Positions 1-64,000 of a DNA stretch of 64,000 nucleotides are shown here, piece after piece. The position numbers were made by a program, and so were the translations under genes. Every line of letters begins with the position of its first letter. The stretch's first letter is position 1. The DNA comes from Halobacterium sp. KA-4 (GTDB lineage Archaea; Halobacteriota; Halobacteria; Halobacteriales; Halobacteriaceae). The DNA lies in the NCBI RefSeq assembly GCF_021028995.1, contig NZ_JAJJZG010000013.1:1-64000 (forward strand), written 5' to 3'. The notes under the pieces were generated by a model, which worked only from the letters and a program-made list of their open reading frames with translations, was not told the origin of the DNA and did not search any database.

Positions 1-116
1 GTGACCCTTCAGCAACCGCCGTGAGTGACAGCTACTGCATCTTCTGAGGTCAAGAACCCGTCTCTGACGCTGTGAAACTGCGAATAGTCTTCCCTACCCC
101 GACGCTGTCTTGTGAT

Positions 117-335
117 TCAACGAGGCATCTCAACACCAACTTCAAGCACGTTCACTGCAAGATACGTGAGCAGTGGATCGAGGACAGTATGCAGGAGTAA
201 TGCAGCGAGCCCAAGCACCCAAAATCGACGTACCCGGGAATCAGAAAATCCCGTGGCCCACGTTTCAAACATATCTTGAGAGCGGGAATACGACGTAGAG
301 GCTAATGAAACCCCCATATGTGGAAAACCCATCAT
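117..335 (-). CDS. Small hydrophobic protein (hypothetical)
   Basis: This 72-residue frame has one clear membrane segment (about residues 38-62, around LGLAALLLHTVLDPLLTYL) and a short polar tail. The C-terminal half looks like the small membrane proteins common in haloarchaea. The first 30 residues look less convincing, so the true start may be internal, or the gene may be a remnant. No function can be assigned. It stands alone beside decayed sequence. Confidence 0.4.
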   Translation of the reverse strand: MMGFPHMGVSLASTSYSRSQDMFETWATGFSDSRVRRFWVLGLAALLLHTVLDPLLTYLAVNVLEVGVEMPR

Positions 336-672
336 ATCCCTGTCTTAGATTGGGAGTAGTAAATAGATTATCTGTACGTACCGAAACTACGAACCACAGC
401 ACGGATAGTTCTCACCAGCGAATTCAACGTGAAACATCCCTTCAGTAGGCGTGCGTACTTCCCAATCATCCCCAACTCTGTCACGGATCGCGGATTTCAA
501 CAGAACTGTGCAGTCTATGATTTCGAATATGGCTCCTACTCAGGCAGGACCAATAATAGCACCAGATCATGGTCTCTATCGGGTGATACTGGTGTCGATA
601 CGAACGAAGCCAGCCCCCAACCTACTTGAAAGAGTACGTTGGGAAGGAATAGGGGGACCCCACCATGTCCGC
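336..672. other. Stretch without a convincing gene
   Basis: The frames here are short and overlapping, with no recognisable motif. The stretch separates the small membrane protein from the right end of the first tnpB element. I see no RNA gene or repeat in it. Confidence 0.5.
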
Positions 673-735
673 TTGACATCCTCCCGCGCCTGAAGACGCG
701 GGAATCCCACGGCACCGCACCGCTGGCTTGGGATC
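673..735 (-). ncRNA. Right-end omega-RNA 3' segment of the tnpB at 736-2049
   Basis: Read on the minus strand, the sequence just past the tnpB stop holds a GC-rich hairpin (CCCGCG/CGCGGG, about 683-702) followed by the conserved ending GAGGATGTCAA. The same ending closes other tnpB copies here (13.2 kb and 18.1 kb). In IS200/IS605 elements this position is the right end and the 3' part of the omega (reRNA) guide scaffold; the guide would be the flanking DNA beyond about 673. The 5' end of the RNA would lie inside tnpB. The assignment is by position and resemblance. Confidence 0.6.
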
Positions 736-2049
736 TTAGGGTTTGCAGTCGACCACTTGTGCCTGCGGTTGGAATCCGCACGACAAGTCATAGAGGTAGA
801 CTGCTGGCTGTGCCAACCAGCCGGTACTCCTATCCCCACCCAAAACAGGCGGGGACTCGGAGTTACTTTCATTCAGATCGAGACGGATGTTCTCCGCCCC
901 ATTCACGTCGGCGTTGAACGCCCCATCACACGACTCGCAAACATATAGGCCGCGCTCAACACGCTGACTCTCATCCTCTCGCCCGCAGACGCAACACGTT
1001 TTACTCGTGTTGCGTTCGGATACTTCCACGACCTCAATCCCCTCCACCTTCGCCTTGTATTCAAGAATCCTGGTGAAGCGGTCGAACGCCCACCCGTGCA
1101 AGTCGAGGTTGCCGTGCTTGCCCCAGTTTTTCGACTCTCCGTTTTCGTCTTCGCGGACGCCTTCCAAGTCCCCGACGTGGATGCGGCCAATTCTCTTTTC
1201 GACGCATCGCTGGACGATGTGTTTCGCCAAGGAGTGGAAGAAGTGGCTGCGGCGTTCCGACCACTTGTGATGGAGTCGCGTTGCTTTGTCGCCGCCTGAA
1301 TCATCACAGCTGGCGATTTCTTTCGGGAAGTAGTAGCCGTCCTGTTTCAGGCGGTTGCCGGGGTAGAGGTCAGCGTCTTCGGTGCTGTAGGCGACGGCAG
1401 CGAAATTCGAGATTCCGAGGTCGATACCTGCGGTCTCGTCACCGGGCGCTGTGGGCGTCTCAACCTCGTCTTTGCACACTAAGTGCAGTTCCCAGCGGCC
1501 TTTCGCGTTATCGTAGACGGCCCTGACTTGTTGGAGATTCTCGACGGTAACACCGGGCCGGGTTTCGTACTCGACAAGGATGTACTCCCACGCCTTCGGG
1601 TGTTCTTTGTGATTCGCGCCTTTTGAGAGCCTTACGCGATTGTGTTTGGTGTCGTGTTTGATGCCGTTTTGCTTCCACGTCACCGTACTGCGTGGGTGTT
1701 CTTCGTGGACGCGGCGGCCCTGTTGGTCGTAGTAGTTGCGTTTGCGGTAACCGGGTGGGTTGTCCCTGTCGTCATCCGAGGAGTACCAGGAGTTGAAGGC
1801 TTCAGCGAGTTCCTCCAGAACCCGCTGACTGGACTGACTATGCAGTCCCTTGTATTTTGGATGAGTCTTCAACTCGTCTTTCAGCTCGCTGTGGTCAGGG
1901 ATCTCCCCGGTATCCTCCCACTGTTGCCGGGAGTGATGGTTAGCGACGTTCCAGAGTTTGCTGGCACTCCAGCCGTGCCGGTCGAGCGACTCCGCGACCT
2001 GTGAATGGTTGCGGATTTTCGCTCGATGAGTACGGTGGACCTCCAGCAT
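736..2049 (-). CDS. tnpB: TnpB, IS200/IS605-family RNA-guided nuclease (OrfB)
   Basis: This complete 437-residue TnpB carries the RuvC-like catalytic triad: Asp210 in GIDLGISN, Glu296 in GDLEGVRE and Asp381 in NADVNGAENI. A zinc ribbon lies between them (C352/C355 and C371/C374). The N-terminal half is the helical RNA/DNA-binding part typical of the family. TnpB is a programmable nuclease guided by an RNA from the element's right end, and it cuts the donor site left by transposon excision. No tnpA lies beside it, so this is a tnpB-only (IS1341-type) element that would need a transposase in trans. The ATG at 2049 sits just after an AT-rich stretch. Confidence 0.95.
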   Translation of the reverse strand: MLEVHRTHRAKIRNHSQVAESLDRHGWSASKLWNVANHHSRQQWEDTGEIPDHSELKDELKTHPKYKGLHSQSSQRVLEELAEAFNSWYSSDDDRDNPPGYRKRNYYDQQGRRVHEEHPRSTVTWKQNGIKHDTKHNRVRLSKGANHKEHPKAWEYILVEYETRPGVTVENLQQVRAVYDNAKGRWELHLVCKDEVETPTAPGDETAGIDLGISNFAAVAYSTEDADLYPGNRLKQDGYYFPKEIASCDDSGGDKATRLHHKWSERRSHFFHSLAKHIVQRCVEKRIGRIHVGDLEGVREDENGESKNWGKHGNLDLHGWAFDRFTRILEYKAKVEGIEVVEVSERNTSKTCCVCGREDESQRVERGLYVCESCDGAFNADVNGAENIRLDLNESNSESPPVLGGDRSTGWLAQPAVYLYDLSCGFQPQAQVVDCKP

Positions 2050-2158
2050 ACTATGAAACGCTTCTATAATCTCTTATACTTGTGTTTCTTGTAAAAGGCA
2101 CGGTTTGAGAACGGTGGAATATCCGGCCCTGTCGGAGTCGGGAGAATGTGACACTGAG

Positions 2159-2207
2159 TGACGGCGCGTATCCACGGCCTAAAGACCGTGGTATTGCGCC
2201 TGCTCAG
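2159..2207. repeat. 49-bp palindromic element, copy 1
   Basis: The stretch folds into a long stem: an outer arm GGCGCGTA/TATTGCGCC and an inner arm CCACGGCC/GACCGTGG round a short loop. A near-identical copy lies at 12689-12737 beside a tnpB remnant. It resembles the end hairpins of IS200/IS605 elements, which makes it a candidate left or right end or a tiny non-autonomous relic. Confidence 0.7.
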
Positions 2208-2273
2208 CGTATAATCTGGCCAATAGAGTAGTGGTTGCTAATTAAATCCTCAAACTGGATTTGCACCATCGCC

Positions 2274-3130
2274 GGGAGTGCGTTTCGTCTGTCTTCGGCT
2301 GGGAGTGAGAGAGTATATTTCGTCTGTCTTCCCGGATCTTAGTCAGGCTCGGTGAATCGTCTCCCAGAGGCGCCAATTAACGCCACCAGTCGCGTACGTT
2401 CACGCGACCACAGACACACCGGATACCGAATGAAAGACTACGTTTCCCTGCGCGCTACCCATTTCCAGGTCTCCGGTTGGGGTGTCGTTCTCACTGATGG
2501 GGAGTACGTTTCGTCTGTCTTCCCAACCTCCGGGGAGGCCCGATTGATCTCAACTCGGGAACAGCAATGCGTGCTAATAGTTGGTTGCTTCACTCGCAGG
2601 CGACCATAGACACACACCAAGTAACGAGTGAAAGGGGAGAGTATTCACTTGCGTGTGAGTGCCTCCTCGACGTCTCTTGTGGGAGTACCGGATTCTCGGT
2701 TCGGGGGAGTGGATTTCGTGTGTCTTTGCCGGGGAGTGAGAGAGTGCGTTTCGTCTGTCTTTGGAGTAGGCTGGGATTGAATGAGAATCGGGCGATTAGT
2801 CTTTGATGTGGGGGTGTAGGGAGTGGATTTTGTGTGTCTTTGTCATATTGAATTGGGGAGAGTGGAGTGGGTTGGTGGTTGTTGTCTCTGAGTCAGACGA
2901 AACGTACTCTCTCACTACACGCAACTCCAGCCGAAGACAGACGAAACGTACTCTCACCCTCTAGGACTTCACGAGCCACAGCGTTGAGGGGACGCGGTGG
3001 CCCACAATACAGCGTAATTATCCGGACGCAGTGGGGTGTGGTGGCCGTTGGGTTCACGCGATCAATAGTAGCCTCAAGGTAGAAACTCATTCACGGGGAA
3101 CATCGAGACAGACGAAACACCTCCCTCACT
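2274..3130. repeat. Iteron cluster, core CGTTTCGTCTGTCTT, with orientation switch
   Basis: Nine copies of a motif of about 22 bp, GGGAGTRCGTTTCGTCTGTC plus TTC, occur here. Six read forward (2274, 2311, 2499, 2703, 2738 and 2818) and three read in reverse (2891, 2933 and 3105). Two forward copies have a GTG variant of the core. A tenth, reverse copy sits alone at 19702-19725. No coding frame here is convincing. Repeats that face inward from both sides of a centre are typical of haloarchaeal plasmid origins bound by Orc1/Cdc6 or Rep proteins, and a truncated orc1/cdc6 lies 3.5 kb away. The origin role is an inference. Confidence 0.75.
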
Positions 3131-3343
3131 TCCAGGTTGAAGTCCCGAAACAACAATTGATCTTTCTGGGCACTGTTCGAAATTCTCTCGGGTGGTAGCA
3201 ATCTCCGTCAAAATCAGGACGTTATGAGACTCAGCGGCGAGGAGACGTGGTGGGATTTATCTCTGTGAGATTATGCAGACAGTAGGGGGTGTGGGGGCGT
3301 TGATTGCACGCGGTCAATGATGGCCGCCGGACAGGGACTCATT
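3017..3343. repeat. Diverged direct repeats around TTATCCGGACGCAGGGGGGT
   Basis: A stretch of about 75 bp starting with ATTATCCGGACGCA and a G-rich run (3017-3092) recurs, diverged, at 3268-3343. A shorter copy lies at 7518-7547. The two left copies share the ending ACTCATTC, the second of which overlaps the stop of the small winged-helix gene. The repeats bracket the stretch holding the RAMP operon and the truncated orc1/cdc6 gene. Confidence 0.6.
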
Positions 3344-3575
3344 CTTCGCGTGGGTCGTTGACGAATCGGTAGAGGCCGTGGTTGACCTTCTCGATCCAGC
3401 CGGCGTCGACGAGGCCTCGAAGTGCTCGATTGATGTATTGGCGTCGGGTGTCGAGGTGTTCTTCGAGGCGTTTTGGATTAGCGTATCCCCAGGGGCGGTC
3501 TTCGTTGCGGCCGTCTTTGAGAACGTCGAGGATTGCTTCTTGGCGGTCGTTGGGTTCGAAGTTCTCGTTGACCAT
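3339..3575 (-). CDS. Small winged-helix DNA-binding protein
   Basis: This 78-residue protein starts MVNENFEPNDRQEAILDVLK and ends with VEKVNHGLYRFVNDPREE. It is a short winged helix of the kind haloarchaea carry in many copies (MarR-like fold), with a recognition helix around RRQYINRALRGLVDAGW. I chose the ATG at 3575 because upstream residues in the frame are not family-like. It faces away from the RAMP operon, and a palindrome (3645-3659) lies in the shared promoter region. It may therefore repress itself and that operon; this is inferred from position. Confidence 0.85.
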   Translation of the reverse strand: MVNENFEPNDRQEAILDVLKDGRNEDRPWGYANPKRLEEHLDTRRQYINRALRGLVDAGWIEKVNHGLYRFVNDPREE

Positions 3576-3631
3576 CTTGGTGGTGGGTATGTGGGTGTTG
3601 CATTTACTGGTTCGGGAGTACCTCGAAGATA

Positions 3632-3659
3632 TAGTTACGTTAGAAGTTACAAAGTAACT
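3632..3659. promoter_or_regulatory. Palindromic operator candidate in a divergent promoter
   Basis: AGTTAC-AAA-GTAACT (3645-3659) is a perfect inverted repeat, and a further AGTTAC half-site or near copy lies at about 3633. The site sits between the winged-helix gene (minus) and the zinc-finger/RAMP operon (plus), in AT-rich promoter sequence. It is a likely binding site for the adjacent winged-helix protein. Confidence 0.55.
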
Positions 3660-3766
3660 ATTAAGTGGCTGCCGCGATACGTATCGAGTGAGGAGCGTGG
3701 GATGCCTCAGAGGAAATGAGGCCGGTGCTAGAACACCGACCCCGTGCTCCGGAAACCCACCGAAGC

Positions 3767-3928
3767 ATGAAGACATCAGACCGTACGTACCAAGAGTCTA
3801 CCGAACAGTCTGACAACCAACTCGGCCCAGAACTCAAAGAGTGCCCCGTCTGTAGCGCCGTTGGCCTCCCCGAACGCATCAAGGACCACGACTGCCAGTC
3901 ATTCCTCGAACAACGGAGGCGCCAATAA
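3767..3928 (+). CDS. Small C2HC zinc-finger protein, first gene of the RAMP operon
   Basis: This 53-residue protein starts at the ATG of MKTSDRTYQ. An upstream in-frame ATG at 3716 is possible, but the extra residues look unlike coding sequence. The only motif is a zinc-finger-like CPVC...HDC cluster in the C-terminal half, KECPVCSAVGLPERIKDHDC. Its stop overlaps the next start (TAATG at 3926-3930), so it is probably translated together with the Cas7-like protein. Small zinc proteins of this kind are common in haloarchaea and usually unassigned. In this operon it could be an adaptor or a regulator. Confidence 0.75.
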   Translation: MKTSDRTYQESTEQSDNQLGPELKECPVCSAVGLPERIKDHDCQSFLEQRRRQ

Positions 3929-4797
3929 TGGAGGAGGGAGTCTCAGCGTCAGAATTCCAGGATGTCTATATTCGTATCGAGTCGGATCTCCTTGTCATTG
4001 GGGATAGTATCCTGACTGACCGGCATCACGCTAGTAACGGGAACTACGAGGATGATGATCCACAGAATCAGATCGGCGGCATCATCCCTGCGTTCCCACT
4101 CTCGGGGTGGCTTCGCCACGGGATCGAAGAGGTCGTTCAAGAGTATGGCGGTACCGCCTGCCATCCCGGCGAGGCCAACGCGAATTTCAAGAAAGACGAC
4201 GTCTACGAGCGCGACCTCAACGCCGGCTATCACGAGAAAGGCGCGTGCACAGAGAATCCAAAAACAGACGATGGCTGCGTCGTCTTTGATCTCTTTGGCG
4301 GCTTCGGTGGTATCCCCGGGAAGGTGATGCGGCGGCCGATCAAATTCAATCCTGTTCGCTCCAGTGTTGACTACACGCGTGGGCAAGCAGAAGGCCATTA
4401 CCGCCGACTTAACCGCAATATCGTCTCTCGAAACGCTGAGGACAATCGTGAACCCTTGCGGAACGTCGAAGTAGATGCTGTCGCCAACCTTGACGGCTGC
4501 TGGCAGCTCTCCTTTCGGGAATCCAAGCCCGAATTTATCGGCCTGCTAGCCGAGGCCATCGACTACCTAGACGCGCACAAGACAGATTTCATGCACCAGC
4601 TCGGCGGCGCACGGAACTTCGGCGCAGGCATTGTCGACTGCCGCCTCATCAACCCACTCTACAACGACCGCGAGCTAAGCCGTGTCTTCAACCGTGGAAG
4701 CAGTCCCACGAACGCGATGGACGAGAAGGACGACCAGTGGACCGAGAATCACCGTCCAGAGTTCGTGGAAGCGCTGAAAGAGCGAATTGAAGAGTAA
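3928..4797 (+). CDS. Cas7/Csm3-like RAMP protein
   Basis: This 289-residue protein has the marks of a single-domain RAMP (Cas7/Csm3) subunit. The N-terminal strand is followed by a LTDRHHASNG loop, then IPAFPLSGWLRHG (53-65), which corresponds to the family's 'IPGSSLKGxLR' element. A Cys/His-bearing insert follows (H102, C107, C117) leading into VFDLFGG (119-125), like the zinc knuckle and 'LFG' of Csm3. Near the end is a glycine-rich loop, GGARNFGAG (226-234). Cas7 proteins coat the crRNA as the backbone of type I, III and IV effectors. The gene overlaps both neighbours by one base (TAATG), so its partners are probably made in fixed ratio. No CRISPR array or other cas gene is in the window. 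The subtype is not recognised. Confidence 0.75.
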   Translation: MEEGVSASEFQDVYIRIESDLLVIGDSILTDRHHASNGNYEDDDPQNQIGGIIPAFPLSGWLRHGIEEVVQEYGGTACHPGEANANFKKDDVYERDLNAGYHEKGACTENPKTDDGCVVFDLFGGFGGIPGKVMRRPIKFNPVRSSVDYTRGQAEGHYRRLNRNIVSRNAEDNREPLRNVEVDAVANLDGCWQLSFRESKPEFIGLLAEAIDYLDAHKTDFMHQLGGARNFGAGIVDCRLINPLYNDRELSRVFNRGSSPTNAMDEKDDQWTENHRPEFVEALKERIEE

Positions 4798-5546
4798 TGG
4801 CTGATTCAAGAACTCGCGTTCTCATCGACTGCTACCGGCATGACGCGCACAAAATAAACGGCCAACCCCACGACACTGCCCCAGAAACGTTCGTCGGGGT
4901 GCCTGTAAACCAGACGGTTCCGCATGGCGCGGACGGTGATGCGTCGGCGCTGAGCCGACCTACTGGGAAGCCTAAGCAGACGATGGAGAATCACGAGACG
5001 CATTATCGGTTATCGCTTATCGAGGGCGAGAGTCGATACAGCCCCGATAAGTTCACGCGGAATGGTGTAGAGAGTGCTGTGCGTGACCTCTTGATCGAGG
5101 ACGACCATGAGGCCATGCATCAGGCGTGGCTAACCAGCGACATCGTCTCTGTGTTCAACGAAAGCGTCTACTACCCATACACGAGTCTAAAGTATCATAC
5201 GCTGCTCGTGGCAGCGCTCTTGGACAACTACCGTGATGGCCACGAGTTCGCCGACCTCCAATTAGTAGTGGATCCTGCAGGGGAGATTGTACCCCATCGA
5301 ACGGTGTATACAGGTGAGCGCTTTGCGCTCCGAATCGACGAAGGCATCGATGGACAACCATCTTCCCGTCTGGGGAGTCAGCCGTGGCGGTCGTGGGCTT
5401 CGACGTGGAATCGGTTGACTGCGCACCCGCTTGACGCTGACCACGACAAGTATGATATGGTGCTTGATGCGAATCTCCGCCGGATCGGTGCGTGGTCAAC
5501 CGCACTCCAATACATCGAGGACTACATGGAGGCGTTTGACCGGTGA
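4797..5546 (+). CDS. Unrecognised middle protein of the RAMP operon
   Basis: This 249-residue soluble protein matches no family I recognise. The first 60 residues are polar and lack structure-like patterns, and an internal ATG (4980) opens a better-looking domain from MENHETHYRLSL. The middle holds SDIVSVFNESVYYPYTSLKY and a hydrophobic helix LLVAALLDNY. The C-terminal 60 residues are helical and Trp-rich. It overlaps the gene before (TAATG) and after (GTGA), so it is probably a subunit of the same complex. By position between a Cas7-like and a Cas5-like gene, it could be a large-subunit (Cas8/Csf1) or small-subunit (Cas11) counterpart. That is only an inference from order. Confidence 0.7.
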   Translation: MADSRTRVLIDCYRHDAHKINGQPHDTAPETFVGVPVNQTVPHGADGDASALSRPTGKPKQTMENHETHYRLSLIEGESRYSPDKFTRNGVESAVRDLLIEDDHEAMHQAWLTSDIVSVFNESVYYPYTSLKYHTLLVAALLDNYRDGHEFADLQLVVDPAGEIVPHRTVYTGERFALRIDEGIDGQPSSRLGSQPWRSWASTWNRLTAHPLDADHDKYDMVLDANLRRIGAWSTALQYIEDYMEAFDR

Positions 5547-6475
5547 CGCGCATCCAGCAAGTTCACTGGGAACTGGAGATGGATTACATCGGCCACCCCT
5601 ACTACATCTCGGGGAATGCAATCATGCACGCACTCGGACGGCAACTCCCGCACGATGTCCACCAAGACTTGAACGCGAGTCATGGTATCTTCGTACCCGG
5701 GCAGTTCGGAGCATTCCCCGAGGAACACTCACAGACCGGTACCCAGCCATACCTCGGTAGCACCCTCCCGGATGTGAAACACTATGACGACCTGTTCTTG
5801 ATGCGGCATCCATCACACTCCTGGCTTCTTGACTCCCGGCCACGGGACGCGCTAAACACGCACGACATCCGCGTCCAGAGCAGCCACCCGGCACTCTCCC
5901 ACGAAACGATTATGGGGAAGCCTGACAGCGCACGGAAACAACAGCAGACAACGAAATGGTATATTAACGCATACCTCCACGCCGACCGGAACGACATCCT
6001 TCCGCTTGATGAGAATGACCTGGATGGCCTCCAGTTTGGAGGGAAACGCAACTACGGCTACGGCATCACTCGGCTGAAAGATACACAGATCATAGACCTT
6101 GGGGCACTAGACTACTCACGTCTCCGAGACGGCGAAGCGTTCATCCTCGAAGTCATGACGCCGTTCGTGCTGGAGTCAGAGTATCCGAACGCCCACGACC
6201 AAGACGTCCCATGGTGGTGGACGGAAGACCGTCACGACCTCCGTGAACGTGAGGAAAAGATCCTAGAGCAACGCGAGGTGTACACCCTCCAGACCGTGGA
6301 TCACGGCCAAGTAGTCGCCTACAAAGGCGATCGACCGGTTGAGACCGCGAAGAGCAGCATTCGGCGGATTGGCAGCCATTCGAAGTACGGCTTCGGCGAA
6401 TTACGAGTGAAGCCCGTCGAACCCCAATCTGACCAATGCCAGAACTTGAGAGAACAGACGAACCTTCCCGAGTGA
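5543..6475 (+). CDS. Two-loop RAMP protein (Cas5/Csm4/Csf3-like)
   Basis: This 310-residue protein contains two glycine-rich RAMP loops, FGGKRNYGYG (165-174) and IGSHSKYGFG (276-285). Each ends a likely ferredoxin-like half, and the second half opens with FILEVMTPFVLESE. The N-terminus, HPYYISGNAIMHALGRQLP, resembles the first strand and helix of Cas5/Csm4-type subunits. Such proteins hold the 5' handle of crRNA or, in Cas6, process it. No clear catalytic His of Cas6 can be named. The GTG start overlaps the preceding stop (GTGA). It is the last clear gene of the operon; the truncated orc1/cdc6 follows about 60 bases on. Confidence 0.72.
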   Translation: MTRIQQVHWELEMDYIGHPYYISGNAIMHALGRQLPHDVHQDLNASHGIFVPGQFGAFPEEHSQTGTQPYLGSTLPDVKHYDDLFLMRHPSHSWLLDSRPRDALNTHDIRVQSSHPALSHETIMGKPDSARKQQQTTKWYINAYLHADRNDILPLDENDLDGLQFGGKRNYGYGITRLKDTQIIDLGALDYSRLRDGEAFILEVMTPFVLESEYPNAHDQDVPWWWTEDRHDLREREEKILEQREVYTLQTVDHGQVVAYKGDRPVETAKSSIRRIGSHSKYGFGELRVKPVEPQSDQCQNLREQTNLPE

Positions 6476-6532
6476 GGGAATTCATGCAAGGAGAAGAAAC
6501 CTCCCCGAAAAACCACACTGCAGACCAAATAA

Positions 6533-7471
6533 AGAAATCGCATTTGCAACAACTACTACGTCGATTGTTCCGATTACCAATCTGAAGCCAAGGCCAGCCG
6601 GGAGATGGCGCGCCAATTCGCCGCGAATCTCGACGCTGACCGAGACATTCCCCGTGTGGGGATTGGTGCTGCAGACTACCGCGACATCACCTGGGAGTTA
6701 CTCGCCACCCACGACGTCGACGCCTGCGTTGTCATCCTCGACGAGGTCGACAAACTCGACGGTGACGCGCTCTTGCGCAGTCTCACTCGCGCCAGAGAGA
6801 GTGGGAAAGCAGACGCGCATATCGGCGCGATCTGCATCAGCAACAAGATCGCGTACCGCGACCGACTAAACGAGCGCCTCGATTCCAGTCTGCAGGACAA
6901 CGAACTTGTTTTCGACCCCTACGATGCTACCCAGATTCAGGCGATTTTGAACCATCGAACTGATGCCTTCGCTGATGGTGTTCTTGAGTCGGCGGTGATT
7001 CCGAAGATTGCGGCGCTGGCAGCGAAAGAACATGGAGACGCCCGCAAAGCCGTCGATACACTCTACGAGGCGGGGTGCCTCGCCGAAAAACGCGGTGACA
7101 ACACGGTTACTATTGGCCATGTTGATGAAGCGGTCCATCAGGCTGCTGTGAATCGATTTGAACGCCTTATTGGTGGCACGACGCCGCATGTTAAATACAT
7201 CCTTCACGCGTTAGCACTGCTTACTCGGGACAATCCAGGGGAGAAGGCGTTTCGCACGCAACGCATTTACTCAGTCTATACTTCCATCGCTGAGCAGGAG
7301 GGGAGTAGTCCGCTTTCTGAGGATCGCGTGTATCGGCTGCTGAAAGAGCAGTCGTTCCTTGGGATTACAGAATCTAAGCACACTGGTGGTGGGATGAGCG
7401 AAGGTAGTTTTCTTGAACATCACCTGATGCAAGACCCTGATATTGTCATTGAAGCGGTGACTTCCAGCTAG
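6533..7471 (+). pseudogene. Orc1/Cdc6 initiator, N-terminally truncated
   Basis: The open frame from 6533 to 7471 encodes the back two-thirds of an Orc1/Cdc6 protein. It begins with NNYYVDCSDY, the strand after the P-loop helix, then has Walker B VVILDEVDKL, sensor 1 ICISNK, a sensor-2 helix around HGDARKAVDTL, and a C-terminal winged helix. The Walker A region and the N-terminal DNA-contacting part (about 110-120 residues) are absent. The frame closes upstream at a stop (6530), and the first ATG in frame is 6605. A protein from 6605 could not bind ATP normally. It is either a decayed initiator or a retained origin-binding fragment. Confidence 0.85.
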
Positions 7472-7680
7472 ATCCCTACTGGATTATTGGGGGTCACTCG
7501 TTGCGGGGTGTGTGGGTGGATTATCCGGACGCAGGGGGGTGTGGGGGCTTCGGTTCTTGTTGGTGGTGACGTGGGAGGGGGAGGAGGCGTAGTGTTTGGG
7601 TTGGCGTTTAACTTGGGGATATTCGCTAGGATGCAATTACTGGTGGTTGGCGGTCGATGCGTCATCTAAACGAAAAGCAG
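7472..7680. other. G-rich spacer with a third copy of the TTATCCGGACGCA repeat
   Basis: No coding frame here is convincing. The stretch has long G-rich runs on the plus strand, and 7518-7547 matches the repeats at 3017 and 3268. It ends at the left edge of the following IS200/IS605 element. Confidence 0.5.
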
Positions 7681-7720
7681 CGCGAGTTCCCCGCCCCACC
7701 GTGGGCGGGGGTGAAGCGCG

Positions 7721-8194
7721 TCACTCCGGCGCGTCTTCCGTCTCTTCGATATACCGTTCAACCACTTCTTCCGACACCGCTCCCGTCGTTCCCACGTAGT
7801 ACCCACCCTTCCAGAATCCACCACCCCAGACATACGACTCTCGAATTTCGGGATACCGTTCCAGCAAGTGCTTACCCGAATACGACTTGAATTGCCGAGC
7901 GATGTCTGCTGGACTGTGCTTCGGGTCTGTCTGCACGAACAGGTGTACGTGGTCGTCCGCGATCTCCAACGCCAGAATCTCGTGTCCGAAGTGGTCGGCA
8001 GTCTCACCAAACAACTCTCGCACATCGGCCTCCACTACATCCAGAACCGGGTGGCGATGCTGAGCGAGATTTCCGATCCCGCGAGGTACGCAAATCTTCG
8101 ATTTGCGTTACTTCGGGCACCAGACGAAGTGATACTTGCAGGAACTAACCGAATGTGCATGACTACGGTACTCTTCCATCCTGAATCCTTTCAT
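7721..8194 (-). pseudogene. tnpA: TnpA (Y1 HUH transposase), interrupted by an in-frame stop
   Basis: The frame begins at 8194 (MKGFRMEEYRSHAHSVSSCK) and reads VWCPK up to a TAA (8108-8110). It continues in the same frame to 7721 with RHPVLDVVEADVRELF, the HUH motif HVHLF and the C-terminal half with the likely catalytic tyrosine region (YVGTTG/ERYIEE). Family members read straight from CPKY to RHPVL, so about 17 extra codons are present at the break. They start with a 21-bp perfect inverted repeat (8088-8108). Unless the stop is bypassed, the protein is made only from an internal GTG (8035) and lacks its N-terminus. Confidence 0.8.
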
Positions 8195-8223
8195 TTATGA
8201 TAGGCTGGAACGATTGTCAACGT

Positions 8224-9528
8224 ATGGGTGAAGAAGCCACGAAGACGATTCAGACGCGCCTTCACGTAGCGTCTGGTGAACGGTCGTGGCTTCACGACGC
8301 CCGCCTTGCCGCACGCGAAATTTTCAACGACACCATCCGCCTCACACAACACGGGTACACGCGTACCGAGATCCAGCGGGAGGTTGACCGCGACGACTTC
8401 CTTCGCAACAACAAGTGCGCGGTTGTCGGCAAAGCCCTCCAAACATGGGACTCCTACCAGTCACTCAAAGAGTGGTGGGAGAACCAAGATGATCCTGATG
8501 GCGGCAAGCCGACGCCGCCGAGTACGGACAAATCGGGTGCGTATCCGCTCGTGATGGCGCATACGGAAGGCTATCGCCTCACCGTGGACGACGGCACAGA
8601 CCGCGTCCAGTTCCGAATCAGCCCGAAACCCTACAAGAAGGTCACAGGCCACCTGCGCGGTGAGCCGGACGCGATGGACGAACTTCGTGACGCTCTCACG
8701 TCGGATGAGGTGGATGTGGGGCAGGCCGAACTCCTGTACCGAGATGGCGTGTACTCCCTACACGTCACGGTTACACGCGAGTTCGACGTGCCCGAACCCA
8801 ACACCGCCGAGACAGTGGTCGGCGTGGACATCAACGAGCGCAACGTGGCTCTCACTGCCCTCGACCGTGAGACGATGCGGACGAAGGGCACGCTCGTCCT
8901 CGATTATGGGCGAGTCAAGCAGGAACGCCAACGCTACCACACGATCACGAAACGCTGTCAGGAACACGGGAAGACGAGCATCCACCACAGACTCGGTGAC
9001 AAGGAAGATCGATTTACCGAGTGGGTGTTGCATCGGCTTTCCCGTGCTGTCGTGGAGTTCGCAGCACAGTTCTCGGATCCGGTTATCGTGTTCGAGGACA
9101 TGGAGGGGATCCGCGAGGAAATCAAGTACGGGACGTATATGAACCGCCGGTTGCACAAACTGCCGTTCCACAAGTTCGAGAAATTTGTCTCGTATAAGGC
9201 GACGTGGCGGGAACTTCCGACAGATACGGTGGACGCGTACTACAACTCGAAGACGTGTTCGTGCTGTGGTGAGCGTGGGGATCGGCAGGGGCGGCGGTTC
9301 CGGTGTCCGAACGACGAGTGTGGCGTGGTGCAGGATCACGCTGACCGGAATGCGTCAGTGAATATCGCGTGGCGCGAGACGGCGAAACTCGACGGTAACG
9401 AATCGAATTACCGGACTCACAAAACCCAGCCGCAGGTGCGGTTGGTGCGTCTGTCCGGGTCGGGGCGTGTAAGCCGCCCACCCTCATCCCGCTCGCTTGC
9501 CGAGCAGGGAGTGCTAACCCACGGCTGA
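8224..9528 (+). CDS. tnpB: TnpB, IS200/IS605-family RNA-guided nuclease, partner of the broken tnpA
   Basis: This TnpB of about 434 residues starts from the ATG of MGEEATKTIQTRL; an upstream ATG at 8197 would add nine residues. RuvC motifs are complete: Asp in VVGVDINERN, Glu in VIVFEDMEGI and Asp in DHADRNASVNIAW, with a zinc ribbon CSCC...CPNDEC. The N-terminal domain belongs to the same subfamily as the fragment at 16000-16605 (IFNDTIRLTQHGYT and VNEIFRLDDEGHAW). It is divergent from the disrupted tnpA. The sequence after the stop (9529-9566) would carry the 3' end of its guide RNA. Confidence 0.93.
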   Translation: MGEEATKTIQTRLHVASGERSWLHDARLAAREIFNDTIRLTQHGYTRTEIQREVDRDDFLRNNKCAVVGKALQTWDSYQSLKEWWENQDDPDGGKPTPPSTDKSGAYPLVMAHTEGYRLTVDDGTDRVQFRISPKPYKKVTGHLRGEPDAMDELRDALTSDEVDVGQAELLYRDGVYSLHVTVTREFDVPEPNTAETVVGVDINERNVALTALDRETMRTKGTLVLDYGRVKQERQRYHTITKRCQEHGKTSIHHRLGDKEDRFTEWVLHRLSRAVVEFAAQFSDPVIVFEDMEGIREEIKYGTYMNRRLHKLPFHKFEKFVSYKATWRELPTDTVDAYYNSKTCSCCGERGDRQGRRFRCPNDECGVVQDHADRNASVNIAWRETAKLDGNESNYRTHKTQPQVRLVRLSGSGRVSRPPSSRSLAEQGVLTHG

Positions 9529-9533
9529 GGGAA

Positions 9534-9701
9534 TTACAAAAGCCTCGGGCCACCGCGCCCGAGGCTGTTTACTTCGGCGACGATTCGTGAGGCGTGGCCG
9601 GGACTCCAATTGAGTTGGTCAGCAATCGTGCTAACACTCACTTCTGAATCGTCACTTTCTATGAGATATGATATTACTCGGAAATGACTCTTACCGATCA
9701 T
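9534..9701 (-). pseudogene. Winged-helix gene cut by the IS right end
   Basis: From an ATG at 9701 the minus strand reads MIGKSHFRVISYLIESDDSE and then VSVSTIADQLNWSPGHASR. This is a clear helix-turn-helix start of a type frequent in haloarchaea. After IVAEVNSLG the frame enters the IS hairpin and stops at 9534. The rest of the gene is not recognisable on the other side of the element. The protein was probably a regulator of about 100-250 residues; only the first 45 or so residues survive. Confidence 0.65.
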
Positions 9702-9991
9702 GTATTCCCAAATAACGCAAGTGATTTATAAAACTCTTTCGTAATTTGAGGATAAATATAATATAACTAACTACCATAATATCCGATATGATCAATAAAC
9801 ATCTATTCAACCGATAGTTGAGAGCACAATTTCATTAGTGAAATTTCACCAGAGCTAGTACCAGACACCCCACCACCGTTTCAGCAATTCCCGACAACCT
9901 CAATGCTGGCTTCTGCCTGCTCGTGGCGGCTGCTAGGGCTCGTATCCTTGTAGTCAATGAGATTATTTCAATCGGCGACGCCGACCGCCAT
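9702..9991. other. AT-rich intergenic stretch
   Basis: The stretch is much richer in A and T than its surroundings (for example 9720-9800) and has no convincing frame. It may hold promoters for the winged-helix remnant on the minus strand. I see no structured RNA in it. Confidence 0.5.
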
Positions 9992-10264
9992 TCAGCCGTC
10001 CTCTGTGAACGCAGGGTCTTCCTCGTGGCCGGCGAGGTCGTGCGTTTCGAGGCCATCACCACCCATCGGAGCCTGCAGGTCGGCATCTTCGAACGCGCCG
10101 TAGCGCTGTCGGACAACCTCAACGGTGAGGGCACCGTTCTCGTTGACGTTCCAGCGGAGCTTGTCGCCAGCCTCGATGTCGAGCCGCCGACGGAGCGACG
10201 CTGGAATCGTAACCATTCCCTGGTCACTGACTTGGGTTTCCACGGGTGGTTCTTCAGCTGCCAT
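9992..10264 (-). CDS. AbrB/MazE-type DNA-binding protein
   Basis: The 90-residue protein starting MAAEEPPVETQVSDQGMVTI has a swapped-hairpin AbrB domain in its first 55 residues: the MVTIPASLRRRLDIEAGDKL block followed by LRWNVNENGALTVEVV. An acidic tail follows. An ATG at 10288 would add eight residues. Such proteins act as antitoxins or as regulators. The usual downstream PIN (VapC) toxin is missing; only 290 bases of non-coding sequence and the IS-cut gene follow. It may be an orphan antitoxin. Confidence 0.85.
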   Translation of the reverse strand: MAAEEPPVETQVSDQGMVTIPASLRRRLDIEAGDKLRWNVNENGALTVEVVRQRYGAFEDADLQAPMGGDGLETHDLAGHEEDPAFTEDG

Positions 10265-10543
10265 ACTCGCTAGTACAGACCCTTTCATGGTACATGTTGC
10301 GCCATATGTATTCCAGAAGGTGGACAGACACACTAGGATCACGCTGCTCTCGCCATCGCTAACCGATGACAGGCTAATGTTCGAATTCGTCTTTGTCCGG
10401 CAACATCTCAAGCGCTTCCTCCGCAGAGACGGCTTCAGAGGACTCCGTGTCGTCCTTGTCTCCAACCTCGGGAGCAGACATACAAAACAATACACAGTGT
10501 AGTCTGATGAACGTTCACCGACAGTATCGCGACGCTCGCATAC
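10265..10543. other. Stretch without a convincing gene
   Basis: This is the upstream region of the AbrB-type gene. Overlapping frames exist on both strands, but none looks like a protein. Confidence 0.4.
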
Positions 10544-10675
10544 TCAACTCGGATTTTTGTCGTGTTCGACGGCTTCGCCAAGCGTTGTCCACGTGTCCGT
10601 CTCGAGCGTGATACCAGCGTTGAGGCTCGCATTAATTCCCGTCTTTGTATTGTGGCCGACGGCGGTGTCAACCAT
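10544..10675 (-). CDS. 43-residue small protein (hypothetical)
   Basis: The frame runs from an ATG at 10675 (MVDTAVGHNTKTGINASLNA) through GITLETDTWTTLGEAVEHDK to a stop at 10544. The composition is protein-like. It follows directly on a degenerate tnpB right-end hairpin (10676-10712), so it may be a gene trimmed by an insertion. No family is recognised. Confidence 0.4.
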   Translation of the reverse strand: MVDTAVGHNTKTGINASLNAGITLETDTWTTLGEAVEHDKNPS

Positions 10676-10712
10676 GACATCCTCCGCGTGAGTCGAGGAG
10701 GATATCAAGTCG
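10676..10712 (+). repeat. Degenerate IS200/IS605 right-end hairpin
   Basis: TGACATCCTCC, a decayed stem and AGGATATCAAG follow the layout of the right ends at 673, 12172 and 18046. No tnpB coding remains next to it. It is a footprint of a lost element. Confidence 0.55.
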
Positions 10713-10735
10713 CCTGCTGGAGGTGTGTGGGGCGG

Positions 10736-11182
10736 CTACTTGGTCCAGAAGCCATGTTGGCGGGCTTCGATGTCTGCGAGCGCCAGCGAGAGGACATCAC
10801 GCCAGTCGATGGGGTGTGTTGTATCGTCGCCGGGTGTTGGTGCGTCTGGGCCTGGATGGATGTGGTCGCGGGTATTGTAATTGGACGGGTGTCTGTCCCA
10901 TCGGTGATCGAATGCGGTTGTCTCGTGGGCTTCGTGGTAGTGCAGCGAGAAATCCCCGTTTTCGAACCAGACAATCTCAAGACGAGCACGTCGAACGCGT
11001 TCCGGGTAGAATCGGTGGTCGTACCGACAGACCAATCGTTCGGGAGCGAACGCTGGTTGGTCCTCAATCTTGGTGAAGCGATCGTCCGTTGCGAGGCGTT
11101 CTCGGATGGCGTCCAGCCGGTCGAAATCAATCGGCCCACCAGAAAGCGAATCGGACGGCTCATTCTCCCGTCCGTCCGTCAT
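10736..11182 (-). CDS. Partner protein of winged-helix module A (TumE-like, putative toxin)
   Basis: This 148-residue acidic protein has the core LEIVWFENGDFSLHYHEAHE followed by FDHRWDRHPSNYNTRDHIHP. The partner at 19797-20234 shares it closely (RWF..GDFSFHY, CRWDRHPNTHNTRIHFH). The RWDxHPxxxxxxxHxH pattern recalls the WDNAPHHP...HKH signature of TumE (DUF6516) toxins; this resemblance is by eye only. The start overlaps the stop of the winged-helix gene (ATGA at 11179-11182), so the two are translationally coupled. That gives antitoxin-first order, usual for toxin-antitoxin pairs. Confidence 0.7.
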   Translation of the reverse strand: MTDGRENEPSDSLSGGPIDFDRLDAIRERLATDDRFTKIEDQPAFAPERLVCRYDHRFYPERVRRARLEIVWFENGDFSLHYHEAHETTAFDHRWDRHPSNYNTRDHIHPGPDAPTPGDDTTHPIDWRDVLSLALADIEARQHGFWTK

Positions 11183-11754
11183 GCGACGGATTCGAGATCT
11201 GTAGCGTCGCTAGATTGAGTAGTAAGTGCTCGTTCAAGCAGTGAGATGCGACGGCGAGCAGTTTGCCATGCCGTGAGTTGCTCCCAGACGTCCTCGATGG
11301 CTTGGTCGGTCGCGGCTGCATACCGTGTGAGCGAGATCGCCGTTGGAGACTCAGCGTCGAATTCGCGTGCGAGTGCGGTTGCTCGTTCGGATTCGGATTC
11401 CAGCAAATCGAGTAACTCCTTGGATGTGTATTCGGTGCGTAGTGTCTGGACGCGCCGCCAATTCAGGTATTCTTGGTTCCGTTTGTACGTGGCTGGTGCG
11501 GTCGTCACTTGGGTGACGATACCCATCTGTTCGAACCAGTCCAAGTATTCACGTGCGGCATCAACACCATGCCCTGCACGGTCGGCGACTTCACTGGCGG
11601 TTGCTGGACTGTCGAGTCCGAGCACGGCATCGAAGAAATCATCGCGTGTTCGGTCACCACGGACGACGTCTTCTGGTGGGGTTAACTCGTCAAAATCCGG
11701 CGCTGCTTCGCGTTCGCTGGCATCAGCTTGCAAGTCCGAACGCGGGTCTTCCAT
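11179..11754 (-). CDS. Winged-helix regulator of module A (DUF7342-like)
   Basis: This protein of about 191 residues starts MEDPRSDLQADASEREAAPD; an ATG four codons upstream is also possible. The winged helix lies at roughly residues 40-110 (SEVADRAGHGVDAAREYLDW, then GIVTQ and TYKRNQEYLNW). A long C-terminal helical part follows, with LTAWQTARRRISLLERAL. Modules B, C and D share this layout: an N-terminal winged helix, YxR/Y..NP element, coiled C-terminus and a DW or AWQT helix. It probably binds its own promoter and the partner protein. Confidence 0.78.
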   Translation of the reverse strand: MEDPRSDLQADASEREAAPDFDELTPPEDVVRGDRTRDDFFDAVLGLDSPATASEVADRAGHGVDAAREYLDWFEQMGIVTQVTTAPATYKRNQEYLNWRRVQTLRTEYTSKELLDLLESESERATALAREFDAESPTAISLTRYAAATDQAIEDVWEQLTAWQTARRRISLLERALTTQSSDATDLESVA

Positions 11755-11984
11755 ACACCAACCCACAACCTAAAACGCTATAAACCTTGCTAGAGCGGAT
11801 TATTCCGTTTTCGATCAGCACCACGCTGCACTGGTCAGATCGCTTTCCGACGGGCAAACTCTCGTCTATACTAGTCGGACTCTGTCGTAACACAGCACTT
11901 GAAACCGCCCGGAGAGGTATCCTGGGGGGGCTCTAGACGCGTATTTTTGTAGTAACACCCGTCGGTGAGGCTACTATCTTGAAA
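11755..11984. other. Promoter region of module A and anonymous sequence
   Basis: An AT-rich stretch just above the start (about 11763-11790) would hold the promoter of module A. The rest has no convincing frame and runs into the 104-bp structured repeat. Confidence 0.4.
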
Positions 11985-12088
11985 CAGCGAGAGAATCCCG
12001 CCGTTCACGGCGTTAACGAGACGCGTTACGTCTCGTTCGCACACCAGAACGCAAAGCGTTCTGGGGACGGGCGTGAATCGCGTCACTT
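11985..12088 (+). repeat. 104-bp structured repeat, copy 1 (PATE-like)
   Basis: The stretch holds two nested palindromes, GAGACGCGTTACGTCTCG and CCAGAACGCAAAGCGTTCTGG. They lie between a left arm AATCCCGCCGTTCACGGCG and a right arm GACGGGCGTGAATCGCGTCA. A copy of equal length with a few base differences lies at 16608-16711. The form fits palindrome-associated transposable elements (PATEs), small non-autonomous relatives of tnpB elements known from haloarchaea. Confidence 0.8.
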
Positions 12089-12171
12089 GACTGCGCAAAC
12101 CACGAGCGACAGCACTCTGAATACCCAACACCAACCCGAACATTTAGCATACGAGAAAACGTACTGATTGA

Positions 12172-12400
12172 CATCCTCCTCCGCGTGAACGCGGAGGAAT
12201 CCCGAGCGGTGGGAGTTTCAGGTTTCCAGTCCCACCGAACCCCAACGCGGTGAGAATCCGTGCGGGGTTCGTGGACCGGGTGGGTGGGAGTGCTGGGAGT
12301 GCCAAGCCCCCGGTACTCCTATCCTCGGTCGTATTGGAACTCCCAGGGTTGTTTGTGCCTCAAGGGAGTCTCCCAGACGTCGACGGACTCGGAGTTACTT
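12172..12400 (-). pseudogene. tnpB: tnpB C-terminal remnant with right end
   Basis: On the minus strand, a decayed C-terminal TnpB tail (KVTPSPS, a stop, then NTTEDRSTGGLA, like the DRSTGWLAQP tail of the tnpB at 736) runs into a right-end hairpin ending in GGAGGATGTCAA (12172-12205). Only the last 60 or so codons remain, and the frame is broken. Confidence 0.65.
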
Positions 12401-12688
12401 TGTGGTGCTTGCAAGCAGTCCGGCACTGCACTGGTTCATTATAGGAACCAGCCGTTCACCAGACTGGTTCCGGATACTGTCGTCCGAGAGACAGCGTCTC
12501 TCGTGATCACGAAAATCAGGGATTTTCGAACGACCTCGTTATTGCGGGCGGACAGGCCGCCTCCGCAGGACGGGTCGGAATCCGCTCCGTTCCGACCAAT
12601 TCCTACTCTATAGTACGTCGGCCTGTCACTTAAACGCCACCATGTGAAACTCGGGAGTGGCGTTTCAACGGTGGACTGTTCCCAGAAG
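12401..12688. other. Stretch without a gene
   Basis: It has several short palindromes, such as GTCCGAGAGACAGCGTCTCTCG near 12481-12502 in part, but no frame. It is probably IS debris. Confidence 0.4.
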
Positions 12689-12737
12689 TGACGGCGCGTA
12701 TCCACGGCCTAAAGGCCGTGGTATTACGCCTGTTCAG
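12689..12737. repeat. 49-bp palindromic element, copy 2
   Basis: This near-identical copy of the element at 2159-2207 has inner stem CCACGGCC/GGCCGTGG. It lies immediately before a C-terminal tnpB fragment. A shared origin as an IS200/IS605 end is likely. Confidence 0.7.
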
Positions 12738-12742
12738 CCTAT

Positions 12743-13132
12743 AAGGCAGCGGAACACGGTATTCCTGTGGAATACGTACATCCGCACCACACGTCGAAAA
12801 CATGCCATGCGTGTCAACACGTTGGGTATCGACCGCATCAAGGCACGTTCAAATGTACGAACGAGGCGTGCTGGGTGTCGGAGTACCAAGCGGATCTGAA
12901 CGCAGCAGCGAACATTGCCAATCGGCTAAATCCGTGGGGAGAGAGCCTACCTTGGAAAACGGCAGGCGATGACTCGCCACAGAGCGGGGGCCAGTGGCAG
13001 GCCCACCAAGACACGTCACCGAGCGAGGGACTCCTGTCCGAGAGGCGGGCTTCCGATGACAAGGATTCGTCTAGCTCACCACCGGTGGGAGCGGGGGCGA
13101 ACCCGGAGACCGGTGACGCGCACACGTCTTGA
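12743..13132 (+). pseudogene. tnpB: tnpB C-terminal fragment
   Basis: The open frame KAAEHGIPVEYV, HPHHTSKTCHACQHVGYRP, FKCTNEACW, YQADLNAAANIANRL is the zinc ribbon and final RuvC Asp of a TnpB. A 70-residue variable tail follows. The N-terminal 300 residues, including the first two catalytic positions, are gone. This zinc ribbon (CHAC...CTNEAC) differs from those of the neighbouring copies, so it came from another subfamily. A right end follows at 13138-13203. Confidence 0.85.
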
Positions 13133-13137
13133 AACCT

Positions 13138-13203
13138 CAATCCCAGACAAGTTGGGTATTCCACCTGCGGTGGAAGCCCCGTCCTTCAGGGCGGGCGAGG
13201 ATG
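13138..13203 (+). ncRNA. Right-end omega-RNA 3' segment of the tnpB fragment
   Basis: The segment reads TTCCACCTGCGGTGGAAGCC, a GC stem round TTCA, then GGCGAGGATGTCACG. It matches the right end after the intact tnpB at 16795-18045 (CACCTGCGG...GGGGAGGATGTCACC). With the gene truncated, no guide RNA with its own TnpB is expected. It might still serve other TnpBs in trans. Confidence 0.55.
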
Positions 13204-13267
13204 TCACGTCCGCGTAATCTGGCCGCGTGGAGTGGTCTCGGATCGTACGAATATACCAGAAAGTCCG

Positions 13268-13408
13268 CTAAATATTCTTCATCCATCCAATCTCATTAGG
13301 CTGCTTTTCGAATCCTTCAGTCTCCAAAATATGTTCCATAGCTGGATGCGTGGCGTTATTTATACGCGGAGCAAGCGCAATACCACGGTAGTTCACGGCG
13401 ATATCCAT
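13268..13408 (-). CDS. 46-residue small protein (hypothetical)
   Basis: The frame MDIAVNYRGIALAPRINNAT, ending EGFEKQPNEIGWMKNI, has protein-like composition. An AT-rich TATA-like element lies about 30 bases above the ATG (around 13436-13445), giving a leaderless start. It is divergent from module B. It could also be the remnant end of a longer gene. Confidence 0.4.
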   Translation of the reverse strand: MDIAVNYRGIALAPRINNATHPAMEHILETEGFEKQPNEIGWMKNI

Positions 13409-13487
13409 GATTCGCCGCAGCCGGAGTAGTGGAATTATATCTAATCTAGTCCAAAGATATACGATACTGTGGGTGTTACGGGTATCT

Positions 13488-14033
13488 ATGACTGACGAAC
13501 AGCCCGACGTCTGGAGTGATGATCTGGACAGTGAGGATCGTGTTCGAAGGGTTGCAGACACGCTGACGCAGCCACGGAGTGCGTCCTGGGTTGCCGATCA
13601 AGCAGCGGTCAACTACAAGACTGCACGCAAATACCTCGAAAAGCTCGTCAGTGACGCCCGCCTCCAGACGACCGAGCGCGACCAGACGACACTGTATTAT
13701 CCAAATCCCCGGACGGAGTTCTTCGACGAACTCGATGAGCTGGTCAGCCAGTACACCAAAGACGAACTCACCGCGGAACTATCCGCGATGAGCGACCGGA
13801 TCGAAGACTGGCAAACGACCTACGATGTCGCGGACCCCGACGAGCTACGAACGACTATTGACGAGTCGTTGAGCGTCGCCGAGCGCCGCGAACGCGAGCA
13901 CGTCATCGATGACTGGGAGTACACCCAGCAGATGCGAATGTTGGTGCGGCACGCCATCCGCCTCTACGACGACCTCCAGCAGTTCACCGCGACGAACTCC
14001 CCGCAGCGAGCACAAGCCGCTGGGGACGAGTAG
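13488..14033 (+). CDS. Winged-helix regulator of module B (DUF7342-like)
   Basis: This 181-residue protein starts MTDEQPDVWSDDLDSEDRVR. The winged helix spans about residues 15-75 (LTQPRSASWVADQAAVNYKT, ARKYLEKLV, then LYYPNPRTEFF). A coiled, acidic C-terminal part follows (AMSDRIEDWQTTYDV, DDWEYTQQMRMLVRHAI). It is closely related to the regulator of module C (LTQPRSVQWV, NYQRRYF, RLLKHALELYDD). The next gene starts two bases after the stop. Promoter-like AT sequence (around 13436-13465) lies just upstream. Confidence 0.8.
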   Translation: MTDEQPDVWSDDLDSEDRVRRVADTLTQPRSASWVADQAAVNYKTARKYLEKLVSDARLQTTERDQTTLYYPNPRTEFFDELDELVSQYTKDELTAELSAMSDRIEDWQTTYDVADPDELRTTIDESLSVAERREREHVIDDWEYTQQMRMLVRHAIRLYDDLQQFTATNSPQRAQAAGDE

Positions 14034-14035
14034 CG

Positions 14036-14575
14036 ATGGCCGGCGACGAGTGGCCGGTCGCCTTCGATAGTGGGAGTCCACGAACCCGGAAAGGCATTCT
14101 CCGCCAGCTGAACGACCGCCTGAAACGGGAACCCGGCATCGAGTACACGCGCTTCGAACCCGGGACGATTGCCCCAACCGAACTCCGTGCCGCCGTGGAG
14201 CCGCCCCAACTCCTCGGGATGGAATACCCCGCACCAGTTGCCACACTGTCGATTCGATGGTCGCCACGACCTTCCGGGAACGACCACTTCGCTATCCAGT
14301 GGTTCGAGCGACCAGAGCAAGAGCGGACACCCTCTTCCGACGACGGCCGTAATTCGATACTTCCGGAGGGGTATACGGTGAGTTGTGGCTGGCATCAAGA
14401 CGACCACTGCAACGAACTTGGCGAGGCACACTTCCAGGAAGAATATCCGGCTGGGCGAACCGAACGGTACGGGGTGTCGTTCGGTGACCAGCATCCAGTG
14501 TGGGTTCTCAGTACGTGTCTGGCTGCACTGCCGGATCGACTCACTAGCTTTCGAGATCGTCTCAACACCCAGTAG
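14036..14575 (+). CDS. Partner protein of module B
   Basis: This 179-residue protein has LSIRWSPRP, HFAIQWFERPE, VSCGWHQDDHCNELGEAHFQ and QHPVWVLSTCLAALPDRL. The GWHQDDxxxxLGxxHFQxxY block is shared with the partner of module C. It aligns in position with the RWDRHPxxHNTRxHFH block of modules A and D, so all four appear to be one superfamily in two subfamilies. Three conserved polar residues (W, H, D) and a second His suggest an active site. The order is regulator first, partner second. Confidence 0.68.
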   Translation: MAGDEWPVAFDSGSPRTRKGILRQLNDRLKREPGIEYTRFEPGTIAPTELRAAVEPPQLLGMEYPAPVATLSIRWSPRPSGNDHFAIQWFERPEQERTPSSDDGRNSILPEGYTVSCGWHQDDHCNELGEAHFQEEYPAGRTERYGVSFGDQHPVWVLSTCLAALPDRLTSFRDRLNTQ

Positions 14576-14665
14576 CGGCCGGCTGTCGATGCGACGAATC
14601 AACTCTGGACCGGAAATTCACCAGTCTTAGCCAATTTTGACAGTCATGGGTTGCCGTGGACGGTA

Positions 14666-15178
14666 TCAGTCGTTAGTGATCGCGTGGTTTGGGACTGTGG
14701 GGTGGTCGTGTTCCCATATGAGTTCGTTGAGGATTGGGATGAGCTGGTTGAGGCGGTGTTCATAGACGTTGAGTGGGTGTGCGTCGAGGAATTCTGCGGA
14801 GGTTCGCTGTACGGTTTCGTTCTGGTAATCGATCTGGAAGTGGCAGTTTCCAAGATCCATGTGTGTGTCGTCTTGGTGCCATCCGAGCATGAGGTTGCGG
14901 TCCGGTTCTACCCACTGGATTTCGTAGAAGTCATAGTCTCGGTTTGGTGGGAAATCAAATGAGACGTGGAGTTCAACTTCAGTAACCGGGTGGGTGGTTC
15001 CAAGAAATGATTGCGTGTCGACGAGTGCTCGAACGCCGGCTTTGTTCCCTGATGACGTGTGATATCGGACTTGCTTGATTGGCGTGTCATCTCCAGCGGC
15101 TTGTGTCTGCAGATGCGTGTGGATTCGAGTGAGAAGCGTTCGCTTGTCGAGGTTCGCTCGGTTTGCAAGAAAGATCAT
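14666..15178 (-). CDS. Partner protein of module C
   Basis: This 170-residue protein starts MIFLANRANLDKRTLLTRIH. It has VELHVSFDFPPNRDYDFYEI, QWVEPDRNLMLGWHQDDTHM, DLGNCHFQIDY and AHPLNVYEHRLNQLIPILNE. It is a homologue of the module B partner. The two genes converge with about 90 bases between their stops, so read-through of one would give antisense to the other. Confidence 0.68.
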   Translation of the reverse strand: MIFLANRANLDKRTLLTRIHTHLQTQAAGDDTPIKQVRYHTSSGNKAGVRALVDTQSFLGTTHPVTEVELHVSFDFPPNRDYDFYEIQWVEPDRNLMLGWHQDDTHMDLGNCHFQIDYQNETVQRTSAEFLDAHPLNVYEHRLNQLIPILNELIWEHDHPTVPNHAITND

Positions 15179-15187
15179 GGAGGCGTG

Positions 15188-15745
15188 CTACTGGGAGAGT
15201 GAGAGCGAGGAATTCGACGAATCAGTCTGGCTGGGGTATAGCGACCGGGCATCGTCGTACAGTTCAAGGGCGTGTTTGAGTAGTCGCTTGTTGTCCTCGT
15301 AGTGCTCCCATTGGCGAAGAATCGTATTCCGGGTGCGAATTTCCTCCCCAGAGAGGTCGGGGTTGGTGAGTGTGGATTCGAGATCGTTCTGTGAGGCAAC
15401 GTCGAATCTGGTTTTCCACTCGTCGATTTGCTCTTGGATGCTGGCGATTTCTTCGCGGAGTTCTGGCTGGGTGTGGTTGTTAATCAAATCGGTGACTTCG
15501 CTGAAGTAGCGGCGTTGATAGTTCGGCGCGTACTTCGGATTCCCATCATCACCCTCAATCACGTGTATTTGCCCAAATTCGACGAGCATCTCCAGTTCGT
15601 CTTTGGCGGTCTGCCACGAGGAGATCTGGGCTTCGTCTTTCACCCACTGCACCGACCGTGGTTGTGTCAGCGTTGTCGCAATTTCCCGAACTCGCTCACG
15701 AGCCGACAATCCCTCCGTCCACGATTCAAGCCCATGATCAGTCAT
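15188..15745 (-). CDS. Winged-helix regulator of module C (DUF7342-like)
   Basis: This 185-residue protein starts MTDHGLESWTEGLSARERVR; an ATG two codons upstream also exists. The winged helix is at LTQPRSVQWVKDEAQISSW and TAKDELEMLVEFGQIHVIEG, with the YAPNYQRRYF element after the wing. The C-terminal helices (IQEQIDEWKTRFDV, RQWEHYEDNKRLLKHALEL) match module B. The partner starts ten bases downstream. The upstream region (15750-15790) is AT-rich and would carry the promoter. Confidence 0.8.
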   Translation of the reverse strand: MTDHGLESWTEGLSARERVREIATTLTQPRSVQWVKDEAQISSWQTAKDELEMLVEFGQIHVIEGDDGNPKYAPNYQRRYFSEVTDLINNHTQPELREEIASIQEQIDEWKTRFDVASQNDLESTLTNPDLSGEEIRTRNTILRQWEHYEDNKRLLKHALELYDDARSLYPSQTDSSNSSLSLSQ

Positions 15746-15799
15746 ACACACTACTACCCCACTCAGTCTATTATATCTTTGGACCGCCCACTCAAATAC

Positions 15800-15945
15800 A
15801 AGAGTAATTGGACAGCGGCCGCTGACGCGAAAACGTACTTCATCGCCGAGGAGACGCGTAACCTGAAGATTCCCGTGGAAAATCTACAGGCGGAGTAAGG
15901 CGAGTGCCTCGGGGCTTGACCCCGAGGGTGAAACCCGTCGCCATA
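15800..15945 (+). pseudogene. C-terminal coding remnant followed by an IS-end-like hairpin
   Basis: The frame ending TYFIAEETRNLKIPVENLQA plus E and a TAA at 15896-15898 has no start of its own here, so it is the tail of a lost gene. Directly after lies the hairpin CCTCGGGGCTTGACCCCGAG (about 15910-15930). This tail-plus-hairpin is echoed at 49440-49510 on the other strand (CTACAGGCGG ... CGGGGCTTGACCCC). The pattern of a gene tail followed by a hairpin fits an IS200/IS605 right end. Confidence 0.45.
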
Positions 15946-15999
15946 CCTGACTTACCACAAACACGGACACCTACAAAGCACGGCTTCTAACCGGTATCT

Positions 16000-16605
16000 G
16001 TGCAGAAATCGCTGACAAGCACTCTGGTATTCCAACTTGACATCCACGAGGGCAGTCAGCAACTGCTAGATACTGGACAACTCGAAGCCCGCCGCGTTGT
16101 CAACGAAATCTTCCGCTTAGACGACGAAGGACATGCTTGGAAAACCATCGAAGACAAAGTAGTCAAACGGTCAACCCACGTCCAAAACACCACGCAACGT
16201 CTTTTTGACAAGGCAACAGACGCGCTCGAACGCTACTACGACGAAGACGACTACGGCCATCCACGGCAGAACCACGACGAATCATTCCCACCTCGGATGA
16301 ATCACGGCGAAGGCTACCAACTCTCCCTAGACGAAAAGTCCGAGAGTATTTCGTTCCGTGTGACAGCCCTCAAGCGAAACTTCGTCCGAGGCACACTCCA
16401 AAGTAGCCAACACCAGATTAACCGTCTAAAAACAGCGTTAACCGATGATAACTGGCGTGTCGGCACAGCAGAAGTTGTGCGGAAACGCGACCGGCACGAA
16501 CTGCACGTCAACGTCACGCACGAAACTCACGAGGTGGCCGATACGCAAACTAGTGGGACGTTCATCGGTGTGGACGTGAACGAGGATTGCGTCGGCCTAT
16601 CTTAA
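16000..16605 (+). pseudogene. tnpB: tnpB N-terminal fragment cut by the 104-bp repeat
   Basis: From a GTG at 16000 the frame gives the N-terminal 200 residues of a TnpB of the same subfamily as the one at 8224-9528. It has LVFQLDIHEGSQQLLDTGQL, HELHVNVTHETHEV and then the first RuvC motif TFIGVDVNEDCVGLS. It stops immediately before the 104-bp structured repeat. The Glu and second Asp motifs and the zinc ribbon are missing, so it cannot cleave. Confidence 0.85.
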
Positions 16606-16607
16606 TC

Positions 16608-16711
16608 CAGCGAGAGAATCCCGCCGTTCACGGCGTTAACGAGACGCGTTGCGTCTCGTTCGCACACCAGAACGCGAAGCGTTCTGGGGACGGGCGTGAA
16701 TCGCGTCACTT
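16608..16711 (+). repeat. 104-bp structured repeat, copy 2 (PATE-like)
   Basis: This is the partner of the copy at 11985-12088, with the same length and only a few base differences (for example GCGTTGCGTCTC for GCGTTACGTCTC). It begins three bases after the stop of the truncated tnpB. Either its insertion truncated the gene, or it marks a deletion from an internal palindrome to the element's right end. Confidence 0.8.
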
Positions 16712-16794
16712 CCTACACAATCCACCGTCACTGGCAGGCCGGATATTCAACGTTAATCCGTACCATTAAGTAGGTTAGACTACATAGGCTATGT

Positions 16795-18045
16795 ATGGCG
16801 ATTGAGGTCACGCGCACCTACGTTGGTTCCATTCAGAACCACCGGCAGGTCTGCGATGGCCTCGATTCGCTCGGAGACTCCGCTTCCAAAATATGGAACG
16901 TCGCACGATGGACAGCCGACCGAATCTGGAACGCAACAGGCGAAATCCCAGATGAGGGTCCGCTCAAATCGTACATGAAGAACCAAGCGTGCTGGAAAGA
17001 CTTGAACGCACAATCCAGTCAGAAAGTCATCGAAGAACTTTCCGACGCTTTCCAGTCATGGTTCGATCTGCGGCACAAGTTTGACGAGGCGAATCCGCCC
17101 GGCTACCGCAAACACGGCGACACCCGGCCACGTTCTACAGTAACGTTCAAAGAAGACGGCTTCAAACACGACCCAGAGAACAACCGCGTCCGACTCAGCA
17201 AAGGCTCAAACCTCAAAGACCACTTCTCAGACTTCCTGCTCTGTGAGTACCAGACTCGCCCTGACGTTGACCTCTCAGAAGTCAACTCGGTGCAGAACAT
17301 TCGAGCGGTCTGGAACGGTGACGAGTGGGAACTCCACTTTGTCTGCAAAGTCGAACTCGAAACCAACGACTCGGCAGGTGACGAAGTTGCTGGCGTCGAC
17401 CTTGGCATCAAAAACATCGCCACGGTCGCGTTCCCCGATGAGTACGTCCTGTACCCCGGGAACTCGCTCAAGCAGGACAAGCACTACCTCACGCGAGCCG
17501 AGTACGATACTGAGGGTGAGAACGGGCCGTCCGAGAAGTCGATGTGGGCACGGCGAAAACTCGCTGACCGCGAGACGCACTTCTACCACACGCTGACAGA
17601 CGCCATCATCACGGAGTGTGTTGAGCGCGGTGTTGGAACGCTCGCGGTGAGTTGGCCCGAAGACGTGCGAGAATCCGACTGGGGCAAGACCGGCAATAAG
17701 AAGTTGCACTCGTGGGCGTTCGACCGCCTCTACCAGTATCTCGACTACAAAGGCGAGATACGTGGCGTCGAGGTACTGAAAGAGAACGAGTGGAACACCT
17801 CGAAGACGTGTTCACGGTGTGGTGACGACACGAAGTCGAACCGCAAGCACCGTGGGTTGTACGTTTGTTCGTCGTGTGGGTTAGTCGGGAACGCGGATTG
17901 TAATGGGGCGGAGAATATGCGTCAGAAGATAACTCCGAGTCCTCACGGTGAGGATAGGAGTAACGGCTGTGTGGCACAGCCCTCGACACAGTTGTTCGAC
18001 CGCGACAGCGGGACGTTCAAACCGAGAGAACAAGTCGTGTTGTAG
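16795..18045 (+). CDS. tnpB: TnpB, IS200/IS605-family RNA-guided nuclease
   Basis: This complete 416-residue TnpB has Asp in AGVDLGIKNIA, Glu in the altered motif AVSWPEDVRES (usually GDLEGVRE; the Glu itself is kept), Asp in NADCNGAENM, and a zinc ribbon CSRC...CSSC. It is of the same subfamily as the gene at 736-2049: both carry EIPD near residue 50 and NPPGYRK near residue 100, and both end in an FxPxxQV tail. No tnpA is adjacent. A complete right end follows, so this copy is the best candidate for a working TnpB-omega-RNA unit in the island. Confidence 0.95.
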   Translation: MAIEVTRTYVGSIQNHRQVCDGLDSLGDSASKIWNVARWTADRIWNATGEIPDEGPLKSYMKNQACWKDLNAQSSQKVIEELSDAFQSWFDLRHKFDEANPPGYRKHGDTRPRSTVTFKEDGFKHDPENNRVRLSKGSNLKDHFSDFLLCEYQTRPDVDLSEVNSVQNIRAVWNGDEWELHFVCKVELETNDSAGDEVAGVDLGIKNIATVAFPDEYVLYPGNSLKQDKHYLTRAEYDTEGENGPSEKSMWARRKLADRETHFYHTLTDAIITECVERGVGTLAVSWPEDVRESDWGKTGNKKLHSWAFDRLYQYLDYKGEIRGVEVLKENEWNTSKTCSRCGDDTKSNRKHRGLYVCSSCGLVGNADCNGAENMRQKITPSPHGEDRSNGCVAQPSTQLFDRDSGTFKPREQVVL

Positions 18046-18108
18046 ACCGGCAAATATCCCACCTGCGGTACGGGAAGCCCCGCCCTTTAGGGCGGGGAGG
18101 ATGTCACC
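18046..18108 (+). ncRNA. Right-end omega-RNA 3' segment of the tnpB at 16795
   Basis: Directly after the stop come a conserved GCAAATATCCCACCTGCGG block, the hairpin CCCCGCCC-TTTA-GGGCGGGG (18078-18097) and GAGGATGTCACC. The same blocks in reverse order lie at 20948-21021. In this family the guide would start just beyond the last conserved base, at about 18107-18109. Confidence 0.65.
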
Positions 18109-18175
18109 GATGACTGCGACAGCTCCGAGTTGCTCTCAAATACAGCCATCCTCAAGGAGCGAACAGCGTCAGCCG

Positions 18176-19588
18176 TCAACGAGTAGAGTACGGTGGGTCA
18201 TCTGTGAGTGCGTTTACGATGTCTGTGGTGGTGTAGAGGGTGAGGTTGTCGCGTTGAGTGGCTGCTTCTTTGACTGATGGTTTGAAGCCGTTTCGGGAGA
18301 AGAGTGCGTATTCGATGACGCGGTCGCTTCCATTTTGTGGTGACCAGCGAAGTTCAGCAGCGTGGTCCTCGAGGTTCGAGAGTGCGTCGTATCCGAGTGG
18401 TGACTGTTGGAATTTGGCCTCGCCGACAAGCAGCGTCTCACCGGCGGTCAGGCCAACAACGTCGATTTCATGTTCACCATACCACCATTGGCCTGTGTTC
18501 GTAATTGTGTACTCGGGGTAGAGGGTGCGAAGGGCCGAACAGCAAAGCATTTCGAAGGAGTGACTGACGAAATCAGCGAGTTCCGGTTCGATTAGTGCAT
18601 CGTAGGCCTCAGCGCCCAGTTCGTCGTACTGCTCGCCAGTTCCATACACGAAGTGGAACCAGAACCGGAAGAACGGGTCACGAATGCGGTATCGGCTGCG
18701 TTTGCTGTGTTGTTTTTGTTCTGTGATGGGGACGTGTTGGTCGACGAGTCGGAGTCGGGACAGTCGGTTGAGGTATTTTGAGAGTTGGTTGTAGTCGATT
18801 CCTGTTGTCCCGGCGATTTCATTGCGGCTGGTGTTCCCGCCGGCAATTGCCTCAAGAATCGAGAAGTATCGGGTCGGTTCGGTGAGTTCCATGCGGAGGA
18901 CATAGTCAGGCTCGTTGTGGAGTGTTCCATGCCGGGAGAGGATTGTCTGCTGGATGTTGGCTGCGAGTGTTGCATCAGGGGAGACTTCTTCGAGGTAGTA
19001 TGGAACGCCCCCGAATACACCCCAGGTGAGGATCTGTTCGTCTGGAGTGTAGGTGTCATCGAAGAACTCTATTGCGGCGTCGAAGGGGAGTTGTCTGACA
19101 TCGAGTTTTAGTGATGAGCGACCGTAGAGTGGGCTGTTCCCGAGTAATGCCGCGTCTTCCATCATACTGATTGAGGAGCCGACGAGTACGAACGTTGCAG
19201 CTGAATTGTCGAGTTCGTGGTCGAACAGTGCCTGTAACACGGAGGGGAGGCTTTCGGTTTGCTCGATGAGATACGGGAATTCGTCAAGGACGATAATCGC
19301 ATCTTGGTCAGCGAGATAGCCGAGAATTTCATCCCAGTCTTCCCGGATTCGTCGAACGCCAGGATACGTTTCTGCGGCTGTGTCGATGAACTGCTGGAGC
19401 TGCAGCGCGCTCGTTTTTTGTTTTGCCTGGTAGACGATGGCGTCGTCGTATTCGTTCAAGGATTCTTTGACGAGCGCGGTTTTCCCGAGGCGTCGACGGC
19501 CATAGATCACTGCAAGTTCGGCATCGGCTGAGTCGTAGAGTTCGTGCAGTCGGTCGAGTTCTGCCGTCCGATCCACGAAGTCGGGCAT
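18176..19588 (-). CDS. Archaeal AAA ATPase with DUF234-type C-terminus
   Basis: This protein of about 470 residues starts at MPDFVDRTAELDRLHELYDS; the longer frame to 19654 adds unlikely residues. Walker A is GRRRLGKTAL, Walker B is AIIVLDEFPYL, and a sensor-like VLVGSSISMMED follows. A winged helix comes next (ISRN-type region TSRNEIAGTTGIDYNQLSKY). The DUF234 nuclease-like domain at the end includes GEHEIDVVGL and LLVGEAKF, a PD-(D/E)XK-like D...ExK pattern. Such ATPases are widespread in archaea, often in mobile or defence-rich regions, with unknown role. The AT-rich promoter lies at 19600-19650. Confidence 0.9.
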   Translation of the reverse strand: MPDFVDRTAELDRLHELYDSADAELAVIYGRRRLGKTALVKESLNEYDDAIVYQAKQKTSALQLQQFIDTAAETYPGVRRIREDWDEILGYLADQDAIIVLDEFPYLIEQTESLPSVLQALFDHELDNSAATFVLVGSSISMMEDAALLGNSPLYGRSSLKLDVRQLPFDAAIEFFDDTYTPDEQILTWGVFGGVPYYLEEVSPDATLAANIQQTILSRHGTLHNEPDYVLRMELTEPTRYFSILEAIAGGNTSRNEIAGTTGIDYNQLSKYLNRLSRLRLVDQHVPITEQKQHSKRSRYRIRDPFFRFWFHFVYGTGEQYDELGAEAYDALIEPELADFVSHSFEMLCCSALRTLYPEYTITNTGQWWYGEHEIDVVGLTAGETLLVGEAKFQQSPLGYDALSNLEDHAAELRWSPQNGSDRVIEYALFSRNGFKPSVKEAATQRDNLTLYTTTDIVNALTDDPPYSTR

Positions 19589-19701
19589 ACAACCGATACC
19601 GTAGGCCAGAATATAATATCTTCGATAATCGTACTTCAGAGTATGATACTTCAAAGTATTATTCTTGCTGGACGTCTGCTGGAATACACAGCTTGGGCTA
19701 G

Positions 19702-19725
19702 AAAAGACAGACGAAACGTACTGTG
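19702..19725 (-). repeat. Solitary copy of the CGTTTCGTCTGTCTT iteron
   Basis: AAGACAGACGAAACGTACTG matches the reverse-oriented iterons at 2891-3130. It lies 16 kb from the main cluster, between the ATPase promoter and module D. Confidence 0.6.
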
Positions 19726-19796
19726 TGGGCTATTGAATTCGAGTTGGTCGCTGGCGAATTTGCCGACGATTGAAGACGCAATACCCAATTTTGGGG

Positions 19797-20234
19797 TTAT
19801 TCCCAGTGGTCGGTAAGCCGTTGTTCGATGGCGTCGAGGACGGTTGAGTACACATCGAGTGGGTGTTGGGAAGGGAGCGAAAGGTCGGTGATGTCGTTGC
19901 TGTCTGGGGGGTGGTGGAAGTGGATTCGTGTATTGTGGGTGTTGGGGTGGCGGTCCCATCGGCACTCCCAGTGGGTGGTGTCTGAGTTGGCTTCGAGATA
20001 GTGAAAGGAGAAATCACCGGTGGTGAACCAGCGCACGTCCAGTCGGGCGGTAGTCGTCGATGCTGGGTAGCGGGCTGTGTCGAGGTGTGCGTGGAGGAGT
20101 CGTGGTTCGTGGGGCGTTGGGTCGAAGGTAGTGGTCTCAACGAGTGGATCGGATGCGAGGTGTCGTTCGAGGAGGCGAAGGGTTTGACGGTCGGGCGGGC
20201 CGGTTGATGCTGGGGAGTCCGATGGCGGACCCAT
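19797..20234 (-). CDS. Partner protein of module D (TumE-like, putative toxin)
   Basis: This 145-residue protein has ARLDVRWFTTGDFSFHYLEA, ECRWDRHPNTHNTRIHFHHP and a C-terminal helix DVYSTVLDAIEQRLTDHWE. It is the closest relative in the window of the module A partner (10736-11182). Its start overlaps the stop of the regulator by one base plus (TAATG at 20232-20236). Assignment as a toxin rests on the gene order and the TumE-like His/Asp/Trp block, not on any known homologue named here. Confidence 0.7.
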   Translation of the reverse strand: MGPPSDSPASTGPPDRQTLRLLERHLASDPLVETTTFDPTPHEPRLLHAHLDTARYPASTTTARLDVRWFTTGDFSFHYLEANSDTTHWECRWDRHPNTHNTRIHFHHPPDSNDITDLSLPSQHPLDVYSTVLDAIEQRLTDHWE

Positions 20235-20767
20235 TAGGCGGGGATGAGGTGGCCGTCGTTTTGGGCGAGTTGGCGGGCGAGTTCGTAGAGTCGAATATCG
20301 CGGGTGGTGGCCTGCCAGTCGCTTACCGCTTCCATGCGCTCGTGTACTGCATCATGGTCGTCTACCTCGAAGACTGTGACAGACGCTGGGTCAGTCGTTT
20401 CGAAGCGCTGCTCGTAGGCGTCTCGTTGGGCTTCAAGGTCGGCGACGCGGTCAATAATCTCATCAACCGTGAGTTCGTGGGCGATACGGCGGGCTTCCTG
20501 CCATTCGAGGTAGCCGTCATCGCGTTCGTAGCGCGTTGGCCGGCTCTGTTCGTCCTTGTGGACAACGCCCATCTCAGCGAGCCGGTCAAGGTGTTTTTTG
20601 GCGGTGTTCGCCGAGCAGTCTGCTCGATCCGCAATATCACCATACGGCGTCGGTGTGGTGATGCCAAGGATGACGTCGTAGACGCGGTCGAAGGTGTCCG
20701 TTTCAGCCATCCACCGTTTCCGGGCGCCATTACTGTCGTTCTGGGGCGCTGGGTCAAAACCGCTCAT
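20234..20767 (-). CDS. Winged-helix regulator of module D
   Basis: This 177-residue protein begins MSGFDPAPQNDSNGARKRWM; a second ATG at 20710 (MAETDTFDRVYDVILG) may be the true start. The winged helix (DIADRADCSANTAKKHLDRL, AEMGVVHKDE, TRYERDDGYLEWQEARR) is followed by a coiled region and SDWQATTRDIRLYELARQLA. It shares the DxxWQ helix with modules A-C. It is translationally coupled to the partner gene. Confidence 0.8.
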   Translation of the reverse strand: MSGFDPAPQNDSNGARKRWMAETDTFDRVYDVILGITTPTPYGDIADRADCSANTAKKHLDRLAEMGVVHKDEQSRPTRYERDDGYLEWQEARRIAHELTVDEIIDRVADLEAQRDAYEQRFETTDPASVTVFEVDDHDAVHERMEAVSDWQATTRDIRLYELARQLAQNDGHLIPA

Positions 20768-20947
20768 ACCACGTCACACACGCTCCACGAAAATATACGC
20801 TTTGGTTACGAATATATTTGTGAGAATAGCGCCGGTCAAGCAGTGGAATCAACTCCGACAGGTCGTCCCTACTCCCACTCGACTCGGTGGATTGCACCTG
20901 GAAGCAAGGTGAGTCTCGCGCGAAGACATCTATGGGAGGTGATCAAC

Positions 20948-21021
20948 AGCTGTGACCTCCTCCTGGCGGTAAACGGCGAGGCTTCCCAAACCGCAGCGTT
21001 GGGATATTTGCCGGTTTACGG
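20948..21021 (-). repeat. Decayed right end of the tnpB fragment at 21022
   Basis: TGACCTCCTCC, a degenerate stem, GGCTTCCCAAACCGCAG and GGGATATTTGCCGGTTTA follow, base for base in layout, the reverse complement of the right end at 18046-18108 (TGACATCCTCC ... GGATATTTGCCGGTCTA). The stem is partly lost. Confidence 0.65.
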
Positions 21022-21394
21022 TCATACCTGCTCTTGTGGGGCGACTCTCCCCGTCGATTTATCGAACAGGCGCACCAATGGCTGGGCCAGACAGCCGGTA
21101 CTCCTATCCCGTGAGGGACTCGGAGTTACCGTCGCTCGCATATTCTCCGCCGCGTTCAGGTCGCTGTTAGCGACCAGCTCGCAGTTCTCACAGACGTACA
21201 ACCCACGTTCAACACGGTTTGCATCCGCTTTCATCCCGCACTCACAACACGTTATTGACGTGGCTAACTCGTACTCGTCAACCCGTTCGACGTCAATCCC
21301 GCGCTCTTCGGCCTTGTACTCGATTTGCTGAATCAGAATGCCAAACGCCCAATCGTGCAGACGTTTGTTTCCGTGTCTCCCCCAGTCTTCATAG
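21022..21394 (-). pseudogene. tnpB: tnpB C-terminal fragment
   Basis: An open frame from about 21394 reads YEDWGRHGNKRLHDWAFGIL, the helix after the missing Glu motif, then ITCCECGMKADANRVERGLY, VCENCELVANSDLNAAENM and DRSTGCLAQPLVRLFDKSTG. This is the last third of a TnpB of the 736/16795 subfamily, with the zinc ribbon and final Asp. The N-terminal two-thirds are replaced by another element's end at 21408. Confidence 0.85.
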
Positions 21395-21407
21395 CGGTAA
21401 CAGCGCG

Positions 21408-21470
21408 GAAACCCACCCCTTCAGGAGTGGGAGCAAGCGCGTCCGCTCAGTGACACAACCCACCGACTAC
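21408..21470. repeat. IS200/IS605-type end hairpin between two tnpB copies
   Basis: CCCACCCCTTCAGGAGTGGG (about 21411-21430), then GAGCAAGCGCG, has the look of a tnpB element end. It probably belongs to the element with tnpB 21521-22750 or to one that replaced the front of the fragment at 21022. The junction lies at 21395-21408. Confidence 0.5.
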
Positions 21471-21520
21471 AACAGGGCCCACTCCCAGCATTTTTGAACC
21501 ATCAAACACACATATGAGGT

Positions 21521-22750
21521 ATGGAGAAGCGGCGTACTGTCCCTGTGAAACTCGACGTGGACAGCCATAGCGCCGCACTCCTCGAAGACACCATAGACGA
21601 GTTCCTCTGGGCTGCCAACTACGTGACACGCCACGCTTTCGACGGCGAATACGTCACCACCAGCAAGACCACGCTCCACGACGAAACGTACGACGACGTG
21701 CGCGAGGAAACACCGTTACACAGCAATCACGTCCAAGCCGCCCGCAACAAGGCCGCTGACGCCGCCAAAAGCATCCTCGCAAAGTGGAAGCAAGGCAAGA
21801 AGGCGTCGATGCCTCACTTCACTAGCCCACATCTCGTCTACGACCACCGCACTGCGACCTTCCACGACGACTACGTGTCGCTGGCAACCGTTAACGGTCG
21901 CATCGAAGCCGACTACGTGCTTCCATCCGAGGAGCGAGAGACGCCCCACGCTGAATACTTCTTCTCCGACGAGTATGAGACAACTGGGGCAGAACTACAT
22001 TACACGAACGACAACTGGATGCTTCACATCCACTGCAAAACGGACGTGGAGTCTGACACGCCGGAACAGGAAACCACCGAGAACGGAACGGTTCTCGGGG
22101 TTGACCTCGGCGTGACCAATCTTGCCGTTGCTTCAACTGGGACGTTCTGGACTGGCGACGAGTTCGACCACTGGCGCCGCGAATACGAGACCCGGCGTGG
22201 TGACTTCCAGGAACACGGCACACGGTGGGCACACCAGAACATCCAATCTGTCGGTCGGAAAGAGACCGGTCGATTCAAACTCACACTCCACCGCATCAGT
22301 AACGAACTCGTCGCAGAAGCCCGTGAAAACGAGTGCTCAGTAATCGCGTTTGAAAACCTGACCGACATTCGTGAGCGTACTGGCGCGTCATGGGGCCACA
22401 AGTGGGCGTTCAACCGCCTCTACGACTACGTCGAATACAAAGCCGAAGAGTACGGTATTGACGTCGAGCAGGTTGCCCCGGAGAACACGAGTCGGCGGTG
22501 CTCAACGTGTGGGTTCACGCACCCGGACAACCGTGAGAGTGAATCGTTCGAGTGTCTGAAGTGTGGCTACGAGAATCACGCCGACTACAACGCCGCCAAG
22601 AACATCGGTTTGCGGTATCTCCGCCGGACCCAAACTGGCGCCGGTGGAGGCGCACCCGTAGGCGTGCGCTTGAACAGCGGGACGCTGAACGCGAACGGAG
22701 CGTATGAACCTCCTGCCGACAGTGTCGGCCAGAGCGCGAGTCCACGCTGA
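21521..22750 (+). CDS. tnpB: TnpB, IS200/IS605-family RNA-guided nuclease (second subfamily)
   Basis: This complete 409-residue TnpB starts at ATG with [20 protein letters not shown]. Catalytic motifs are Asp in [12 protein letters not shown], Glu in [12 protein letters not shown] and Asp in [11 protein letters not shown], with a zinc ribbon CSTC...CLKC. Its N-terminus and the YNAAKNIG block set it apart from the other intact copies, making a third TnpB type in the island. No tnpA is adjacent. The upstream AT-rich sequence (21485-21520) would hold the promoter. Confidence 0.95.
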
Positions 22751-22790
22751 AAGCCCACGGCTTTAGCCGTGGGTTAGCTTACTGACACGT
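22751..22790 (+). ncRNA. Right-end hairpin / omega-RNA 3' segment of the tnpB at 21521
   Basis: Immediately after the stop lies the hairpin CCCACGGC-TTTA-GCCGTGGG (about 22754-22771), then TTAGCTTACTGAC. This is a right-end form different from GAGGATGTCA but in the same position. The guide would follow. Confidence 0.55.
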
Positions 22791-23023
22791 ATCACGGTGA
22801 ACAACAGTGGTGAGGCAGTACTACGTCCCGCAGGTACTGTAGTTGATCACGGTGTTTCCGAGGAGCGGAGGGTCGACCTTTCACTTGAAGCGGTGGTGTG
22901 TGTCTGTTGGTGTGGTTTGTGGTCGAGCAAGCAGCAGGCTTCGAGCCGAATGGCGGTCGAGAGAGTAATTCGTGGGGGTGAGAAGATATCTCTCAGCAGT
23001 CAATGAACCTAGGGTGGATTTGG
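22791..23023. other. Stretch without a convincing gene
   Basis: Short frames exist, but none has protein-like features. The stretch leads into the iteron cluster. Confidence 0.4.
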
Positions 23024-23231
23024 ATTGTCCAGACAATCGTCTAGGCGGGAATTCCCGCCTATACTAGTTGTTAATTTCGGGGATTCTGTCTGGACAGCCG
23101 CGCCGTCTGGTGGTTCTGTCTGGACAGGCGTATACAGACAACCGCTGTCTGGACAGGACTGTCTGGACAAATACTGTATTCCGCGTTTCAAGCCCTGAAA
23201 CCCCAGAATAACCGCGGGACTGTCTGGACAG
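23024..23231. repeat. CTGTCTGGACAG iteron cluster
   Basis: Near-perfect palindromes CTGTCTGGACAG lie at 23086, 23116, 23145, 23159 (ending in A) and 23220. A variant ATTGTCCAGACAAT lies at 23024, and a perfect 16-bp palindrome GGCGGGAATTCCCGCC at 23044-23059. Start-to-start steps of 30, 29, 14 and 61 bases put several copies on nearly the same helix face. The block lies just past the 3' end of the HerA/VirD4-like gene. Candidate roles are a partition or transfer site, a plasmid origin or a repressor operator array. Confidence 0.8.
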
Positions 23232-23265
23232 CTCCTCGGGATACGTATTGCCCGTGGAGGCGAGG

Positions 23266-26200
23266 TTAGCCGTTGTTGGTTTGGCCGGTGTTGGTGAAGG
23301 TGAGGTCCTCAAAGACGTGGATGCGTTCGCCATCAACCCGCGGCCTTGCAATCTCGAAGTCAATTGTTTGGCGTAATTTGCGAGTGAACCATCGCTTCGA
23401 GAGTTCCTCGATGTCGTGGTGGTCTGTCCAGGCCCGGTAGGCCTGATAGAGCTCATCTCGTGGCAGCCGTGCATCCTTGCTGTTCGTGAGATGCAGGTCG
23501 GCGAATGTTTCGATACCACCCTCACTGGAGTCGACATCTGCTGTTGCAATCGCACCGGTTTGAATCGTCGATGCCGGTGCGTGATTGTGAGGTTCCTTGG
23601 GTGTCTGCTTGTTGGGAGTTGAAGCCGATTCACCTAGTCCAGTAAGCGGGTTCGTATCGGCGGGGGACGTTGGGAGTGGGTGGACGTGCCCGTCAGTGTA
23701 GCGTTTTGGTTGCCCTCCTTGCGGGAGGATGAGGATGTGGTAGCTGTCGCGGTCGTAGTTTGGCGTAGGGAGGTTGACGGCAGGGATGAATGGGCGTTTG
23801 ATTGGCGTCCACTCTTCTCGGAGCCGTGCTTCTGATTGGTCGACGTTGGTGTTGCCGGGGGTGTAGACGGTGTATTGGGCTGTTTCTTGGTCGTAGCTGT
23901 AGTACGCTGGGAGGCTGTCTTTCGAAATTGGGGCGTTGGCTGGCAGGCTGGCGAACTCGGTGTCGCCGTCCGACAGCTCCCACTCATCGTCTCGGCGAAT
24001 CCATACCGTCTGCTTGGAATCTGTCTTCGGGCGAAGGCCGGTGACACCACCGTCGATTGTGGCGCCGCCATTGAACGTGAGGGGTTCGTCGGAGTTGTAG
24101 AAGCGCTCGGACCCATCAGACATTTGCCGGACTGGGGGTGATAGAATCGATTCAACACGACTGGCATACTGGGTTTCGGATTCTTCTCCGGGCCGAACCA
24201 CAAACAGCGGTGTTCGATCCGATTCTTGTGCACGCGCCAGGTTCGTGAGCACTTTTGACGGACGCCGATACGTCGTTGTTTCAGCTTCAATGCTATAGAC
24301 CGTCTCCTCATTCGGATGGATGGCTGTGGCGTCGGGTTGCTCGCTGCCGTCTTGCTCGCGGATGTCGACACTGAATCCACGTGTTGTGAGTGCGGCTTCG
24401 GTATCGAACAGCAGGTTGTCGTGGGCGTCACCGCCCGCCGATGCAATGTCTCCTGTCGTGGGTTTTGCTGCGGTTTCGCCGGTGTCGGTGAGCTGTACCA
24501 CTGGGTTGCCAGCCACGGTGTCGACCACAAATCGCGTGGAGTTCGCGCGTAGCTCCGGGAGGTCCACGTCATCGTAGTCGAGGTCGTGTTGGATGAGGGA
24601 GTGGCGGCGTGCGAGTTCCGCATCGACGGCCTTGGTGGTCACCCAGTCGTTGTCCAGTCGTGAGTCTTCGCGGAGTTGGACGGCTCGAACGGCAGCCGCC
24701 AACTCTGCAGTCACCTCTGAATGAAGCGCTGTCTGCCCGGTTGTATCCGAGAAGACGAGTTGTTCGTGGATCTCGACGTCCGATAATTGTGGTGTGCCGT
24801 GTTCTGCGAGACTGGCGTCGATGATGGTATCGATGGCTTCAGTTGTCCGGAGTGGTGGGTAGGGTGGGAAGGTGTTGATGCGGACGGGATTGGAATAGCT
24901 CTGATCTTCGCGGGGGAGTTTCGTCCAGAGCTGGTAGCGCCCCGTCCCTAGCAAGTCTTCGGCGCTGTACTCTTGGAAGCGTTCCATGAGGATGCGCGCG
25001 TCACTCTTGGCGTTGACGGAGAATGCGAGGGTGGTATCGCAGTTGTTCCGCACTGCATCCTGCGTCGAGGAATCCAACTGGGAGGGATACTGGCAGGACA
25101 GCGTCACGGAGAGCCGATTGGAGCGTGCTCTGGCGAGCATCCCCTCGAGGTCGAGGTTTGGACTTGCAATATCGTCGAATTCGTCGCAGAACAGGAAGTA
25201 GGGGTCTGGCTGGCCGTCTTGACTTCTTGCGCGTTGGCGGACGGCCGTCCAGAGTTGCCGCATCACACCCAGCGAGATCATCTGCTTAACTGAGGAATTC
25301 TCGATTGGCGTGCGGACGATGACAATCCGGTCGTTGTCAATAATGTCTCGGAAGTCAATCGTACTCTGTTTGTGCGCGATGATCTGGCGGATCACTGGGC
25401 TCTCCACCCACGCCTTCAACCGCTTCAATAGTGGCCGAATCGTCTTATCCGGCATTGCGGCGATCTCTTCGCAGAATTCCCTGAGGTAGCGGTCTTCAAC
25501 GGTCTCAGCGAAGTCCTCGCGGCGGTCGGCTTCGAGGAGGATATAGTACATGTCGATGAGCGAGTACTGGGTGTCCGACTGTAGCATCGCTCGGGCCATC
25601 GATTCGGTGATCGATTCCATGTTGATTCCCCAGTACTCGCCATTACTCAGGACGGCTTTCAGCGTCTCAATCCGCGTCTCAATCTCTTCTTCCCGGCTGA
25701 CAGCGGAGTCACCACTGGGTATGTCGAGGAAGTTCAACCCGACTGTGTCTTCTCTGTCGAGGTTCCCGGGTTCGACCCAAACCACGTCATCCAGGCGGTC
25801 CTCGGGGAGTTTTCGCAGGAGGTCGCGGGAGTCTTGGCCTTTCGGGTCGACGTAGACGAAGCCATGTCCCTCATTCGCGAGTTGGGTCATGCTATTGACC
25901 AGCATCGTGGATTTCCCGTAGCCGGTGGTGCCGCTCACCCAGAGGTGCCGGAACAATGAATTGAATGGCAGCCCTGCCTCCACAAACCCACGATGCGGGT
26001 CTTTCTGGTAGCCCAGCCAGAGTGACTGTGGTCCAGCCCCGGGGGTTACTTCGAACATCATTCGGATGTCCGCTCCGGCAACAACGCCTTCGTCAAGCGT
26101 CTCCGCCTGCACCTCGATATCACCGACTGACTCCGTACTTGTCTCGGTGATTGAATACGGGTGCTCGTTATTGCCGGTTGGGGTCTCTGGTTGCTGTTCA

Positions 26201-26319
26201 GGCTCATTTGCGTGTGATTTGTCCTGCGGATCGCTGGTCGCCTGATTGGTGCGTGATTCGTCACCGCCGCTGGATGCACCGCGGTTGAAAATCCCGTTAA
26301 ACACTGTCGTAGCCTCCAT
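23266..26319 (-). CDS. HerA/VirD4-like (TraG/VirB4-type) DNA-pumping ATPase
   Basis: This protein of about 1017 residues starts at MEATTVFNGIFNRGASSGGD; the frame is open upstream, but those residues overlap the preceding gene and look wrong. Walker A is VSGTTGYGKSTMLVNSM, Walker B is PYFLFCDEFDDIASP, and the arginine-finger/QTS-like block is LSVTLSCQYPSQL. The ATPase core fills the first 550 residues. The rest is a haloarchaeal extension with coiled and nuclease-like patches and a C-terminal LHLTNSKDARLPRDELYQAY wHTH-like end. There is no membrane segment, unlike canonical VirD4. It overlaps the upstream partner by 23 bases. The likely task is DNA translocation for plasmid or virus transfer, or for maintenance. 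Confidence 0.85.
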   Translation of the reverse strand: MEATTVFNGIFNRGASSGGDESRTNQATSDPQDKSHANEPEQQPETPTGNNEHPYSITETSTESVGDIEVQAETLDEGVVAGADIRMMFEVTPGAGPQSLWLGYQKDPHRGFVEAGLPFNSLFRHLWVSGTTGYGKSTMLVNSMTQLANEGHGFVYVDPKGQDSRDLLRKLPEDRLDDVVWVEPGNLDREDTVGLNFLDIPSGDSAVSREEEIETRIETLKAVLSNGEYWGINMESITESMARAMLQSDTQYSLIDMYYILLEADRREDFAETVEDRYLREFCEEIAAMPDKTIRPLLKRLKAWVESPVIRQIIAHKQSTIDFRDIIDNDRIVIVRTPIENSSVKQMISLGVMRQLWTAVRQRARSQDGQPDPYFLFCDEFDDIASPNLDLEGMLARARSNRLSVTLSCQYPSQLDSSTQDAVRNNCDTTLAFSVNAKSDARILMERFQEYSAEDLLGTGRYQLWTKLPREDQSYSNPVRINTFPPYPPLRTTEAIDTIIDASLAEHGTPQLSDVEIHEQLVFSDTTGQTALHSEVTAELAAAVRAVQLREDSRLDNDWVTTKAVDAELARRHSLIQHDLDYDDVDLPELRANSTRFVVDTVAGNPVVQLTDTGETAAKPTTGDIASAGGDAHDNLLFDTEAALTTRGFSVDIREQDGSEQPDATAIHPNEETVYSIEAETTTYRRPSKVLTNLARAQESDRTPLFVVRPGEESETQYASRVESILSPPVRQMSDGSERFYNSDEPLTFNGGATIDGGVTGLRPKTDSKQTVWIRRDDEWELSDGDTEFASLPANAPISKDSLPAYYSYDQETAQYTVYTPGNTNVDQSEARLREEWTPIKRPFIPAVNLPTPNYDRDSYHILILPQGGQPKRYTDGHVHPLPTSPADTNPLTGLGESASTPNKQTPKEPHNHAPASTIQTGAIATADVDSSEGGIETFADLHLTNSKDARLPRDELYQAYRAWTDHHDIEELSKRWFTRKLRQTIDFEIARPRVDGERIHVFEDLTFTNTGQTNNG

Positions 26320-27433
26320 CAGTTGCAGCTGATTCACCACCGCGCTGGGTGCTGTCAGCAAAGTTGTACTGGGTCTCCGTGCCAGACACACGGTCGCTGT
26401 CTTCGGTTGTCTTCTGGTCGAGGTTCGGCGTCGGAACCTTTCCTTCCGGGAGGTGCGCAACCCCAGCCAATTCGTCGACGGTCAACACCGTTTGCTGGGG
26501 CGTGTACTGGCGGGTTGCCATTGCCTCAACGAACTCGCGAAGCCGAGCGACCGTGCCGTCGTCATCACGATGCCAGACTGGCGTTGCTTCCAAGCCCTGC
26601 TCGGAAATGCCGTTATACTGCGTTTCGAAGATATTTGCAACACCCCGCGTGCGGGCTACGGCGTCCCGCTTCGATGGCGAAATCGCCAACACTCGAATAG
26701 TGGTGTGGTAGGCGGGTTTGTCGCGTTCGTGTTCGAGGATCTTCGCTGCACGTTTGTCAGCGGCACTTGGTGGCCGCGTTCGCGGATTCAACCACCCGAC
26801 TGAGGTGCCTTGTCGGAGGCTGTTGGCGATGTCATCGATGCTGTCGCTGCGGAGGCGAGAGCCATTCGTCCACGAGGGTTTCGCGGGCCGGAACACGACT
26901 TGGGTGACGACGCGGGTATCCTCATCGCCGAGCATCTCACGGGTAAGTTCGCCGTATGGGTCGGTGTCGAAGCCCTCGTTCGTGTGGTCGCGAATCGGAT
27001 AATACGACCCGATATTCGTTGCGACGCGTGCGCCAGCGACGTACTCACCGGGCTTAATCTGGGGGAGGCCATGCCCAGTCTCAACGCGTTCGATGTCAGT
27101 ATTTGGGTAGTTGGTGGCGAGCCGGCGCCGGAGCGTGTCCGCAGCCGCCTCCGTCGGCGCATGCACGTAGAACTCCAGTTGCTCACCAGTGAACCACGTC
27201 TCAAAGGAGTACGAGTCGCTCTGGTTCGACCCCCAGAAGGATGTCTCGACGTCATGCAGACTCCGGTATATTCCGGCGGCATCCTGAACGCCAGCCGAAT
27301 GCGTGTGGGGCTGCACTCGCAATAGGACGCCCCAGGTGTCTTCGACAGCATACTCGAGAGGGTCGCCGGCGGTGATTTGGGCGGCGGTATAGGTTGGCGG
27401 GCCGAAGACGAGGCGATGAGCCTTATTCAGCAT
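26297..27433 (-). CDS. Upstream partner of the HerA/VirD4-like ATPase
   Basis: This 378-residue protein starts MLNKAHRLVFGPPTYTAAQI. It contains VLLRVQPHTHSAGVQDAAGI, EFYVHAPTEAAADTLRRRLA, PGEYVAGARVATNIGSYYPI and a C-terminal tail ending DSTQRGGESAATDGGYDSV. There are no Walker motifs. The pattern of paired alpha/beta repeats resembles the N-terminal, non-ATPase domains that in VirB4-type proteins are fused to the motor. This gene therefore probably supplies that part as a separate chain. It is translationally coupled to the ATPase. Confidence 0.78.
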   Translation of the reverse strand: MLNKAHRLVFGPPTYTAAQITAGDPLEYAVEDTWGVLLRVQPHTHSAGVQDAAGIYRSLHDVETSFWGSNQSDSYSFETWFTGEQLEFYVHAPTEAAADTLRRRLATNYPNTDIERVETGHGLPQIKPGEYVAGARVATNIGSYYPIRDHTNEGFDTDPYGELTREMLGDEDTRVVTQVVFRPAKPSWTNGSRLRSDSIDDIANSLRQGTSVGWLNPRTRPPSAADKRAAKILEHERDKPAYHTTIRVLAISPSKRDAVARTRGVANIFETQYNGISEQGLEATPVWHRDDDGTVARLREFVEAMATRQYTPQQTVLTVDELAGVAHLPEGKVPTPNLDQKTTEDSDRVSGTETQYNFADSTQRGGESAATDGGYDSV

Positions 27434-27902
27434 CGCGACACCACTGAGGCATCAATAGTTGTCTGTATATTTGATAAGGATCGGTGCTTGCGTATACGCG
27501 AGAGCGTCATTACCGGCTTACTAATGGCTACAATCGTTTAAAATAGAAATTAAAGAAAAATGTATATTCCACTTATAGGAATGACGTGGATATTGCCTAA
27601 GGAGTTTGTCCGTGATGGCGGTGATTAACCGCCACAAGAAGAACTCATAGTTTCTGAAGCCGTAATTTCTGAAATCGAGAGTTCCATTCTAGCTTGAGGA
27701 TTTAATTACTGTTAAAGTGTATTCTTCAGTACTTCCCGAAGCTACTCCCCACACTGATGTGGTTCGCCGGCTAATTTGTTGTAGGACAGCCGCACAGTAG
27801 GCCTGCGACGCGAACTACAATCCAGACTGGTGGCGTGAATGTGTCCGCTGATCGGGGAGGCACGCAGAAAGCTTATCAGGCCCACGCTTGGTTCTCTGCC
27901 TT
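27434..27902. other. AT-rich intergenic stretch
   Basis: The first 300 bases are A/T-rich with runs such as AAATTAAAGAAAAATG and no convincing frame. They carry the promoter of the ATPase operon on the minus strand. Around 27868-27878 an AAGCTTATC element is a TATA candidate for the next plus-strand gene. I see no repeat or RNA. Confidence 0.5.
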
Positions 27903-28283
27903 GTGCAGGAGCGGGCTCTCGCAGTGAACGGTGGCACGATCGGGCTCGTACTCGGGGCTGTCCTCTATGCCGGCGTCTGGCTGCGAGTGTTCGGTTCGGG
28001 GTCACCGTTCACGTCCTATCTCTGGATTTCGTTCGGGGGACTTGCACTGGGCGGCTTAGCGGGCTTCACCCTGGGGCGAGAGCGGTTGGTCACCCCGGTC
28101 TCGCTTGCCCTTCTCGTCCTGTTGGTCGGAGTGCTATCGACTGGTGGCGTCGACGGAGGCATGTCCAGCCCGGGTGCGTACTCAATGGTGTTCATCTTCG
28201 GGTGGCCGCTGCTCTTCGTGCTGGCTGGCCTACTGGCTCTCGTCGAGCACTACGACAGCATCTGGCCACGGTCGCCACTGTAG
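27903..28283 (+). CDS. Four-helix membrane protein (hypothetical)
   Basis: About 126 residues hold four hydrophobic segments: IGLVLGAVLYAGVWL, SYLWISFGGLALGGLAGFTL, TPVSLALLVLLVGVL and MVFIFGWPLLFVLAGLLALV. The GTG at 27903 is chosen because it lies where a leaderless transcript from the TATA element at about 27870 would begin; GTG at 27924 is an alternative. No family is recognised. Confidence 0.65.
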   Translation: MQERALAVNGGTIGLVLGAVLYAGVWLRVFGSGSPFTSYLWISFGGLALGGLAGFTLGRERLVTPVSLALLVLLVGVLSTGGVDGGMSSPGAYSMVFIFGWPLLFVLAGLLALVEHYDSIWPRSPL

Positions 28284-28431
28284 GTAGCTGGCAGGCGTTT
28301 GTCTGTCCTTTCCCAAACCGGCGAACCACATACGACAGGTGTTCCCCAGCTGATTTGCACTGAAACAGCCGCTCAGGAGGGATGCGAGCTGCCCAGAAGA
28401 CACTTATCCAACATGTTTTGAAATGGTAATC

Positions 28432-29001
28432 ATGCCCCCTGACCGGTCTCGCCGTGCCATCCTCGCAAGTCTCACGAGCGTACTGCTTGCCGGCTGTAGC
28501 GGCAGCTCACCGACCGAGACACCCACACAGGACACCCCAAATTCAACCACGCCCGCTCCCTCCTCCCCGCCGTCGTGTTCAGGATCTGGCGAGGTAACTC
28601 TCACCGCCGAAAGCGAGGTGTTCACCATCAATGAGAAGTACGACGGGTTCGAGTTCACGCTCCGCAATCAGACGACGGCTTCGCTGACGATCACGCGGAC
28701 GGAGGCGTGGGAAATCGAGAGACGCACATCTGATGGCTGGGAGCAAGTCGCAACTGAGGGCGGTGTCGCAGACAGTGAGACTCGAACGCTGGACTGTGGC
28801 GAGAAACACGCATGGCATCTCGCACTCTTCGAACATCCCACGCCACCCGGCCGCAAAACGACGTATCTCTTTGTGAATCTCGCCGAGGGACGGTACAAAT
28901 TCTCGGTAACGGGCACTCTCGAAACTGGCGTAGAGATCACTCGCGCAACCCAGTTTGAAGTGCGGAGACAACTCCCACCCCAGACTGAGACTGAAGACTA
29001 A
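28432..29001 (+). CDS. Secreted lipoprotein (hypothetical)
   Basis: This 189-residue protein starts MPPDRSRRAILASLTSVLLA. It has a twin-arginine-like RR before a hydrophobic stretch and the lipobox LLAGC, so it is probably exported by Tat and lipid-anchored at Cys. A Thr/Pro-rich linker follows, then one domain (EVFTINEKYDGFEFTLRNQT, KTTYLFVNLAEGRYKFSVTG) with an immunoglobulin-like beta pattern. The function is unknown. Confidence 0.75.
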   Translation: MPPDRSRRAILASLTSVLLAGCSGSSPTETPTQDTPNSTTPAPSSPPSCSGSGEVTLTAESEVFTINEKYDGFEFTLRNQTTASLTITRTEAWEIERRTSDGWEQVATEGGVADSETRTLDCGEKHAWHLALFEHPTPPGRKTTYLFVNLAEGRYKFSVTGTLETGVEITRATQFEVRRQLPPQTETED

Positions 29002-29146
29002 TGTCTGGGGTACGATGATCGTGCCGCGACGCATTCGAGCCGCGTCCAGCAAGATCACTAGCGTGCCGAACAGCCGTCACACACCGCTGCATCCGGTGAG
29101 AACTACCCCTGCGTTTCTAATGACGTGTGATGTAACCAGTCATTAG

Positions 29147-29941
29147 ATGGCGAACCAGGATCGTCCACCCCTCGTCCTGATTGTCCTCCTCATTGTGCTC
29201 GCGGGGTGTAGTGGGCAACCAGTCGCGCCTAATACGACCTCCCCGCCGGACGCGGCGACCAGCACGACCACCGACCGCGATACACCCCAGTTGCTGCTCG
29301 CGCCTGGCCTTACCGACTCGGGTGTGACTGACGCGTGGGCACTGGCACAAGCCCACCGTGACAGCCTCGCCAACACGACGTACACTCAATATGGCCAGCG
29401 CGCCGTACGCGCGAATAACACGCTCCGCCAAGCGGTAACAACGACACTCCGGCAGGGACAGGGAGACCGCTACGTCTACGAGCGCCACGCTCACGGCACG
29501 GCCGCCGCACTCCCAAATCTGACCGTGTTCCGGAACGAGTCGACGCTCGCACAACGGACAACGTACGATAATGGCACCGTCATGTATAGCGGCCCTGAGG
29601 CGGCTGCGACGCCCGCGACGGAGCGCTACGGGAATGTGTACGCCGTGCTGACTGCAAGTTCTACGACCGTCTCAGACACGGTCGACCGCAACGGCGCGAC
29701 GCGCTACCGCGTGACGTCGACCGGCCCACCGATGAGTTCGTCGGCGTACGCCGGTGTCTCCAACTACACCATGGTTGCGCTCGTCGGCTCCGATGGGCTC
29801 GTCCACGCGTACACTATCTCCTATGCGGCGACCCGGGATGGGCGGGCAGTCACGGTCACTATAGGGATGCGGTTCACCGCTCGTGGGCGGACGGTTGTCC
29901 ATCCGCCTGAATGGGTTGCAGACGCGCTTGCGAGCGACTAG
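29147..29941 (+). CDS. Lipoprotein of the DUF7537 type
   Basis: This 264-residue protein has a signal peptide and lipobox IVLLIVLAGCSG. A Thr/Asp-rich linker is followed by a beta-rich domain (AHRDSLANTTYTQYGQRAVR, RDGRAVTVTIGMRFTARGRT). The architecture (lipobox, a conserved SLANTTYT block, a LolA-like beta domain) matches the many haloarchaeal DUF7537 lipoproteins, which lie outside the cell membrane. It is a likely envelope or lipid-handling protein. It stands apart from its neighbours by more than 100 bases. Confidence 0.8.
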   Translation: MANQDRPPLVLIVLLIVLAGCSGQPVAPNTTSPPDAATSTTTDRDTPQLLLAPGLTDSGVTDAWALAQAHRDSLANTTYTQYGQRAVRANNTLRQAVTTTLRQGQGDRYVYERHAHGTAAALPNLTVFRNESTLAQRTTYDNGTVMYSGPEAAATPATERYGNVYAVLTASSTTVSDTVDRNGATRYRVTSTGPPMSSSAYAGVSNYTMVALVGSDGLVHAYTISYAATRDGRAVTVTIGMRFTARGRTVVHPPEWVADALASD

Positions 29942-29968
29942 CCTGCTCTGGGGTGTCTTTGGTCGGCG

Positions 29969-30217
29969 TTAGTTGAGGGAGTAGACTTGTTTGCGGGCGT
30001 CTGTGAATGAGAATCGGGAGGTGATGGCGTTTGCTTCTTCGAGGCGGGTGAGTGCGTATCGGACGGTGCGGTCGGGGAGGAGGGTTTCGTCGGCGAGCTC
30101 GCTTTGGGTGAGGGTGTCGTTGTGTTCGAGGACTTTTGCGACGAGTTTCGCGCTGGGCGGCAGATCTTGGATTGCCTCAGCGGTGGTGTCGTCCATGCTT
30201 GTTGTACTCATGCTCAC
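29969..30217 (-). CDS. Small winged-helix regulator (MarR-like)
   Basis: The 82-residue protein starts MSMSTTSMDDTTAEAIQDLP and has an ordinary winged helix, SAKLVAKVLEHNDTLTQSEL, ADETLLPDRTVRYALTRLEE. An alternative start is the third codon (30211). Small single-domain regulators like this are frequent in haloarchaea. A TATA-like element with TATTAATCC lies at about 30238-30246, suggesting a leaderless transcript. Confidence 0.85.
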   Translation of the reverse strand: MSMSTTSMDDTTAEAIQDLPPSAKLVAKVLEHNDTLTQSELADETLLPDRTVRYALTRLEEANAITSRFSFTDARKQVYSLN

Positions 30218-30602
30218 CTCGCCAGTTTTGAGCGAACGATATTAATCCCTACGTTTGTCCAGCCTACGCATTATTTTTCGGAGTCGATACAACAAATGGG
30301 AGATTTAAGACGGGTGACGCAGTCGACCAGCCGAGAAGCACCTCAACAGATTTATCGGCGGTGAGCGCAGTATTCTATAGTGTTGGTTCTGGCCGCGGAG
30401 GCCGGCCAACGCTTGGAAGATTGAGGTCGACGCTGTTGAGGGGGGCGTCACAATCTCTTCCAAGATTTCCTACTCAAGTACCACAGCGAGCCAGTAGAAC
30501 TTGAACTCGTGGCTGTCGCTCTGGAGCACCGCGTGCGTTCCGCGCCAGCGGAAGCGCTGGAGCGCCCCACAGGCCGGGGCTTCGGTAAGGCGAACGAGAT
30601 CG
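30218..30602. other. Intergenic stretch
   Basis: The first 60 bases hold the promoter of the winged-helix gene. Around 30470-30605 a minus-strand frame reads RLTEAPACGALQRFRWRGTH and SHEFKFYWLAVVLE. It may be a gene tail or a short coupled gene, but it has no clear start, so it is not called. Confidence 0.4.
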
Positions 30603-30755
30603 TCACTCTTGGCCGCTGGAGTCCTCGGCTTCCTCACCGCGTTCAGACGAGTCCGTGAGGTCATCCAACGTATCTCGAAACTCCGCGTGCTGTGCAGCGA
30701 TCTCCTCTTGGAGCGATTCGGCTTTTTCTCCTTCGTGTTCTTGGTCTCGACTCAT
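30603..30755 (-). CDS. 50-residue acidic helical protein
   Basis: The frame MSRDQEHEGEKAESLQEEIA, AQHAEFRDTLDDLTDSSERG and EEAEDSSGQE is strongly acidic and helical, with a coiled-coil-like heptad pattern in the middle. It is too short to recognise further. The acid-rich codon use is typical of expressed haloarchaeal small proteins. Confidence 0.6.
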   Translation of the reverse strand: MSRDQEHEGEKAESLQEEIAAQHAEFRDTLDDLTDSSERGEEAEDSSGQE

Positions 30756-30975
30756 AGCGTACTGCTTGCGGATTGCTTGATTGGGTTGGGGATATTAGCA
30801 GCTGCGGTCCCCGAGCAAAGCCCACCTGCTACGAAAACCGCCCACTGTGTGGACGAGACGAACGACATCTCGGCACCGCTGGAATTAGTTGGATTCTCTG
30901 TATGTGGAAAATAGGCAACACGCCTATATATTTCTATTAGTAATAGTTTACTCAGTTTCAACGAAAATCAGACTC

Positions 30976-31806
30976 ATGCTCCAGCCGATCACGCTGAACG
31001 TCGGGAACCCAGGTTCGCACACGCGCATCGATTGCCTGCAGGAAGCACACCAGAAAGTCGCCGAAGAACAAGAGCTTCTACGCACGGAAGCAAACGCCTT
31101 CAGCGACTTCTGTGCCCGCCTCGACGGAATAGACTGCGAAACCAAACCCCGGGAGGCAGTCACTTCAACCTCAGCCAGACACGATACCGTCGCCTTCCAC
31201 AGCGACCCAGTCCCACCCCAAGGAGACACGCCGATTCGGGATGCGTACGTCGAGACCGTAATGGACACCCCACATTACGAACGAGAGTACGCAGATTCGT
31301 ACTGGGAGAGCATCACTGCAGAGTTCGGGAACGAATTCGCGATGATGCTCGATCAGGCAGCAGTAATCACTCCAGCATTGAAAGACCACGTGCTGACAGC
31401 AGCACAGCAGTCGAAAGCACAACGAAAACAGCTGATCTCGACACTCAACCGGGAAGCCTCCGCACTAGAGGAAGCACACGCGGACCTGTATACGATCGCT
31501 GAAGAAACCAACGCGATCCGATCGCGACCATTTCACGACTGTACAACCCCTGAACTCCAGCACCTCCGCGCTGATATTGACCAGCTCTCCGCGCAGTGCG
31601 AAGAACTCGCCACACGCCGACAAACCGGTGATCTAGAACTTCACTCAGTCGGCGCTGGCCTCAAAAACACCCTTCGGCGAACCAAGTACTTCTACGAATC
31701 CCTCCAAACCACCCATCCCATCCTGGACCCCATCGCCACCATCAGCGACCAACTCACAACCACCAACCAACGCATCACCGACATCCTCGCTACCAGAACC
31801 GCTTAA
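30976..31806 (+). CDS. Coiled-coil protein, probably DUF7260 family
   Basis: This 276-residue protein starts at MLQPITLNVGNPGSHTRIDC; 29 upstream codons in the frame are open but overlap the AT-rich promoter (TATATATTTC near 30924). Two long helical stretches (residues 20-50 and 155-245) frame a middle acidic domain with YVETVMDTPHYEREYADSYW and the motif EFGNEFAMML. The PHYxREYxDxYxE pattern fits the haloarchaeal DUF7260 family. The role is unknown. It has no membrane segment or signal peptide. Confidence 0.75.
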   Translation: MLQPITLNVGNPGSHTRIDCLQEAHQKVAEEQELLRTEANAFSDFCARLDGIDCETKPREAVTSTSARHDTVAFHSDPVPPQGDTPIRDAYVETVMDTPHYEREYADSYWESITAEFGNEFAMMLDQAAVITPALKDHVLTAAQQSKAQRKQLISTLNREASALEEAHADLYTIAEETNAIRSRPFHDCTTPELQHLRADIDQLSAQCEELATRRQTGDLELHSVGAGLKNTLRRTKYFYESLQTTHPILDPIATISDQLTTTNQRITDILATRTA

Positions 31807-31912
31807 GAACTGTCGCAGCCTTCCGCCCAACCCCCGTGGTAGCTCTCAGTTTCGGCCGCCGAGGAAAATTCCCTCACAGTCCTTATTACAGAGCCGGTGG
31901 ATGGTCTGAATA

Positions 31913-32659
31913 ATGGGTACGCTGCGAGATCTCCTTACCGCCGCCAAGATTGACCTGACACGGCTGCTGGCCGCGTGGCGTGACATCGCGTTCTCTCGAC
32001 AGGCCGATGAGTATTCGATTCAAGACCGCTGGCACCTCAACTCTCCCGTCGAGCAACTCGCGTTCTGGGCGTGGAGCCTCCTCGGCGCCATCCTCATCAC
32101 CGTCCTCTACCCGTTCGCCGCACTCGGCTTCTGGACGCGCTACGTCGGCCGACAAATCGACCGGCTCGTCGCCGGCCTCGGCGTCCTCGTCATCATCGCC
32201 GCGATGGCCGTCCTCTGGGGTGGCCTCACAGCACTCGCCTGGGATCGCCTGCCAACAACCGGCTTCCGTGCCGTGCTCGCCGCAAGCGTCGTCGCAACCG
32301 CCTCAGTCGGCCTTAGCTGGGTGTTCGCCCGCCGCGGGTCGCGCCGACTCACACTCATCCTCGCGTACCCGTTCGCAGTCGCAGCCATCTTCGTTCCGCC
32401 AGTCACGGCCGCACTGTTCTCACCAACGATCGGCGCCGGCATTCTCTCGGAGAGCGAACTGTTCGCCGAATGGCTCCTCAACAACGTCGTCATCATCGGC
32501 GATCTCAGCACCACGATCCGCCAGCAATTCGAACTTGCTGGCGTCGCCTTCATCGCCATGTGGTTTGGCTTCGCCATCCCGGTCGGCTGGACGCTCGCGC
32601 TACTCGTCTCCCTCGCCAATCTGATCCGCCCGCGCACCCGCACGAACTCACGCCGCTAA
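31913..32659 (+). CDS. Multi-pass membrane protein (hypothetical)
   Basis: This 248-residue protein has an amphipathic N-terminus and about six membrane helices (AFWAWSLLGAILITVLYPFA, LVAGLGVLVIIAAMAVLWGG, AVLAASVVATASVGLSWVFA, and others up to FIAMWFGFAIPVGWTLALLV). Its basic tail (RPRTRTNSRR) stays in the cytoplasm. No family is recognised. It reads toward the CetZ genes on the opposite strand. Confidence 0.75.
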   Translation: MGTLRDLLTAAKIDLTRLLAAWRDIAFSRQADEYSIQDRWHLNSPVEQLAFWAWSLLGAILITVLYPFAALGFWTRYVGRQIDRLVAGLGVLVIIAAMAVLWGGLTALAWDRLPTTGFRAVLAASVVATASVGLSWVFARRGSRRLTLILAYPFAVAAIFVPPVTAALFSPTIGAGILSESELFAEWLLNNVVIIGDLSTTIRQQFELAGVAFIAMWFGFAIPVGWTLALLVSLANLIRPRTRTNSRR

Positions 32660-32747
32660 ACCACGGCGAAACAGCCCACAGCCACTCACGAACGGCATCG
32701 ACAGACCGCCAAAACCGAGCGATGACCAAGGAAGACGGCAACCGACG

Positions 32748-33896
32748 CTAGTCCTGATTCTCGGGCGACATCGCCGCTTCGTCGCGGTCCCCACCAGCGT
32801 CTGCTTGGTAGTCGACGGCCTGTTGCTGGAGGGCGTCAATCCGGGGGACGTCGGTCACATTCGAGAACAGGACAACCGCTTCGAGGGTGGACGAACTGTT
32901 TCGGGGGTCGTCACCAGCGAGAATTTCGACGGTGTCAGTCTCCTGTTCGAGCCACTGGCGCGCGCTTTCGAACCCGCGCCGTGAGAGCTCCTGTGGCGGC
33001 CCGGAGAGCACAACCAGCGCTCGTTCCGCACTCGCAATATCACAGGGGACGGTGAGACGCGAGTTGGCGGCCCGCCGGACGAGTGACTTGACTTTCGCGG
33101 CATCAGTCGTTTGGGGCTCCGCTTCATCGCGGACGCCAAGCCACGTCAGCAACCGAGCAAAGACGCCGGACGGCTCCGACTCAAGTTCGGTTGCGGCGTG
33201 CCCAAGCGACGAGAGGCCGCCAGGGGCAAGCGTGCGAATGATGTCGCTCGAGTCGACCGCGTTCTCCGCGACCGTCGACGAGTCAAGTTCGCCCGCTGCA
33301 AACAGCGTCACAACTCGTGTCGCGAGCGCATGCGTTGCCTCGTCGTGGCCATCCTCATCCACTCGGGGCTGCCAGGTTTCACGGTCGAACGTAAGCATGC
33401 TGTCTGCGGCGGGCACGATCGAGCGGAGCGCGCGACCCGCATTCACTGCCGGTTGCCCGCCCTCGGCTTCGGCCGGCAGGACGCCCAGCGCGTACACCGG
33501 CTCATCGTACGTTGCCTGCAGGTCTTCGATAATGACTGACCCGGCACCGCTACCGGTGCCACTGCCAAGCCCGGCAACAACGAGGATGCCGTCGCATTCG
33601 TGGATCGGGAGCGAGTCAAACGCCCGCCGGATCTCGGGCAAGTCATTTCGCGTGACCTCAACAGCGAGGTCCGGGTCCCCGTCGACGCCCTGCTCGTCAA
33701 CTGCATGATGGGTGTCGCCGATCAGGAACTGTTGCGCCTCGGGGATCATGTCCAGGTCGTCGGGGATCGTCTGGGAGATCTCGCAGACGACCGCGTTGCC
33801 GTGGCTGAACGTCCGCTCCGTCTCCGCTTCCACCGCGAGGATGCGATCGACGATCCGACTCCCGGCCTCGCCGACCCCAACGAGTGCGAGTTCCAT
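32748..33896 (-). CDS. CetZ-like tubulin/FtsZ homologue, divergent
   Basis: This 382-residue protein starts MELALVGVGEAGSRIVDRIL. The GTP-binding loops are present but altered: the tubulin signature reads GLGSGTGSGAGS (canonical GGGTGSGGG), and T4 and others are less conserved than in the neighbour. The C-terminal half keeps the VPCDIASAERALVVLSGPPQ, RGFESARQWLEQE and VTDVPRIDALQQQ blocks of CetZ. CetZ proteins form cytoskeletal filaments that control haloarchaeal cell shape. It overlaps the upstream cetZ by one base (TAATG), so the pair is co-translated. It may be a regulatory or non-catalytic subunit. Confidence 0.88.
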   Translation of the reverse strand: MELALVGVGEAGSRIVDRILAVEAETERTFSHGNAVVCEISQTIPDDLDMIPEAQQFLIGDTHHAVDEQGVDGDPDLAVEVTRNDLPEIRRAFDSLPIHECDGILVVAGLGSGTGSGAGSVIIEDLQATYDEPVYALGVLPAEAEGGQPAVNAGRALRSIVPAADSMLTFDRETWQPRVDEDGHDEATHALATRVVTLFAAGELDSSTVAENAVDSSDIIRTLAPGGLSSLGHAATELESEPSGVFARLLTWLGVRDEAEPQTTDAAKVKSLVRRAANSRLTVPCDIASAERALVVLSGPPQELSRRGFESARQWLEQETDTVEILAGDDPRNSSSTLEAVVLFSNVTDVPRIDALQQQAVDYQADAGGDRDEAAMSPENQD

Positions 33897-35074
33897 TAGA
33901 CGACCGGGTCGAGATCGTCGTTTTCGTCGGTAATCAGCTCGTTAATCTCTTCTTCACGGACGGCTTCCTGTTCGGCGATCTTCTCTTGGGCGTCGACGGC
34001 CTGATTCTGGATTGCGTCGATTCGCGGGGTTTCCGTGACGTTCGAGAGCAGGACGGCCGCCGCAAGCTGTGGCGACTGCTTGCGAGGGTCGTCACCCACG
34101 AGCACTTCCACCGTGTCGGCCTCCTGTTCGAGCCACTGGCGTGCGCTTTCGATGCCTTTCCGGGAGAACTCGCTCGGCGGCCCCGACACCACGACAAGGA
34201 CGCGGTCGGCGCTGGAGATTTCGGCGGGCACCGTGAGCCGAGAGTTGACGGCGCGACGAACGAGCCCCTGAATCTTCGTTGCGTTACTCCCGTCGTCCTG
34301 TTGGGTGGTCTGGTCGCCGCTCCACCGGTCGAGGAGGCCTTCGCTCGCGTCGTTATCGACTTGGGTTGCGGCGTACCCGATTGTCGACACCCCGCCCGTG
34401 TCGAGCGTGCGGATGATGTCGCTGGAGTCCATCGCGTTCTCGGCGACTTCCGAGTCGTCCGTTTCGCCGGCCGCGAGCAGCGTCACCAGTCGGGCGGCCA
34501 GCTCGCGGTTCATTTGCTCGTAGCCTTCCTCGATTGTCTGTTCGCGCGCTCGCCAGGCGTCGTTGTCGAAGCCGATGAAGTTGTCGACCTTCGTGACAAA
34601 GGACTGCAGCGATCGCGCGGCGTTCAGTGCTGGGCGCCCGCCCTCGAATTCGCCGGGCAGCACGCCGAGGCCGTACACGGGTTCGTCGTACATTTCCTGG
34701 AGTGCGTCGATGACGACGGGGCCGCCACCGCTGCCGGTGCCGCCACCGAGACCTGCGACCACGAGCATCGCGTCGACTTCGTGAATTTCGATGTCGTCGA
34801 ACGCGCGCCGGATCTCCTCGATGTCCGCCGAGGCGACTTCGGCGCCGACTTCCACGTCGCCGCCGACGCCGTGGCCTTTGGCTTTCTGGTTGGTGTCGCC
34901 GATCAGGATTCGTCGGTCCTCGGGAATGTAATCGGGCTTCGCGAGGTCCGTCCGTGCTGTGTTAATTGCGTGGACGTGCTGGCAGAGGTTGCGATCGGTG
35001 CGCGATTCGAACTCGAGCATGCGGTCCACGATTTTGCTTCCGGCGTTCCCGACGCCGATTGTGGCGAGCTTCAT
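33896..35074 (-). CDS. cetZ: CetZ tubulin-like cell-shape protein
   Basis: This protein of about 392 residues starts at MKLATIGVGNAGSKIVDRML; an ATG three codons upstream is possible, but the family starts MKLA. It has the tubulin signature GLGGGTGSGGGPVVI (about 108-122), the T-loops EFEGGRPALNAARSL and NFIGFDNDAW, and C-terminal VLVVVSGPPSEFSRKGIESA and RIDAIQNQAVDAQEKIAEQE. It binds GTP and polymerises at the membrane in haloarchaea. The gene is the first of two coupled cetZ genes. The promoter lies in the 160 bases before it. Confidence 0.93.
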   Translation of the reverse strand: MKLATIGVGNAGSKIVDRMLEFESRTDRNLCQHVHAINTARTDLAKPDYIPEDRRILIGDTNQKAKGHGVGGDVEVGAEVASADIEEIRRAFDDIEIHEVDAMLVVAGLGGGTGSGGGPVVIDALQEMYDEPVYGLGVLPGEFEGGRPALNAARSLQSFVTKVDNFIGFDNDAWRAREQTIEEGYEQMNRELAARLVTLLAAGETDDSEVAENAMDSSDIIRTLDTGGVSTIGYAATQVDNDASEGLLDRWSGDQTTQQDDGSNATKIQGLVRRAVNSRLTVPAEISSADRVLVVVSGPPSEFSRKGIESARQWLEQEADTVEVLVGDDPRKQSPQLAAAVLLSNVTETPRIDAIQNQAVDAQEKIAEQEAVREEEINELITDENDDLDPVV

Positions 35075-35239
35075 GACGGTCATTCTATCCCGTCATGGCT
35101 ATTTAAAACCCGCGCGTCCTGAACCCTAGAATATAGGTCACCCATCCTACTATTTTCCACAAGTCACATCCCTGAAACAACCCAGAATCGTGTTTCCCAC
35201 AACCAACCAGCCACAGAACCGGATTCCGCTCACAGCGTA

Positions 35240-35824
35240 TCAGTGAGGAATAGCAAGCAACACTGCGAGAAAGCCCAACGGAACAGCAACAATCACCACA
35301 TACCACACAACACCGCCAACAAGTAACAGCCACGTTGTCCCGCCGTACCCAGTCGAATCCCAATCAACCCCCAACTTTGGGAGGACATCCCCGGCAAGCA
35401 ACGGCAACGCAACCACATACACGAACGCGATCTGCACCACCGTATCAAGAATCACATTCGAAACAACCGCCTGTGGCATCCGCACCAACGCCACGACCGT
35501 ACCCAGCACAAAGGGCACTGCCAACCCGACCCCCACAACAAGATAACTAATCAGTAACGAGTTGGCCGGTGGAAGGCGGCGAAACAGCGACCGGAGTCGT
35601 CCGCTAAGCAGGAACGGACTCCACAGCACCACCGCGACAAGCCCCGGCGCAATCCCCAGTAGCACCGCAGATCGAGCATCCGCCAGCCCGGCCAGTCCAC
35701 TCGCTGTACTCGCCAACACACCGGAACACAGCCAATCCAGATTCTGAATCAAGGAGACACCGGCGATTAGCGGCTTAAACGTGTTCTTCGTACGGCTGGA
35801 CGACGACAAACCCACTCGCGTCAT
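35240..35824 (-). CDS. Membrane protein (hypothetical)
   Basis: This 194-residue protein has five to six hydrophobic helices (ASTASGLAGLADARSAVLLG, GLVAVVLWSPFLLSGR, LLISYLVVGVGLAVPFVLGT, VVSNVILDTVVQIAFVYVVA, LLLVGGVVWYVVIVAVPLGF). Its start overlaps the end of the AIM24 gene by about 50 bases. A start within the overlap or further in is possible (for instance at the LIAGVSLIQ block). No family is recognised; it is probably co-transcribed with aim24. Confidence 0.7.
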   Translation of the reverse strand: MTRVGLSSSSRTKNTFKPLIAGVSLIQNLDWLCSGVLASTASGLAGLADARSAVLLGIAPGLVAVVLWSPFLLSGRLRSLFRRLPPANSLLISYLVVGVGLAVPFVLGTVVALVRMPQAVVSNVILDTVVQIAFVYVVALPLLAGDVLPKLGVDWDSTGYGGTTWLLLVGGVVWYVVIVAVPLGFLAVLLAIPH

Positions 35825-36431
35825 CGAAGTTCATCTGGAAGCGCTCACCGGACTCTTGGCCCACAAAGTCGGAGAGATTCTTATTCACCTCAACCGATGG
35901 CGAGGTGCCACTCCACGCGACGGTCGCACTCGGATCCGTCGAAACCGGCGGCTCCAGCACAAGCGGATCACCATGCGTTGTCAACGCGACGACTCCCGGC
36001 CCTTCGAGAGAGACGTTAGTGAAGCCACCAGCAAAGGAGCCAGCGAGACTATCGATCGTACTGATCTCGTAGGTGAGTTCGGATTCGAACGCGAGAATAT
36101 CCTCGCCGTTGACGGTGACCGACTCACCCGCCTCCAGCTCTAGAATCTGGACTTTCTTCTCCTGGTCAGCCAGATACACGTGTCCGTCGCCGTCAACGGA
36201 CATGATCGGCGTTCCTTCCCCTGTCGCCGCCTCTTTTAAGAAGCCTCGAATCCCACCTTCCGCCGACGCTTGGCCGGTGAACGAAAGGTTGCCCGTGTAC
36301 GCGACCATCGCGCCGGCCTTCGCCATGATCGAGTCAGTGACGGCTACGTCAAGGGTGTAGCTGTTCTCACGCTGGAACGTGTCAGTGCTTTCCGTCGGTT
36401 CGTTCGCGGATTTGAACTGCGCAAGATCCAT
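35775..36431 (-). CDS. AIM24-family protein
   Basis: This 218-residue protein is complete: MDLAQFKSANEPTESTDTFQ, then AGAMVAYTGNLSFTGQAS, GFLKEAATGEGTPIMSVDGD, GHVYLADQEKKVQILELEAG, ESVTVNGEDILAFESELTYE and GPGVVALTTHGDPLVLEPP. This is the beta-rich AIM24 (TIM-like trimer) fold, found in bacteria, archaea and mitochondria, where the yeast protein supports inner-membrane organisation. The biochemical role in haloarchaea is unknown. A second AIM24 gene lies at 59630-60282. Confidence 0.93.
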   Translation of the reverse strand: MDLAQFKSANEPTESTDTFQRENSYTLDVAVTDSIMAKAGAMVAYTGNLSFTGQASAEGGIRGFLKEAATGEGTPIMSVDGDGHVYLADQEKKVQILELEAGESVTVNGEDILAFESELTYEISTIDSLAGSFAGGFTNVSLEGPGVVALTTHGDPLVLEPPVSTDPSATVAWSGTSPSVEVNKNLSDFVGQESGERFQMNFDDASGFVVVQPYEEHV

Positions 36432-36627
36432 GGTTCACAGAGCCAGCGGCTGGCTCCACGCCAAGCGTCTCGTCGACCGGATATAAAATGAGTCGGGAGA
36501 ATTCAGCCACCGAAACAACGCAGGACGCAAGACGTGTCGTAATGCTATCGTGTTTGAGCGTTCTCTCGAACTGAAACACCGAACCATGTGTTTTGTGGTG
36601 GCTGATCCTACGGCAGTGTGGAGAGTC

Positions 36628-37278
36628 ATGCAAGCTACACGAATGCGAGTGGCGGCAGCAACCGCCCTCGTCGTCCTCACACTGACTGCCGGCTGCATCG
36701 GCGGACTATCAACTGATGGCTCCGTCGACGCTGCCGCAGTTGGAGACGCAGTCGAACAGCGGTACGTCGCCCTGAACGGCTACGACGCGACGGTCACCCG
36801 CACGGTCGAAGTCGGCGACTCGACCACCACTGCCCGCGCGAACGTCACCGTCCGCGGCGACCACCAAAAAATCACGTACACAGCTGGCCCCAACGCCGGT
36901 GAAACAGTCACGAATGCAGCCGACAGCAGTCCGGTCTTCACCGCCGGCCAACGCAGCACCGGCACAATCGCCCCGGCAAGCTATGGAGCACTCGCGGAAA
37001 CACTCGTCCGAACCAGTAACGTCTCCGTCGATCGGGTAACCAACTATGGCGGCCACCAGACCGCAATCGTTGAACTCACTCCAACGGCCAACACAACGAC
37101 GACAAACACCACGAACGTCACACGCACGGTCTGGGTGGACCTCAACCGTGAGATCCCCCTAAAGATCGTCACGTCATGGACGACCACCGACGGTCAGCCA
37201 GTGTCGGTCACGGTCACGTACGACGACGTCACCCTCCACGAGACGAACGCATCCGATAACACAGAGGTGGCGACGTGA
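36628..37278 (+). CDS. Lipoprotein with LolA-like domain (hypothetical)
   Basis: This 216-residue protein starts at MQATRMRVAAATALVVLTLT, with lipobox TLTAGCIGG; the preceding 26 codons of the frame are unlikely. The body (VEQRYVALNGYDATVTRTVE, NYGGHQTAIVELTPTANTTT, VWVDLNREIPLKIVTSWTTT) has the beta pattern of LolA/DUF-type lipoproteins that recur in haloarchaea. It is the first gene of an operon whose second gene begins within its stop (GTGA at 37275), so it is coupled to the S49 protease. Confidence 0.82.
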   Translation: MQATRMRVAAATALVVLTLTAGCIGGLSTDGSVDAAAVGDAVEQRYVALNGYDATVTRTVEVGDSTTTARANVTVRGDHQKITYTAGPNAGETVTNAADSSPVFTAGQRSTGTIAPASYGALAETLVRTSNVSVDRVTNYGGHQTAIVELTPTANTTTTNTTNVTRTVWVDLNREIPLKIVTSWTTTDGQPVSVTVTYDDVTLHETNASDNTEVAT

Positions 37279-38186
37279 CATCCCTCGACGGCTCCGGCCG
37301 CCAGCTCACGCTCGTCCTCGTGCTTGTTGGCCTTCTCGTCGGCGTCGCCGTCGCGCCACAAGCTTGGGATAGCGCGAACGAACCGGAAGGGACGGTCGCT
37401 GTCGTGGAACTCCACGGCACGATCACAGGCGACTCCGCGAGCGCGGTAATTGACAACCTCCGGGAGGCCCGCCAAAATGACTCCATCAAGGCAGTTGTCC
37501 TCGACGTTGATAGCCCGGGCGGGACGGCGTCAGCAAGCGAACAGTTCTACCTTGCGGTGAAACGCACCGCAAGTGAAATGCCCGTCATGACGAGCGTTAC
37601 CGGTACCGCGGCCTCCGGATCCTACTACGCTGCCGCACCCACTGACAACATCTACGTCACGCCCGCCTCTGTAATCGGCAGCATCGGCGTGCGCGCCACC
37701 CTGCCCTCAGCGAACATCCCCGAGGGGCAAATCGTCACCGGCCCGGACAAAGTCGGGGGGTCAACGCCCGACGAGGTGCGCCAGCGCGTGGAGACACTGC
37801 GCCGTGCGTTCGTCGGCTCCGTATTCGCTGAGCGCGGCGACCGCATCGAACTCACACGCGAAGAAGTCTCGCACGCGAAAGTGTACGCAGGCGCCACCGG
37901 CGTGGAGAACGGCCTCGCCGATGAAATCGGCGGCATCGACACGGCCATCGCGGCCGCCGCCGACGACGCCGGCCTCAGCAACTACAACGTGGTGCGCATG
38001 GAAGCGCCGCAGCCATCGGTGCTCGCCCAACTCGGGCTCTCCACAGCCACCTCCGGCGACACAACCACTGCACAGACCTTCGAATACCGTGGCGTCGACA
38101 CCGTCCAATACCTCATGCTGCACGGAACCATCAAAACCAAGACAACTAGCAACACAACGGAGGTGACTGCGAATGCAACCGCGTAA
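37275..38186 (+). CDS. sppA: SppA-type signal peptide peptidase (S49 family), membrane-anchored
   Basis: This 303-residue protein starts at a GTG overlapping the upstream stop. An N-terminal membrane anchor (LTLVLVLVGLLVGVAVAP) is followed by the S49 core: VVELHGTITGDSASAVID, AVVLDVDSPGGTASASEQF, and catalytic Ser114 in GTAASGSYY. The general base Lys202 lies in EVSHAKVYAGATGVENGLAD. Single-domain archaeal SppA enzymes form rings that digest cleaved signal peptides in the membrane. The C-terminal 60 residues are a low-complexity Thr-rich tail. The lipoprotein before and the DUF4350-like protein after form an envelope operon. Confidence 0.92.
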   Translation: MTSLDGSGRQLTLVLVLVGLLVGVAVAPQAWDSANEPEGTVAVVELHGTITGDSASAVIDNLREARQNDSIKAVVLDVDSPGGTASASEQFYLAVKRTASEMPVMTSVTGTAASGSYYAAAPTDNIYVTPASVIGSIGVRATLPSANIPEGQIVTGPDKVGGSTPDEVRQRVETLRRAFVGSVFAERGDRIELTREEVSHAKVYAGATGVENGLADEIGGIDTAIAAAADDAGLSNYNVVRMEAPQPSVLAQLGLSTATSGDTTTAQTFEYRGVDTVQYLMLHGTIKTKTTSNTTEVTANATA

Positions 38187-39180
38187 TGTTGCACGCGCTA
38201 TCGGCATCATCGCCGTCGTCGCTGCAGTCGTCGTCGCCGCGGCATTCGCCGGCGGACTCCTCCTAGGCCCATCCACGCAGTCGGAAGCACCCAACGCACC
38301 CGCCTACAACACGAACGAACTCATCGCCGAACCAATCGAGGACGACGGCAGCGTCACCGCACCCACAGACGGCCAAGCGAAAACCGTCGTCATAGACATG
38401 AGCCATGGCAACGACGTCAGCGAAAACGACCTCCAACCACTGATCGACGCGCTCGTCGCCGCCGACCACAACGTCCGAATGTATAGCGGCGGGACATCAA
38501 GCATCGGCAGCCAGCCCGGTGCGGCGTTCAACGAAACGCTACGCGGCGCGGACGCGCTCGTCGCAGCCAGCCCCGCGACGACGTACTCGTCGAACGAGGT
38601 AGCGGGCGTAGAAGCATTCGCCGACGCGGGCGGTCGCGTGCTGCTCGCCGCCGAACCACCAACAACTACGAGCACAACCTCAACCGTCTCGATACCCGGC
38701 TTATCATCCGGCGGAACGATCGCCGCTGCCGGCCAGCCGACGAACCTCGCAGCGACATTCGGTGTGTCGTTCGGGAACGGCTACCTCTACGACATGACCG
38801 AGAACGCGAACAACTTCCAGTCCGTCCACGCGGGCGGTGACAGCGGCGTCGCCGACGGTGTTGAGAACGCGATACTCACCGACGCCACACCCGTAACGAC
38901 CGGCGGAGACGCCTCCTCAGTGCTCACCGCCAGCGACGTCTCACTGTCGTCGACGCGTGAAGAAGCATCGTACAGCGTCGCCGCGCGCAACGGCGACGTG
39001 CTTGCCGTCGGGGACACCGACTTCCTGACGTCCAGCGCCACTGCAGGCGACAACGACGTTCTGTTGAGTAACGTCGCGGCGTTCCTCGTTAGCGGCGATA
39101 AAGAAGCAGGCGCACCGGCCAGCCCATCAAGTTCGACTGGCGAGCAGAACGGAACCATGCCGCCGGTCATGACGGCTTGA
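38173..39180 (+). CDS. Membrane-anchored DUF4350-like protein
   Basis: This 335-residue protein has an N-terminal signal-anchor (ARAIGIIAVVAAVVVAAAFA). The outer domain has TVVIDMSHGNDVSENDLQPL, IDALVAADHNVRMYSGG, GADALVAASPATTYSSNEVA and GGRVLLAAEPP. This GldG/DUF4350-like Rossmann pattern is typical of ABC-linked gliding or maturation proteins and of related haloarchaeal genes. The Ser/Thr-rich tail ends in PPVMTA. The start lies inside the end of sppA (14 bases of overlap). Its function is unknown. Confidence 0.78.
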   Translation: MQPRNVARAIGIIAVVAAVVVAAAFAGGLLLGPSTQSEAPNAPAYNTNELIAEPIEDDGSVTAPTDGQAKTVVIDMSHGNDVSENDLQPLIDALVAADHNVRMYSGGTSSIGSQPGAAFNETLRGADALVAASPATTYSSNEVAGVEAFADAGGRVLLAAEPPTTTSTTSTVSIPGLSSGGTIAAAGQPTNLAATFGVSFGNGYLYDMTENANNFQSVHAGGDSGVADGVENAILTDATPVTTGGDASSVLTASDVSLSSTREEASYSVAARNGDVLAVGDTDFLTSSATAGDNDVLLSNVAAFLVSGDKEAGAPASPSSSTGEQNGTMPPVMTA

Positions 39181-39201
39181 TTACCCCGGCTGTAACCGGA
39201 G

Positions 39202-39951
39202 TTAGCCGCCGAGGAACTCCTGGCGGACCTCCTCGTCCGCAAGGAGCGCGTCGCCGTCGTCCATGTAACTGTTCTCGCCGTTGACGAGCACGTAGCCGCG
39301 GTCGCAGCGGCGCAACGCCTCCTTGGCGTTCTGCTCAACCATCAACACGGAGGTGCCGTCGTCGTTGATGCGGTCGATGCGGTCGAACATCTCGTCGACC
39401 AGGTCCGGCGCCAGCCCCGCCGAGGGTTCGTCGAGCATCAGGAGGTCGGGGTCAAGCATGAGCGCGCGCCCCATCGCCAGCATCTGCTGTTGGCCGCCCG
39501 ACAGCGACCCCGCCTTCTGGCCGGACCGCTCTTCGAGAATCGGGAAACGATCATACACCGCCCGTATCTGGTCCTCGGGGACGTGGTCGAGGATGTACGC
39601 GCCCATCTCAAGGTTCTCGCGGACCGACAGCCCCGCGAAGACGTTCTCGTTCTGGGGGACGTAGCCGATGCCCTCGTGGATGATTTCCTCCGGCGGGAGT
39701 TCGTGGATGGGCGTCTCCTGGAACGTAATCGCGCCGCCCATGTACGTCGTCAGCCCGAAGATGGACTTCATCACGGTGGACTTGCCGGCCCCGTTCGGCC
39801 CAACGATAGTGACGTACTCGCCGTCACGGACGTCGAGGTCCACGCCCGAGAGCACCTGGAGGTCGCCGTAGCCCGCATCGAGGTCGCGGACCGCGAGAAT
39901 ACCCTCCTCGCCATCGGGGAGCGCGGCCTCGCGGGAAGCGTGCTCGCTCAT
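39202..39951 (-). CDS. livF: LivF-type branched-chain amino acid ABC transporter ATPase
   Basis: This 249-residue protein has Walker A VGPNGAGKST, signature LSGGQQQMLAM, Walker B LLMLDEPSAGLAP and a switch His in MVEQNAKEAL (a Glu-Gln switch region; the usual His is replaced). The motif layout and short size are those of LivF/UrtE. It is the last gene of the liv operon and overlaps livG by four bases. It drives uptake of hydrophobic amino acids, or of urea in the UrtE case. Confidence 0.92.
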   Translation of the reverse strand: MSEHASREAALPDGEEGILAVRDLDAGYGDLQVLSGVDLDVRDGEYVTIVGPNGAGKSTVMKSIFGLTTYMGGAITFQETPIHELPPEEIIHEGIGYVPQNENVFAGLSVRENLEMGAYILDHVPEDQIRAVYDRFPILEERSGQKAGSLSGGQQQMLAMGRALMLDPDLLMLDEPSAGLAPDLVDEMFDRIDRINDDGTSVLMVEQNAKEALRRCDRGYVLVNGENSYMDDGDALLADEEVRQEFLGG

Positions 39952-40838
39952 ACGTTCCCCCCGAGGTAGGCCTCGATAACTTCCTCATTGTTCTGTATCT
40001 GTTCGGGCGGCCCCTCATCGAGGACGCGCCCCTGGTGCATGACGATAACGTGCTCGCAGTTCTCCATAATAAGATCCATGTCGTGTTCGACGAGCAGGAA
40101 CGTCAGCCCCTGCTCACGGAGGTCGTGGATACGGTCCAGGAGTTTCTCCTCCAGCGTAGGGTTGACGCCCGCGAACGGCTCGTCCAGCAACATCACATCG
40201 GGGTCGGTCATCAGCGCGCGCGCCAGTTCAAGCAGTTTGCGCTGGCCACCCGAGAGGTTACCGGCGTACTCGGTTGCGAGGTGGTCGAGTTCGAAGAACT
40301 CCAAGGTCTCCCAGGCCTCCTCGCGGAGGTCGCGCTCCTGGGTAACGACCTGCCCGCGCAGTCCCGGGACAACCGAGCGCGTGATGGATTCACCCTTCTG
40401 CCCGCCCGGCGCGAGCATCACGTTCTCCAGGACGGTCATCTCGTCGAGCTGGCGGGCAATCTGGAACGTCCGCACGAGCCCACGCTGGGCGATCTCGTGA
40501 GGCCGGAGGCCGGTGACTTCCTCGCCGCGGAAGTAGACATCGCCGGCAGTCGGCTCGTGAACCCCCGTGATGCAGTTGAACGTCGTGGACTTCCCGGCAC
40601 CGTTCGGACCGATGAGCCCCGTAAGCGACCCTTCTTCGACTTCAAAGGAAGCACCATCAACGGCCGTGATACCGCCGAACTCCTTGCGCAGCCCCTCAAC
40701 TCTGAGCGGAAGCCCGTGGGGGACTTCCTTCGCGCCCTTCTCGATTTCGGAGTCGGCGCCTTCCGGTTCGATATCCTCGGGGATGTCGACGTCCTCGGGC
40801 ACCTCGGCGTCGGCGATGTCGTCGCCGGCGTTACTCAT
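39948..40838 (-). CDS. livG: LivG-type ABC transporter ATPase
   Basis: This 296-residue protein starts at MSNAGDDIADAEVPEDVDIP, with an acidic N-terminal tail of about 35 residues that is not usual for LivG. It has Walker A IGPNGAGKSTTFN, signature LSGGQRKLLELARAL, Walker B VMLLDEPFAGVNP and switch LLVEHDMDLI. The start overlaps the end of livM. Whether it works with LivF only or as a pair for a urea transporter cannot be decided from the motifs. Confidence 0.93.
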   Translation of the reverse strand: MSNAGDDIADAEVPEDVDIPEDIEPEGADSEIEKGAKEVPHGLPLRVEGLRKEFGGITAVDGASFEVEEGSLTGLIGPNGAGKSTTFNCITGVHEPTAGDVYFRGEEVTGLRPHEIAQRGLVRTFQIARQLDEMTVLENVMLAPGGQKGESITRSVVPGLRGQVVTQERDLREEAWETLEFFELDHLATEYAGNLSGGQRKLLELARALMTDPDVMLLDEPFAGVNPTLEEKLLDRIHDLREQGLTFLLVEHDMDLIMENCEHVIVMHQGRVLDEGPPEQIQNNEEVIEAYLGGNV

Positions 40839-42153
40839 CGTCGTCACCCCCGTTCTCGGCAGCGGCATTACTGTGGCCGGGGCGCGTATCCGCAGCCAGT
40901 GAGACACCGGCGGCGGTCTCCTTACGTGCGCCGAGCAGGCCGTCCGGCCGGCGCTGGACAAGCACCACGAGCAACAGCCCCATACCCATGAACCGGAGCG
41001 TGTCAATATTGTTTAACAAGAATCCGGCCAGCGGCATGAGTTCGCCGCTGGCGATAGGGACAAGCGCCTCGATGAGATTCGCGGGATCAGCAGAGACCTC
41101 GAAGGCGTTCGTGATAATGTTCCGGACGACCGGCGGTGCCTCAAACAGCAGACTGGCGAACAGCGCGCCGCCGAGCACGCTCCCCATGTTCGACCCGGCG
41201 CCGCCAATAATGAGCGCGATGAAGATGTAGAACGTGATGTTCGGCCGGAACGTCACCGGCGTAATCGACGCCCGCGGCCCCATCGCGAACCAGAGGATAC
41301 CCGCCAGGCCCATCAGCCCGCAGCCCAGCGCGAACGCGCGCACCTTGAAATTCTGAGTATCCTTGCCTAGCGACTGGGCGGCGGTCTCGTCCTCGCGGAT
41401 AGCCTTCAGCACACGGCCGTACGGGGACTTCCCCGTACGCTCCAGGACGAGGTAGACGACCAGCAGCGCCACCAACACGCCAACCGTGTAGACGGTGGGG
41501 ATGGCAACGAACCGCTCAACGCCGAACGACGAGAAGAACGAGAACACCACCTCGCCGACCGCAGTCGGCTCCGAAACGGTGTTCGTCGGGTCCTGGAGCA
41601 GCAGCGCGTTGACTGGATTCGTCGGGAGATTGTCAAAGCCGCTTGCACCGCCCGTGATGTCAGCGAATGCGGGCGTGTTGTAGAAGATACGGATGATCTC
41701 CGAGAGCGCAACCGTGACGATGGCGAGATAGTCGGCTTTCAAGCGAAGCGCGGGCAGCGCCGCGACGAGGCCAACGAGGGTGGCCGCGAGCATGCCGCCG
41801 ATAATACCGATAGGGAGTGGGAGGCCAAGTCCCGGCGGCGCGCCCGTGGGCGAACTGGACAGCATCGCGACGGTGTACGCGCCGACCGCCATGAAGCCCG
41901 CCACACCGATGTTGAACAGGCCCGCGTACCCCCACTGGATGTTCAGCGCGAGCACGACGATACCGTACACCGCCGACAGGAACGTCACGCGGCGCACGAG
42001 CGCGAGCAGGCCGGTGTTCCCGTAACCGAGCTGGGTGCCGAATGCGTAGAACAGCGCCCAAATGCCGAGGAACATCACGGTGACTTTCGCGGCGTCGTAC
42101 GCGAACAGGTTGCGCAGCGGGTCGAGGACATCCCGCGTGGTGGACTCGCTCAT
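40831..42153 (-). CDS. livM: LivM-type ABC transporter permease
   Basis: This protein of about 440 residues starts at MSESTTRDVLDPLRNLFAYD. Nine to ten membrane segments include the EAA-like loop LRLKADYLAIVTVALSEIIR and GRVLKAIREDETAAQSLGKD, the site that contacts LivG/LivF. The start overlaps the livH stop (four bases). A hydrophilic tail ends in HSNAAAENGGDDDE, as often in haloarchaea. Confidence 0.92.
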   Translation of the reverse strand: MSESTTRDVLDPLRNLFAYDAAKVTVMFLGIWALFYAFGTQLGYGNTGLLALVRRVTFLSAVYGIVVLALNIQWGYAGLFNIGVAGFMAVGAYTVAMLSSSPTGAPPGLGLPLPIGIIGGMLAATLVGLVAALPALRLKADYLAIVTVALSEIIRIFYNTPAFADITGGASGFDNLPTNPVNALLLQDPTNTVSEPTAVGEVVFSFFSSFGVERFVAIPTVYTVGVLVALLVVYLVLERTGKSPYGRVLKAIREDETAAQSLGKDTQNFKVRAFALGCGLMGLAGILWFAMGPRASITPVTFRPNITFYIFIALIIGGAGSNMGSVLGGALFASLLFEAPPVVRNIITNAFEVSADPANLIEALVPIASGELMPLAGFLLNNIDTLRFMGMGLLLVVLVQRRPDGLLGARKETAAGVSLAADTRPGHSNAAAENGGDDDE

Positions 42154-43436
42154 GCGGTCTTCACCCCCCCGAAGATGCCCGACGGGCGGAACAGTAGGAT
42201 GAGAATCATGAGCGCGAACGCGGTCGGCCGGGCGAACGACGAGAGATCGCCCTGCAGCCAGATGAGCGACATCCGGCTCGCGAGCCCAATGACGAGCCCG
42301 CCCGCGATGGCGCCGTAGATGGAGCCGATACCACCCATGATGACCGCCGCGAAGATGAGTAACAGAAGCAGCCAGCCAGTCTGGAAGCCCAGCCCGCCCT
42401 GCGAGAGCACGAGCAGGTAGCCGGCGGCACCCGTCAGCCCGGCGCCGATGAGCCACGTCGACTTGATGACGCGCTCGGTCGGAATGCCGGTGACCTGCGC
42501 GAGCGCGCGGTTGTCGGCCATCGCGCGCATCGCCTTCCCGAGTTTCGTCTGCTGGAGGAGGATGTGGAGGCCAAACATGAGCACGGCCGCGACAACTACG
42601 AGCGTAACCTCGTGAAGGTCAATAATGATAGAGCCACGGGCCGGGCCGAGGAACGGCAGCGCGTCCGTCACCGCCTCCGCGACGTTCATCGACGGGAGCT
42701 GTTCGGTCGACGTGACGATGCGACGGCTGTTCCCGAAGACGAACGCGACCAGGTACCGGAGCATGAACGCCACGCCGATGGACGCGATGAGCAACGAGAT
42801 ACCGTCAGCGTCGCGCATCGGTCGGTAGACGAAGCGATCAAGCACGAGCGCGACGACGACGGTCATCGCAACGGCGACGACCAGCCCGACGACGATGGCG
42901 ACCGGGGACAGCCAGATGTTCGCGCCGGCGTCCAGCGGCGGCGTCCGAAGTAAGACGAGCGAGACGAGGTCCACGTCACCCGCGCGGGACTGCCCGAGGC
43001 CGGTGACGGCGTTGACGACAGTCTCGGTGAGCGCGAGCAAGCCGCCGATGCCGGCGATGACGTAGGTGACCGCCCACCCCGAGAACGCGCCCACGGTGAG
43101 GTAGTCGCCGTGCGCGAAGTTGGCGAAGTTGAGGATGCTGTACGTCAGCGACAGGCCGATGCTCGCGAGGCCGATGACGGCGCCGATGACGACGCCGCTC
43201 CACGCCAGCCCCACGACTTCACTGATGGGGACGTCCCCGCCGAACCAGAGCGCGAACCACGGGGTCTCGAAGGGACCCATCGAGACGCCCACGAGTTTCG
43301 CGAGCAGGTCCAAGAGGAGGACGGCCGCGACCGCCCAGACGACGGCCGCGCCGGGACTGCGCCGCGCGGCCCGGAGTCCGCGTTCTACTGTTGCGTTCGC
43401 TTCCATGTGTAGTTCTCTCGTGGTAGGCTCAGACAC
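42150..43436 (-). CDS. livH: LivH-type ABC transporter permease
   Basis: This 428-residue protein is longer than bacterial LivH because of an extra loop (about residues 135-175). Signature parts are IGLASIGLSLTYSILNFANF, AHGDYLTVGAFSGWAVTYV and the cytoplasmic loop LGKAMRAMADNRALAQVTGI. The ATG at 43436 (MSEPTTRELHME) or at 43406 (MEANATVERGLRAARR) may start it. No LivJ-type binding protein is visible beside it. It is upstream of livM-livG-livF and follows glnK-amtB on the same strand. Confidence 0.92.
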   Translation of the reverse strand: MSEPTTRELHMEANATVERGLRAARRSPGAAVVWAVAAVLLLDLLAKLVGVSMGPFETPWFALWFGGDVPISEVVGLAWSGVVIGAVIGLASIGLSLTYSILNFANFAHGDYLTVGAFSGWAVTYVIAGIGGLLALTETVVNAVTGLGQSRAGDVDLVSLVLLRTPPLDAGANIWLSPVAIVVGLVVAVAMTVVVALVLDRFVYRPMRDADGISLLIASIGVAFMLRYLVAFVFGNSRRIVTSTEQLPSMNVAEAVTDALPFLGPARGSIIIDLHEVTLVVVAAVLMFGLHILLQQTKLGKAMRAMADNRALAQVTGIPTERVIKSTWLIGAGLTGAAGYLLVLSQGGLGFQTGWLLLLLIFAAVIMGGIGSIYGAIAGGLVIGLASRMSLIWLQGDLSSFARPTAFALMILILLFRPSGIFGGVKTA

Positions 43437-43534
43437 GGAACGATAAATAACGCTCGTTCGACATGGCAGTATTTGCCTAACATGGCACCTGTTGGCGAGA
43501 CGTGCACGAAAAATTAAGTCGAAGCCGCGCTGCG

Positions 43535-43888
43535 TCAGACCGCGTCGACACCCGACTCGCCGGTCCGAATCTGGTAAGCCTCCGAGACCGGGAGGATGAA
43601 GATCTTGCCGTCACCCGGCTCGCCCGTGTGGGCAGCGTCGCTGAGGGCTTCCGCGACCTCCTCAGCATCGATGTCCGCAACGACAATCTCGATTTTTACC
43701 TTCTGGTGAAGATCGACGGTATACTCCTCGCCGCGCCACTGCTCGGTCATCGCGGGCTGGCTGCCGCGCCCGCTGACGTCCGTGACCGTCAGACTGGGCG
43801 CGCCGACTTCCGCCAGCGCCTTCTTCGCTTCCGAGAGTTTGTCCGGCCGAATAACCGCCATGACGAGTTCAATATCGCTTTCAGTCAT
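43535..43888 (-). CDS. glnK: GlnK-type PII nitrogen regulator
   Basis: This 117-residue protein has the PII fold: [20 protein letters not shown], the T-loop [20 protein letters not shown], and [15 protein letters not shown]. The T-loop keeps the Tyr at the position modified in bacteria (Y56, in EEYTV), while the nearby Tyr is Trp (Q-W-R-G). PII binds ATP/ADP and 2-oxoglutarate and blocks the ammonium channel when nitrogen is sufficient. The start lies inside the end of amtB, so the pair is co-translated (amtB first). Confidence 0.95.
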
Positions 43889-45266
43889 CTTCGTTCACCC
43901 CACTGCCGTCAGTTGCCATAGCTCCACTGTCCCCGCTGGTGACCGTGACGCCGCCGTCGCCGGCGGTGTCGACGAACTCGGGGTACGCCGTGTACCCGTG
44001 CTCGCTGCGGTCGAGACCGATGTCTTCGTCGTCCTCGTCGGGGCGAAGCCCGACAGAGACGTCCGCGAGCTTGAATACGATTGCCGTCGTGGCGACGGTC
44101 CAGACGACGATGACGCCGATGCTGACCGCCTGCATCAGGAACTGCGAGGCGGAGAAGCCGTCGACCGCGAACACCGGAATCAGCAGCGTCCCGATTGCGC
44201 CTGCGCTCCCGTGGACGGGGAAGACGGCCGCGACGTCGTCGATTTTGAGCTTGTCCGTGACCCACCGGTAGACGATGGGGGCCTGTGCGCCGCCGATGAT
44301 GCCGAGGACGAGGCCGCCGACCCACGTGACGTGGGGGACAGCGCCGGTAACTGCGACGAGTCCGGCGAGCAGACCGCTGGCGGTGAACAGCGGGTCGGGT
44401 TTGCCGTCCGACCAGCCGGTCACGAGTGCGGCAGCGACTGCGCCACCGCCCATGCCGAGGGTGGTGTTCAGCGCGACGCGACCGAGCGCGTCACCGTTGA
44501 ACGAGAGCGCGCCGTCCGTGACGCTGAGCACTGCGGCCTGCGTGCCGACGTTGAAGCCGTACCAGCCGAACGCAAGGATGAACGTCCCGAGCACGGCTAG
44601 CGTGATGGAGTGACCGGGGATTGGCTGGCTGTTGCCTTCGGAGTCGTAGCGACCGCGGCGTGGACCGACCATGTACGCGCCGACGAGACCGGCGACGCCG
44701 CCGAGCATGTGGACGACGGTCGCGCCAGCGAAGTCGAGGAAGCCCGCACCGATGGCCTCACCGATGTAGCCCGCACTTGACAGCAGGCCGTTGCCCCCCC
44801 ATGCGAACCCGGCGATAACTGGGTAGATGAACGCCGTGAGGCCGATGGAGTAGAAGATGTACGCTTTGAATTTGATGCGTTCGGCGACCGCCCCGCTGAC
44901 GATGGTCGCCGCGGTCATCGCGAACACGGCGCTGAACAGGTACGAACCGATCCACGCACTCGGGTCGTTAATGTACGCGAACGCCGCGGAAACGCTTACT
45001 TCCGCGCCAGGCGTGGTGAGGGCGCCCGCAAGCCCGAAGACGCCGAGCCCGAGCACGAAGAATACGAGGACGCCCATCCCCCAGTCCATGAGGTTCTTCA
45101 TGAGGACGTTGGCGACGTTCTTCGCGCGCACCTGCCCCGCCTCCAGCAGCGCGAAGCCCGGCTGCATGAAGAAGATGAGGAAGCAGACCACGAGCGTCCA
45201 GACGGTGTTGACGCCGTTGACGATGGTGCCGGCGTCCGCCTGCGCGAGGAGTGCTCCCTCAAGCAT
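43881..45266 (-). CDS. amt: Ammonium transporter (Amt)
   Basis: This protein of about 461 residues starts at [20 protein letters not shown]. It has 11 membrane segments and the signatures [37 protein letters not shown] and GAPLFAG-like [22 protein letters not shown]-terminal tail ([20 protein letters not shown]) is where GlnK usually docks. It conducts ammonium across the cell membrane. Amt and GlnK are a tight pair and probably work with the nearby Liv/Urt-type importer in nitrogen uptake. Confidence 0.95.
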
Positions 45267-45661
45267 CGTTGCGCCCCTCCACACCTGCCGCAGCCGGAGC
45301 TGCGTTCAGTGAACTGTGCAATTCTTGCAGAATACAACCACTAATCGCCGAGATTGGTACACGTTCGGGCATTAAATCCGTCACATCGCTGGACACCACG
45401 CTCCTACACTAAAGGTTAACGTATAATCGCCTAATCGAATGGCATCACAATAGTAGTGTAGGTAGTGTATAAGGACAATCCAACAGGATTCTCGAGAAAT
45501 ACAATCTATTTCTGTACATTCTCGAAATATAGGTCTGTTGCTCCCGCGTGCACGAGAACCACACGCGAAACGAACATAATTCCAGCCAGAGCGCTAGTGA
45601 GAACGAGGGTGGACGACGAAACTGAACTGCGGAACGCGCGCGGTAACTCGGGGGTACCGAG
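45267..45661. promoter_or_regulatory. Promoter region of amt-glnK and downstream DoxX tail
   Basis: There is no coding frame in about 390 bases. Several AT-rich TATA-like patches (for example around 45410-45440) and imperfect repeats of the amt promoter region are present, but I cannot name a specific site. The stretch between the two minus-strand genes gives amt an unusually long leader or regulatory zone. Confidence 0.5.
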
Positions 45662-46069
45662 TTAGAAGAGGGAGATACCGACGCTGTACGCCCAGCCTGT
45701 CGTGGCGTACGCGGCGATGGCGAGCGCGCCGCCCGCGAGGGCGACGTTCTTCAGGAAGCCGGTCATCTCATCCTGCTGTTGGTCCTCGGGGACCGCCCAG
45801 AAGTCGTGCATCGTGAGCGCGGAGACCAAGAGGAACCCAGCGAGTGCGATGGCACCGACGACCGGCAGGACGCCCGCGGCGACCGAGAGGCCGCCGAGTA
45901 CGAGCACCGCACCGGACGCGAGCACCGAGAGCTTCGGCGCGGGGAGACCCTTGTGCTGGGCGTAGCCGGTCAGGGCTTCGGTCTGCATGAAGTGGTTGAG
46001 GCCCATGAACGCGAGGACACCGCCGTACAGCACGCGCGCGACCAGCAGGAGGACATCGGCGGCCGCCAT
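45662..46069 (-). CDS. DoxX-family membrane protein
   Basis: This 135-residue protein has four membrane helices (VLLLVARVLYGGVLAFMGLN, LASGAVLVLGGLSVAAGVLP, VVGAIALAGFLLVSALTMHD, NVALAGGALAIAAYATTGWA) and the NHFMQTEALTGYA block of DoxX. DoxX proteins are quinone-linked or redox-stress membrane proteins and often sit beside glyoxalase-type dioxygenases, as here (46916 and 47899). A palindrome lies about 75 bases above the start (46141-46161). Confidence 0.9.
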   Translation of the reverse strand: MAAADVLLLVARVLYGGVLAFMGLNHFMQTEALTGYAQHKGLPAPKLSVLASGAVLVLGGLSVAAGVLPVVGAIALAGFLLVSALTMHDFWAVPEDQQQDEMTGFLKNVALAGGALAIAAYATTGWAYSVGISLF

Positions 46070-46140
46070 CAGGCCGACACCTCCGCGTCGGAGCCGGCGT
46101 AGTCGTCGAGCGATGCAGCCGAGTTGGCTGACGTCTTGAT

Positions 46141-46161
46141 AGTAACTTTCACAACGTTACT
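46141..46161. promoter_or_regulatory. Inverted repeat upstream of doxX
   Basis: AGTAAC-TTTCACAAC-GTTACT is a 21-bp inverted repeat with six-base arms. It lies 70-90 bases above the doxX start and 110 past the end of the esterase gene. The arms resemble those of the operator at 3645-3659, and such arms are used by HxlR/MarR-type regulators of DoxX-dioxygenase genes in haloarchaea. Confidence 0.5.
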
Positions 46162-46269
46162 TGGTTCGCCGCGGAACCTACTTGTACGTTTGGCGATACG
46201 CGGGCCACCGAGTGACACGTGTGTCGCCAACTAGTTCGACCCCTGCAATAAGGCGAACAGAACGGCGCC

Positions 46270-46923
46270 TCAGGCCACGTCGCCGACGATGCCATCGAGC
46301 CACGACCCGACGACCGTGAACTCGTCGTCGGTGACCTCGTGCCCGACGCCCTCGTAGACGCGCTGGGTGACATCGCCGTCCAACTCGCAGAACACGGCCG
46401 CAGTCTCGTGGACGCGCTCGACGGGCACGTTCGGGTCGTCGTCGCCAACGCCGAGGAAGACCGGCGCACCGTCAAGCGAACCACGGTAGTCGCTGGGGTC
46501 GACCTCGGCGCCGAGAAGACCGCCGCTCAACGCCGCGACGCCGCCGTACCTGCGGGGGTTGCGCGCGGCGTACTCGCTGGCGAGGAACGCGCCCTGCGAA
46601 AACCCGAACAGGACCACGTCCTCGATTGGAACGCCCCACTCGCGCACGTCGGCAAGCACGCGGTCGACGGCCGTGAGCGCCGAGGAGACGTGCGGCTCGT
46701 TTCGCTCGATTGGCGCGAACGACGAGTACGGATACCACCGGCTGCGCGCGGCGTCGGGCGCGACGAACGTCACGCCGTGGCGGTACAGCGGCTCCGCGAG
46801 GTTCACGACGCCTTGCGCCGTCGCGCCGCGCCCGTGCAGCAGGACGACCACGGCGTCCGCTACTGATGCGGGTGCGCCCGCGGTGACCACGGGTTGGTCG
46901 GCGTGCGGGTCGCCGTCAGTCAT
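46270..46923 (-). CDS. Alpha/beta hydrolase (carboxylesterase/phospholipase type)
   Basis: This protein of about 217 residues starts at MTDGDPHADQPVVTAGAPAS. It has the HGRG oxyanion strand, VVVLLHGRGATAQG, nucleophile Ser in LFGFSQGAFLASEYA, Asp in VPVFLGVGDDDPNVPVERVH-like PVFLGVGDDDPNV, and His in EGVGHEVTDDE: a complete triad. The overlap with the dioxygenase gene (start inside its end) suggests co-translation, and the pair is typical of MhqD-MhqO-type hydroquinone or quinone detoxification. Confidence 0.88.
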   Translation of the reverse strand: MTDGDPHADQPVVTAGAPASVADAVVVLLHGRGATAQGVVNLAEPLYRHGVTFVAPDAARSRWYPYSSFAPIERNEPHVSSALTAVDRVLADVREWGVPIEDVVLFGFSQGAFLASEYAARNPRRYGGVAALSGGLLGAEVDPSDYRGSLDGAPVFLGVGDDDPNVPVERVHETAAVFCELDGDVTQRVYEGVGHEVTDDEFTVVGSWLDGIVGDVA

Positions 46924-47869
46924 CCAGATACGGAACCGAGAGCGGCGGGAGCTGGCGCTCGATGAGGTCGCGATCCTCGACGAACTGGTCGGGCAACGCA
47001 AGCGATTTCCCGAGGTCGGCGACATCCTCGTCGAACGCGAGCCCGGGCTTCTCCGTGGCGAGTTCGAACAGGATGCCGCCGGGTTCGCGGACGTACAGCG
47101 AGTGGAAGAAGTACCTGTCGTGCACGCGCGAGACGTCGTAGTCGCGCTCCCGGAGGAACTCGTGCCACTCGTACAGTTCCTCGACGCTCTCGGCGCGCAC
47201 GGCGACGTGCTGAATCGAGCCCGTTCCCTCGCGTCCGAACTCGCTCGTCGGGCGGTCGAGCAAGTCGACGACGGTCGCGTACTCGCCGTCGGCCTCGTAG
47301 CGAATCCGCGTCTCGTCGCGCGTGCGCTCCTCGCCCACGAGTTCGAAGCCCAGCGTCTCCAGCAGCGCGCCAGTCGTGTAGGGATTCGTCGGGAGCGCAG
47401 TGACACTGTGCACGCACCGAATCGCGTACTCCTCGGGGACGGGGCCGCCAGTCCACGGCTCGACGGAGGCCTCGCCCTCGACGAGTTCGACATTCGTACC
47501 GTCCGGGTCGGTGAAGCGAAGCACGCGGTCGCCGAACCGGCTGTCGGTCCCGATTACGTCCACACCGTGGTCGGCGAGACGCCCGCGCCAGTAGGGCAGC
47601 GAGCCCTCTGGGACGACGAACGCTACCGCCGAAATCTGGGGTTTGCCGACGCGACCCGGCACCTCGTTGGGGTACGGGAAGCACGTCAGCACGGTCCCGG
47701 GGTCGCCGGTCTCGTTCCCGTAGAAGAGGTGGTAGCGCAGCATGTCGTTCTGGTTGACCGTGCGCTTGACGAGCCGCAGGCCGAGCGTGCCGACATAGAA
47801 GTCGACGTTGCGCTGGGCGGACTCAACGAGGCCGGTGACGTGGTGGATGCCAGGCGTGTCAGTGAGCAC
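46916..47869 (-). CDS. VOC-family ring-cleaving dioxygenase (MhqO-like)
   Basis: This 317-residue protein has two glyoxalase/VOC halves with metal ligands: HHVTGLVESAQRNVDFYVGT (first His), FTDPDGTNVELVEGE (Glu), IQHVAVRAESVEELYEWHEF (second-half His) and VREPGGILFELATEKPG (Glu). It is expected to be an Fe(II)-dependent extradiol dioxygenase for hydroquinones. Neighbours (esterase, second VOC protein, DoxX) support a quinone-stress operon. Confidence 0.9.
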   Translation of the reverse strand: MLTDTPGIHHVTGLVESAQRNVDFYVGTLGLRLVKRTVNQNDMLRYHLFYGNETGDPGTVLTCFPYPNEVPGRVGKPQISAVAFVVPEGSLPYWRGRLADHGVDVIGTDSRFGDRVLRFTDPDGTNVELVEGEASVEPWTGGPVPEEYAIRCVHSVTALPTNPYTTGALLETLGFELVGEERTRDETRIRYEADGEYATVVDLLDRPTSEFGREGTGSIQHVAVRAESVEELYEWHEFLRERDYDVSRVHDRYFFHSLYVREPGGILFELATEKPGLAFDEDVADLGKSLALPDQFVEDRDLIERQLPPLSVPYLDD

Positions 47870-47898
47870 GAATTAGGGAGAATTGGGACGTGAGACGT

Positions 47899-48513
47899 TC
47901 AGTAGCCGACGCCGGTGGAGGCGTCGGGCAGGTCCGCCGGTTCGGCGTCGAGGCCGAGCTCTTCGAGAGCCTGCTTCATGTGGCGGTCCTCGGCGAAGTC
48001 CGCGCCGTCCTCCTCGCGGAGGCGCTGGGCGGTCGCCAGCACTTCACCGCGGCGGTCGTCCGGAATGTCGTACTTGTCCGCCGAGAGTTCGATAATGAGA
48101 CCGTTGTTGTCCTGCGTGTACAGCGAGAAGAAAATCCCGCGGTCGAAGACGTTGTAGCCGTGGCCGGCGTCCTCGAGGGCTTCCATGACGTCCTCGAAAT
48201 CCTCCGCCGCAATGGAGAACGAGAGGTGGTGGACGCTCCCGGTCTGGGTGGGGATGCGGCCGCGGTTCGAGGCGCGGTCGTCACTGACGAAGACGGTGAG
48301 GATGCGGCCGTCGCCGGTATCGAAGAACAGGTGCGTCTGCGAGGGGTCGTCGAGGTTCGGCTGCCGGAGCACGAGCGGCATCCCGAGCAGGTCGCGGTAG
48401 AACGCGATGGTGTCGTCGGGGTTGCTCCCCCAGATGGTGATGTGGTCGGTGCCCGTGGTCTGGAACGGGCTGTCGGGCGCTTCCGCGGAGACGGGAATGG
48501 ATTCGTCTGCCAT
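47899..48513 (-). CDS. VOC-family protein (glyoxalase/dioxygenase fold)
   Basis: This 204-residue protein starts at MADESIPVSAEAPDSPFQTT; the longer frame upstream overlaps the neighbour. Metal-ligand positions are TDHITIWGSNPDDTIAFYRD (His), THLFFDTGDGRILTVF (His), VHHLSFSIAAEDFEDVMEAL (His) and QDNNGLIIELSADKYDI (Glu). A single-domain VOC chain of this size dimerises. It follows the dioxygenase by 30 bases on the same strand and may be regulated with it. Confidence 0.88.
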   Translation of the reverse strand: MADESIPVSAEAPDSPFQTTGTDHITIWGSNPDDTIAFYRDLLGMPLVLRQPNLDDPSQTHLFFDTGDGRILTVFVSDDRASNRGRIPTQTGSVHHLSFSIAAEDFEDVMEALEDAGHGYNVFDRGIFFSLYTQDNNGLIIELSADKYDIPDDRRGEVLATAQRLREEDGADFAEDRHMKQALEELGLDAEPADLPDASTGVGY

Positions 48514-48552
48514 ACCCCTCCGTAGGCCGCCCGGTCGGATAAGCGCTCGCGG

Positions 48553-49389
48553 GTGTCGACGCCACCGGGTGACACGCACGTCATCGGCCCCGCGAACGTC
48601 ACCGCTTTATTCGGGAGCGGCGTACCCGCGAGCGTGCAGATTGTGGGGTACGAGACGACGCCCGGCGAAGGGCCAGCCGCGCTGCGCGTCGCCAGCGAGG
48701 GGCGCGTCGAGCGCGTGCCGCTGCTGGCGGGCGAGACGCTGGCGTACACGCTCGGCGAACGCCACTGCGCGGGCACGACCGAAGACGGCGTCCACGAGGC
48801 CTGTGGGAATAAGGACGCGCCATACTGCGACGACCACACGTCGATGTGGCCGTGCGCACGCTGCGTCGGGAACTGCGCGATGCCCCTCGAATCGTGCCAC
48901 GAGGAGCACGCAATCTATCTCGCGGCATTCGCGCCAGACACGTTCAAGGTGGGTGTCACACGGTCGTGGCGCCTCGACACACGGCTACGCGAGCAGGGCG
49001 CGGACCGCGCGGCCCACATCCGGACCGTCGAGGACGGCAAGCGCGCCCGGCAAATCGAATACGGCATCGCCGAGGAAATTCCCGACCGCGTGCGCGTCCC
49101 CACCAAAATCAGAGGACTCGCCGAACACGTGGACGACGACGCATGGGAGTCCCTCGTCGCGGCATACGACCCCATCGAGCGCTTCAACTTCGACTACGGG
49201 CTGGCCTTCGACGCGCGCCCGGTCGCGGAGACGATGGCCACAGGGACCGTGCTCGGCACGAAGGGCCGCGTACTCGCGCTAGAGCGCGGCGGGACGACGT
49301 ACGCCGTGGACATGCGCAACCTCGTCGGCTACGACGTCACCGAGGGCGCGAGCGACCGCAATCGTCAGTCGAGTCTCAGCGCGTTCTAG
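48553..49389 (+). CDS. DUF2797 family protein
   Basis: This protein of about 278 residues has the cysteine-rich middle (GERHCAGTTEDGVHEACGNK, YCDDHTSMWPCARCVGNC), a zinc-binding pattern. A GIY-YIG-like part follows (HAIYLAAFAPDTFKVGVTRS, WRLDTRLREQGADRAAHI). This layout is the DUF2797 family. The start is a GTG at 48553; a start further in is possible. The chemistry in the cell is unknown. Confidence 0.85.
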   Translation: MSTPPGDTHVIGPANVTALFGSGVPASVQIVGYETTPGEGPAALRVASEGRVERVPLLAGETLAYTLGERHCAGTTEDGVHEACGNKDAPYCDDHTSMWPCARCVGNCAMPLESCHEEHAIYLAAFAPDTFKVGVTRSWRLDTRLREQGADRAAHIRTVEDGKRARQIEYGIAEEIPDRVRVPTKIRGLAEHVDDDAWESLVAAYDPIERFNFDYGLAFDARPVAETMATGTVLGTKGRVLALERGGTTYAVDMRNLVGYDVTEGASDRNRQSSLSAF

Positions 49390-49439
49390 TAGCCGCGAGC
49401 GAAACCGCCAGCGATCCACCCCTAGAGCGGTGGGCCTTC

Positions 49440-49510
49440 GCGCTGGACCGCGGTGACCCGTCTTGGGGTCAAGCCCCGAAGCATTCGACCTATCCGCCTG
49501 TAGAAAGCGG
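49440..49510 (-). repeat. Solitary relic resembling the IS-type end at 15880
   Basis: On the minus strand the stretch reads CTTTCTACAGGCGG, GGCTTGACCCCAAG and then a GGTCACC end. It matches the tail-plus-hairpin at 15880-15945 (CTACAGGCGG ... CGGGGCTTGACCCC). The flanking genes on both sides are ordinary. A plus-strand T-run (GGCTTTTTT, 49508-49518) follows and could act as a terminator. Confidence 0.55.
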
Positions 49511-49542
49511 CTTTTTTCCGTGCGGGTGGTGAACTAGGTGGT

Positions 49543-49947
49543 ATGGCAGACGACGAACCCGACGCCGAGAACGAGGGAGACGAGGAAGAGAAGTCCTTCC
49601 GAGAGCGCGTCGAGGAGATCCGCCAGGAGCGCGCACAGGAACGCGACGAGGGCGAGGAAGGCGAAGGCGGCCCCCGCGAACGCATGCAGGAAGCCATGGG
49701 CGGCGGCGGTGGCGGCCCACCCGGCATGGGTGGCGGCGGTGGCGGCGGCAACCCGTTCGCGCAGATGATGGGCGGCATGATGGGCGGCGGCGGTGGTGGC
49801 GGCCCGCCCGGCATGGGCGGCGGCCGCGGCGAGGAGTCCGAGGGCGGCACCAGCGAGAAGGTCGAGCGCGAGCTCGAACAGCTCCGCAAGGAACTCGAAC
49901 GCACGAACAACAAGCTCGACCGCATCGCGAACGCGCTCGAAGACTAG
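49543..49947 (+). CDS. Acidic glycine/methionine-rich protein with coiled-coil tail
   Basis: This 134-residue protein has an acidic N-terminal third (MADDEPDAENEGDEEEKSFR, then RVEEIRQERAQ) and a Gly/Pro/Met repeat region (GGGGGGPPGMGG twice, with MMGGMMGGG between). A coiled-coil end follows, SEKVERELEQLRKELERTNN, ending ANALED. The Gly-rich spacer is disordered. The design is of a small oligomerising protein; the function is unknown. It ends overlapping the following glycosyltransferase by four bases on the other strand. Confidence 0.75.
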   Translation: MADDEPDAENEGDEEEKSFRERVEEIRQERAQERDEGEEGEGGPRERMQEAMGGGGGGPPGMGGGGGGGNPFAQMMGGMMGGGGGGGPPGMGGGRGEESEGGTSEKVERELEQLRKELERTNNKLDRIANALED

Positions 49948-51056
49948 CGCAGTTCGCCGTACAGCTCTTCTAGATCGTCGATTGCGCGTTCGACGCTAAT
50001 CTCCTCGCGTCGCGAGAGACAGTTCTGTGCGAGGCGCTCGCGTTCGTCAAGCGTGCGCTCGATGGCCTCGCGAAAGCCGTCGATGTCGCCGCGCTCGTAG
50101 TGATAGCCGGTCTCGCCGTCGTCGATGGTCTCGGCGAGCGCACCGGCGTTCACGCCCGCGACGGGCGTCCCGCAGGCGTTGGCTTCTAGCGCGACCAAGC
50201 CCTCCGTCTCGACGGGACTAGGGAACGCGAAGGCGTCCAGCGCGGAGTAGAACGCCGGCAATTCCTCGCGGTCAAGGAAGCCCAGGAAGCGCACATCGGC
50301 ATCGCGCTCGCGGGCTTCGGCTTCGAGATCGTCGCGTGCAGGGCCGTCCCCGCCGAAAACGACCGTCGCGTCCAGTCCTTCGGCGGCCGCGAGCAAGTCC
50401 GAGAGGTGCTTCTCGTAGCCGTGGCGGCCAGTATAGCCGACCAGCGGCCTGTCTTCGCGGAGATCGTGGCGCGCGAGGAAGTCATCGGTGTCGACCGGCT
50501 GGAACGTCTGAATGTCGACGCCATTCGGGAGCGGTTCGACCGGCGCGTCGACGCCAAGGTCCCAGACGTGGTCGCGGGTGCGCTCGCTCGGCGTCAGCAC
50601 GAGGTCGGCGTGGTCGAGGAACCACCGCTCCCAGCCCTCGCTCGCGCGCCGGACCACGCCCGTCGCCGCGTCCGGGACGACGTAGTTGGCGTACTCGGCC
50701 GTGGGCGTGTGGTAGGACGCGACGAACGGGAGGTCGTGCTTGCGCGCGAACCGCAGGCCGGCGAGCCCGAGGCCGAACGGCGTGTGCGCGTGCACGACGT
50801 CGACATCGAGGTCCACGACGGCGCTCGGAGTGCGCGGGAGTGCCATCCGGTACCCCTCGTAGAACGGGAACCGCAGACTCGGCACGGCGTGCTCCGCCGG
50901 CCCGGCGTCGTAGTCCGCACGCGGGTAGACGACCGGCATCTCGCCACCACGGGACTGCCAGCGGTCGTGCCACGTCGAAACCGTGTAGGTCACACCGTTG
51001 ACCGTCGGCAGGTACGAATCCGTGAACGCCGCGACAGTCGGCAGGTCCTCGCTCAC
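49944..51056 (-). CDS. GT4-family glycosyltransferase
   Basis: This protein of about 370 residues starts at the GTG of VSEDLPTVAAFTDSYLPTV, chosen because it overlaps the upstream stop; the longer frame lies inside the upstream gene. Motifs are FTDSYLPTVNGVTYTVSTWH, DVVHAHTPFGLGLAGL, a central EPLPNGVDIQTF, and FPSPVETEGLVALEANACGT (E-x7-E), the GT4 retaining fold. It probably adds hexoses to lipid or protein glycans. It is coupled to another GT4 gene upstream. Confidence 0.92.
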   Translation of the reverse strand: MSEDLPTVAAFTDSYLPTVNGVTYTVSTWHDRWQSRGGEMPVVYPRADYDAGPAEHAVPSLRFPFYEGYRMALPRTPSAVVDLDVDVVHAHTPFGLGLAGLRFARKHDLPFVASYHTPTAEYANYVVPDAATGVVRRASEGWERWFLDHADLVLTPSERTRDHVWDLGVDAPVEPLPNGVDIQTFQPVDTDDFLARHDLREDRPLVGYTGRHGYEKHLSDLLAAAEGLDATVVFGGDGPARDDLEAEARERDADVRFLGFLDREELPAFYSALDAFAFPSPVETEGLVALEANACGTPVAGVNAGALAETIDDGETGYHYERGDIDGFREAIERTLDERERLAQNCLSRREEISVERAIDDLEELYGELR

Positions 51057-51057
51057 A

Positions 51058-52146
51058 CTACCCCTCCGCGTCGCCGGCAGCGACCTCTTCCGGTGGTACG
51101 CCGTCGACGAGGCCCTGGTAGGCGGCTTCAAGTTCGTCGCCGACGCGAGCGAGGCTGTGCGATTCGGCGGTCTCCCGGGCGTTCTCGCCGAGGCGCTCCC
51201 GGAGTTCGGGGTCGTCGGCGAGCCGTTCGAGCGCGTCTCGAAACTCCTCGAACGTCGAGCACATCAGGCAGTCCTCGCCGTCCGTGAAGAACTCCCGGAA
51301 CACGTCGATGTCCCGGAGGACGACCGGCTTCCCGCAGGCCATCGCCTCCAAGACGGCGATGCCCTGGTTCTCGACTTTCGCAGGGAAGAGATAGACGTCG
51401 CCGGCGCCGAACGCCGCGCGCTTGTCCTCCATGTAACCCGTGAACGTCACATTCTCGGGCGGATTGTTCACCCACCTCTTCGTCGCCTTCCCGGCCTGTG
51501 GCCCCTCATCGTAGGGGCCGAACCAGGCGAAGTCGTACTCCGTGGCCTTCGCGAGTTCGCAGAACATCGTGAGGCCCTTGCGCTCGAACACCTCGCCGAC
51601 GGCGTACACAACCATGCCGTCGAGGTCGAAGCGCTCCCGGGTCTCCTCTCGGAACTGATCGTAGCCTTCCAGGCTCTCCACATCCACGCCGTTCGAAATC
51701 TGCTTGATTGGCGCATTCACGGGATAGGATTCGAGAACGCCTTTCGTGTAGTCGCTAGGGCAGAGCACGAGGTCGGCCTGCGAGTAAAACCACCGCAGGT
51801 ACGGCTCCAGCGCGGGGGCAACCGTCGAGGAGCCACGAAATGACTCCGCAAAGTCCTCCTTCGTGACGTGTGCGTGCAGAACCAGCGGAATGCCGTGCCG
51901 CTGGGCGTGCTGGGCGACCGCGACGCTGCCCGGCCCAACGAGGTTGCAGTGCGCGAGGTCGTAGTCCCGGAAGTAGCCCTCACCAGCGAACAGCGTGCCC
52001 AGCGACTGTACCGGATTGCCGGCACGCCACGGCGTCTCCACCACCTCGACGTCCGTCGTCGCGAGGGCCTCGCGCTGCTGGCGCGTCGCCGTCACGATGC
52101 CCCCACGGAGCCGGTCCTCGAACTCGAGGTAGTTCAGCGCCCGCAT
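51058..52146 (-). CDS. GT4-family glycosyltransferase
   Basis: This protein of about 362 residues starts MRALNYLEFEDRLRGG; an ATG four codons earlier is possible. It has YDLAHCNLVGPGSVAVAQHA, VLHAHVTKEDFAESFRG, QISNGVDVESLEGY, YAVGEVFERKGLTMF, and LFPAKVENQGIAVLEAMACG (E-x7-E). Its N-terminus is unlike that of the downstream GT4 gene, so they are not recent copies. The pair probably acts in one glycolipid or glycoprotein pathway. Confidence 0.92.
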   Translation of the reverse strand: MRALNYLEFEDRLRGGIVTATRQQREALATTDVEVVETPWRAGNPVQSLGTLFAGEGYFRDYDLAHCNLVGPGSVAVAQHAQRHGIPLVLHAHVTKEDFAESFRGSSTVAPALEPYLRWFYSQADLVLCPSDYTKGVLESYPVNAPIKQISNGVDVESLEGYDQFREETRERFDLDGMVVYAVGEVFERKGLTMFCELAKATEYDFAWFGPYDEGPQAGKATKRWVNNPPENVTFTGYMEDKRAAFGAGDVYLFPAKVENQGIAVLEAMACGKPVVLRDIDVFREFFTDGEDCLMCSTFEEFRDALERLADDPELRERLGENARETAESHSLARVGDELEAAYQGLVDGVPPEEVAAGDAEG

Positions 52147-52219
52147 CGTCCGACGCAAGCCGACCGCAGCCGATAATCCTACCGGAACTGTCTTCGGTCA
52201 CCCACGCCTGCCCGTAGAT

Positions 52220-52495
52220 ATGTCCATCGCGGCGGAGCGAATCGAGCGACTGCACGCTCTCGCGCAACAAGCCGCACGCGAGGGCGACGACGACCGCGCC
52301 CGCGAGTACGTCCGCCTCGCACGACGGCTCGCGGAACGCAACCGGCTCACGCTCCCCCGCGAGTTCCGACGGTTCACCTGCGACGCCTGCGACGCCTACC
52401 TGATACCCGGCCGGAACGCTCGCGTCCGCACACAAGACGGCCACGTCGTCGTCACCTGCGACTGCGGCTACCAGTCCCGGTACCCATACAAGTAG
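52220..52495 (+). CDS. rnp4: RNase P protein component 4 (Rnp4/Rpp21)
   Basis: This 91-residue protein has the helical N-terminus of Rpp21 (ERIERLHALAQQAAREGDDD, REYVRLARRLAERNRLTLP) and the zinc ribbon FTCDACDAYLIPG...TCDCGYQSRYPYK, with four Cys. With Rpp29 and the RNase P RNA it helps trim tRNA 5' ends. It starts a run with yhbY and mscS on the same strand. Confidence 0.93.
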   Translation: MSIAAERIERLHALAQQAAREGDDDRAREYVRLARRLAERNRLTLPREFRRFTCDACDAYLIPGRNARVRTQDGHVVVTCDCGYQSRYPYK

Positions 52496-52558
52496 CAGAG
52501 CTAGCCGCGACCGATGCAACAAGTTTCAAAGCCTCGCGGCCTGAACTGTTGGTAGAAC

Positions 52559-52801
52559 ATGAGCGAGGATCTAGCGAAGCAAGCCCACGAGGCCGACGTC
52601 ACGGTCTGGGTGGGGAAGGCGGGCGTGGATGCGGTCGCGGACGAGCTCTCGGACCAACTCGACGACCGGGACGTCGTGAAAGTGAAGTTCCTGCGTTCGG
52701 CGCGCGGCGAGGGCTCCACCGAGGAGCTCGCCGACCAGCTCGCTGACCTCGCCGGCGCGGACGTCGTGGAGACGCGCGGGAACACGGCGGTGTACCAGTA
52801 A
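52559..52801 (+). CDS. yhbY: YhbY/CRM-domain RNA-binding protein
   Basis: This 80-residue protein consists of one CRM fold: DVTVWVGKAGVDAVADELSD, QLDDRDVVKVKFLRSARG, TEELADQLADLAGADVVETR and GNTAVYQ. GVDAV is at the place of the GxxG loop. CRM proteins bind ribosomal precursor RNA. The stop overlaps the next start (TAATG), so it is co-translated with mscS. Confidence 0.92.
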   Translation: MSEDLAKQAHEADVTVWVGKAGVDAVADELSDQLDDRDVVKVKFLRSARGEGSTEELADQLADLAGADVVETRGNTAVYQ

Positions 52802-53670
52802 TGCCAGTGGAGCCGCTGCCGTTCATCGAGGATTTCGTGCCGCAGTACGCGGGCGCAGTCACCCAGTTCCTCTACTTCGTCGCGGCGTTCGTCGCCATCT
52901 ACCTCCTCGGGAAGGTGGTCGTGCGACCGCTGTTCGACCGCGTACTCCGCCGCCGCGACCTCGACGCGCACGCCCGCAAACCACTCCAGCGGCTCGTGAA
53001 TTTCGGCGTCGTCTTCGTCGCTATCTCCGTGGCGTTCGGGTTCGCGGGCTACGGGAACTTCCTGACGAGCCTCGCGACCATCGCAGCTGCAGCGACGCTC
53101 GCCATCGGGTTCGCGATGCAGGACGTCATAAAGAACTTCGTCGCGGGCGTATTCATTTACACCGACGAGCCGTTCCGCGTCGACGACTGGATCGAGTGGG
53201 ACAACAACTCCGGCATCGTCGAGGACATCAGCCTCCGCGTCACCCGCGTGCGCACGTTCGACAACGAACTGCTCACGGTGCCGAACTCGAACCTCACGGA
53301 CGATGTCATCAAGAACCCGGTGGCGAAGGACAAACTCCGCCAGCAGTTCCTGTTCGGCATCGGCTACGACGACGACATCGACGAGGCCACCGAAATCATC
53401 GTCGAGGAAGCCGAGAACCACGAGAACATCCTCAACGACCCCGGCGTGACGGTGCGGCTGACCGAACTCGGCGACTCCTACGTCGGCCTCAAGTCCCGGT
53501 TCTGGATTGCCAACCCCTCCCGCTCGGACTTCGTGAAGACCCGCAGCGAGTACGTCCAGTCGGTCAAGGAGCGCTTCGACGAGGCGGGCATCGACATCCC
53601 ATACCCGATTCGCACACTCAACGGCGAGGTCGAGATTTCGGGGTCGCCAGCCACCGAACACCTCGAATAA
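52801..53670 (+). CDS. mscS: Mechanosensitive channel (MscS family)
   Basis: This 289-residue protein has membrane helices near the start (FLYFVAAFVAIYLLGKVVV, LVNFGVVFVAISVAFGFAGY). The pore helix TM3 follows (LATIAAAATLAIGFAMQDVI), then KNFVAGVFIYTDEPFRVDDW and the beta domain IVEDISLRVTRVRTFDNELL, TVPNSNLTDDVIKNPV. It vents solutes after osmotic downshock. An archaeal C-terminal domain ends GEVEISGSPATEHLE. Confidence 0.93.
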   Translation: MPVEPLPFIEDFVPQYAGAVTQFLYFVAAFVAIYLLGKVVVRPLFDRVLRRRDLDAHARKPLQRLVNFGVVFVAISVAFGFAGYGNFLTSLATIAAAATLAIGFAMQDVIKNFVAGVFIYTDEPFRVDDWIEWDNNSGIVEDISLRVTRVRTFDNELLTVPNSNLTDDVIKNPVAKDKLRQQFLFGIGYDDDIDEATEIIVEEAENHENILNDPGVTVRLTELGDSYVGLKSRFWIANPSRSDFVKTRSEYVQSVKERFDEAGIDIPYPIRTLNGEVEISGSPATEHLE

Positions 53671-53685
53671 CGCAGCGCCCTTGGT

Positions 53686-54129
53686 TCACGCGATTTCTTT
53701 CTGCATGCAAGTCGCGGAAGCCGGACACCGCTCAGCAAACAGCGTCGACCCGCGGACCGCTGGTGGGGCATCCGCCCGTGAAGTGGTCTCGAAGCCACGT
53801 TCGCGGAAGAACGCTGACGCGGTCGTCGTGAGCAAGTAGACGGTTTCCGCGCTCCCGGCCGCCGCGACCCGCTCCAATTCGTCGTAGAGCGCCGTCCCGA
53901 ACCCCGCAGAGCGGTGTGCCTCCGCGACGACGACGGACCGCAGAACTGCGTCAGCGTCGTACGGTTCGACACCACCTGCAGCGACGAGAACTCCGTCAGC
54001 GTAGCCCGCGACAAATGTGCCCGGGCTCTCGTCGAGGCCGCGGTGCGGGAGGTCGTTCGCGGCGAGCAGCGCAGCGATGCGCTCCATCGCTTCCGCGTCG
54101 GCCTCGCGGACGGTCAGCGAGTTCGGCAT
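53686..54129 (-). CDS. GNAT N-acetyltransferase
   Basis: This protein of about 147 residues starts at MPNSLTVREADAEAMERIAA; the alternative is four codons upstream. It has AGYADGVLVAAGGVEPYDAD, AVLRSVVVAEAHRSAGFGTA (motif A, R/QxxGxG/A: HRSAGFGTALYDEL) and VYLLTTTASAFFRERGFE. It is an acetyl-CoA-dependent transferase of the ArsN2/arsenic-acetyl type in layout (TTTASAFFRERGFETTSRAD). The substrate is unknown. It stands next to an ArsR-type regulator. Confidence 0.85.
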   Translation of the reverse strand: MPNSLTVREADAEAMERIAALLAANDLPHRGLDESPGTFVAGYADGVLVAAGGVEPYDADAVLRSVVVAEAHRSAGFGTALYDELERVAAAGSAETVYLLTTTASAFFRERGFETTSRADAPPAVRGSTLFAERCPASATCMQKEIA

Positions 54130-54130
54130 C

Positions 54131-54421
54131 TCAGGTCGCACAACACCGCTGACGCCAGGTGACGGTCACGCTGACGGATCCCGGAAGATCGACGGCGAGC
54201 CCGCGACAGTTCCTGACGCAGCGAGCCAGCCGGCGGACGCGTCGCGCGCTGACGGCAGCGACGCCCGAGGCGACGAGGACGGACCCGGCTGCGAGGGGCG
54301 CGCTCGCAGCCCAGAGCGCCAACGGAATCACGGCGGCCAGCGCGTACGCTACCAGGACTTCTTGCCAGGTGATTCGACGGTGCGGCGGTCGGTTCGGGGA
54401 GTCGCGTGGTGAGTGTGGCAT
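54131..54421 (-). CDS. Small two-helix membrane protein (hypothetical)
   Basis: The 96-residue frame MPHSPRDSPNRPPHRRITWQ, EVLVAYALAAVIPLALWAAS, APLAAGSVLVASGVAAVSAR ends with LPGSVSVTVTWRQRCCAT. It contains two membrane helices and a Cys-pair end. It lies immediately before the GNAT gene on the same strand and may be co-transcribed. No family is recognised. Confidence 0.6.
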   Translation of the reverse strand: MPHSPRDSPNRPPHRRITWQEVLVAYALAAVIPLALWAASAPLAAGSVLVASGVAAVSARRVRRLARCVRNCRGLAVDLPGSVSVTVTWRQRCCAT

Positions 54422-54530
54422 CGTCGGGAGTGTTCAGGTGCGTCGTTCGGTGGCACTACGCGAGCGGTTTTTCAATCCGATGGGTCGCGGCGACGGCGGA
54501 GTCGGCGGGAACGCTCCTCGACGACGGCCG

Positions 54531-54899
54531 TTACGCATCGGCGTTCCTCGTCTCATCGAGCACGTCGAGGAGGCGACGGGCCCGTGGCGTCGCGGTGTAG
54601 TACCGCCACCGGCCGTCCTTCCGCCGGTTCACGAGCCCGGCGCTGAACAGACGGGAGAGCGCCTGACTGACCGCGCCCTGGCTCACGCCGAGCGCCGGTT
54701 CCAATTCGCAGACGCAGACCGCGCTGTCGGCGTCCGCGATGAGCCGGAGCGCCTCGTAGCGCGTGTCGTTGCCGAGCGCCGCAAGCGTGTCGACGTCGGC
54801 TGCGGCCGCGTCCACCGAGAGGTCGTGTCCGACCGAGCAACAGCCCGGTTCCGGGCGGTCCAGTTCGTCGGCCGAAGCGGAAGTGGGTTCCCCAGCCAT
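54531..54899 (-). CDS. arsR: ArsR-family metalloregulator
   Basis: This 122-residue protein has ALGNDTRYEALRLIADADSA, VCVCELEPALGVSQGAVSQA, LSRLFSAGLVNRRKDGRWRY and YTATPRARRLLDVLDET: a classic ArsR winged helix. The metal motif is CVCEL in the recognition region, and a second cluster is GCCSVGH near the start. It would sense arsenite, antimonite or similar ions, and lies in the path of a GNAT acetyltransferase. A palindrome (54914-54933) covers the promoter. Confidence 0.92.
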   Translation of the reverse strand: MAGEPTSASADELDRPEPGCCSVGHDLSVDAAAADVDTLAALGNDTRYEALRLIADADSAVCVCELEPALGVSQGAVSQALSRLFSAGLVNRRKDGRWRYYTATPRARRLLDVLDETRNADA

Positions 54900-54913
54900 C
54901 TTAGCGTATTCTA

Positions 54914-54933
54914 ATATTAGATGCTACTAATAT
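54914..54933. promoter_or_regulatory. Palindromic operator over the arsR promoter
   Basis: ATATTAG-ATGCTA-CTAATAT is a 20-bp inverted repeat and lies 15-34 bases above the arsR start, over the AT-rich TATA region. The position fits an autorepressor site for ArsR. A nested CTAATATTAG palindrome (54911-54920) overlaps it. Confidence 0.65.
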
Positions 54934-55077
54934 AATAGTTCGGGTGGGCGAGGTGAGAAGCGTGGCCGCCGCGTGAACGGCCTAGGAACTGACGTGAACG
55001 GGCGACACACCTCGATACACCCACGAGGCTACCGGCTAAGGACGAAATTTTACGGAGCCGGATAGTATACAGAGCGT

Positions 55078-55938
55078 ATGATTCTCTGCGCGGACCCCGA
55101 AACGCCAGCACGCGAGCGCACGACGGGCGCGCTCTCGGACGCCGGCTTCGACGTCGTAGAGGCCGGGTCGCTCGCCGAGGCGTACGAGGCGCTCGACGAG
55201 CATCCCGTCGAATGCGTGGTCACCGAGTACACCCTCCCCGACGGCACCGGCCTCGAACTCGTGGACGCGGTGCGCGAACGCCACCCCGACGCAGCGTGCA
55301 TGCTGTTCACGGCGACACCGCTGGACGACATCGACACCGACGCGTTCGGCTCCCTGGTCGCAGAGTACGTCCACAAAGACGACGACCACGATGAACTCGT
55401 CGGCATCGTCGAACACGCGCTGGCGTTTCGAAGCCAGACCGCGTACCCGCTGCCGGCGAACGAGAGCGCGCGCGTCAACGCGCTCGAACAGTACGCCGCT
55501 GACCCCACGGAACTCGGCGCGTCGCTGGACCGGCTGACCGAACTCGCGACTGCGTTATTCGGAGTCAACGCCGCCGCGATCGGCATCATCGACGCACACA
55601 CCGAGGAGTTCCTCTCCTGTCATGGCGTCAGTTTCGACCCGATGGACCGCGAGGACACCGTCTGCACGTACGCGATACTGGACGACCGCGTGACCGTCGT
55701 CGAAGACGTAGCGGACGACCCACGCTTCGCGGACAACGAGGGGTTAGCGGCCGCAAACATCCGGTTCTACGCGAGCGCCCCGCTGATCACGCCGGACGGC
55801 GAGGCGATTGGCACGTTCTGCATCTACAACGACGAACCCCGGACGTTCGCCAGCCGAGACCGCGAGCTGTTGTCGCTGCTCGGCGACGAGGATGGAACAA
55901 CTGTCGCTGCGTCGTCGCATCCGCGACGCGGGAGGTGA
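55078..55938 (+). CDS. Receiver-GAF sensor/response protein
   Basis: This 286-residue protein has a receiver domain (MILCADPETPARERTTGAL, CVVTEYTLPDGTGLELVDAV, VHKDDDHDELVGIV) followed by a GAF domain (ELATALFGVNAAAIGIIDAH, CHGVSFDPMDREDTVCTYAI, FYASAPLITPDGEAIGTFCI). The phosphoacceptor site reads TEYTLPD with Glu at the usual Asp position, so standard phosphorylation is unlikely; the conserved Lys remains. It is coupled to the following RecA-like gene (GTGA overlap). Confidence 0.88.
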   Translation: MILCADPETPARERTTGALSDAGFDVVEAGSLAEAYEALDEHPVECVVTEYTLPDGTGLELVDAVRERHPDAACMLFTATPLDDIDTDAFGSLVAEYVHKDDDHDELVGIVEHALAFRSQTAYPLPANESARVNALEQYAADPTELGASLDRLTELATALFGVNAAAIGIIDAHTEEFLSCHGVSFDPMDREDTVCTYAILDDRVTVVEDVADDPRFADNEGLAAANIRFYASAPLITPDGEAIGTFCIYNDEPRTFASRDRELLSLLGDEDGTTVAASSHPRRGR

Positions 55939-56594
55939 CGGCGATGACTGACGACTACAACTTCGAAGGACTGCCGCTGGCATCGCTGCGCCCCGGAACG
56001 ACCGTCCTAGTCGCCGGACCGTCACACGCCGGCACCCGCCACCTCGCGTTCCGGATGCTCTCCGGGCCGCCCACCGAGGGCGCGATTCTCGTCAGCACAA
56101 ACCAGCGCGCGGGCCGCATCGCCGACGACTGGGCGCGCAGCGGCTTCGAACTCGACAAGGAGCGCGCCGCAATCCTGGACTGCGTCGGCGACGACGACCA
56201 GAACGTCCCCGCGCAGGTCCTGCCGGTCTCGGGGCCGTCGGACCTGACCGGCATCGGCATGCGCTACTCCGACGTCTACCGGACGTTCCGCCAGTCCGGC
56301 GTTGAACGCGTGCGCACGGGCCTGTTCTCGGTGTCGACGCTGCTGTCGTTCGGCGACCTCAAGACCGTCTCCCGGTTCGTACACACGCTCGTCGGCCGCA
56401 TCGACGCAGTCGACGGCATCGGCGTGTTCTGCATCGACCCCGGGATGCACGACGAACAGACCGTGAGCACGATTACGCAGTTCTGCTCGGCGCGCATCGA
56501 TGTTCGCGAGACCGAATCCGGCCAGGAACTCCGCGCCCGCGGCATCCCTGACCAGCCCCGCGAGTGGATGAACTTCGACGTAGAGACGGAGTAA
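55935..56594 (+). CDS. DUF7504/RecA-superfamily protein (KaiC-like fold)
   Basis: This protein of about 219 residues has a P-loop-like stretch VLVAGPSHAGTRHLAFRML, where the Walker A Lys is missing (GPSHAGTRH), then ILDCVGDDDQ, LPVSGPSDLTGIGMRYSDVY, LFSVSTLLSFGDLKTVSRFV and GVFCIDPGMHDEQTVSTITQ. An ATG at 55944 (MTDDYNFEG) is an alternative start. A paralogue is at 60732-61379. Such proteins are adaptors of haloarchaeal sensors and chemotaxis/motility pathways. The operon with the receiver-GAF gene supports signal transfer. Confidence 0.8.
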   Translation: MTAMTDDYNFEGLPLASLRPGTTVLVAGPSHAGTRHLAFRMLSGPPTEGAILVSTNQRAGRIADDWARSGFELDKERAAILDCVGDDDQNVPAQVLPVSGPSDLTGIGMRYSDVYRTFRQSGVERVRTGLFSVSTLLSFGDLKTVSRFVHTLVGRIDAVDGIGVFCIDPGMHDEQTVSTITQFCSARIDVRETESGQELRARGIPDQPREWMNFDVETE

Positions 56595-56715
56595 AACTCA
56601 CAGCGCGCTGACTGACGAACTGTCGGTACGGCTCACAGACCCATCGCTGAGTGCTATTTAACGTAGGTTTCTAGCCGGGAGCCGATGGCTGGTGGCTGAA
56701 AATGGCGCGTATGAA

Positions 56716-57024
56716 TGGTGGACGGGCCGAGGTGGCCCGGTGTTCCTGCCCGGGTAGTCCCGGTCGCCTTCTCCACCCCGCGACCCTTCGAGCGACGAGC
56801 GTTCGGTGCTCCGCTGCTCACTTCCGTGCCTGACGGAGTGGCACCGACGAACCGCGACGACGCCACCCTTGCAGGTGTGCGCCGCGGACCGCCGTCCCCG
56901 AAGGACGAGGCTTCCACGTTGGCTTCCGGGGCCCGGACAGGTCGACCGGACTCCCCCGGATTTCGGCCCCCGCTGATGACTGTCTCGCGGGTAAAGGGCG
57001 GGGCCAAACCGCCCGGCCTAGTCC
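56716..57024 (-). ncRNA. ffs: SRP RNA (7S RNA)
   Basis: On the minus strand the sequence carries the universal SRP helix-8 signature, TCAGGCACGGAAGTGAGCAG (about 56818-56840), the form of GUCAGGNNCGGAANNNAGCAGC. The two ends (GGCCGGGCGG... and ...CCGGGCCACCTCGGCCCG) can pair as archaeal helix 1/5. The roughly 305-base span without a reading frame is right for archaeal SRP RNA (Alu domain plus S domain). A TATA-like CTTAAG lies about 25 bases upstream at 57047-57052. The RNA with SRP19 and SRP54 directs membrane and secreted proteins. The exact ends are estimates. Confidence 0.93.
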
Positions 57025-57132
57025 ACTTCACCGTAGTCGACTGCCTCTTAAGGGCCTTTCGGGACAACCGCTGCGTCGTATGGTATCGCGAACCGCGTTA
57101 GCACTTTAACGCCGCTGCTAAAATTGCCAGCC

Positions 57133-58155
57133 ATGTCGGCATTGCTCGACCACTACGAGGCCGTCCGCGAGGAGTTCGACTACGACCGCCCGGATGTCGA
57201 CATCGGGTCGCTATCGGCGTCGCTCGTAGACCGCGCGTTCGTCGCAACGACCGACACCGACGCACTCTGTCAGACGGGCGACCGCGACACACTGTTCGTC
57301 GCGAGCGCTGGCCTCACCGGGACGCCGCACGTCGGCACCGTCGCACAGATGTATGCCGTCAAGCGCCTGCATGAGGCGGGCTTGGACACGCAGTTTCTGC
57401 TCGCCGACTACGAGAAGTACGCCAGCGACGGCCGCGACCTCGACGTAGTGCGCTCGCTCGCCGACAACTACCGGACGTTCCTCAACCGAATCGAGTACAG
57501 CGGCGAGGTTCGCACACAGTACGACGACTACGACGTGATGCAGACGGCGTTCCGGCTGGCGCCGCACTTCGAGTTCAAGGACGGCCCGACGTTCGACGTG
57601 GAACCGACCGAGTGGGTCGAGCAACTCCGGACGGCGTACGACGACGACCAACTGACTCACGACGACGCGACAGGCACCACGAAGTTCGGCGGTCGAGTCG
57701 CGTCGCTGCTCTGTCTCGCGGACTTCCTCCATCCCACAGTCGGGGACGACTACGACCAGACTGTGTTCGTGCTCGGCGTCGACGAGCATGCACTCGTGCT
57801 CGCAAACGAGTACTACACCGAGAAGACGCCGTTCGAGCCCGCCTTCGAGGGATTGTTCACGTACATGGTCCCGGGGCTGAACGGATACCCGAAGATGGCG
57901 AAGACGATTCCGGGGTCGGGCATCACGATGGACATGGACCCGGAACGAGTGCGGCGACTCGTCCACGAGGCCGACGACGGCACGACGCCCGCCGAATCCA
58001 CCGTCTACCAGATGCTGTGTCTGGTCTCCGAACACGACGGCCAGCGCCTTGACGAGTTGGCGACCACCTGTCGAGCGGGCGGCGAGGAGTGGGACGCCGC
58101 GGTCGCGGCGTACGCCGACTTCCTCGCGGACCTCGCGGCGGCGTGGCCCGAGTAA
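57133..58155 (+). CDS. TrpRS-like class I aminoacyl-tRNA synthetase paralogue
   Basis: This protein of about 340 residues starts at MSALLDHYEAVREEFDYDRP. It has a HIGH-like motif TGTPHVGTVAQMYAVKRL and a KMSKS-like YPKMAKTIPGSGITM, both altered from the consensus. The middle includes FVLGVDEHALVLANEYYTEK. The overall length and the TrpRS/TyrRS core make it class Ic. It is shorter than full archaeal TrpRS (about 430-530 residues). It may charge an unusual tRNA or act on an amino acid or RNA. It directly follows the SRP RNA on the other strand. Confidence 0.75.
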   Translation: MSALLDHYEAVREEFDYDRPDVDIGSLSASLVDRAFVATTDTDALCQTGDRDTLFVASAGLTGTPHVGTVAQMYAVKRLHEAGLDTQFLLADYEKYASDGRDLDVVRSLADNYRTFLNRIEYSGEVRTQYDDYDVMQTAFRLAPHFEFKDGPTFDVEPTEWVEQLRTAYDDDQLTHDDATGTTKFGGRVASLLCLADFLHPTVGDDYDQTVFVLGVDEHALVLANEYYTEKTPFEPAFEGLFTYMVPGLNGYPKMAKTIPGSGITMDMDPERVRRLVHEADDGTTPAESTVYQMLCLVSEHDGQRLDELATTCRAGGEEWDAAVAAYADFLADLAAAWPE

Positions 58156-58221
58156 CAGAAGCGACCGCTGGCGCTGCAGCCGAGGGAAACGGTCATCCCG
58201 GGCGAACGTCTACTCGCGACC

Positions 58222-58527
58222 ATGGGATTCGGTTCGACCGCGAAGAAGCTCCAGAAAGTGACGGAGATGGCGGACAAGCTCTACGAGCGCTTCGAGCGTC
58301 TCCGGGAGCAGGTCAACGATCTGACCGAGACCGTCGAGGACACGCACGGCCGCGTCGCGGACCTCGAAGCCGAACTCGCCGAGCAGCGCGCGCTCGTCGA
58401 AGCGCTGGCCGAGAAGGAAGGCGTCGACGTCGAGGCCGTCGTCAGCGACGCCGGTACTGAGTCCGAAGCCGCCGCGGAGGCTGGCGTCGGCGACGCCGGC
58501 AGCGAGCGTGTGGATGGCAACGACTAA
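58222..58527 (+). CDS. Coiled-coil protein of the DUF5798 type
   Basis: This 101-residue protein is MGFGSTAKKLQKVTEMADKL followed by YERFERLREQVNDLTETVED and THGRVADLEAELAEQRALVE, then an acidic disordered tail. The first 70 residues form one long coiled coil. The layout is that of the haloarchaeal DUF5798 family. The function is unknown; an interaction scaffold is likely. Confidence 0.8.
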   Translation: MGFGSTAKKLQKVTEMADKLYERFERLREQVNDLTETVEDTHGRVADLEAELAEQRALVEALAEKEGVDVEAVVSDAGTESEAAAEAGVGDAGSERVDGND

Positions 58528-58554
58528 AGAACCCAGGCAAGAATTACCGCGTAG

Positions 58555-59535
58555 ATGACCACCCACCGGAGGCCGCTGGACTCGGTGCTGGAGACTATCG
58601 GGGAGACGCCGCTCGTGCGCGTCCACGCGTCGCCCGACGACGTCCCGGTGTACGCGAAACTCGAGTCGTTCAACCCCGGCGCGAGCGTCAAAGACCGCAT
58701 CGGGAAGTACATGCTCGAAGCGATGCTCGATTCAGGGGAACTCCCCGAAGGCGGCACCATCGTCGAGCCGACCGCCGGCAACACCGGCATCGGATTCGCG
58801 GTCGCCGCCGGCCAGCTCGACGTCGACGCCGTCTTCGTCGTCCCCGAGCGCTTCAGCATCGAGAAACAACAGTTGATGCGCGCACTCGGCGCCGACGTCA
58901 TCAACACGCCCACCGAGGATGGGATGGGCGGTGCCATCGAGCGAGCCCACGAACTCGCCGAGGAACTGGACGACGCCGTCGTCCCCCAGCAGTTCTCGAA
59001 CCCGCTAAACCCGGAAGCCCACTACAAGACCACGGGACCCGAGATCGGCGAGGCGCTGGACAGCGAGGTCGGCGCGCTCGTCGCGGGCTGTGGCACCGCG
59101 GGCACGCTCATGGGAACAGGGCGCTTCCTCCGCGAGCAAGTGCCGGACCTCCACGTCACGGCCGTCGAACCGAAGGGGTCGCTGTACGCGACCACACAGG
59201 GAACCGACGTCGAGAAGGGCGAGTACAAGACCGAAGGCATCGGCACCCACGACCCGACAACGAACGAACTGTTCGACCCCGACTTCGTCGACGACGTCGT
59301 CCAGATTCCCGACGAAGACACCCACGCGGAGATGCAGCGGCTCGCCCGCGAGGAGGGGCACCTCGTAGCGTCAAGTTCCGCTGCGAACAGTCTCGCAGCG
59401 CTGGACGTCGCCGAGCGCGCGGCCGCCGGCGACCTCGATTTGCCGCATGACTGCGTCGTCACCATCTTCCCGGACTCCAGCGAGCGCTACCTCTCAAAGG
59501 GCGTCTACGGCAGCTACGAGGAGTGGGAGGGCTGA
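58555..59535 (+). CDS. Cysteine synthase-type PLP enzyme
   Basis: This 326-residue protein of the fold-type II PLP class has the PLP Lys in NPGASVKDRIGKYM, the asparagine loop TAGNTGIGFA, the phosphate-binding GCGTAGTLMGTGRFL and the C-terminal VTIFPDSSERYLSKGVYGSY. These are the marks of CysK/CysM O-acetylserine (or O-phosphoserine) sulfhydrylases; cystathionine beta-synthase is an alternative. It makes L-cysteine from an activated serine and sulfide in the cytoplasm. Confidence 0.9.
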   Translation: MTTHRRPLDSVLETIGETPLVRVHASPDDVPVYAKLESFNPGASVKDRIGKYMLEAMLDSGELPEGGTIVEPTAGNTGIGFAVAAGQLDVDAVFVVPERFSIEKQQLMRALGADVINTPTEDGMGGAIERAHELAEELDDAVVPQQFSNPLNPEAHYKTTGPEIGEALDSEVGALVAGCGTAGTLMGTGRFLREQVPDLHVTAVEPKGSLYATTQGTDVEKGEYKTEGIGTHDPTTNELFDPDFVDDVVQIPDEDTHAEMQRLAREEGHLVASSSAANSLAALDVAERAAAGDLDLPHDCVVTIFPDSSERYLSKGVYGSYEEWEG

Positions 59536-59629
59536 CGCCACCCGGAATCGCCGGAGCGGCAGCGTTCGCACGACGCGTCACTCGACGAAGCGTATAACTC
59601 GGATTGTCGAGAACCGTGCCGACGTCCCC

Positions 59630-60282
59630 ATGGACATCTCGAACCTCCCACAAGCCGCCGAAGCCGACGGCGACGGGTTTCGCAAGGAGAACAACCGCTC
59701 CTCGGTATCCCGGTCGACGGGAGCGTGATGATTCGCGCCGGCTCGATGGTCGGTTACACCGGCGAGTTGACGTTCACCGGGAAGTCGACCGCCGAAGGCG
59801 GCCTCACCGGCTTCGTCAAGGAAGCCGTGACCAGCGAAGGGACGCCGGTCATGGTCGCGGAAGGCTCCGGCTACCTCTACGTCGCCGACCGCAGCAAGAA
59901 AGTCCAGATTCTCGACCTCGACGCCGGGGAGTCGCTCTCCGTCAACGGCAACGACGTGCTCGCGTTTGAATCGAACGTCGACTACGAAATCAACACCATC
60001 GGCAGCCTCTCGGGGGCCGCCGCGAGCGGACTGACGAACGTCTACCTCACCGGCCCCGGCGAAGTCGCCATCACGACGCACGGCGACCCGCTGGTCGTGA
60101 CACCGCCCGTGAAGACCGACCCAGACGCGACGGTCGCATGGAGCGACGACCTCTCCCCGTCGTTCTCCGTGAACAAGGCGTTCGAAATTGGGCAGACCTC
60201 CGGCGAGTCCGTCCAGATGGAGTTCACCGCCGACGAGGGATTCGTCGTCTTCCAGCCCCACGAGGAAGGCGGCCAGATGTAG
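59630..60282 (+). pseudogene. AIM24-family gene with an apparent frameshift
   Basis: The ATG at 59630 opens MDISNLPQAAEADGDGFRKE plus NNR, and that frame ends in SSVSRSTGA at a stop. Directly from about 59697, in the -1 frame, the AIM24 core reads LLGIPVDGSVMIRAGSMVGY, GFVKEAVTSEGTPVMVAEGS, GEVAITTHGDPLVVTPPV. The joined protein matches the complete AIM24 at 35775-36431 in length and layout. A single base missing near 59690-59700 explains it. Either the sequence contains an error or the gene is broken; the ATG at 59725 would still make the core. Confidence 0.78.
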
Positions 60283-60289
60283 CGTAGGT

Positions 60290-60700
60290 TCAGGCCTTCA
60301 AGCGGCCGTGCTCGACTTTAATGCACTTGTCCTGAACGACGCGCAGCCCCGCGTCTTCGGCGCGCTGTGCGGCGTCGTCGTCGCGGATGCCGAGTTGCGT
60401 CCAGACAACCTGCACGTCGTCGCGCGCGATAGCCTCGTCGACAATGCCCGCGACCTCCTCGCTGGGCCGGAACACGTCCACGATATCGACCTGTTCGTCG
60501 ACGTCGGACAGCGAGTCGTACGCCTCCCGGTCGAAGATTTCGTCGGCGTACGGGTTCACCGGAATCACGTCGTAGCCGTGGTCGAGAAGGTACTGGGGAA
60601 CGTCGTGGGCGGCCTTCCCCGGCGTCGAGGAGCAGCCGACGACGGCGACGTGGTCGTACCCCAGAATCTCCTCGATTTCGGCGTCGGATTCGATGGGCAT
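60290..60700 (-). CDS. CoA-binding (Rossmann) protein
   Basis: This 136-residue protein has the CoA-binding pattern VAVVGCSSTPGKAAHDVPQY, LLDHGYDVIPVNPYADEIFD, YDSLSDVDEQVDIVDVFRPS and VQVVWTQLGIRDDDAAQRAE, then VVQDKCIKVEHGRL. This is the succinyl-CoA-synthetase-like alpha-domain alone, as in the small CoA-binding family. Its role is unknown; acetylation or CoA-linked regulation is typical for the fold. Confidence 0.92.
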   Translation of the reverse strand: MPIESDAEIEEILGYDHVAVVGCSSTPGKAAHDVPQYLLDHGYDVIPVNPYADEIFDREAYDSLSDVDEQVDIVDVFRPSEEVAGIVDEAIARDDVQVVWTQLGIRDDDAAQRAEDAGLRVVQDKCIKVEHGRLKA

Positions 60701-60731
60701 ACGTTCCTATTGAGCGGCCGCGGCGAAAAAG

Positions 60732-61379
60732 TTACAGGTCGCGCCAGTCGGTGCCGTCGCCGATGCCGACGAGGCGCGCCTCGAAGCCGCCGTCCTCGCG
60801 CTCCCGAATCGTGACGATGCCGTCAAACAGCTGCTTGAGCGTGCTCACCGTCTGCTCGTCGTGGGCGCTGGAGTCGACGACGAACACACCGAGGGCGTCC
60901 GCGCTCTGCACGCGCCCCGTGAACACGTGGAGGAATCGGAACACCGTCTGGAGGTCCGAGTACATCAATAGCGTCGACAGCGAGTGCAGGAGGATGCGGT
61001 TGCGGGTGACGCCGCGCTGCTGGTAGAGCGCGCGCAGTAGTTCGGAGAGCTCGATACCGATGCCGGTGAGGTCCACCGGCGAGGAGGCGTAGCGCACGAG
61101 TTCGGACTCTGTCGCCGTCCCCATCCCCTGCTGTTTGGTGACGCAGTCGACGACGCCCAGCAGCGGCTCGGTGTCGCCGACGTGCTCGGCGAAGTCCTCG
61201 ATGACGCGTTCGGCGCTGTCTTTCGTCGACACGACGATGGCACCCTCGCCTTCCCGAGCGCCGGTCGCGAGGATGTCGAAGCCGAGGTCTCGCTTGCCGC
61301 TCATCGGCGGTCCCTCGACGAGGATGTTGGTCCCCGGGTCGACGTCTACGTCCGAGAAGGCCGCGCCAAGCTCGTACAT
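60732..61379 (-). CDS. DUF7504/RecA-superfamily protein (KaiC-like fold)
   Basis: This 215-residue protein is a paralogue of the one at 55935-56594 (shared DLTGIGIELSELLRALYQQR, HSLSTLLMYSDLQTVFRFLH, GVFVVDSSAHDEQTVSTLKQ). Here the P-loop is canonical: NILVEGPPMSGKRDLGFDIL. This one can therefore bind nucleotide while its relative lacks the Lys. The set probably forms adaptors in sensory signalling. Confidence 0.8.
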   Translation of the reverse strand: MYELGAAFSDVDVDPGTNILVEGPPMSGKRDLGFDILATGAREGEGAIVVSTKDSAERVIEDFAEHVGDTEPLLGVVDCVTKQQGMGTATESELVRYASSPVDLTGIGIELSELLRALYQQRGVTRNRILLHSLSTLLMYSDLQTVFRFLHVFTGRVQSADALGVFVVDSSAHDEQTVSTLKQLFDGIVTIREREDGGFEARLVGIGDGTDWRDL

Positions 61380-61499
61380 TATGCTACCCCTCGCGTCCCG
61401 ACTGCGACCGGGGGGTGGCGTGTCGTCGAGTCGTACTCCCCCGTTCTCATCTGCCCGAAAGATATGCTGATTCGCTTATATTCCTTTTGATTGGCCGGC

Positions 61500-62339
61500 T
61501 CACGGCGCGACCAGCCGACCGACGACGAACGCCACAGCGGCGACGAACGTCCCGGCCTTCAGGAGTTGCTGGCCCGCCTCCGGGTCGTCGAAACTCCGGT
61601 ACGCCGCGGCCAACATCACCGCGTCCGCGGGTGCCACGACGACGAGATACCAGACCCCGAACGTCCCGAACAGGTACGGCACCGGGCTCGCGAGCACGGC
61701 GATTATCAGGAGGGCTGTCCCGAGTACCAGCGCGCGCCGCTCACCAACAACTATAGGGAGCGTCCGCAATCCCTCCTCGCGGTCCCCCTCGATGTCCTCG
61801 ACGTCCTTGATGACCTCGCGCGTAAACGTCGACAGCGCCGCCAGCACCGCAAGCACGCCGCCCGCCAGCGGGTCACCTACGGCCGCCGCGCCGAACAGGA
61901 ATGTGCTCCCAACGAGATATGCCACCAGCGCGTTCCCCGCGCCCGGCAGCCCCTTGAAATACTCCGTGTACGTCACCAGCGCGACGAGGTTCACTGCCGC
62001 GATGCCGAGCGCCAGCGGTGGCAACAACAGCGCGAGCACCATCGCGCCCGCGAACAGCGCGAGGCTGAACACGAGCGTGCCGCGCGCCGACACCGCGCCC
62101 CGCGGAATCGCGCGCTCCGGATTGTTGATGCGGTCGATCTCCCGGTCGAAGTAGTCGTTTATCGCCATCCCCGCCGCTGTCGCGAACCACGTCGCCCCCA
62201 CCGCGGCCGCCGTCGCCGTCGGCTCCGCGAACGCCCCACCCGCGACGAACGCCCCGATGAACGTCAACGCGCCCGCCGCAACCGTGTTCACCGGTCGCGT
62301 GAGCTCCACCAGCCCTCGAACTGTCGCCGCCACGCTCAT
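61500..62339 (-). CDS. UbiA-type geranylgeranylglyceryl-phosphate geranylgeranyltransferase (DGGGP synthase)
   Basis: This protein of about 279 residues starts at MSVAATVRGLVELTRPVNTV; an ATG seven codons earlier exists. The two Asp-rich motifs are NDYFDREID and DVEDIEGDREEGL, with eight or nine membrane helices. It attaches the second geranylgeranyl chain to geranylgeranylglyceryl phosphate, the second ether bond of archaeal lipids, in the membrane. It is essential in all archaea, and this supports the core-chromosome reading of the stretch. Confidence 0.92.
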   Translation of the reverse strand: MSVAATVRGLVELTRPVNTVAAGALTFIGAFVAGGAFAEPTATAAAVGATWFATAAGMAINDYFDREIDRINNPERAIPRGAVSARGTLVFSLALFAGAMVLALLLPPLALGIAAVNLVALVTYTEYFKGLPGAGNALVAYLVGSTFLFGAAAVGDPLAGGVLAVLAALSTFTREVIKDVEDIEGDREEGLRTLPIVVGERRALVLGTALLIIAVLASPVPYLFGTFGVWYLVVVAPADAVMLAAAYRSFDDPEAGQQLLKAGTFVAAVAFVVGRLVAP

Positions 62340-62446
62340 ACCCACGCCTACGCGGACCACCCCGAATAAAGGAGGCGATACAACCGAAACCCGGTCCGCC
62401 CGGAATCACCGGGTTTAAAGCCGACCTCCGTCTACGTTTGCGTGCC

Positions 62447-62521
62447 GGGCGCTTAGCTCAGCTTGGACAGAGCACTTGGCTTCGGACCAAGACGCCGCGG
62501 GTTCAAATCCTGCAGCGCCCA
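62447..62521 (+). tRNA. tRNA-Arg (anticodon TCG)
   Basis: The 75-base cloverleaf has acceptor arms GGGCGCT/AGCGCCC and discriminator A, D-arm AGCTCAGCTTGGACAGAGCA, anticodon arm CTTGG-CTTCGGA-CCAAG with anticodon TCG, and T-arm GCGGGTTCAAATCCTGC. It reads CGA. No intron. The gene ends at an abrupt change to AT-richer, non-core sequence. Confidence 0.95.
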
Positions 62522-62640
62522 TTCGTTGCTCGAACGATCCAAATCCGACAGACAGCGGTACATCGTTTATAAACCGACGTTGGTTTCTGAGTTAGATTTC
62601 GTTCGCTTACCAGACGATTCTGAACTGGGGCGGCTCCGTC
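62522..62640. other. Spacer after the tRNA-Arg
   Basis: AT-richer sequence with no frame. It is a candidate integration junction. No repeat of the tRNA 3' end is visible in the window. Confidence 0.4.
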
Positions 62641-62655
62641 CTGCGATTCGCTATA

Positions 62656-62883
62656 TCCAAACAGGTTCTACGGCGTCTTCAACAATTGGTGATTGTGGGA
62701 GCAAACATAGGCCGTCTCATGCAATGGAGCCGTCCAACCGTTCGCGAACATCTCGGGTAACTTCGCGAACAAGGACTCGTCGAGTACTACGACGAGGAAG
62801 GCGGCATCTACCAGCTCTCTGACCGCGGTCGCGCGTCGCTCGACGGCGACCTCCCGACCGATGACCTCGAAGACGACAGCTGA
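62656..62883 (+). pseudogene. PhiH1-type repressor gene, interrupted
   Basis: The frame reads LRRLQQLVIVGANIGRLMQW, SRPTVREHLG, a stop (62758-62760), LREQGLVEYYDEEGGIYQLS, DRGRASLDGDLPTDDLEDDS and a stop at 62881. This is a PhiH1-like viral repressor winged helix with one in-frame TAA between recognition helix and wing. No start codon is clear. A relic of a provirus regulator next to a tRNA is expected at an integrated element edge. Confidence 0.75.
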
Positions 62884-63138
62884 AGTCCACAACGATCATT
62901 CTCGCTGGACGTTCGACGATTCCTTGCTCACCTCGCGTCTGCTTGCGTTCGGTCACGTACGAACCGAGGGAGTTAGCTTGGAAAAGGCCACAGCGGGCGC
63001 GAACGGAAACAGCGGTTTCGGCTTAGATTATTGTTTTCTGGTTCGAGAGCGCGTCTACCTGCGAACGGAAGTGCGAACGGAAAGCGAACAGGTCCCTGCC
63101 TTGGGTCTCTTCGAACGAAATCTCTACCCGATCTGTGG
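62884..63138. other. Stretch without a convincing gene
   Basis: About 250 bases with weak frames only. The repetition of GCGAACGGAA (63000, 63061 and 63070) stands out. I assign nothing here. Confidence 0.4.
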
Positions 63139-64000
63139 TTAGTATCCTCCTGATAGGACAGAGGGCTTGCGGAAATACTCTGCAAGGTCCTTTTCTACCT
63201 CTGCAGGGGATTTTACGAAGTTCCGTATCCGCTCTTTCACGACATCCGTGGTTATGACGTGCAGTCGAGGGCGTCCTTTGTACTCCTCATTATATTCCTC
63301 TTGTACCTTCCCAACACCTTGCTCAGGCTGATGACCAACGCTTCTCGTAATTCCGCTCACGTTGGTCTCTCTGAATGCCTCGGTGACGAAGAAGGGATAG
63401 AACAACTTCTGGAAGTCACCGCCAATCAACTGCAGATCGTTCCGAATGTTGACTGTTAGGGCCACATCGAGTAGCATTGCAAGCGCGTCTACGTACCAAA
63501 TTACGAGGTTCTCGTTCGCTTTGTAGAACTCGTCCATCTTATCGAAGAATTCGATGTCCTTCTTACCATCAATCTCGTTGACGACGAAAATGTGGGAAAT
63601 GAACTCTGAGTCTAAGTTTCTTCTCGCCCGGCTCAGATACTCTGTATGCTTCCCCTCTGTTTCTTCGCTACCAAACTTCGCGTCATCCCCAGATTTCGTA
63701 TCGACAATGCCACCGACAGTCGCGTACTTATCATCGGGGTCAGGCGCGATATCGGTTATTTTGAAGATTAAGTCTGGAAGCTCATCACCTCGATCGTCCT
63801 CCCCGCCAGCGTCCGGATACGTCGGTGTCAAAGTTGAGAAGGCAGCATAGCCGACCTCTTCGAGTCGCGTTCCAGAACTTTGTTCGAGTTCTTTATTCGC
63901 TCGAAGAAGCCGCATATGGTTGAGTTCAGTGAGCATATATCGGGGATTCGAGTGAATTCTGCCGACTACCTTGTGTGACTCTTCTCCCAGCTCTTCTCGG
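63139..64000 (-). CDS. Probable PD-(D/E)XK nuclease, 5' end beyond the window
   Basis: The frame runs from the stop at 63139 to the window edge, with the upstream codons (REELGEESHKVVGRIHSNPR) still open and protein-like, so the gene starts outside. The N-terminal part (HMRLLRANKELEQSSGTRLE) is followed by DELPDLIFKITDIAPD and IVDTKSGDDAKFG, a possible PD...(D/E)xK active site (Asp then Asp-Thr-Lys). Later parts contain EFISHIFVVNEIDGKKDIEF and NVSGITRSVGHQ. An Alw-type or related restriction endonuclease is possible, but the family is not certain. Confidence 0.6.
   Translation of the reverse strand, partial: REELGEESHKVVGRIHSNPRYMLTELNHMRLLRANKELEQSSGTRLEEVGYAAFSTLTPTYPDAGGEDDRGDELPDLIFKITDIAPDPDDKYATVGGIVDTKSGDDAKFGSEETEGKHTEYLSRARRNLDSEFISHIFVVNEIDGKKDIEFFDKMDEFYKANENLVIWYVDALAMLLDVALTVNIRNDLQLIGGDFQKLFYPFFVTEAFRETNVSGITRSVGHQPEQGVGKVQEEYNEEYKGRPRLHVITTDVVKERIRNFVKSPAEVEKDLAEYFRKPSVLSGGY

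Follow-up and report, generated by a model that had tools for sequence, protein, structure and literature searches.

The translocase TraB of Streptomyces recognises clt repeats through a winged helix at its C-terminus; a swap of the recognition helix in this domain reportedly switches specificity. According to PMC12857230, TraB docks on 8-bp clt repeats and directs the transfer of double-stranded plasmid DNA. In Archaea, PMC9905601 and PMC12857230 describe conjugative plasmids (pNOB8, pT33-3) that encode VirB4 and VirD4 with no recognisable relaxase, and PMC9259645 describes haloarchaeal fusexin-bearing integrated elements with HerA, VirB4 and TraG/VirD4 genes. How archaeal conjugative elements choose DNA and start moving it without a relaxase stands as an open question (PMC9905601, PMC12857230). 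Two further systems provide DNA sites for comparison: NrS-1 polymerase, whose recognition site is TTTGGTTA (PMC8718748), and the RFX proteins, with the X-box GTNRCC-N0-3-RGYAAC and the monomer site GTTRCY (PMC10530576).

Here we describe a repeat array beside a VirD4/TraG-like ATPase gene of Halobacterium sp. KA-4, in a stretch of 64,000 nucleotides (the window; NZ_JAJJZG010000013.1, positions 1 to 64,000). We are inclined to read the repeats as the recognition array of a transfer-initiation locus in a haloarchaeal conjugative-like element. As in TraB/clt, short element-specific repeats adjoin the motor gene, 35 bp past the ATPase stop, with class-specific arrays in relatives. However, TraB, an FtsK-like protein, works in the absence of other known T4SS components, whereas the motor here is VirD4/TraG-like and shares an operon with VirB4. 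The winged helix (wHTH) is also of the RFX/D5 type, and beyond the array come a constant core and the gene for a PrimPol, in a putative archaeal system. Because VirD4/TraG families, rather than an FtsK-like dsDNA translocase acting alone, match the motor best, and VirB4 lies in the relatives' operon, we say that the locus may work like TraB/clt, not that it is one. With pNOB8, pT33-3 and the fusexin-bearing elements it shares VirB4- and VirD4-like ATPases and the lack of a recognisable relaxase, but the sections available describe neither an origin of transfer nor a motor recognition site for those elements.

The neighbouring gene of the relatives, an AEP PrimPol with an NrS-1-type HBD, recalls the NrS-1 polymerase, pRN1 ORF904 and the P4-D5 replicases, and in P4-D5 PrimPol replicases, too, a D5-type wHTH ends a P-loop motor. 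Unlike these, the present system has no SF3 helicase, its wHTH sits on a separate VirD4-like ATPase and Orc1/Cdc6 is separate. Iteron-type plasmid origins likewise combine clusters of direct repeats with a dyad next to them, but no Rep of known iteron type is present here and the presumed reader is a transfer motor. Finally, the iteron GTTACGGCAAC of second-family relatives resembles the RFX X-box, a resemblance only, and RFX is the best structural match of the wHTH; however, sequence identity to RFX is 16–20%, the protein context is another one and the window iteron is CTGTCCAGACAG.

The features of the locus, in the order in which they are read on the minus strand and with the gene on the far side of the array at the end, are as follows.

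26297..27433, minus strand: gene for a 378-aa protein upstream of the ATPase, syntenic in relatives (50% identity to L011:7025-8158; L, G and C numbers are our labels for loci, genomes and contigs)
23266..26460, minus strand: VirD4/TraG-type DNA-pumping ATPase, ORF of 1064 aa from TTG (Pfam and homologues)
23269..23517, minus strand: C-terminal wHTH of the ATPase, residues 981-1063, the proposed iteron reader (Pox_D5 and RFX matches)
23365..23397, minus strand: recognition helix KRWFTRKLRQT, residues 1021-1031 (helix 63-73 of a 105-aa model)
23220..23231, minus strand: iteron CTGTCCAGACAG, as read on the ATPase-gene strand
23159..23170, minus strand: iteron variant TTGTCCAGACAG
23145..23156, minus strand: iteron CTGTCCAGACAG
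23116..23127, minus strand: iteron CTGTCCAGACAG, 30 bp before the next copy, as in relatives
23086..23097, minus strand: iteron CTGTCCAGACAG, the copy closest to the core motif
23059..23072, minus strand: core motif AACAACTAGTATAG, in agreement with CCAACTAGTATA(G/C)A, present in about 90 of 100 relatives
23042..23061, no strand: perfect 20-bp palindrome TAGGCGGGAATTCCCGCCTA
23025..23036, plus strand: inverted iteron variant TTGTCCAGACAA, beyond the core
21521..22750, plus strand: TnpB (IS200/IS605 type), at the relatives' PrimPol position (Cas12f1-like_TNB, E 5e-23)

The order 5′ to 3′ is thus the 378-aa gene, the ATPase, 35 bp, five iterons, the core, the palindrome and the inverted copy. 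Read on the plus strand, the array holds four exact CTGTCTGGACAG 12-mers (23086, 23116, 23145 and 23220) and the variant CTGTCTGGACAA at 23159; the 12-mer is a pseudo-palindrome, CTGTC-TG-GACAG, whose half-sites combine as TGTCCAGACAG. The 10-bp iteron core TGTCCAGACA occurs six times within 206 bp and twice elsewhere in the 3.34-Mb genome. Counted as TGTCTGGACA sites, six of the eight in the whole 3,336,915-bp genome fall inside the 206-bp cluster; with a probability of about 5e-27 for six in the segment, from the rate elsewhere in the genome, and at most one site in every shuffle of the segment, chance clustering is excluded. The initial annotation had reported five exact copies and one variant; the repeats and their place stand, and the count becomes four exact 12-mers and two variants. 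Its spacings of 30, 29, 14 and 61 all occur within the longer series of start-to-start distances, 61, 30, 29, 14 and 61; since they do not correspond to integral numbers of helical turns (14 bp, for instance, makes 1.3), the description of the iterons as phased is unsupported. The neighbouring palindrome is present but measures a perfect 20 bp instead of 16. The array does lie just 3′ of the minus-strand ATPase gene, with 35 bp between the nearest iteron and the stop codon (23266-23268), whereas the supposed pair of ATPases dissolves, the far side of the array being occupied by the inserted TnpB element and no second pump gene.

The ATPase carries Walker A (GTTGYGKS) and Walker B (FCDEFDD) motifs and matches T4SS-DNA_transf (E 6e-8), TrwB_AAD_bind (2e-5) and TraG-D_C (1e-4). 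It scores above the cut-offs of the coupling-protein families (T4SS-DNA_transf 32.3 against 20.1; TraG-D_C 22.4 against 22.0). Full-length homologues of about 50% identity occur across many Halobacteria genera. In our numbering residue 1 is codon 26457-26455; the true start is probably later than the TTG, near MEATTVFNGIF. The C-terminal wHTH is assigned to the RFX/Pox_D5 winged helices by both profile and fold. Pox_D5 matches it with E 1.7e-6 (score 28.8, cut-off 21.4) and RFX_DNA_binding stays under its cut-off in the window; among 42 homologues the two profiles match 35 and 13, respectively. A model of the C-terminal 105 aa (pLDDT 79, about 90 over the fold) finds RFX5 (8zjr, E 6e-5) and RFX1 (1dp7, E 1e-4) as its best solved structures; the full-length model, at pLDDT 53, was left unused. 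A Pfam search with the 378-aa upstream protein gave no family.

The window copy is probably a chromosomal remnant: it retains an intact ATPase and array but locally lacks PrimPol and VirB4. The window's right half looks like chromosome (CetZ, a transporter permease, a PALP enzyme and tRNA-Arg), which suggests that the element is an integrated remnant. No trace of PrimPol was found beside the array; contig C3 carries the genome's single PrimPol. In its left third, the window has TnpB (IS200/IS605-type) genes at 736-2049 (minus), 8197-9528 (plus), 16795-18045 (plus) and 21521-22750 (plus) and a TnpB C-terminal fragment at 21022-21234 (minus). A two-gene unit, comprising a DUF7342 winged-helix protein and a partner of about 145–180 aa, is present three times (13407-14575, plus; 14666-15751, minus; 19797-20767, minus) and again downstream of PrimPol in L011; it is possibly a toxin–antitoxin-like or regulatory pair. 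An ATPase_2/DUF234 archaeal ATPase gene (18176-19654, minus) adjoins the element.

Throughout Halobacteria, members of this ATPase family have an array at the corresponding position, which supports the functional link between array and ATPase that had been proposed. The search suggested at the time, for the iteron beside homologous ATPases, gave a divided answer: the exact window iteron was found in none of 390 other Halobacteria genomes, and arrays of other sequence stand at that place. The exact iteron is missing because iterons vary in sequence along with the wHTH, so that the lack of a copy in relatives, named beforehand as grounds for rejection, would mislead if taken literally. A PrimPol match lies downstream on the same strand at 97 of the 100 non-redundant wHTH-bearing ATPase loci, mostly 220–430 bp away (1.8 kb at L107; a weak, distant match at L146); it is lacking in the window, L135 and L154. 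Between ATPase and PrimPol there are usually iterons, differing in sequence from those of the window, and the constant core CCAACTAGTATA with a dyad. About 90 of the 100 loci have the core within three mismatches, where we estimate chance matches at about 0.05 per locus, and the dyad after it exceeds shuffles (mean stem 5.1 against 3.6). The window aligns with relatives over iterons and core with few gaps, for example TGTCCAGACAGAACCACCAGACGG...CTGTCCAGACAG...ACAACTAGTATA against TGTCCGGGGTAAAAACCACCAGACGG...CTGTCCAGGGTA...CCAACTAGTATA of L086. Its palindrome TAGGCGGGAATTCCCGCCTA occupies the place of the relatives' post-core dyad (for example, AACGGGG-GGT-CCCCGTT), and an inverted iteron copy occurs in that zone in some relatives, too. 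The layout is the same in a second family of longer ATPases (about 1440–1565 aa), one of them encoded on contig C3 of the same genome. The wHTH-less homologues L022, L023, L091 and L092 have neither PrimPol nor iterons, and where an IS has taken the place of the ATPase, beside two PrimPols, the dyad region persists with the array gone.

Several relatives add detail. Plasmid pNATPE01 (NC_019967.1; L158, L160) carries two cassettes, TGTTCAGGGCAA with ASWFG and TGTTCAGGGTAA with AVWFS. In a further class (L159; NZ_CP100458.1, about 28.5–29.0 kb), the helix is KSSFSKRL, the repeats are TGTCTAGGGT-like and PrimPol lies after a longer gap. The short ORFs L320 (109 aa), L321 (101 aa), L323 and L325 comprise little beyond the wHTH and precede an array or core; they may be remnants or stand-alone readers. 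A viral origin of the element was considered and set aside: with the patterns tried, no ATPase relative was found in viral contigs. Matches to the 14-bp core do occur in viral contigs.

The arrays of the relatives, among them TGTCCACGCAG, TGTTCAGGGCAA and GTTACGGCAA, indicate which protein reads them. Every iteron class (TGTCCACGCAG, TGTTCAGGGCA, TGTTCAGGGTA, TGTCCAGGGTA, TGTCCGGGGTA, TGTCCAACCAG, TGTTACGGCAA, GTTACGACAG, TGTCCAGGCAA, TGTTCCACCCA and CGGTCAGGGGA) pairs with its own recognition-helix signature at the ATPase C-terminus: KGWFTRKL with CGCAG, ASWFGRKL with GGGCA, xVWFxRKL with GGGTA, KSWFxRRL with TTACGGCAA, KRWFTRRL with TTACGACAG, KSWFTRKL with TTCCACCCA and KAWFSRSL with GGTCAGGGG. 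Across 70 loci, which share ancestry and amount to an effective number of about 25, wHTH identity correlated with iteron distance when ATPase body and PrimPol were taken into account (rank partial r −0.43, permutation p 0.002). The corresponding values were +0.02 (p 0.66) for PrimPol and −0.05 for the ATPase body; within the wHTH, they were −0.34 for the recognition segment and −0.27 for the remainder. Iterons were shared in 111 of 114 pairs with wHTH identity of at least 80% and in 20 of 34 pairs with PrimPol identity of at least 88%. PrimPol as the reader is ruled out by this covariation and by pairs that have 88–98% identical PrimPols yet different iterons (the pair L056/L089 was compared by protein identities).

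At the level of single residues, 939 columns were tested; among the best 14 for each half-site, the wHTH contributed 9 and 7, including recognition helix and wing, and the 320 PrimPol columns none. By mutual information, R1022 and K1027 of the recognition helix track the two iteron halves. Arginine at 1027, the position just after the conserved Arg, goes with the left half TAC in 16 of 17 loci, lysine with CCA, TCA, TCC or CCG in all 51 and serine with TCA in both; the correspondence is partial, since S before W occurs with several half-sites. The window, which has no PrimPol and was for that reason outside the 70-locus set, fits the pattern: K1027 predicts TGTYCA and R1022 predicts GACAG, and the window has TGTCCAGACAG. 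Its closest wHTHs (46%) have G at 1022 and the iteron TGTCCACGCAG, and R1022 is otherwise confined to L129, L132 and L137, whose wHTHs are 24–32% identical to that of the window and whose right half is GACAG. As a single case, with CA common to the right halves of several classes, this match is suggestive support for the residue-to-base correspondence, not proof. Among 19 further wHTH loci, some of them close to training loci, array and helix agree as predicted at about 16; the truncated L318 and L320 no longer have an array, and L317 matches in part.

The wHTH and its array are also exchanged as a unit. L095 and L117 are 90–98% identical in DNA to about 500 bp before the ATPase stop, 27–52% identical across linker, wHTH and array, and 80–100% identical from the core through PrimPol. 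L103 and L116 show the same high–low–high course, with identity returning at position +326 and the core at +327; across both pairs, identity is about 25–50% over wHTH and iterons. The pattern recurs in L075/L086 and, less sharply, in L058/L067. Together, these comparisons show that wHTH and iterons are swapped jointly as a cassette between elements that are otherwise about 95% identical. Strict incompatibility, by which co-resident elements would need different iterons, is unsupported, as the same class coexists in G375 (L062, L065) and G162 (L053, L061). The ATPase C-terminal parts and PrimPol of the element on contig C3 (L095, G000 contig C3:35187-41436) are 100% identical to those of L112, L114 and L119. 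Such identical copies, in G221, G343 and G024, span with the window's genome three haloarchaeal families, which indicates very recent movement of these elements.

Contiguity of wHTH and array means that linkage alone could tie the two together. The array could then be read by another protein, such as a host factor or a DUF7342 winged-helix protein (L011 and the window both have such a gene downstream), and its tie to the ATPase would be physical linkage within the exchanged cassette. This is quite improbable: most arrays have no adjacent DUF7342 relative, the best wHTH columns include recognition helix and wing, wHTHs that diverged deeply but have R1022 go with similar right halves, and loci without the wHTH are also without the array. 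We prefer direct reading over mere linkage because of the residue-level pattern, the sole argument against linkage and a partial one. The initial annotation invoked an unnamed plasmid protein as binder, which our results do not support; covariation points instead to the ATPase itself, whose C-terminal winged helix very probably reads the array.

The surroundings of the cassette bear on its purpose. On three complete plasmids (NZ_CP100458.1, NZ_CP101874.1 and NZ_CP135526.1), it forms the end of a VirB4-p378-VirD4 transfer operon, with ArdC-like ssDNA-binding genes farther on, past the cassette. No relaxase is annotated on these three, although a new kind could escape annotation, and PLSDB/MOB-suite typing lists 111 of 113 plasmids with a homologue of this ATPase as non-mobilizable. 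The earlier suggestion of a centromere-like site fares poorly. Clustered inverted repeats beside a motor gene would suit a partition site, but we found no ParA/ParB operon adjoining the array, ParA is encoded far away on both plasmids where it is annotated, and array sequence follows a VirD4-type transfer ATPase, not ParA; this reading is very hard to credit. The companion suggestion of a transfer origin gains from the recurrence of the array beside the ATPase family across Halobacteria, and on the genomic evidence its purpose is probably transfer rather than replication or regulation.

Vegetative replication was our first reading, in which the wHTH would bind the iterons as initiator or helicase loader and PrimPol would start at the core, as in a split P4/D5/NrS-1-type replicase. 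The relatives' PrimPol is a homologue of NrS-1 polymerase, with an AEP domain and HBD (PDB, E about 1e-40; PF22763, E 1.8e-31). The complement of their core, CTAGTTGGTTTT (for example, L011:11412-11424), has TTGGTT in common with the NrS-1 site TTTGGTTA, a string altered to TTGTTA in the PrimPol-less window. RFX/D5-type wHTHs (Pox_D5) are found on replicative helicases, the tail of ASFV C962R resembles the P4 origin-binding domain and RFX1 (PMC10516667), and iterons with a dyad have an origin-like layout. Nevertheless, each of the three complete plasmids encodes an Orc1/Cdc6 initiator elsewhere, rather than a sole or main initiator adjoining the array, and we demoted the replication reading for that reason; a fourth plasmid has Orc1/Cdc6 near a PrimPol. 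The cassette is moreover joined to a transfer operon, its motor is of the coupling-protein type and pNATPE01 holds two cassettes with different iterons; GC skew, of too small an amplitude, gave no clear signal. We therefore regard a replication origin as possible but unlikely.

As an operator, the iterons would control PrimPol, and perhaps the transfer operon, with the ATPase wHTH as autoregulator and CTAGTATA as promoter element. The array does lie immediately before PrimPol, a TATA-like string in the core stands about 70–130 bp ahead of the PrimPol start, and the RFX family consists of transcription factors. Against this reading stand the four to six sites, at fixed distances within about 200 bp, the dyad, a core more constant than usual promoters and the fact that a transfer motor would be an unusual repressor, and we consider it improbable. 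The core itself may be a PrimPol processing site, a promoter or both.

Relaxase-less archaeal conjugation and the docking of TraB on clt lead us to propose that the array is the site at which the motor recognises its own element. We infer that several copies of the VirD4-like ATPase would bind the array physically through their C-terminal RFX/D5-type winged helices and so dock the pump on its own DNA, beside the constant core CCAACTAGTATA and dyad. At the core the DNA would be opened or processed, and the PrimPol encoded by the following gene would prime or complete strand synthesis during transfer; the array would, by analogy, work like the clt locus recognised by TraB. We give about even chances to the fuller form of this proposal, a transfer origin without relaxase at which a coupling ATPase picks DNA by wHTH and array, with an exchangeable specificity cassette, whose residue-to-base correspondence can be read in part, and a constant PrimPol start site beside it.

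Array and wHTH offer a concrete site, a candidate reader and a specificity swap for relaxase-less archaeal transfer, and array plus core could serve as a bioinformatic marker of a transfer module in plasmids typed as non-mobilizable. Repeats beside the pump gene may be a way in which archaeal plasmids mark their own DNA for cell-to-cell transfer.
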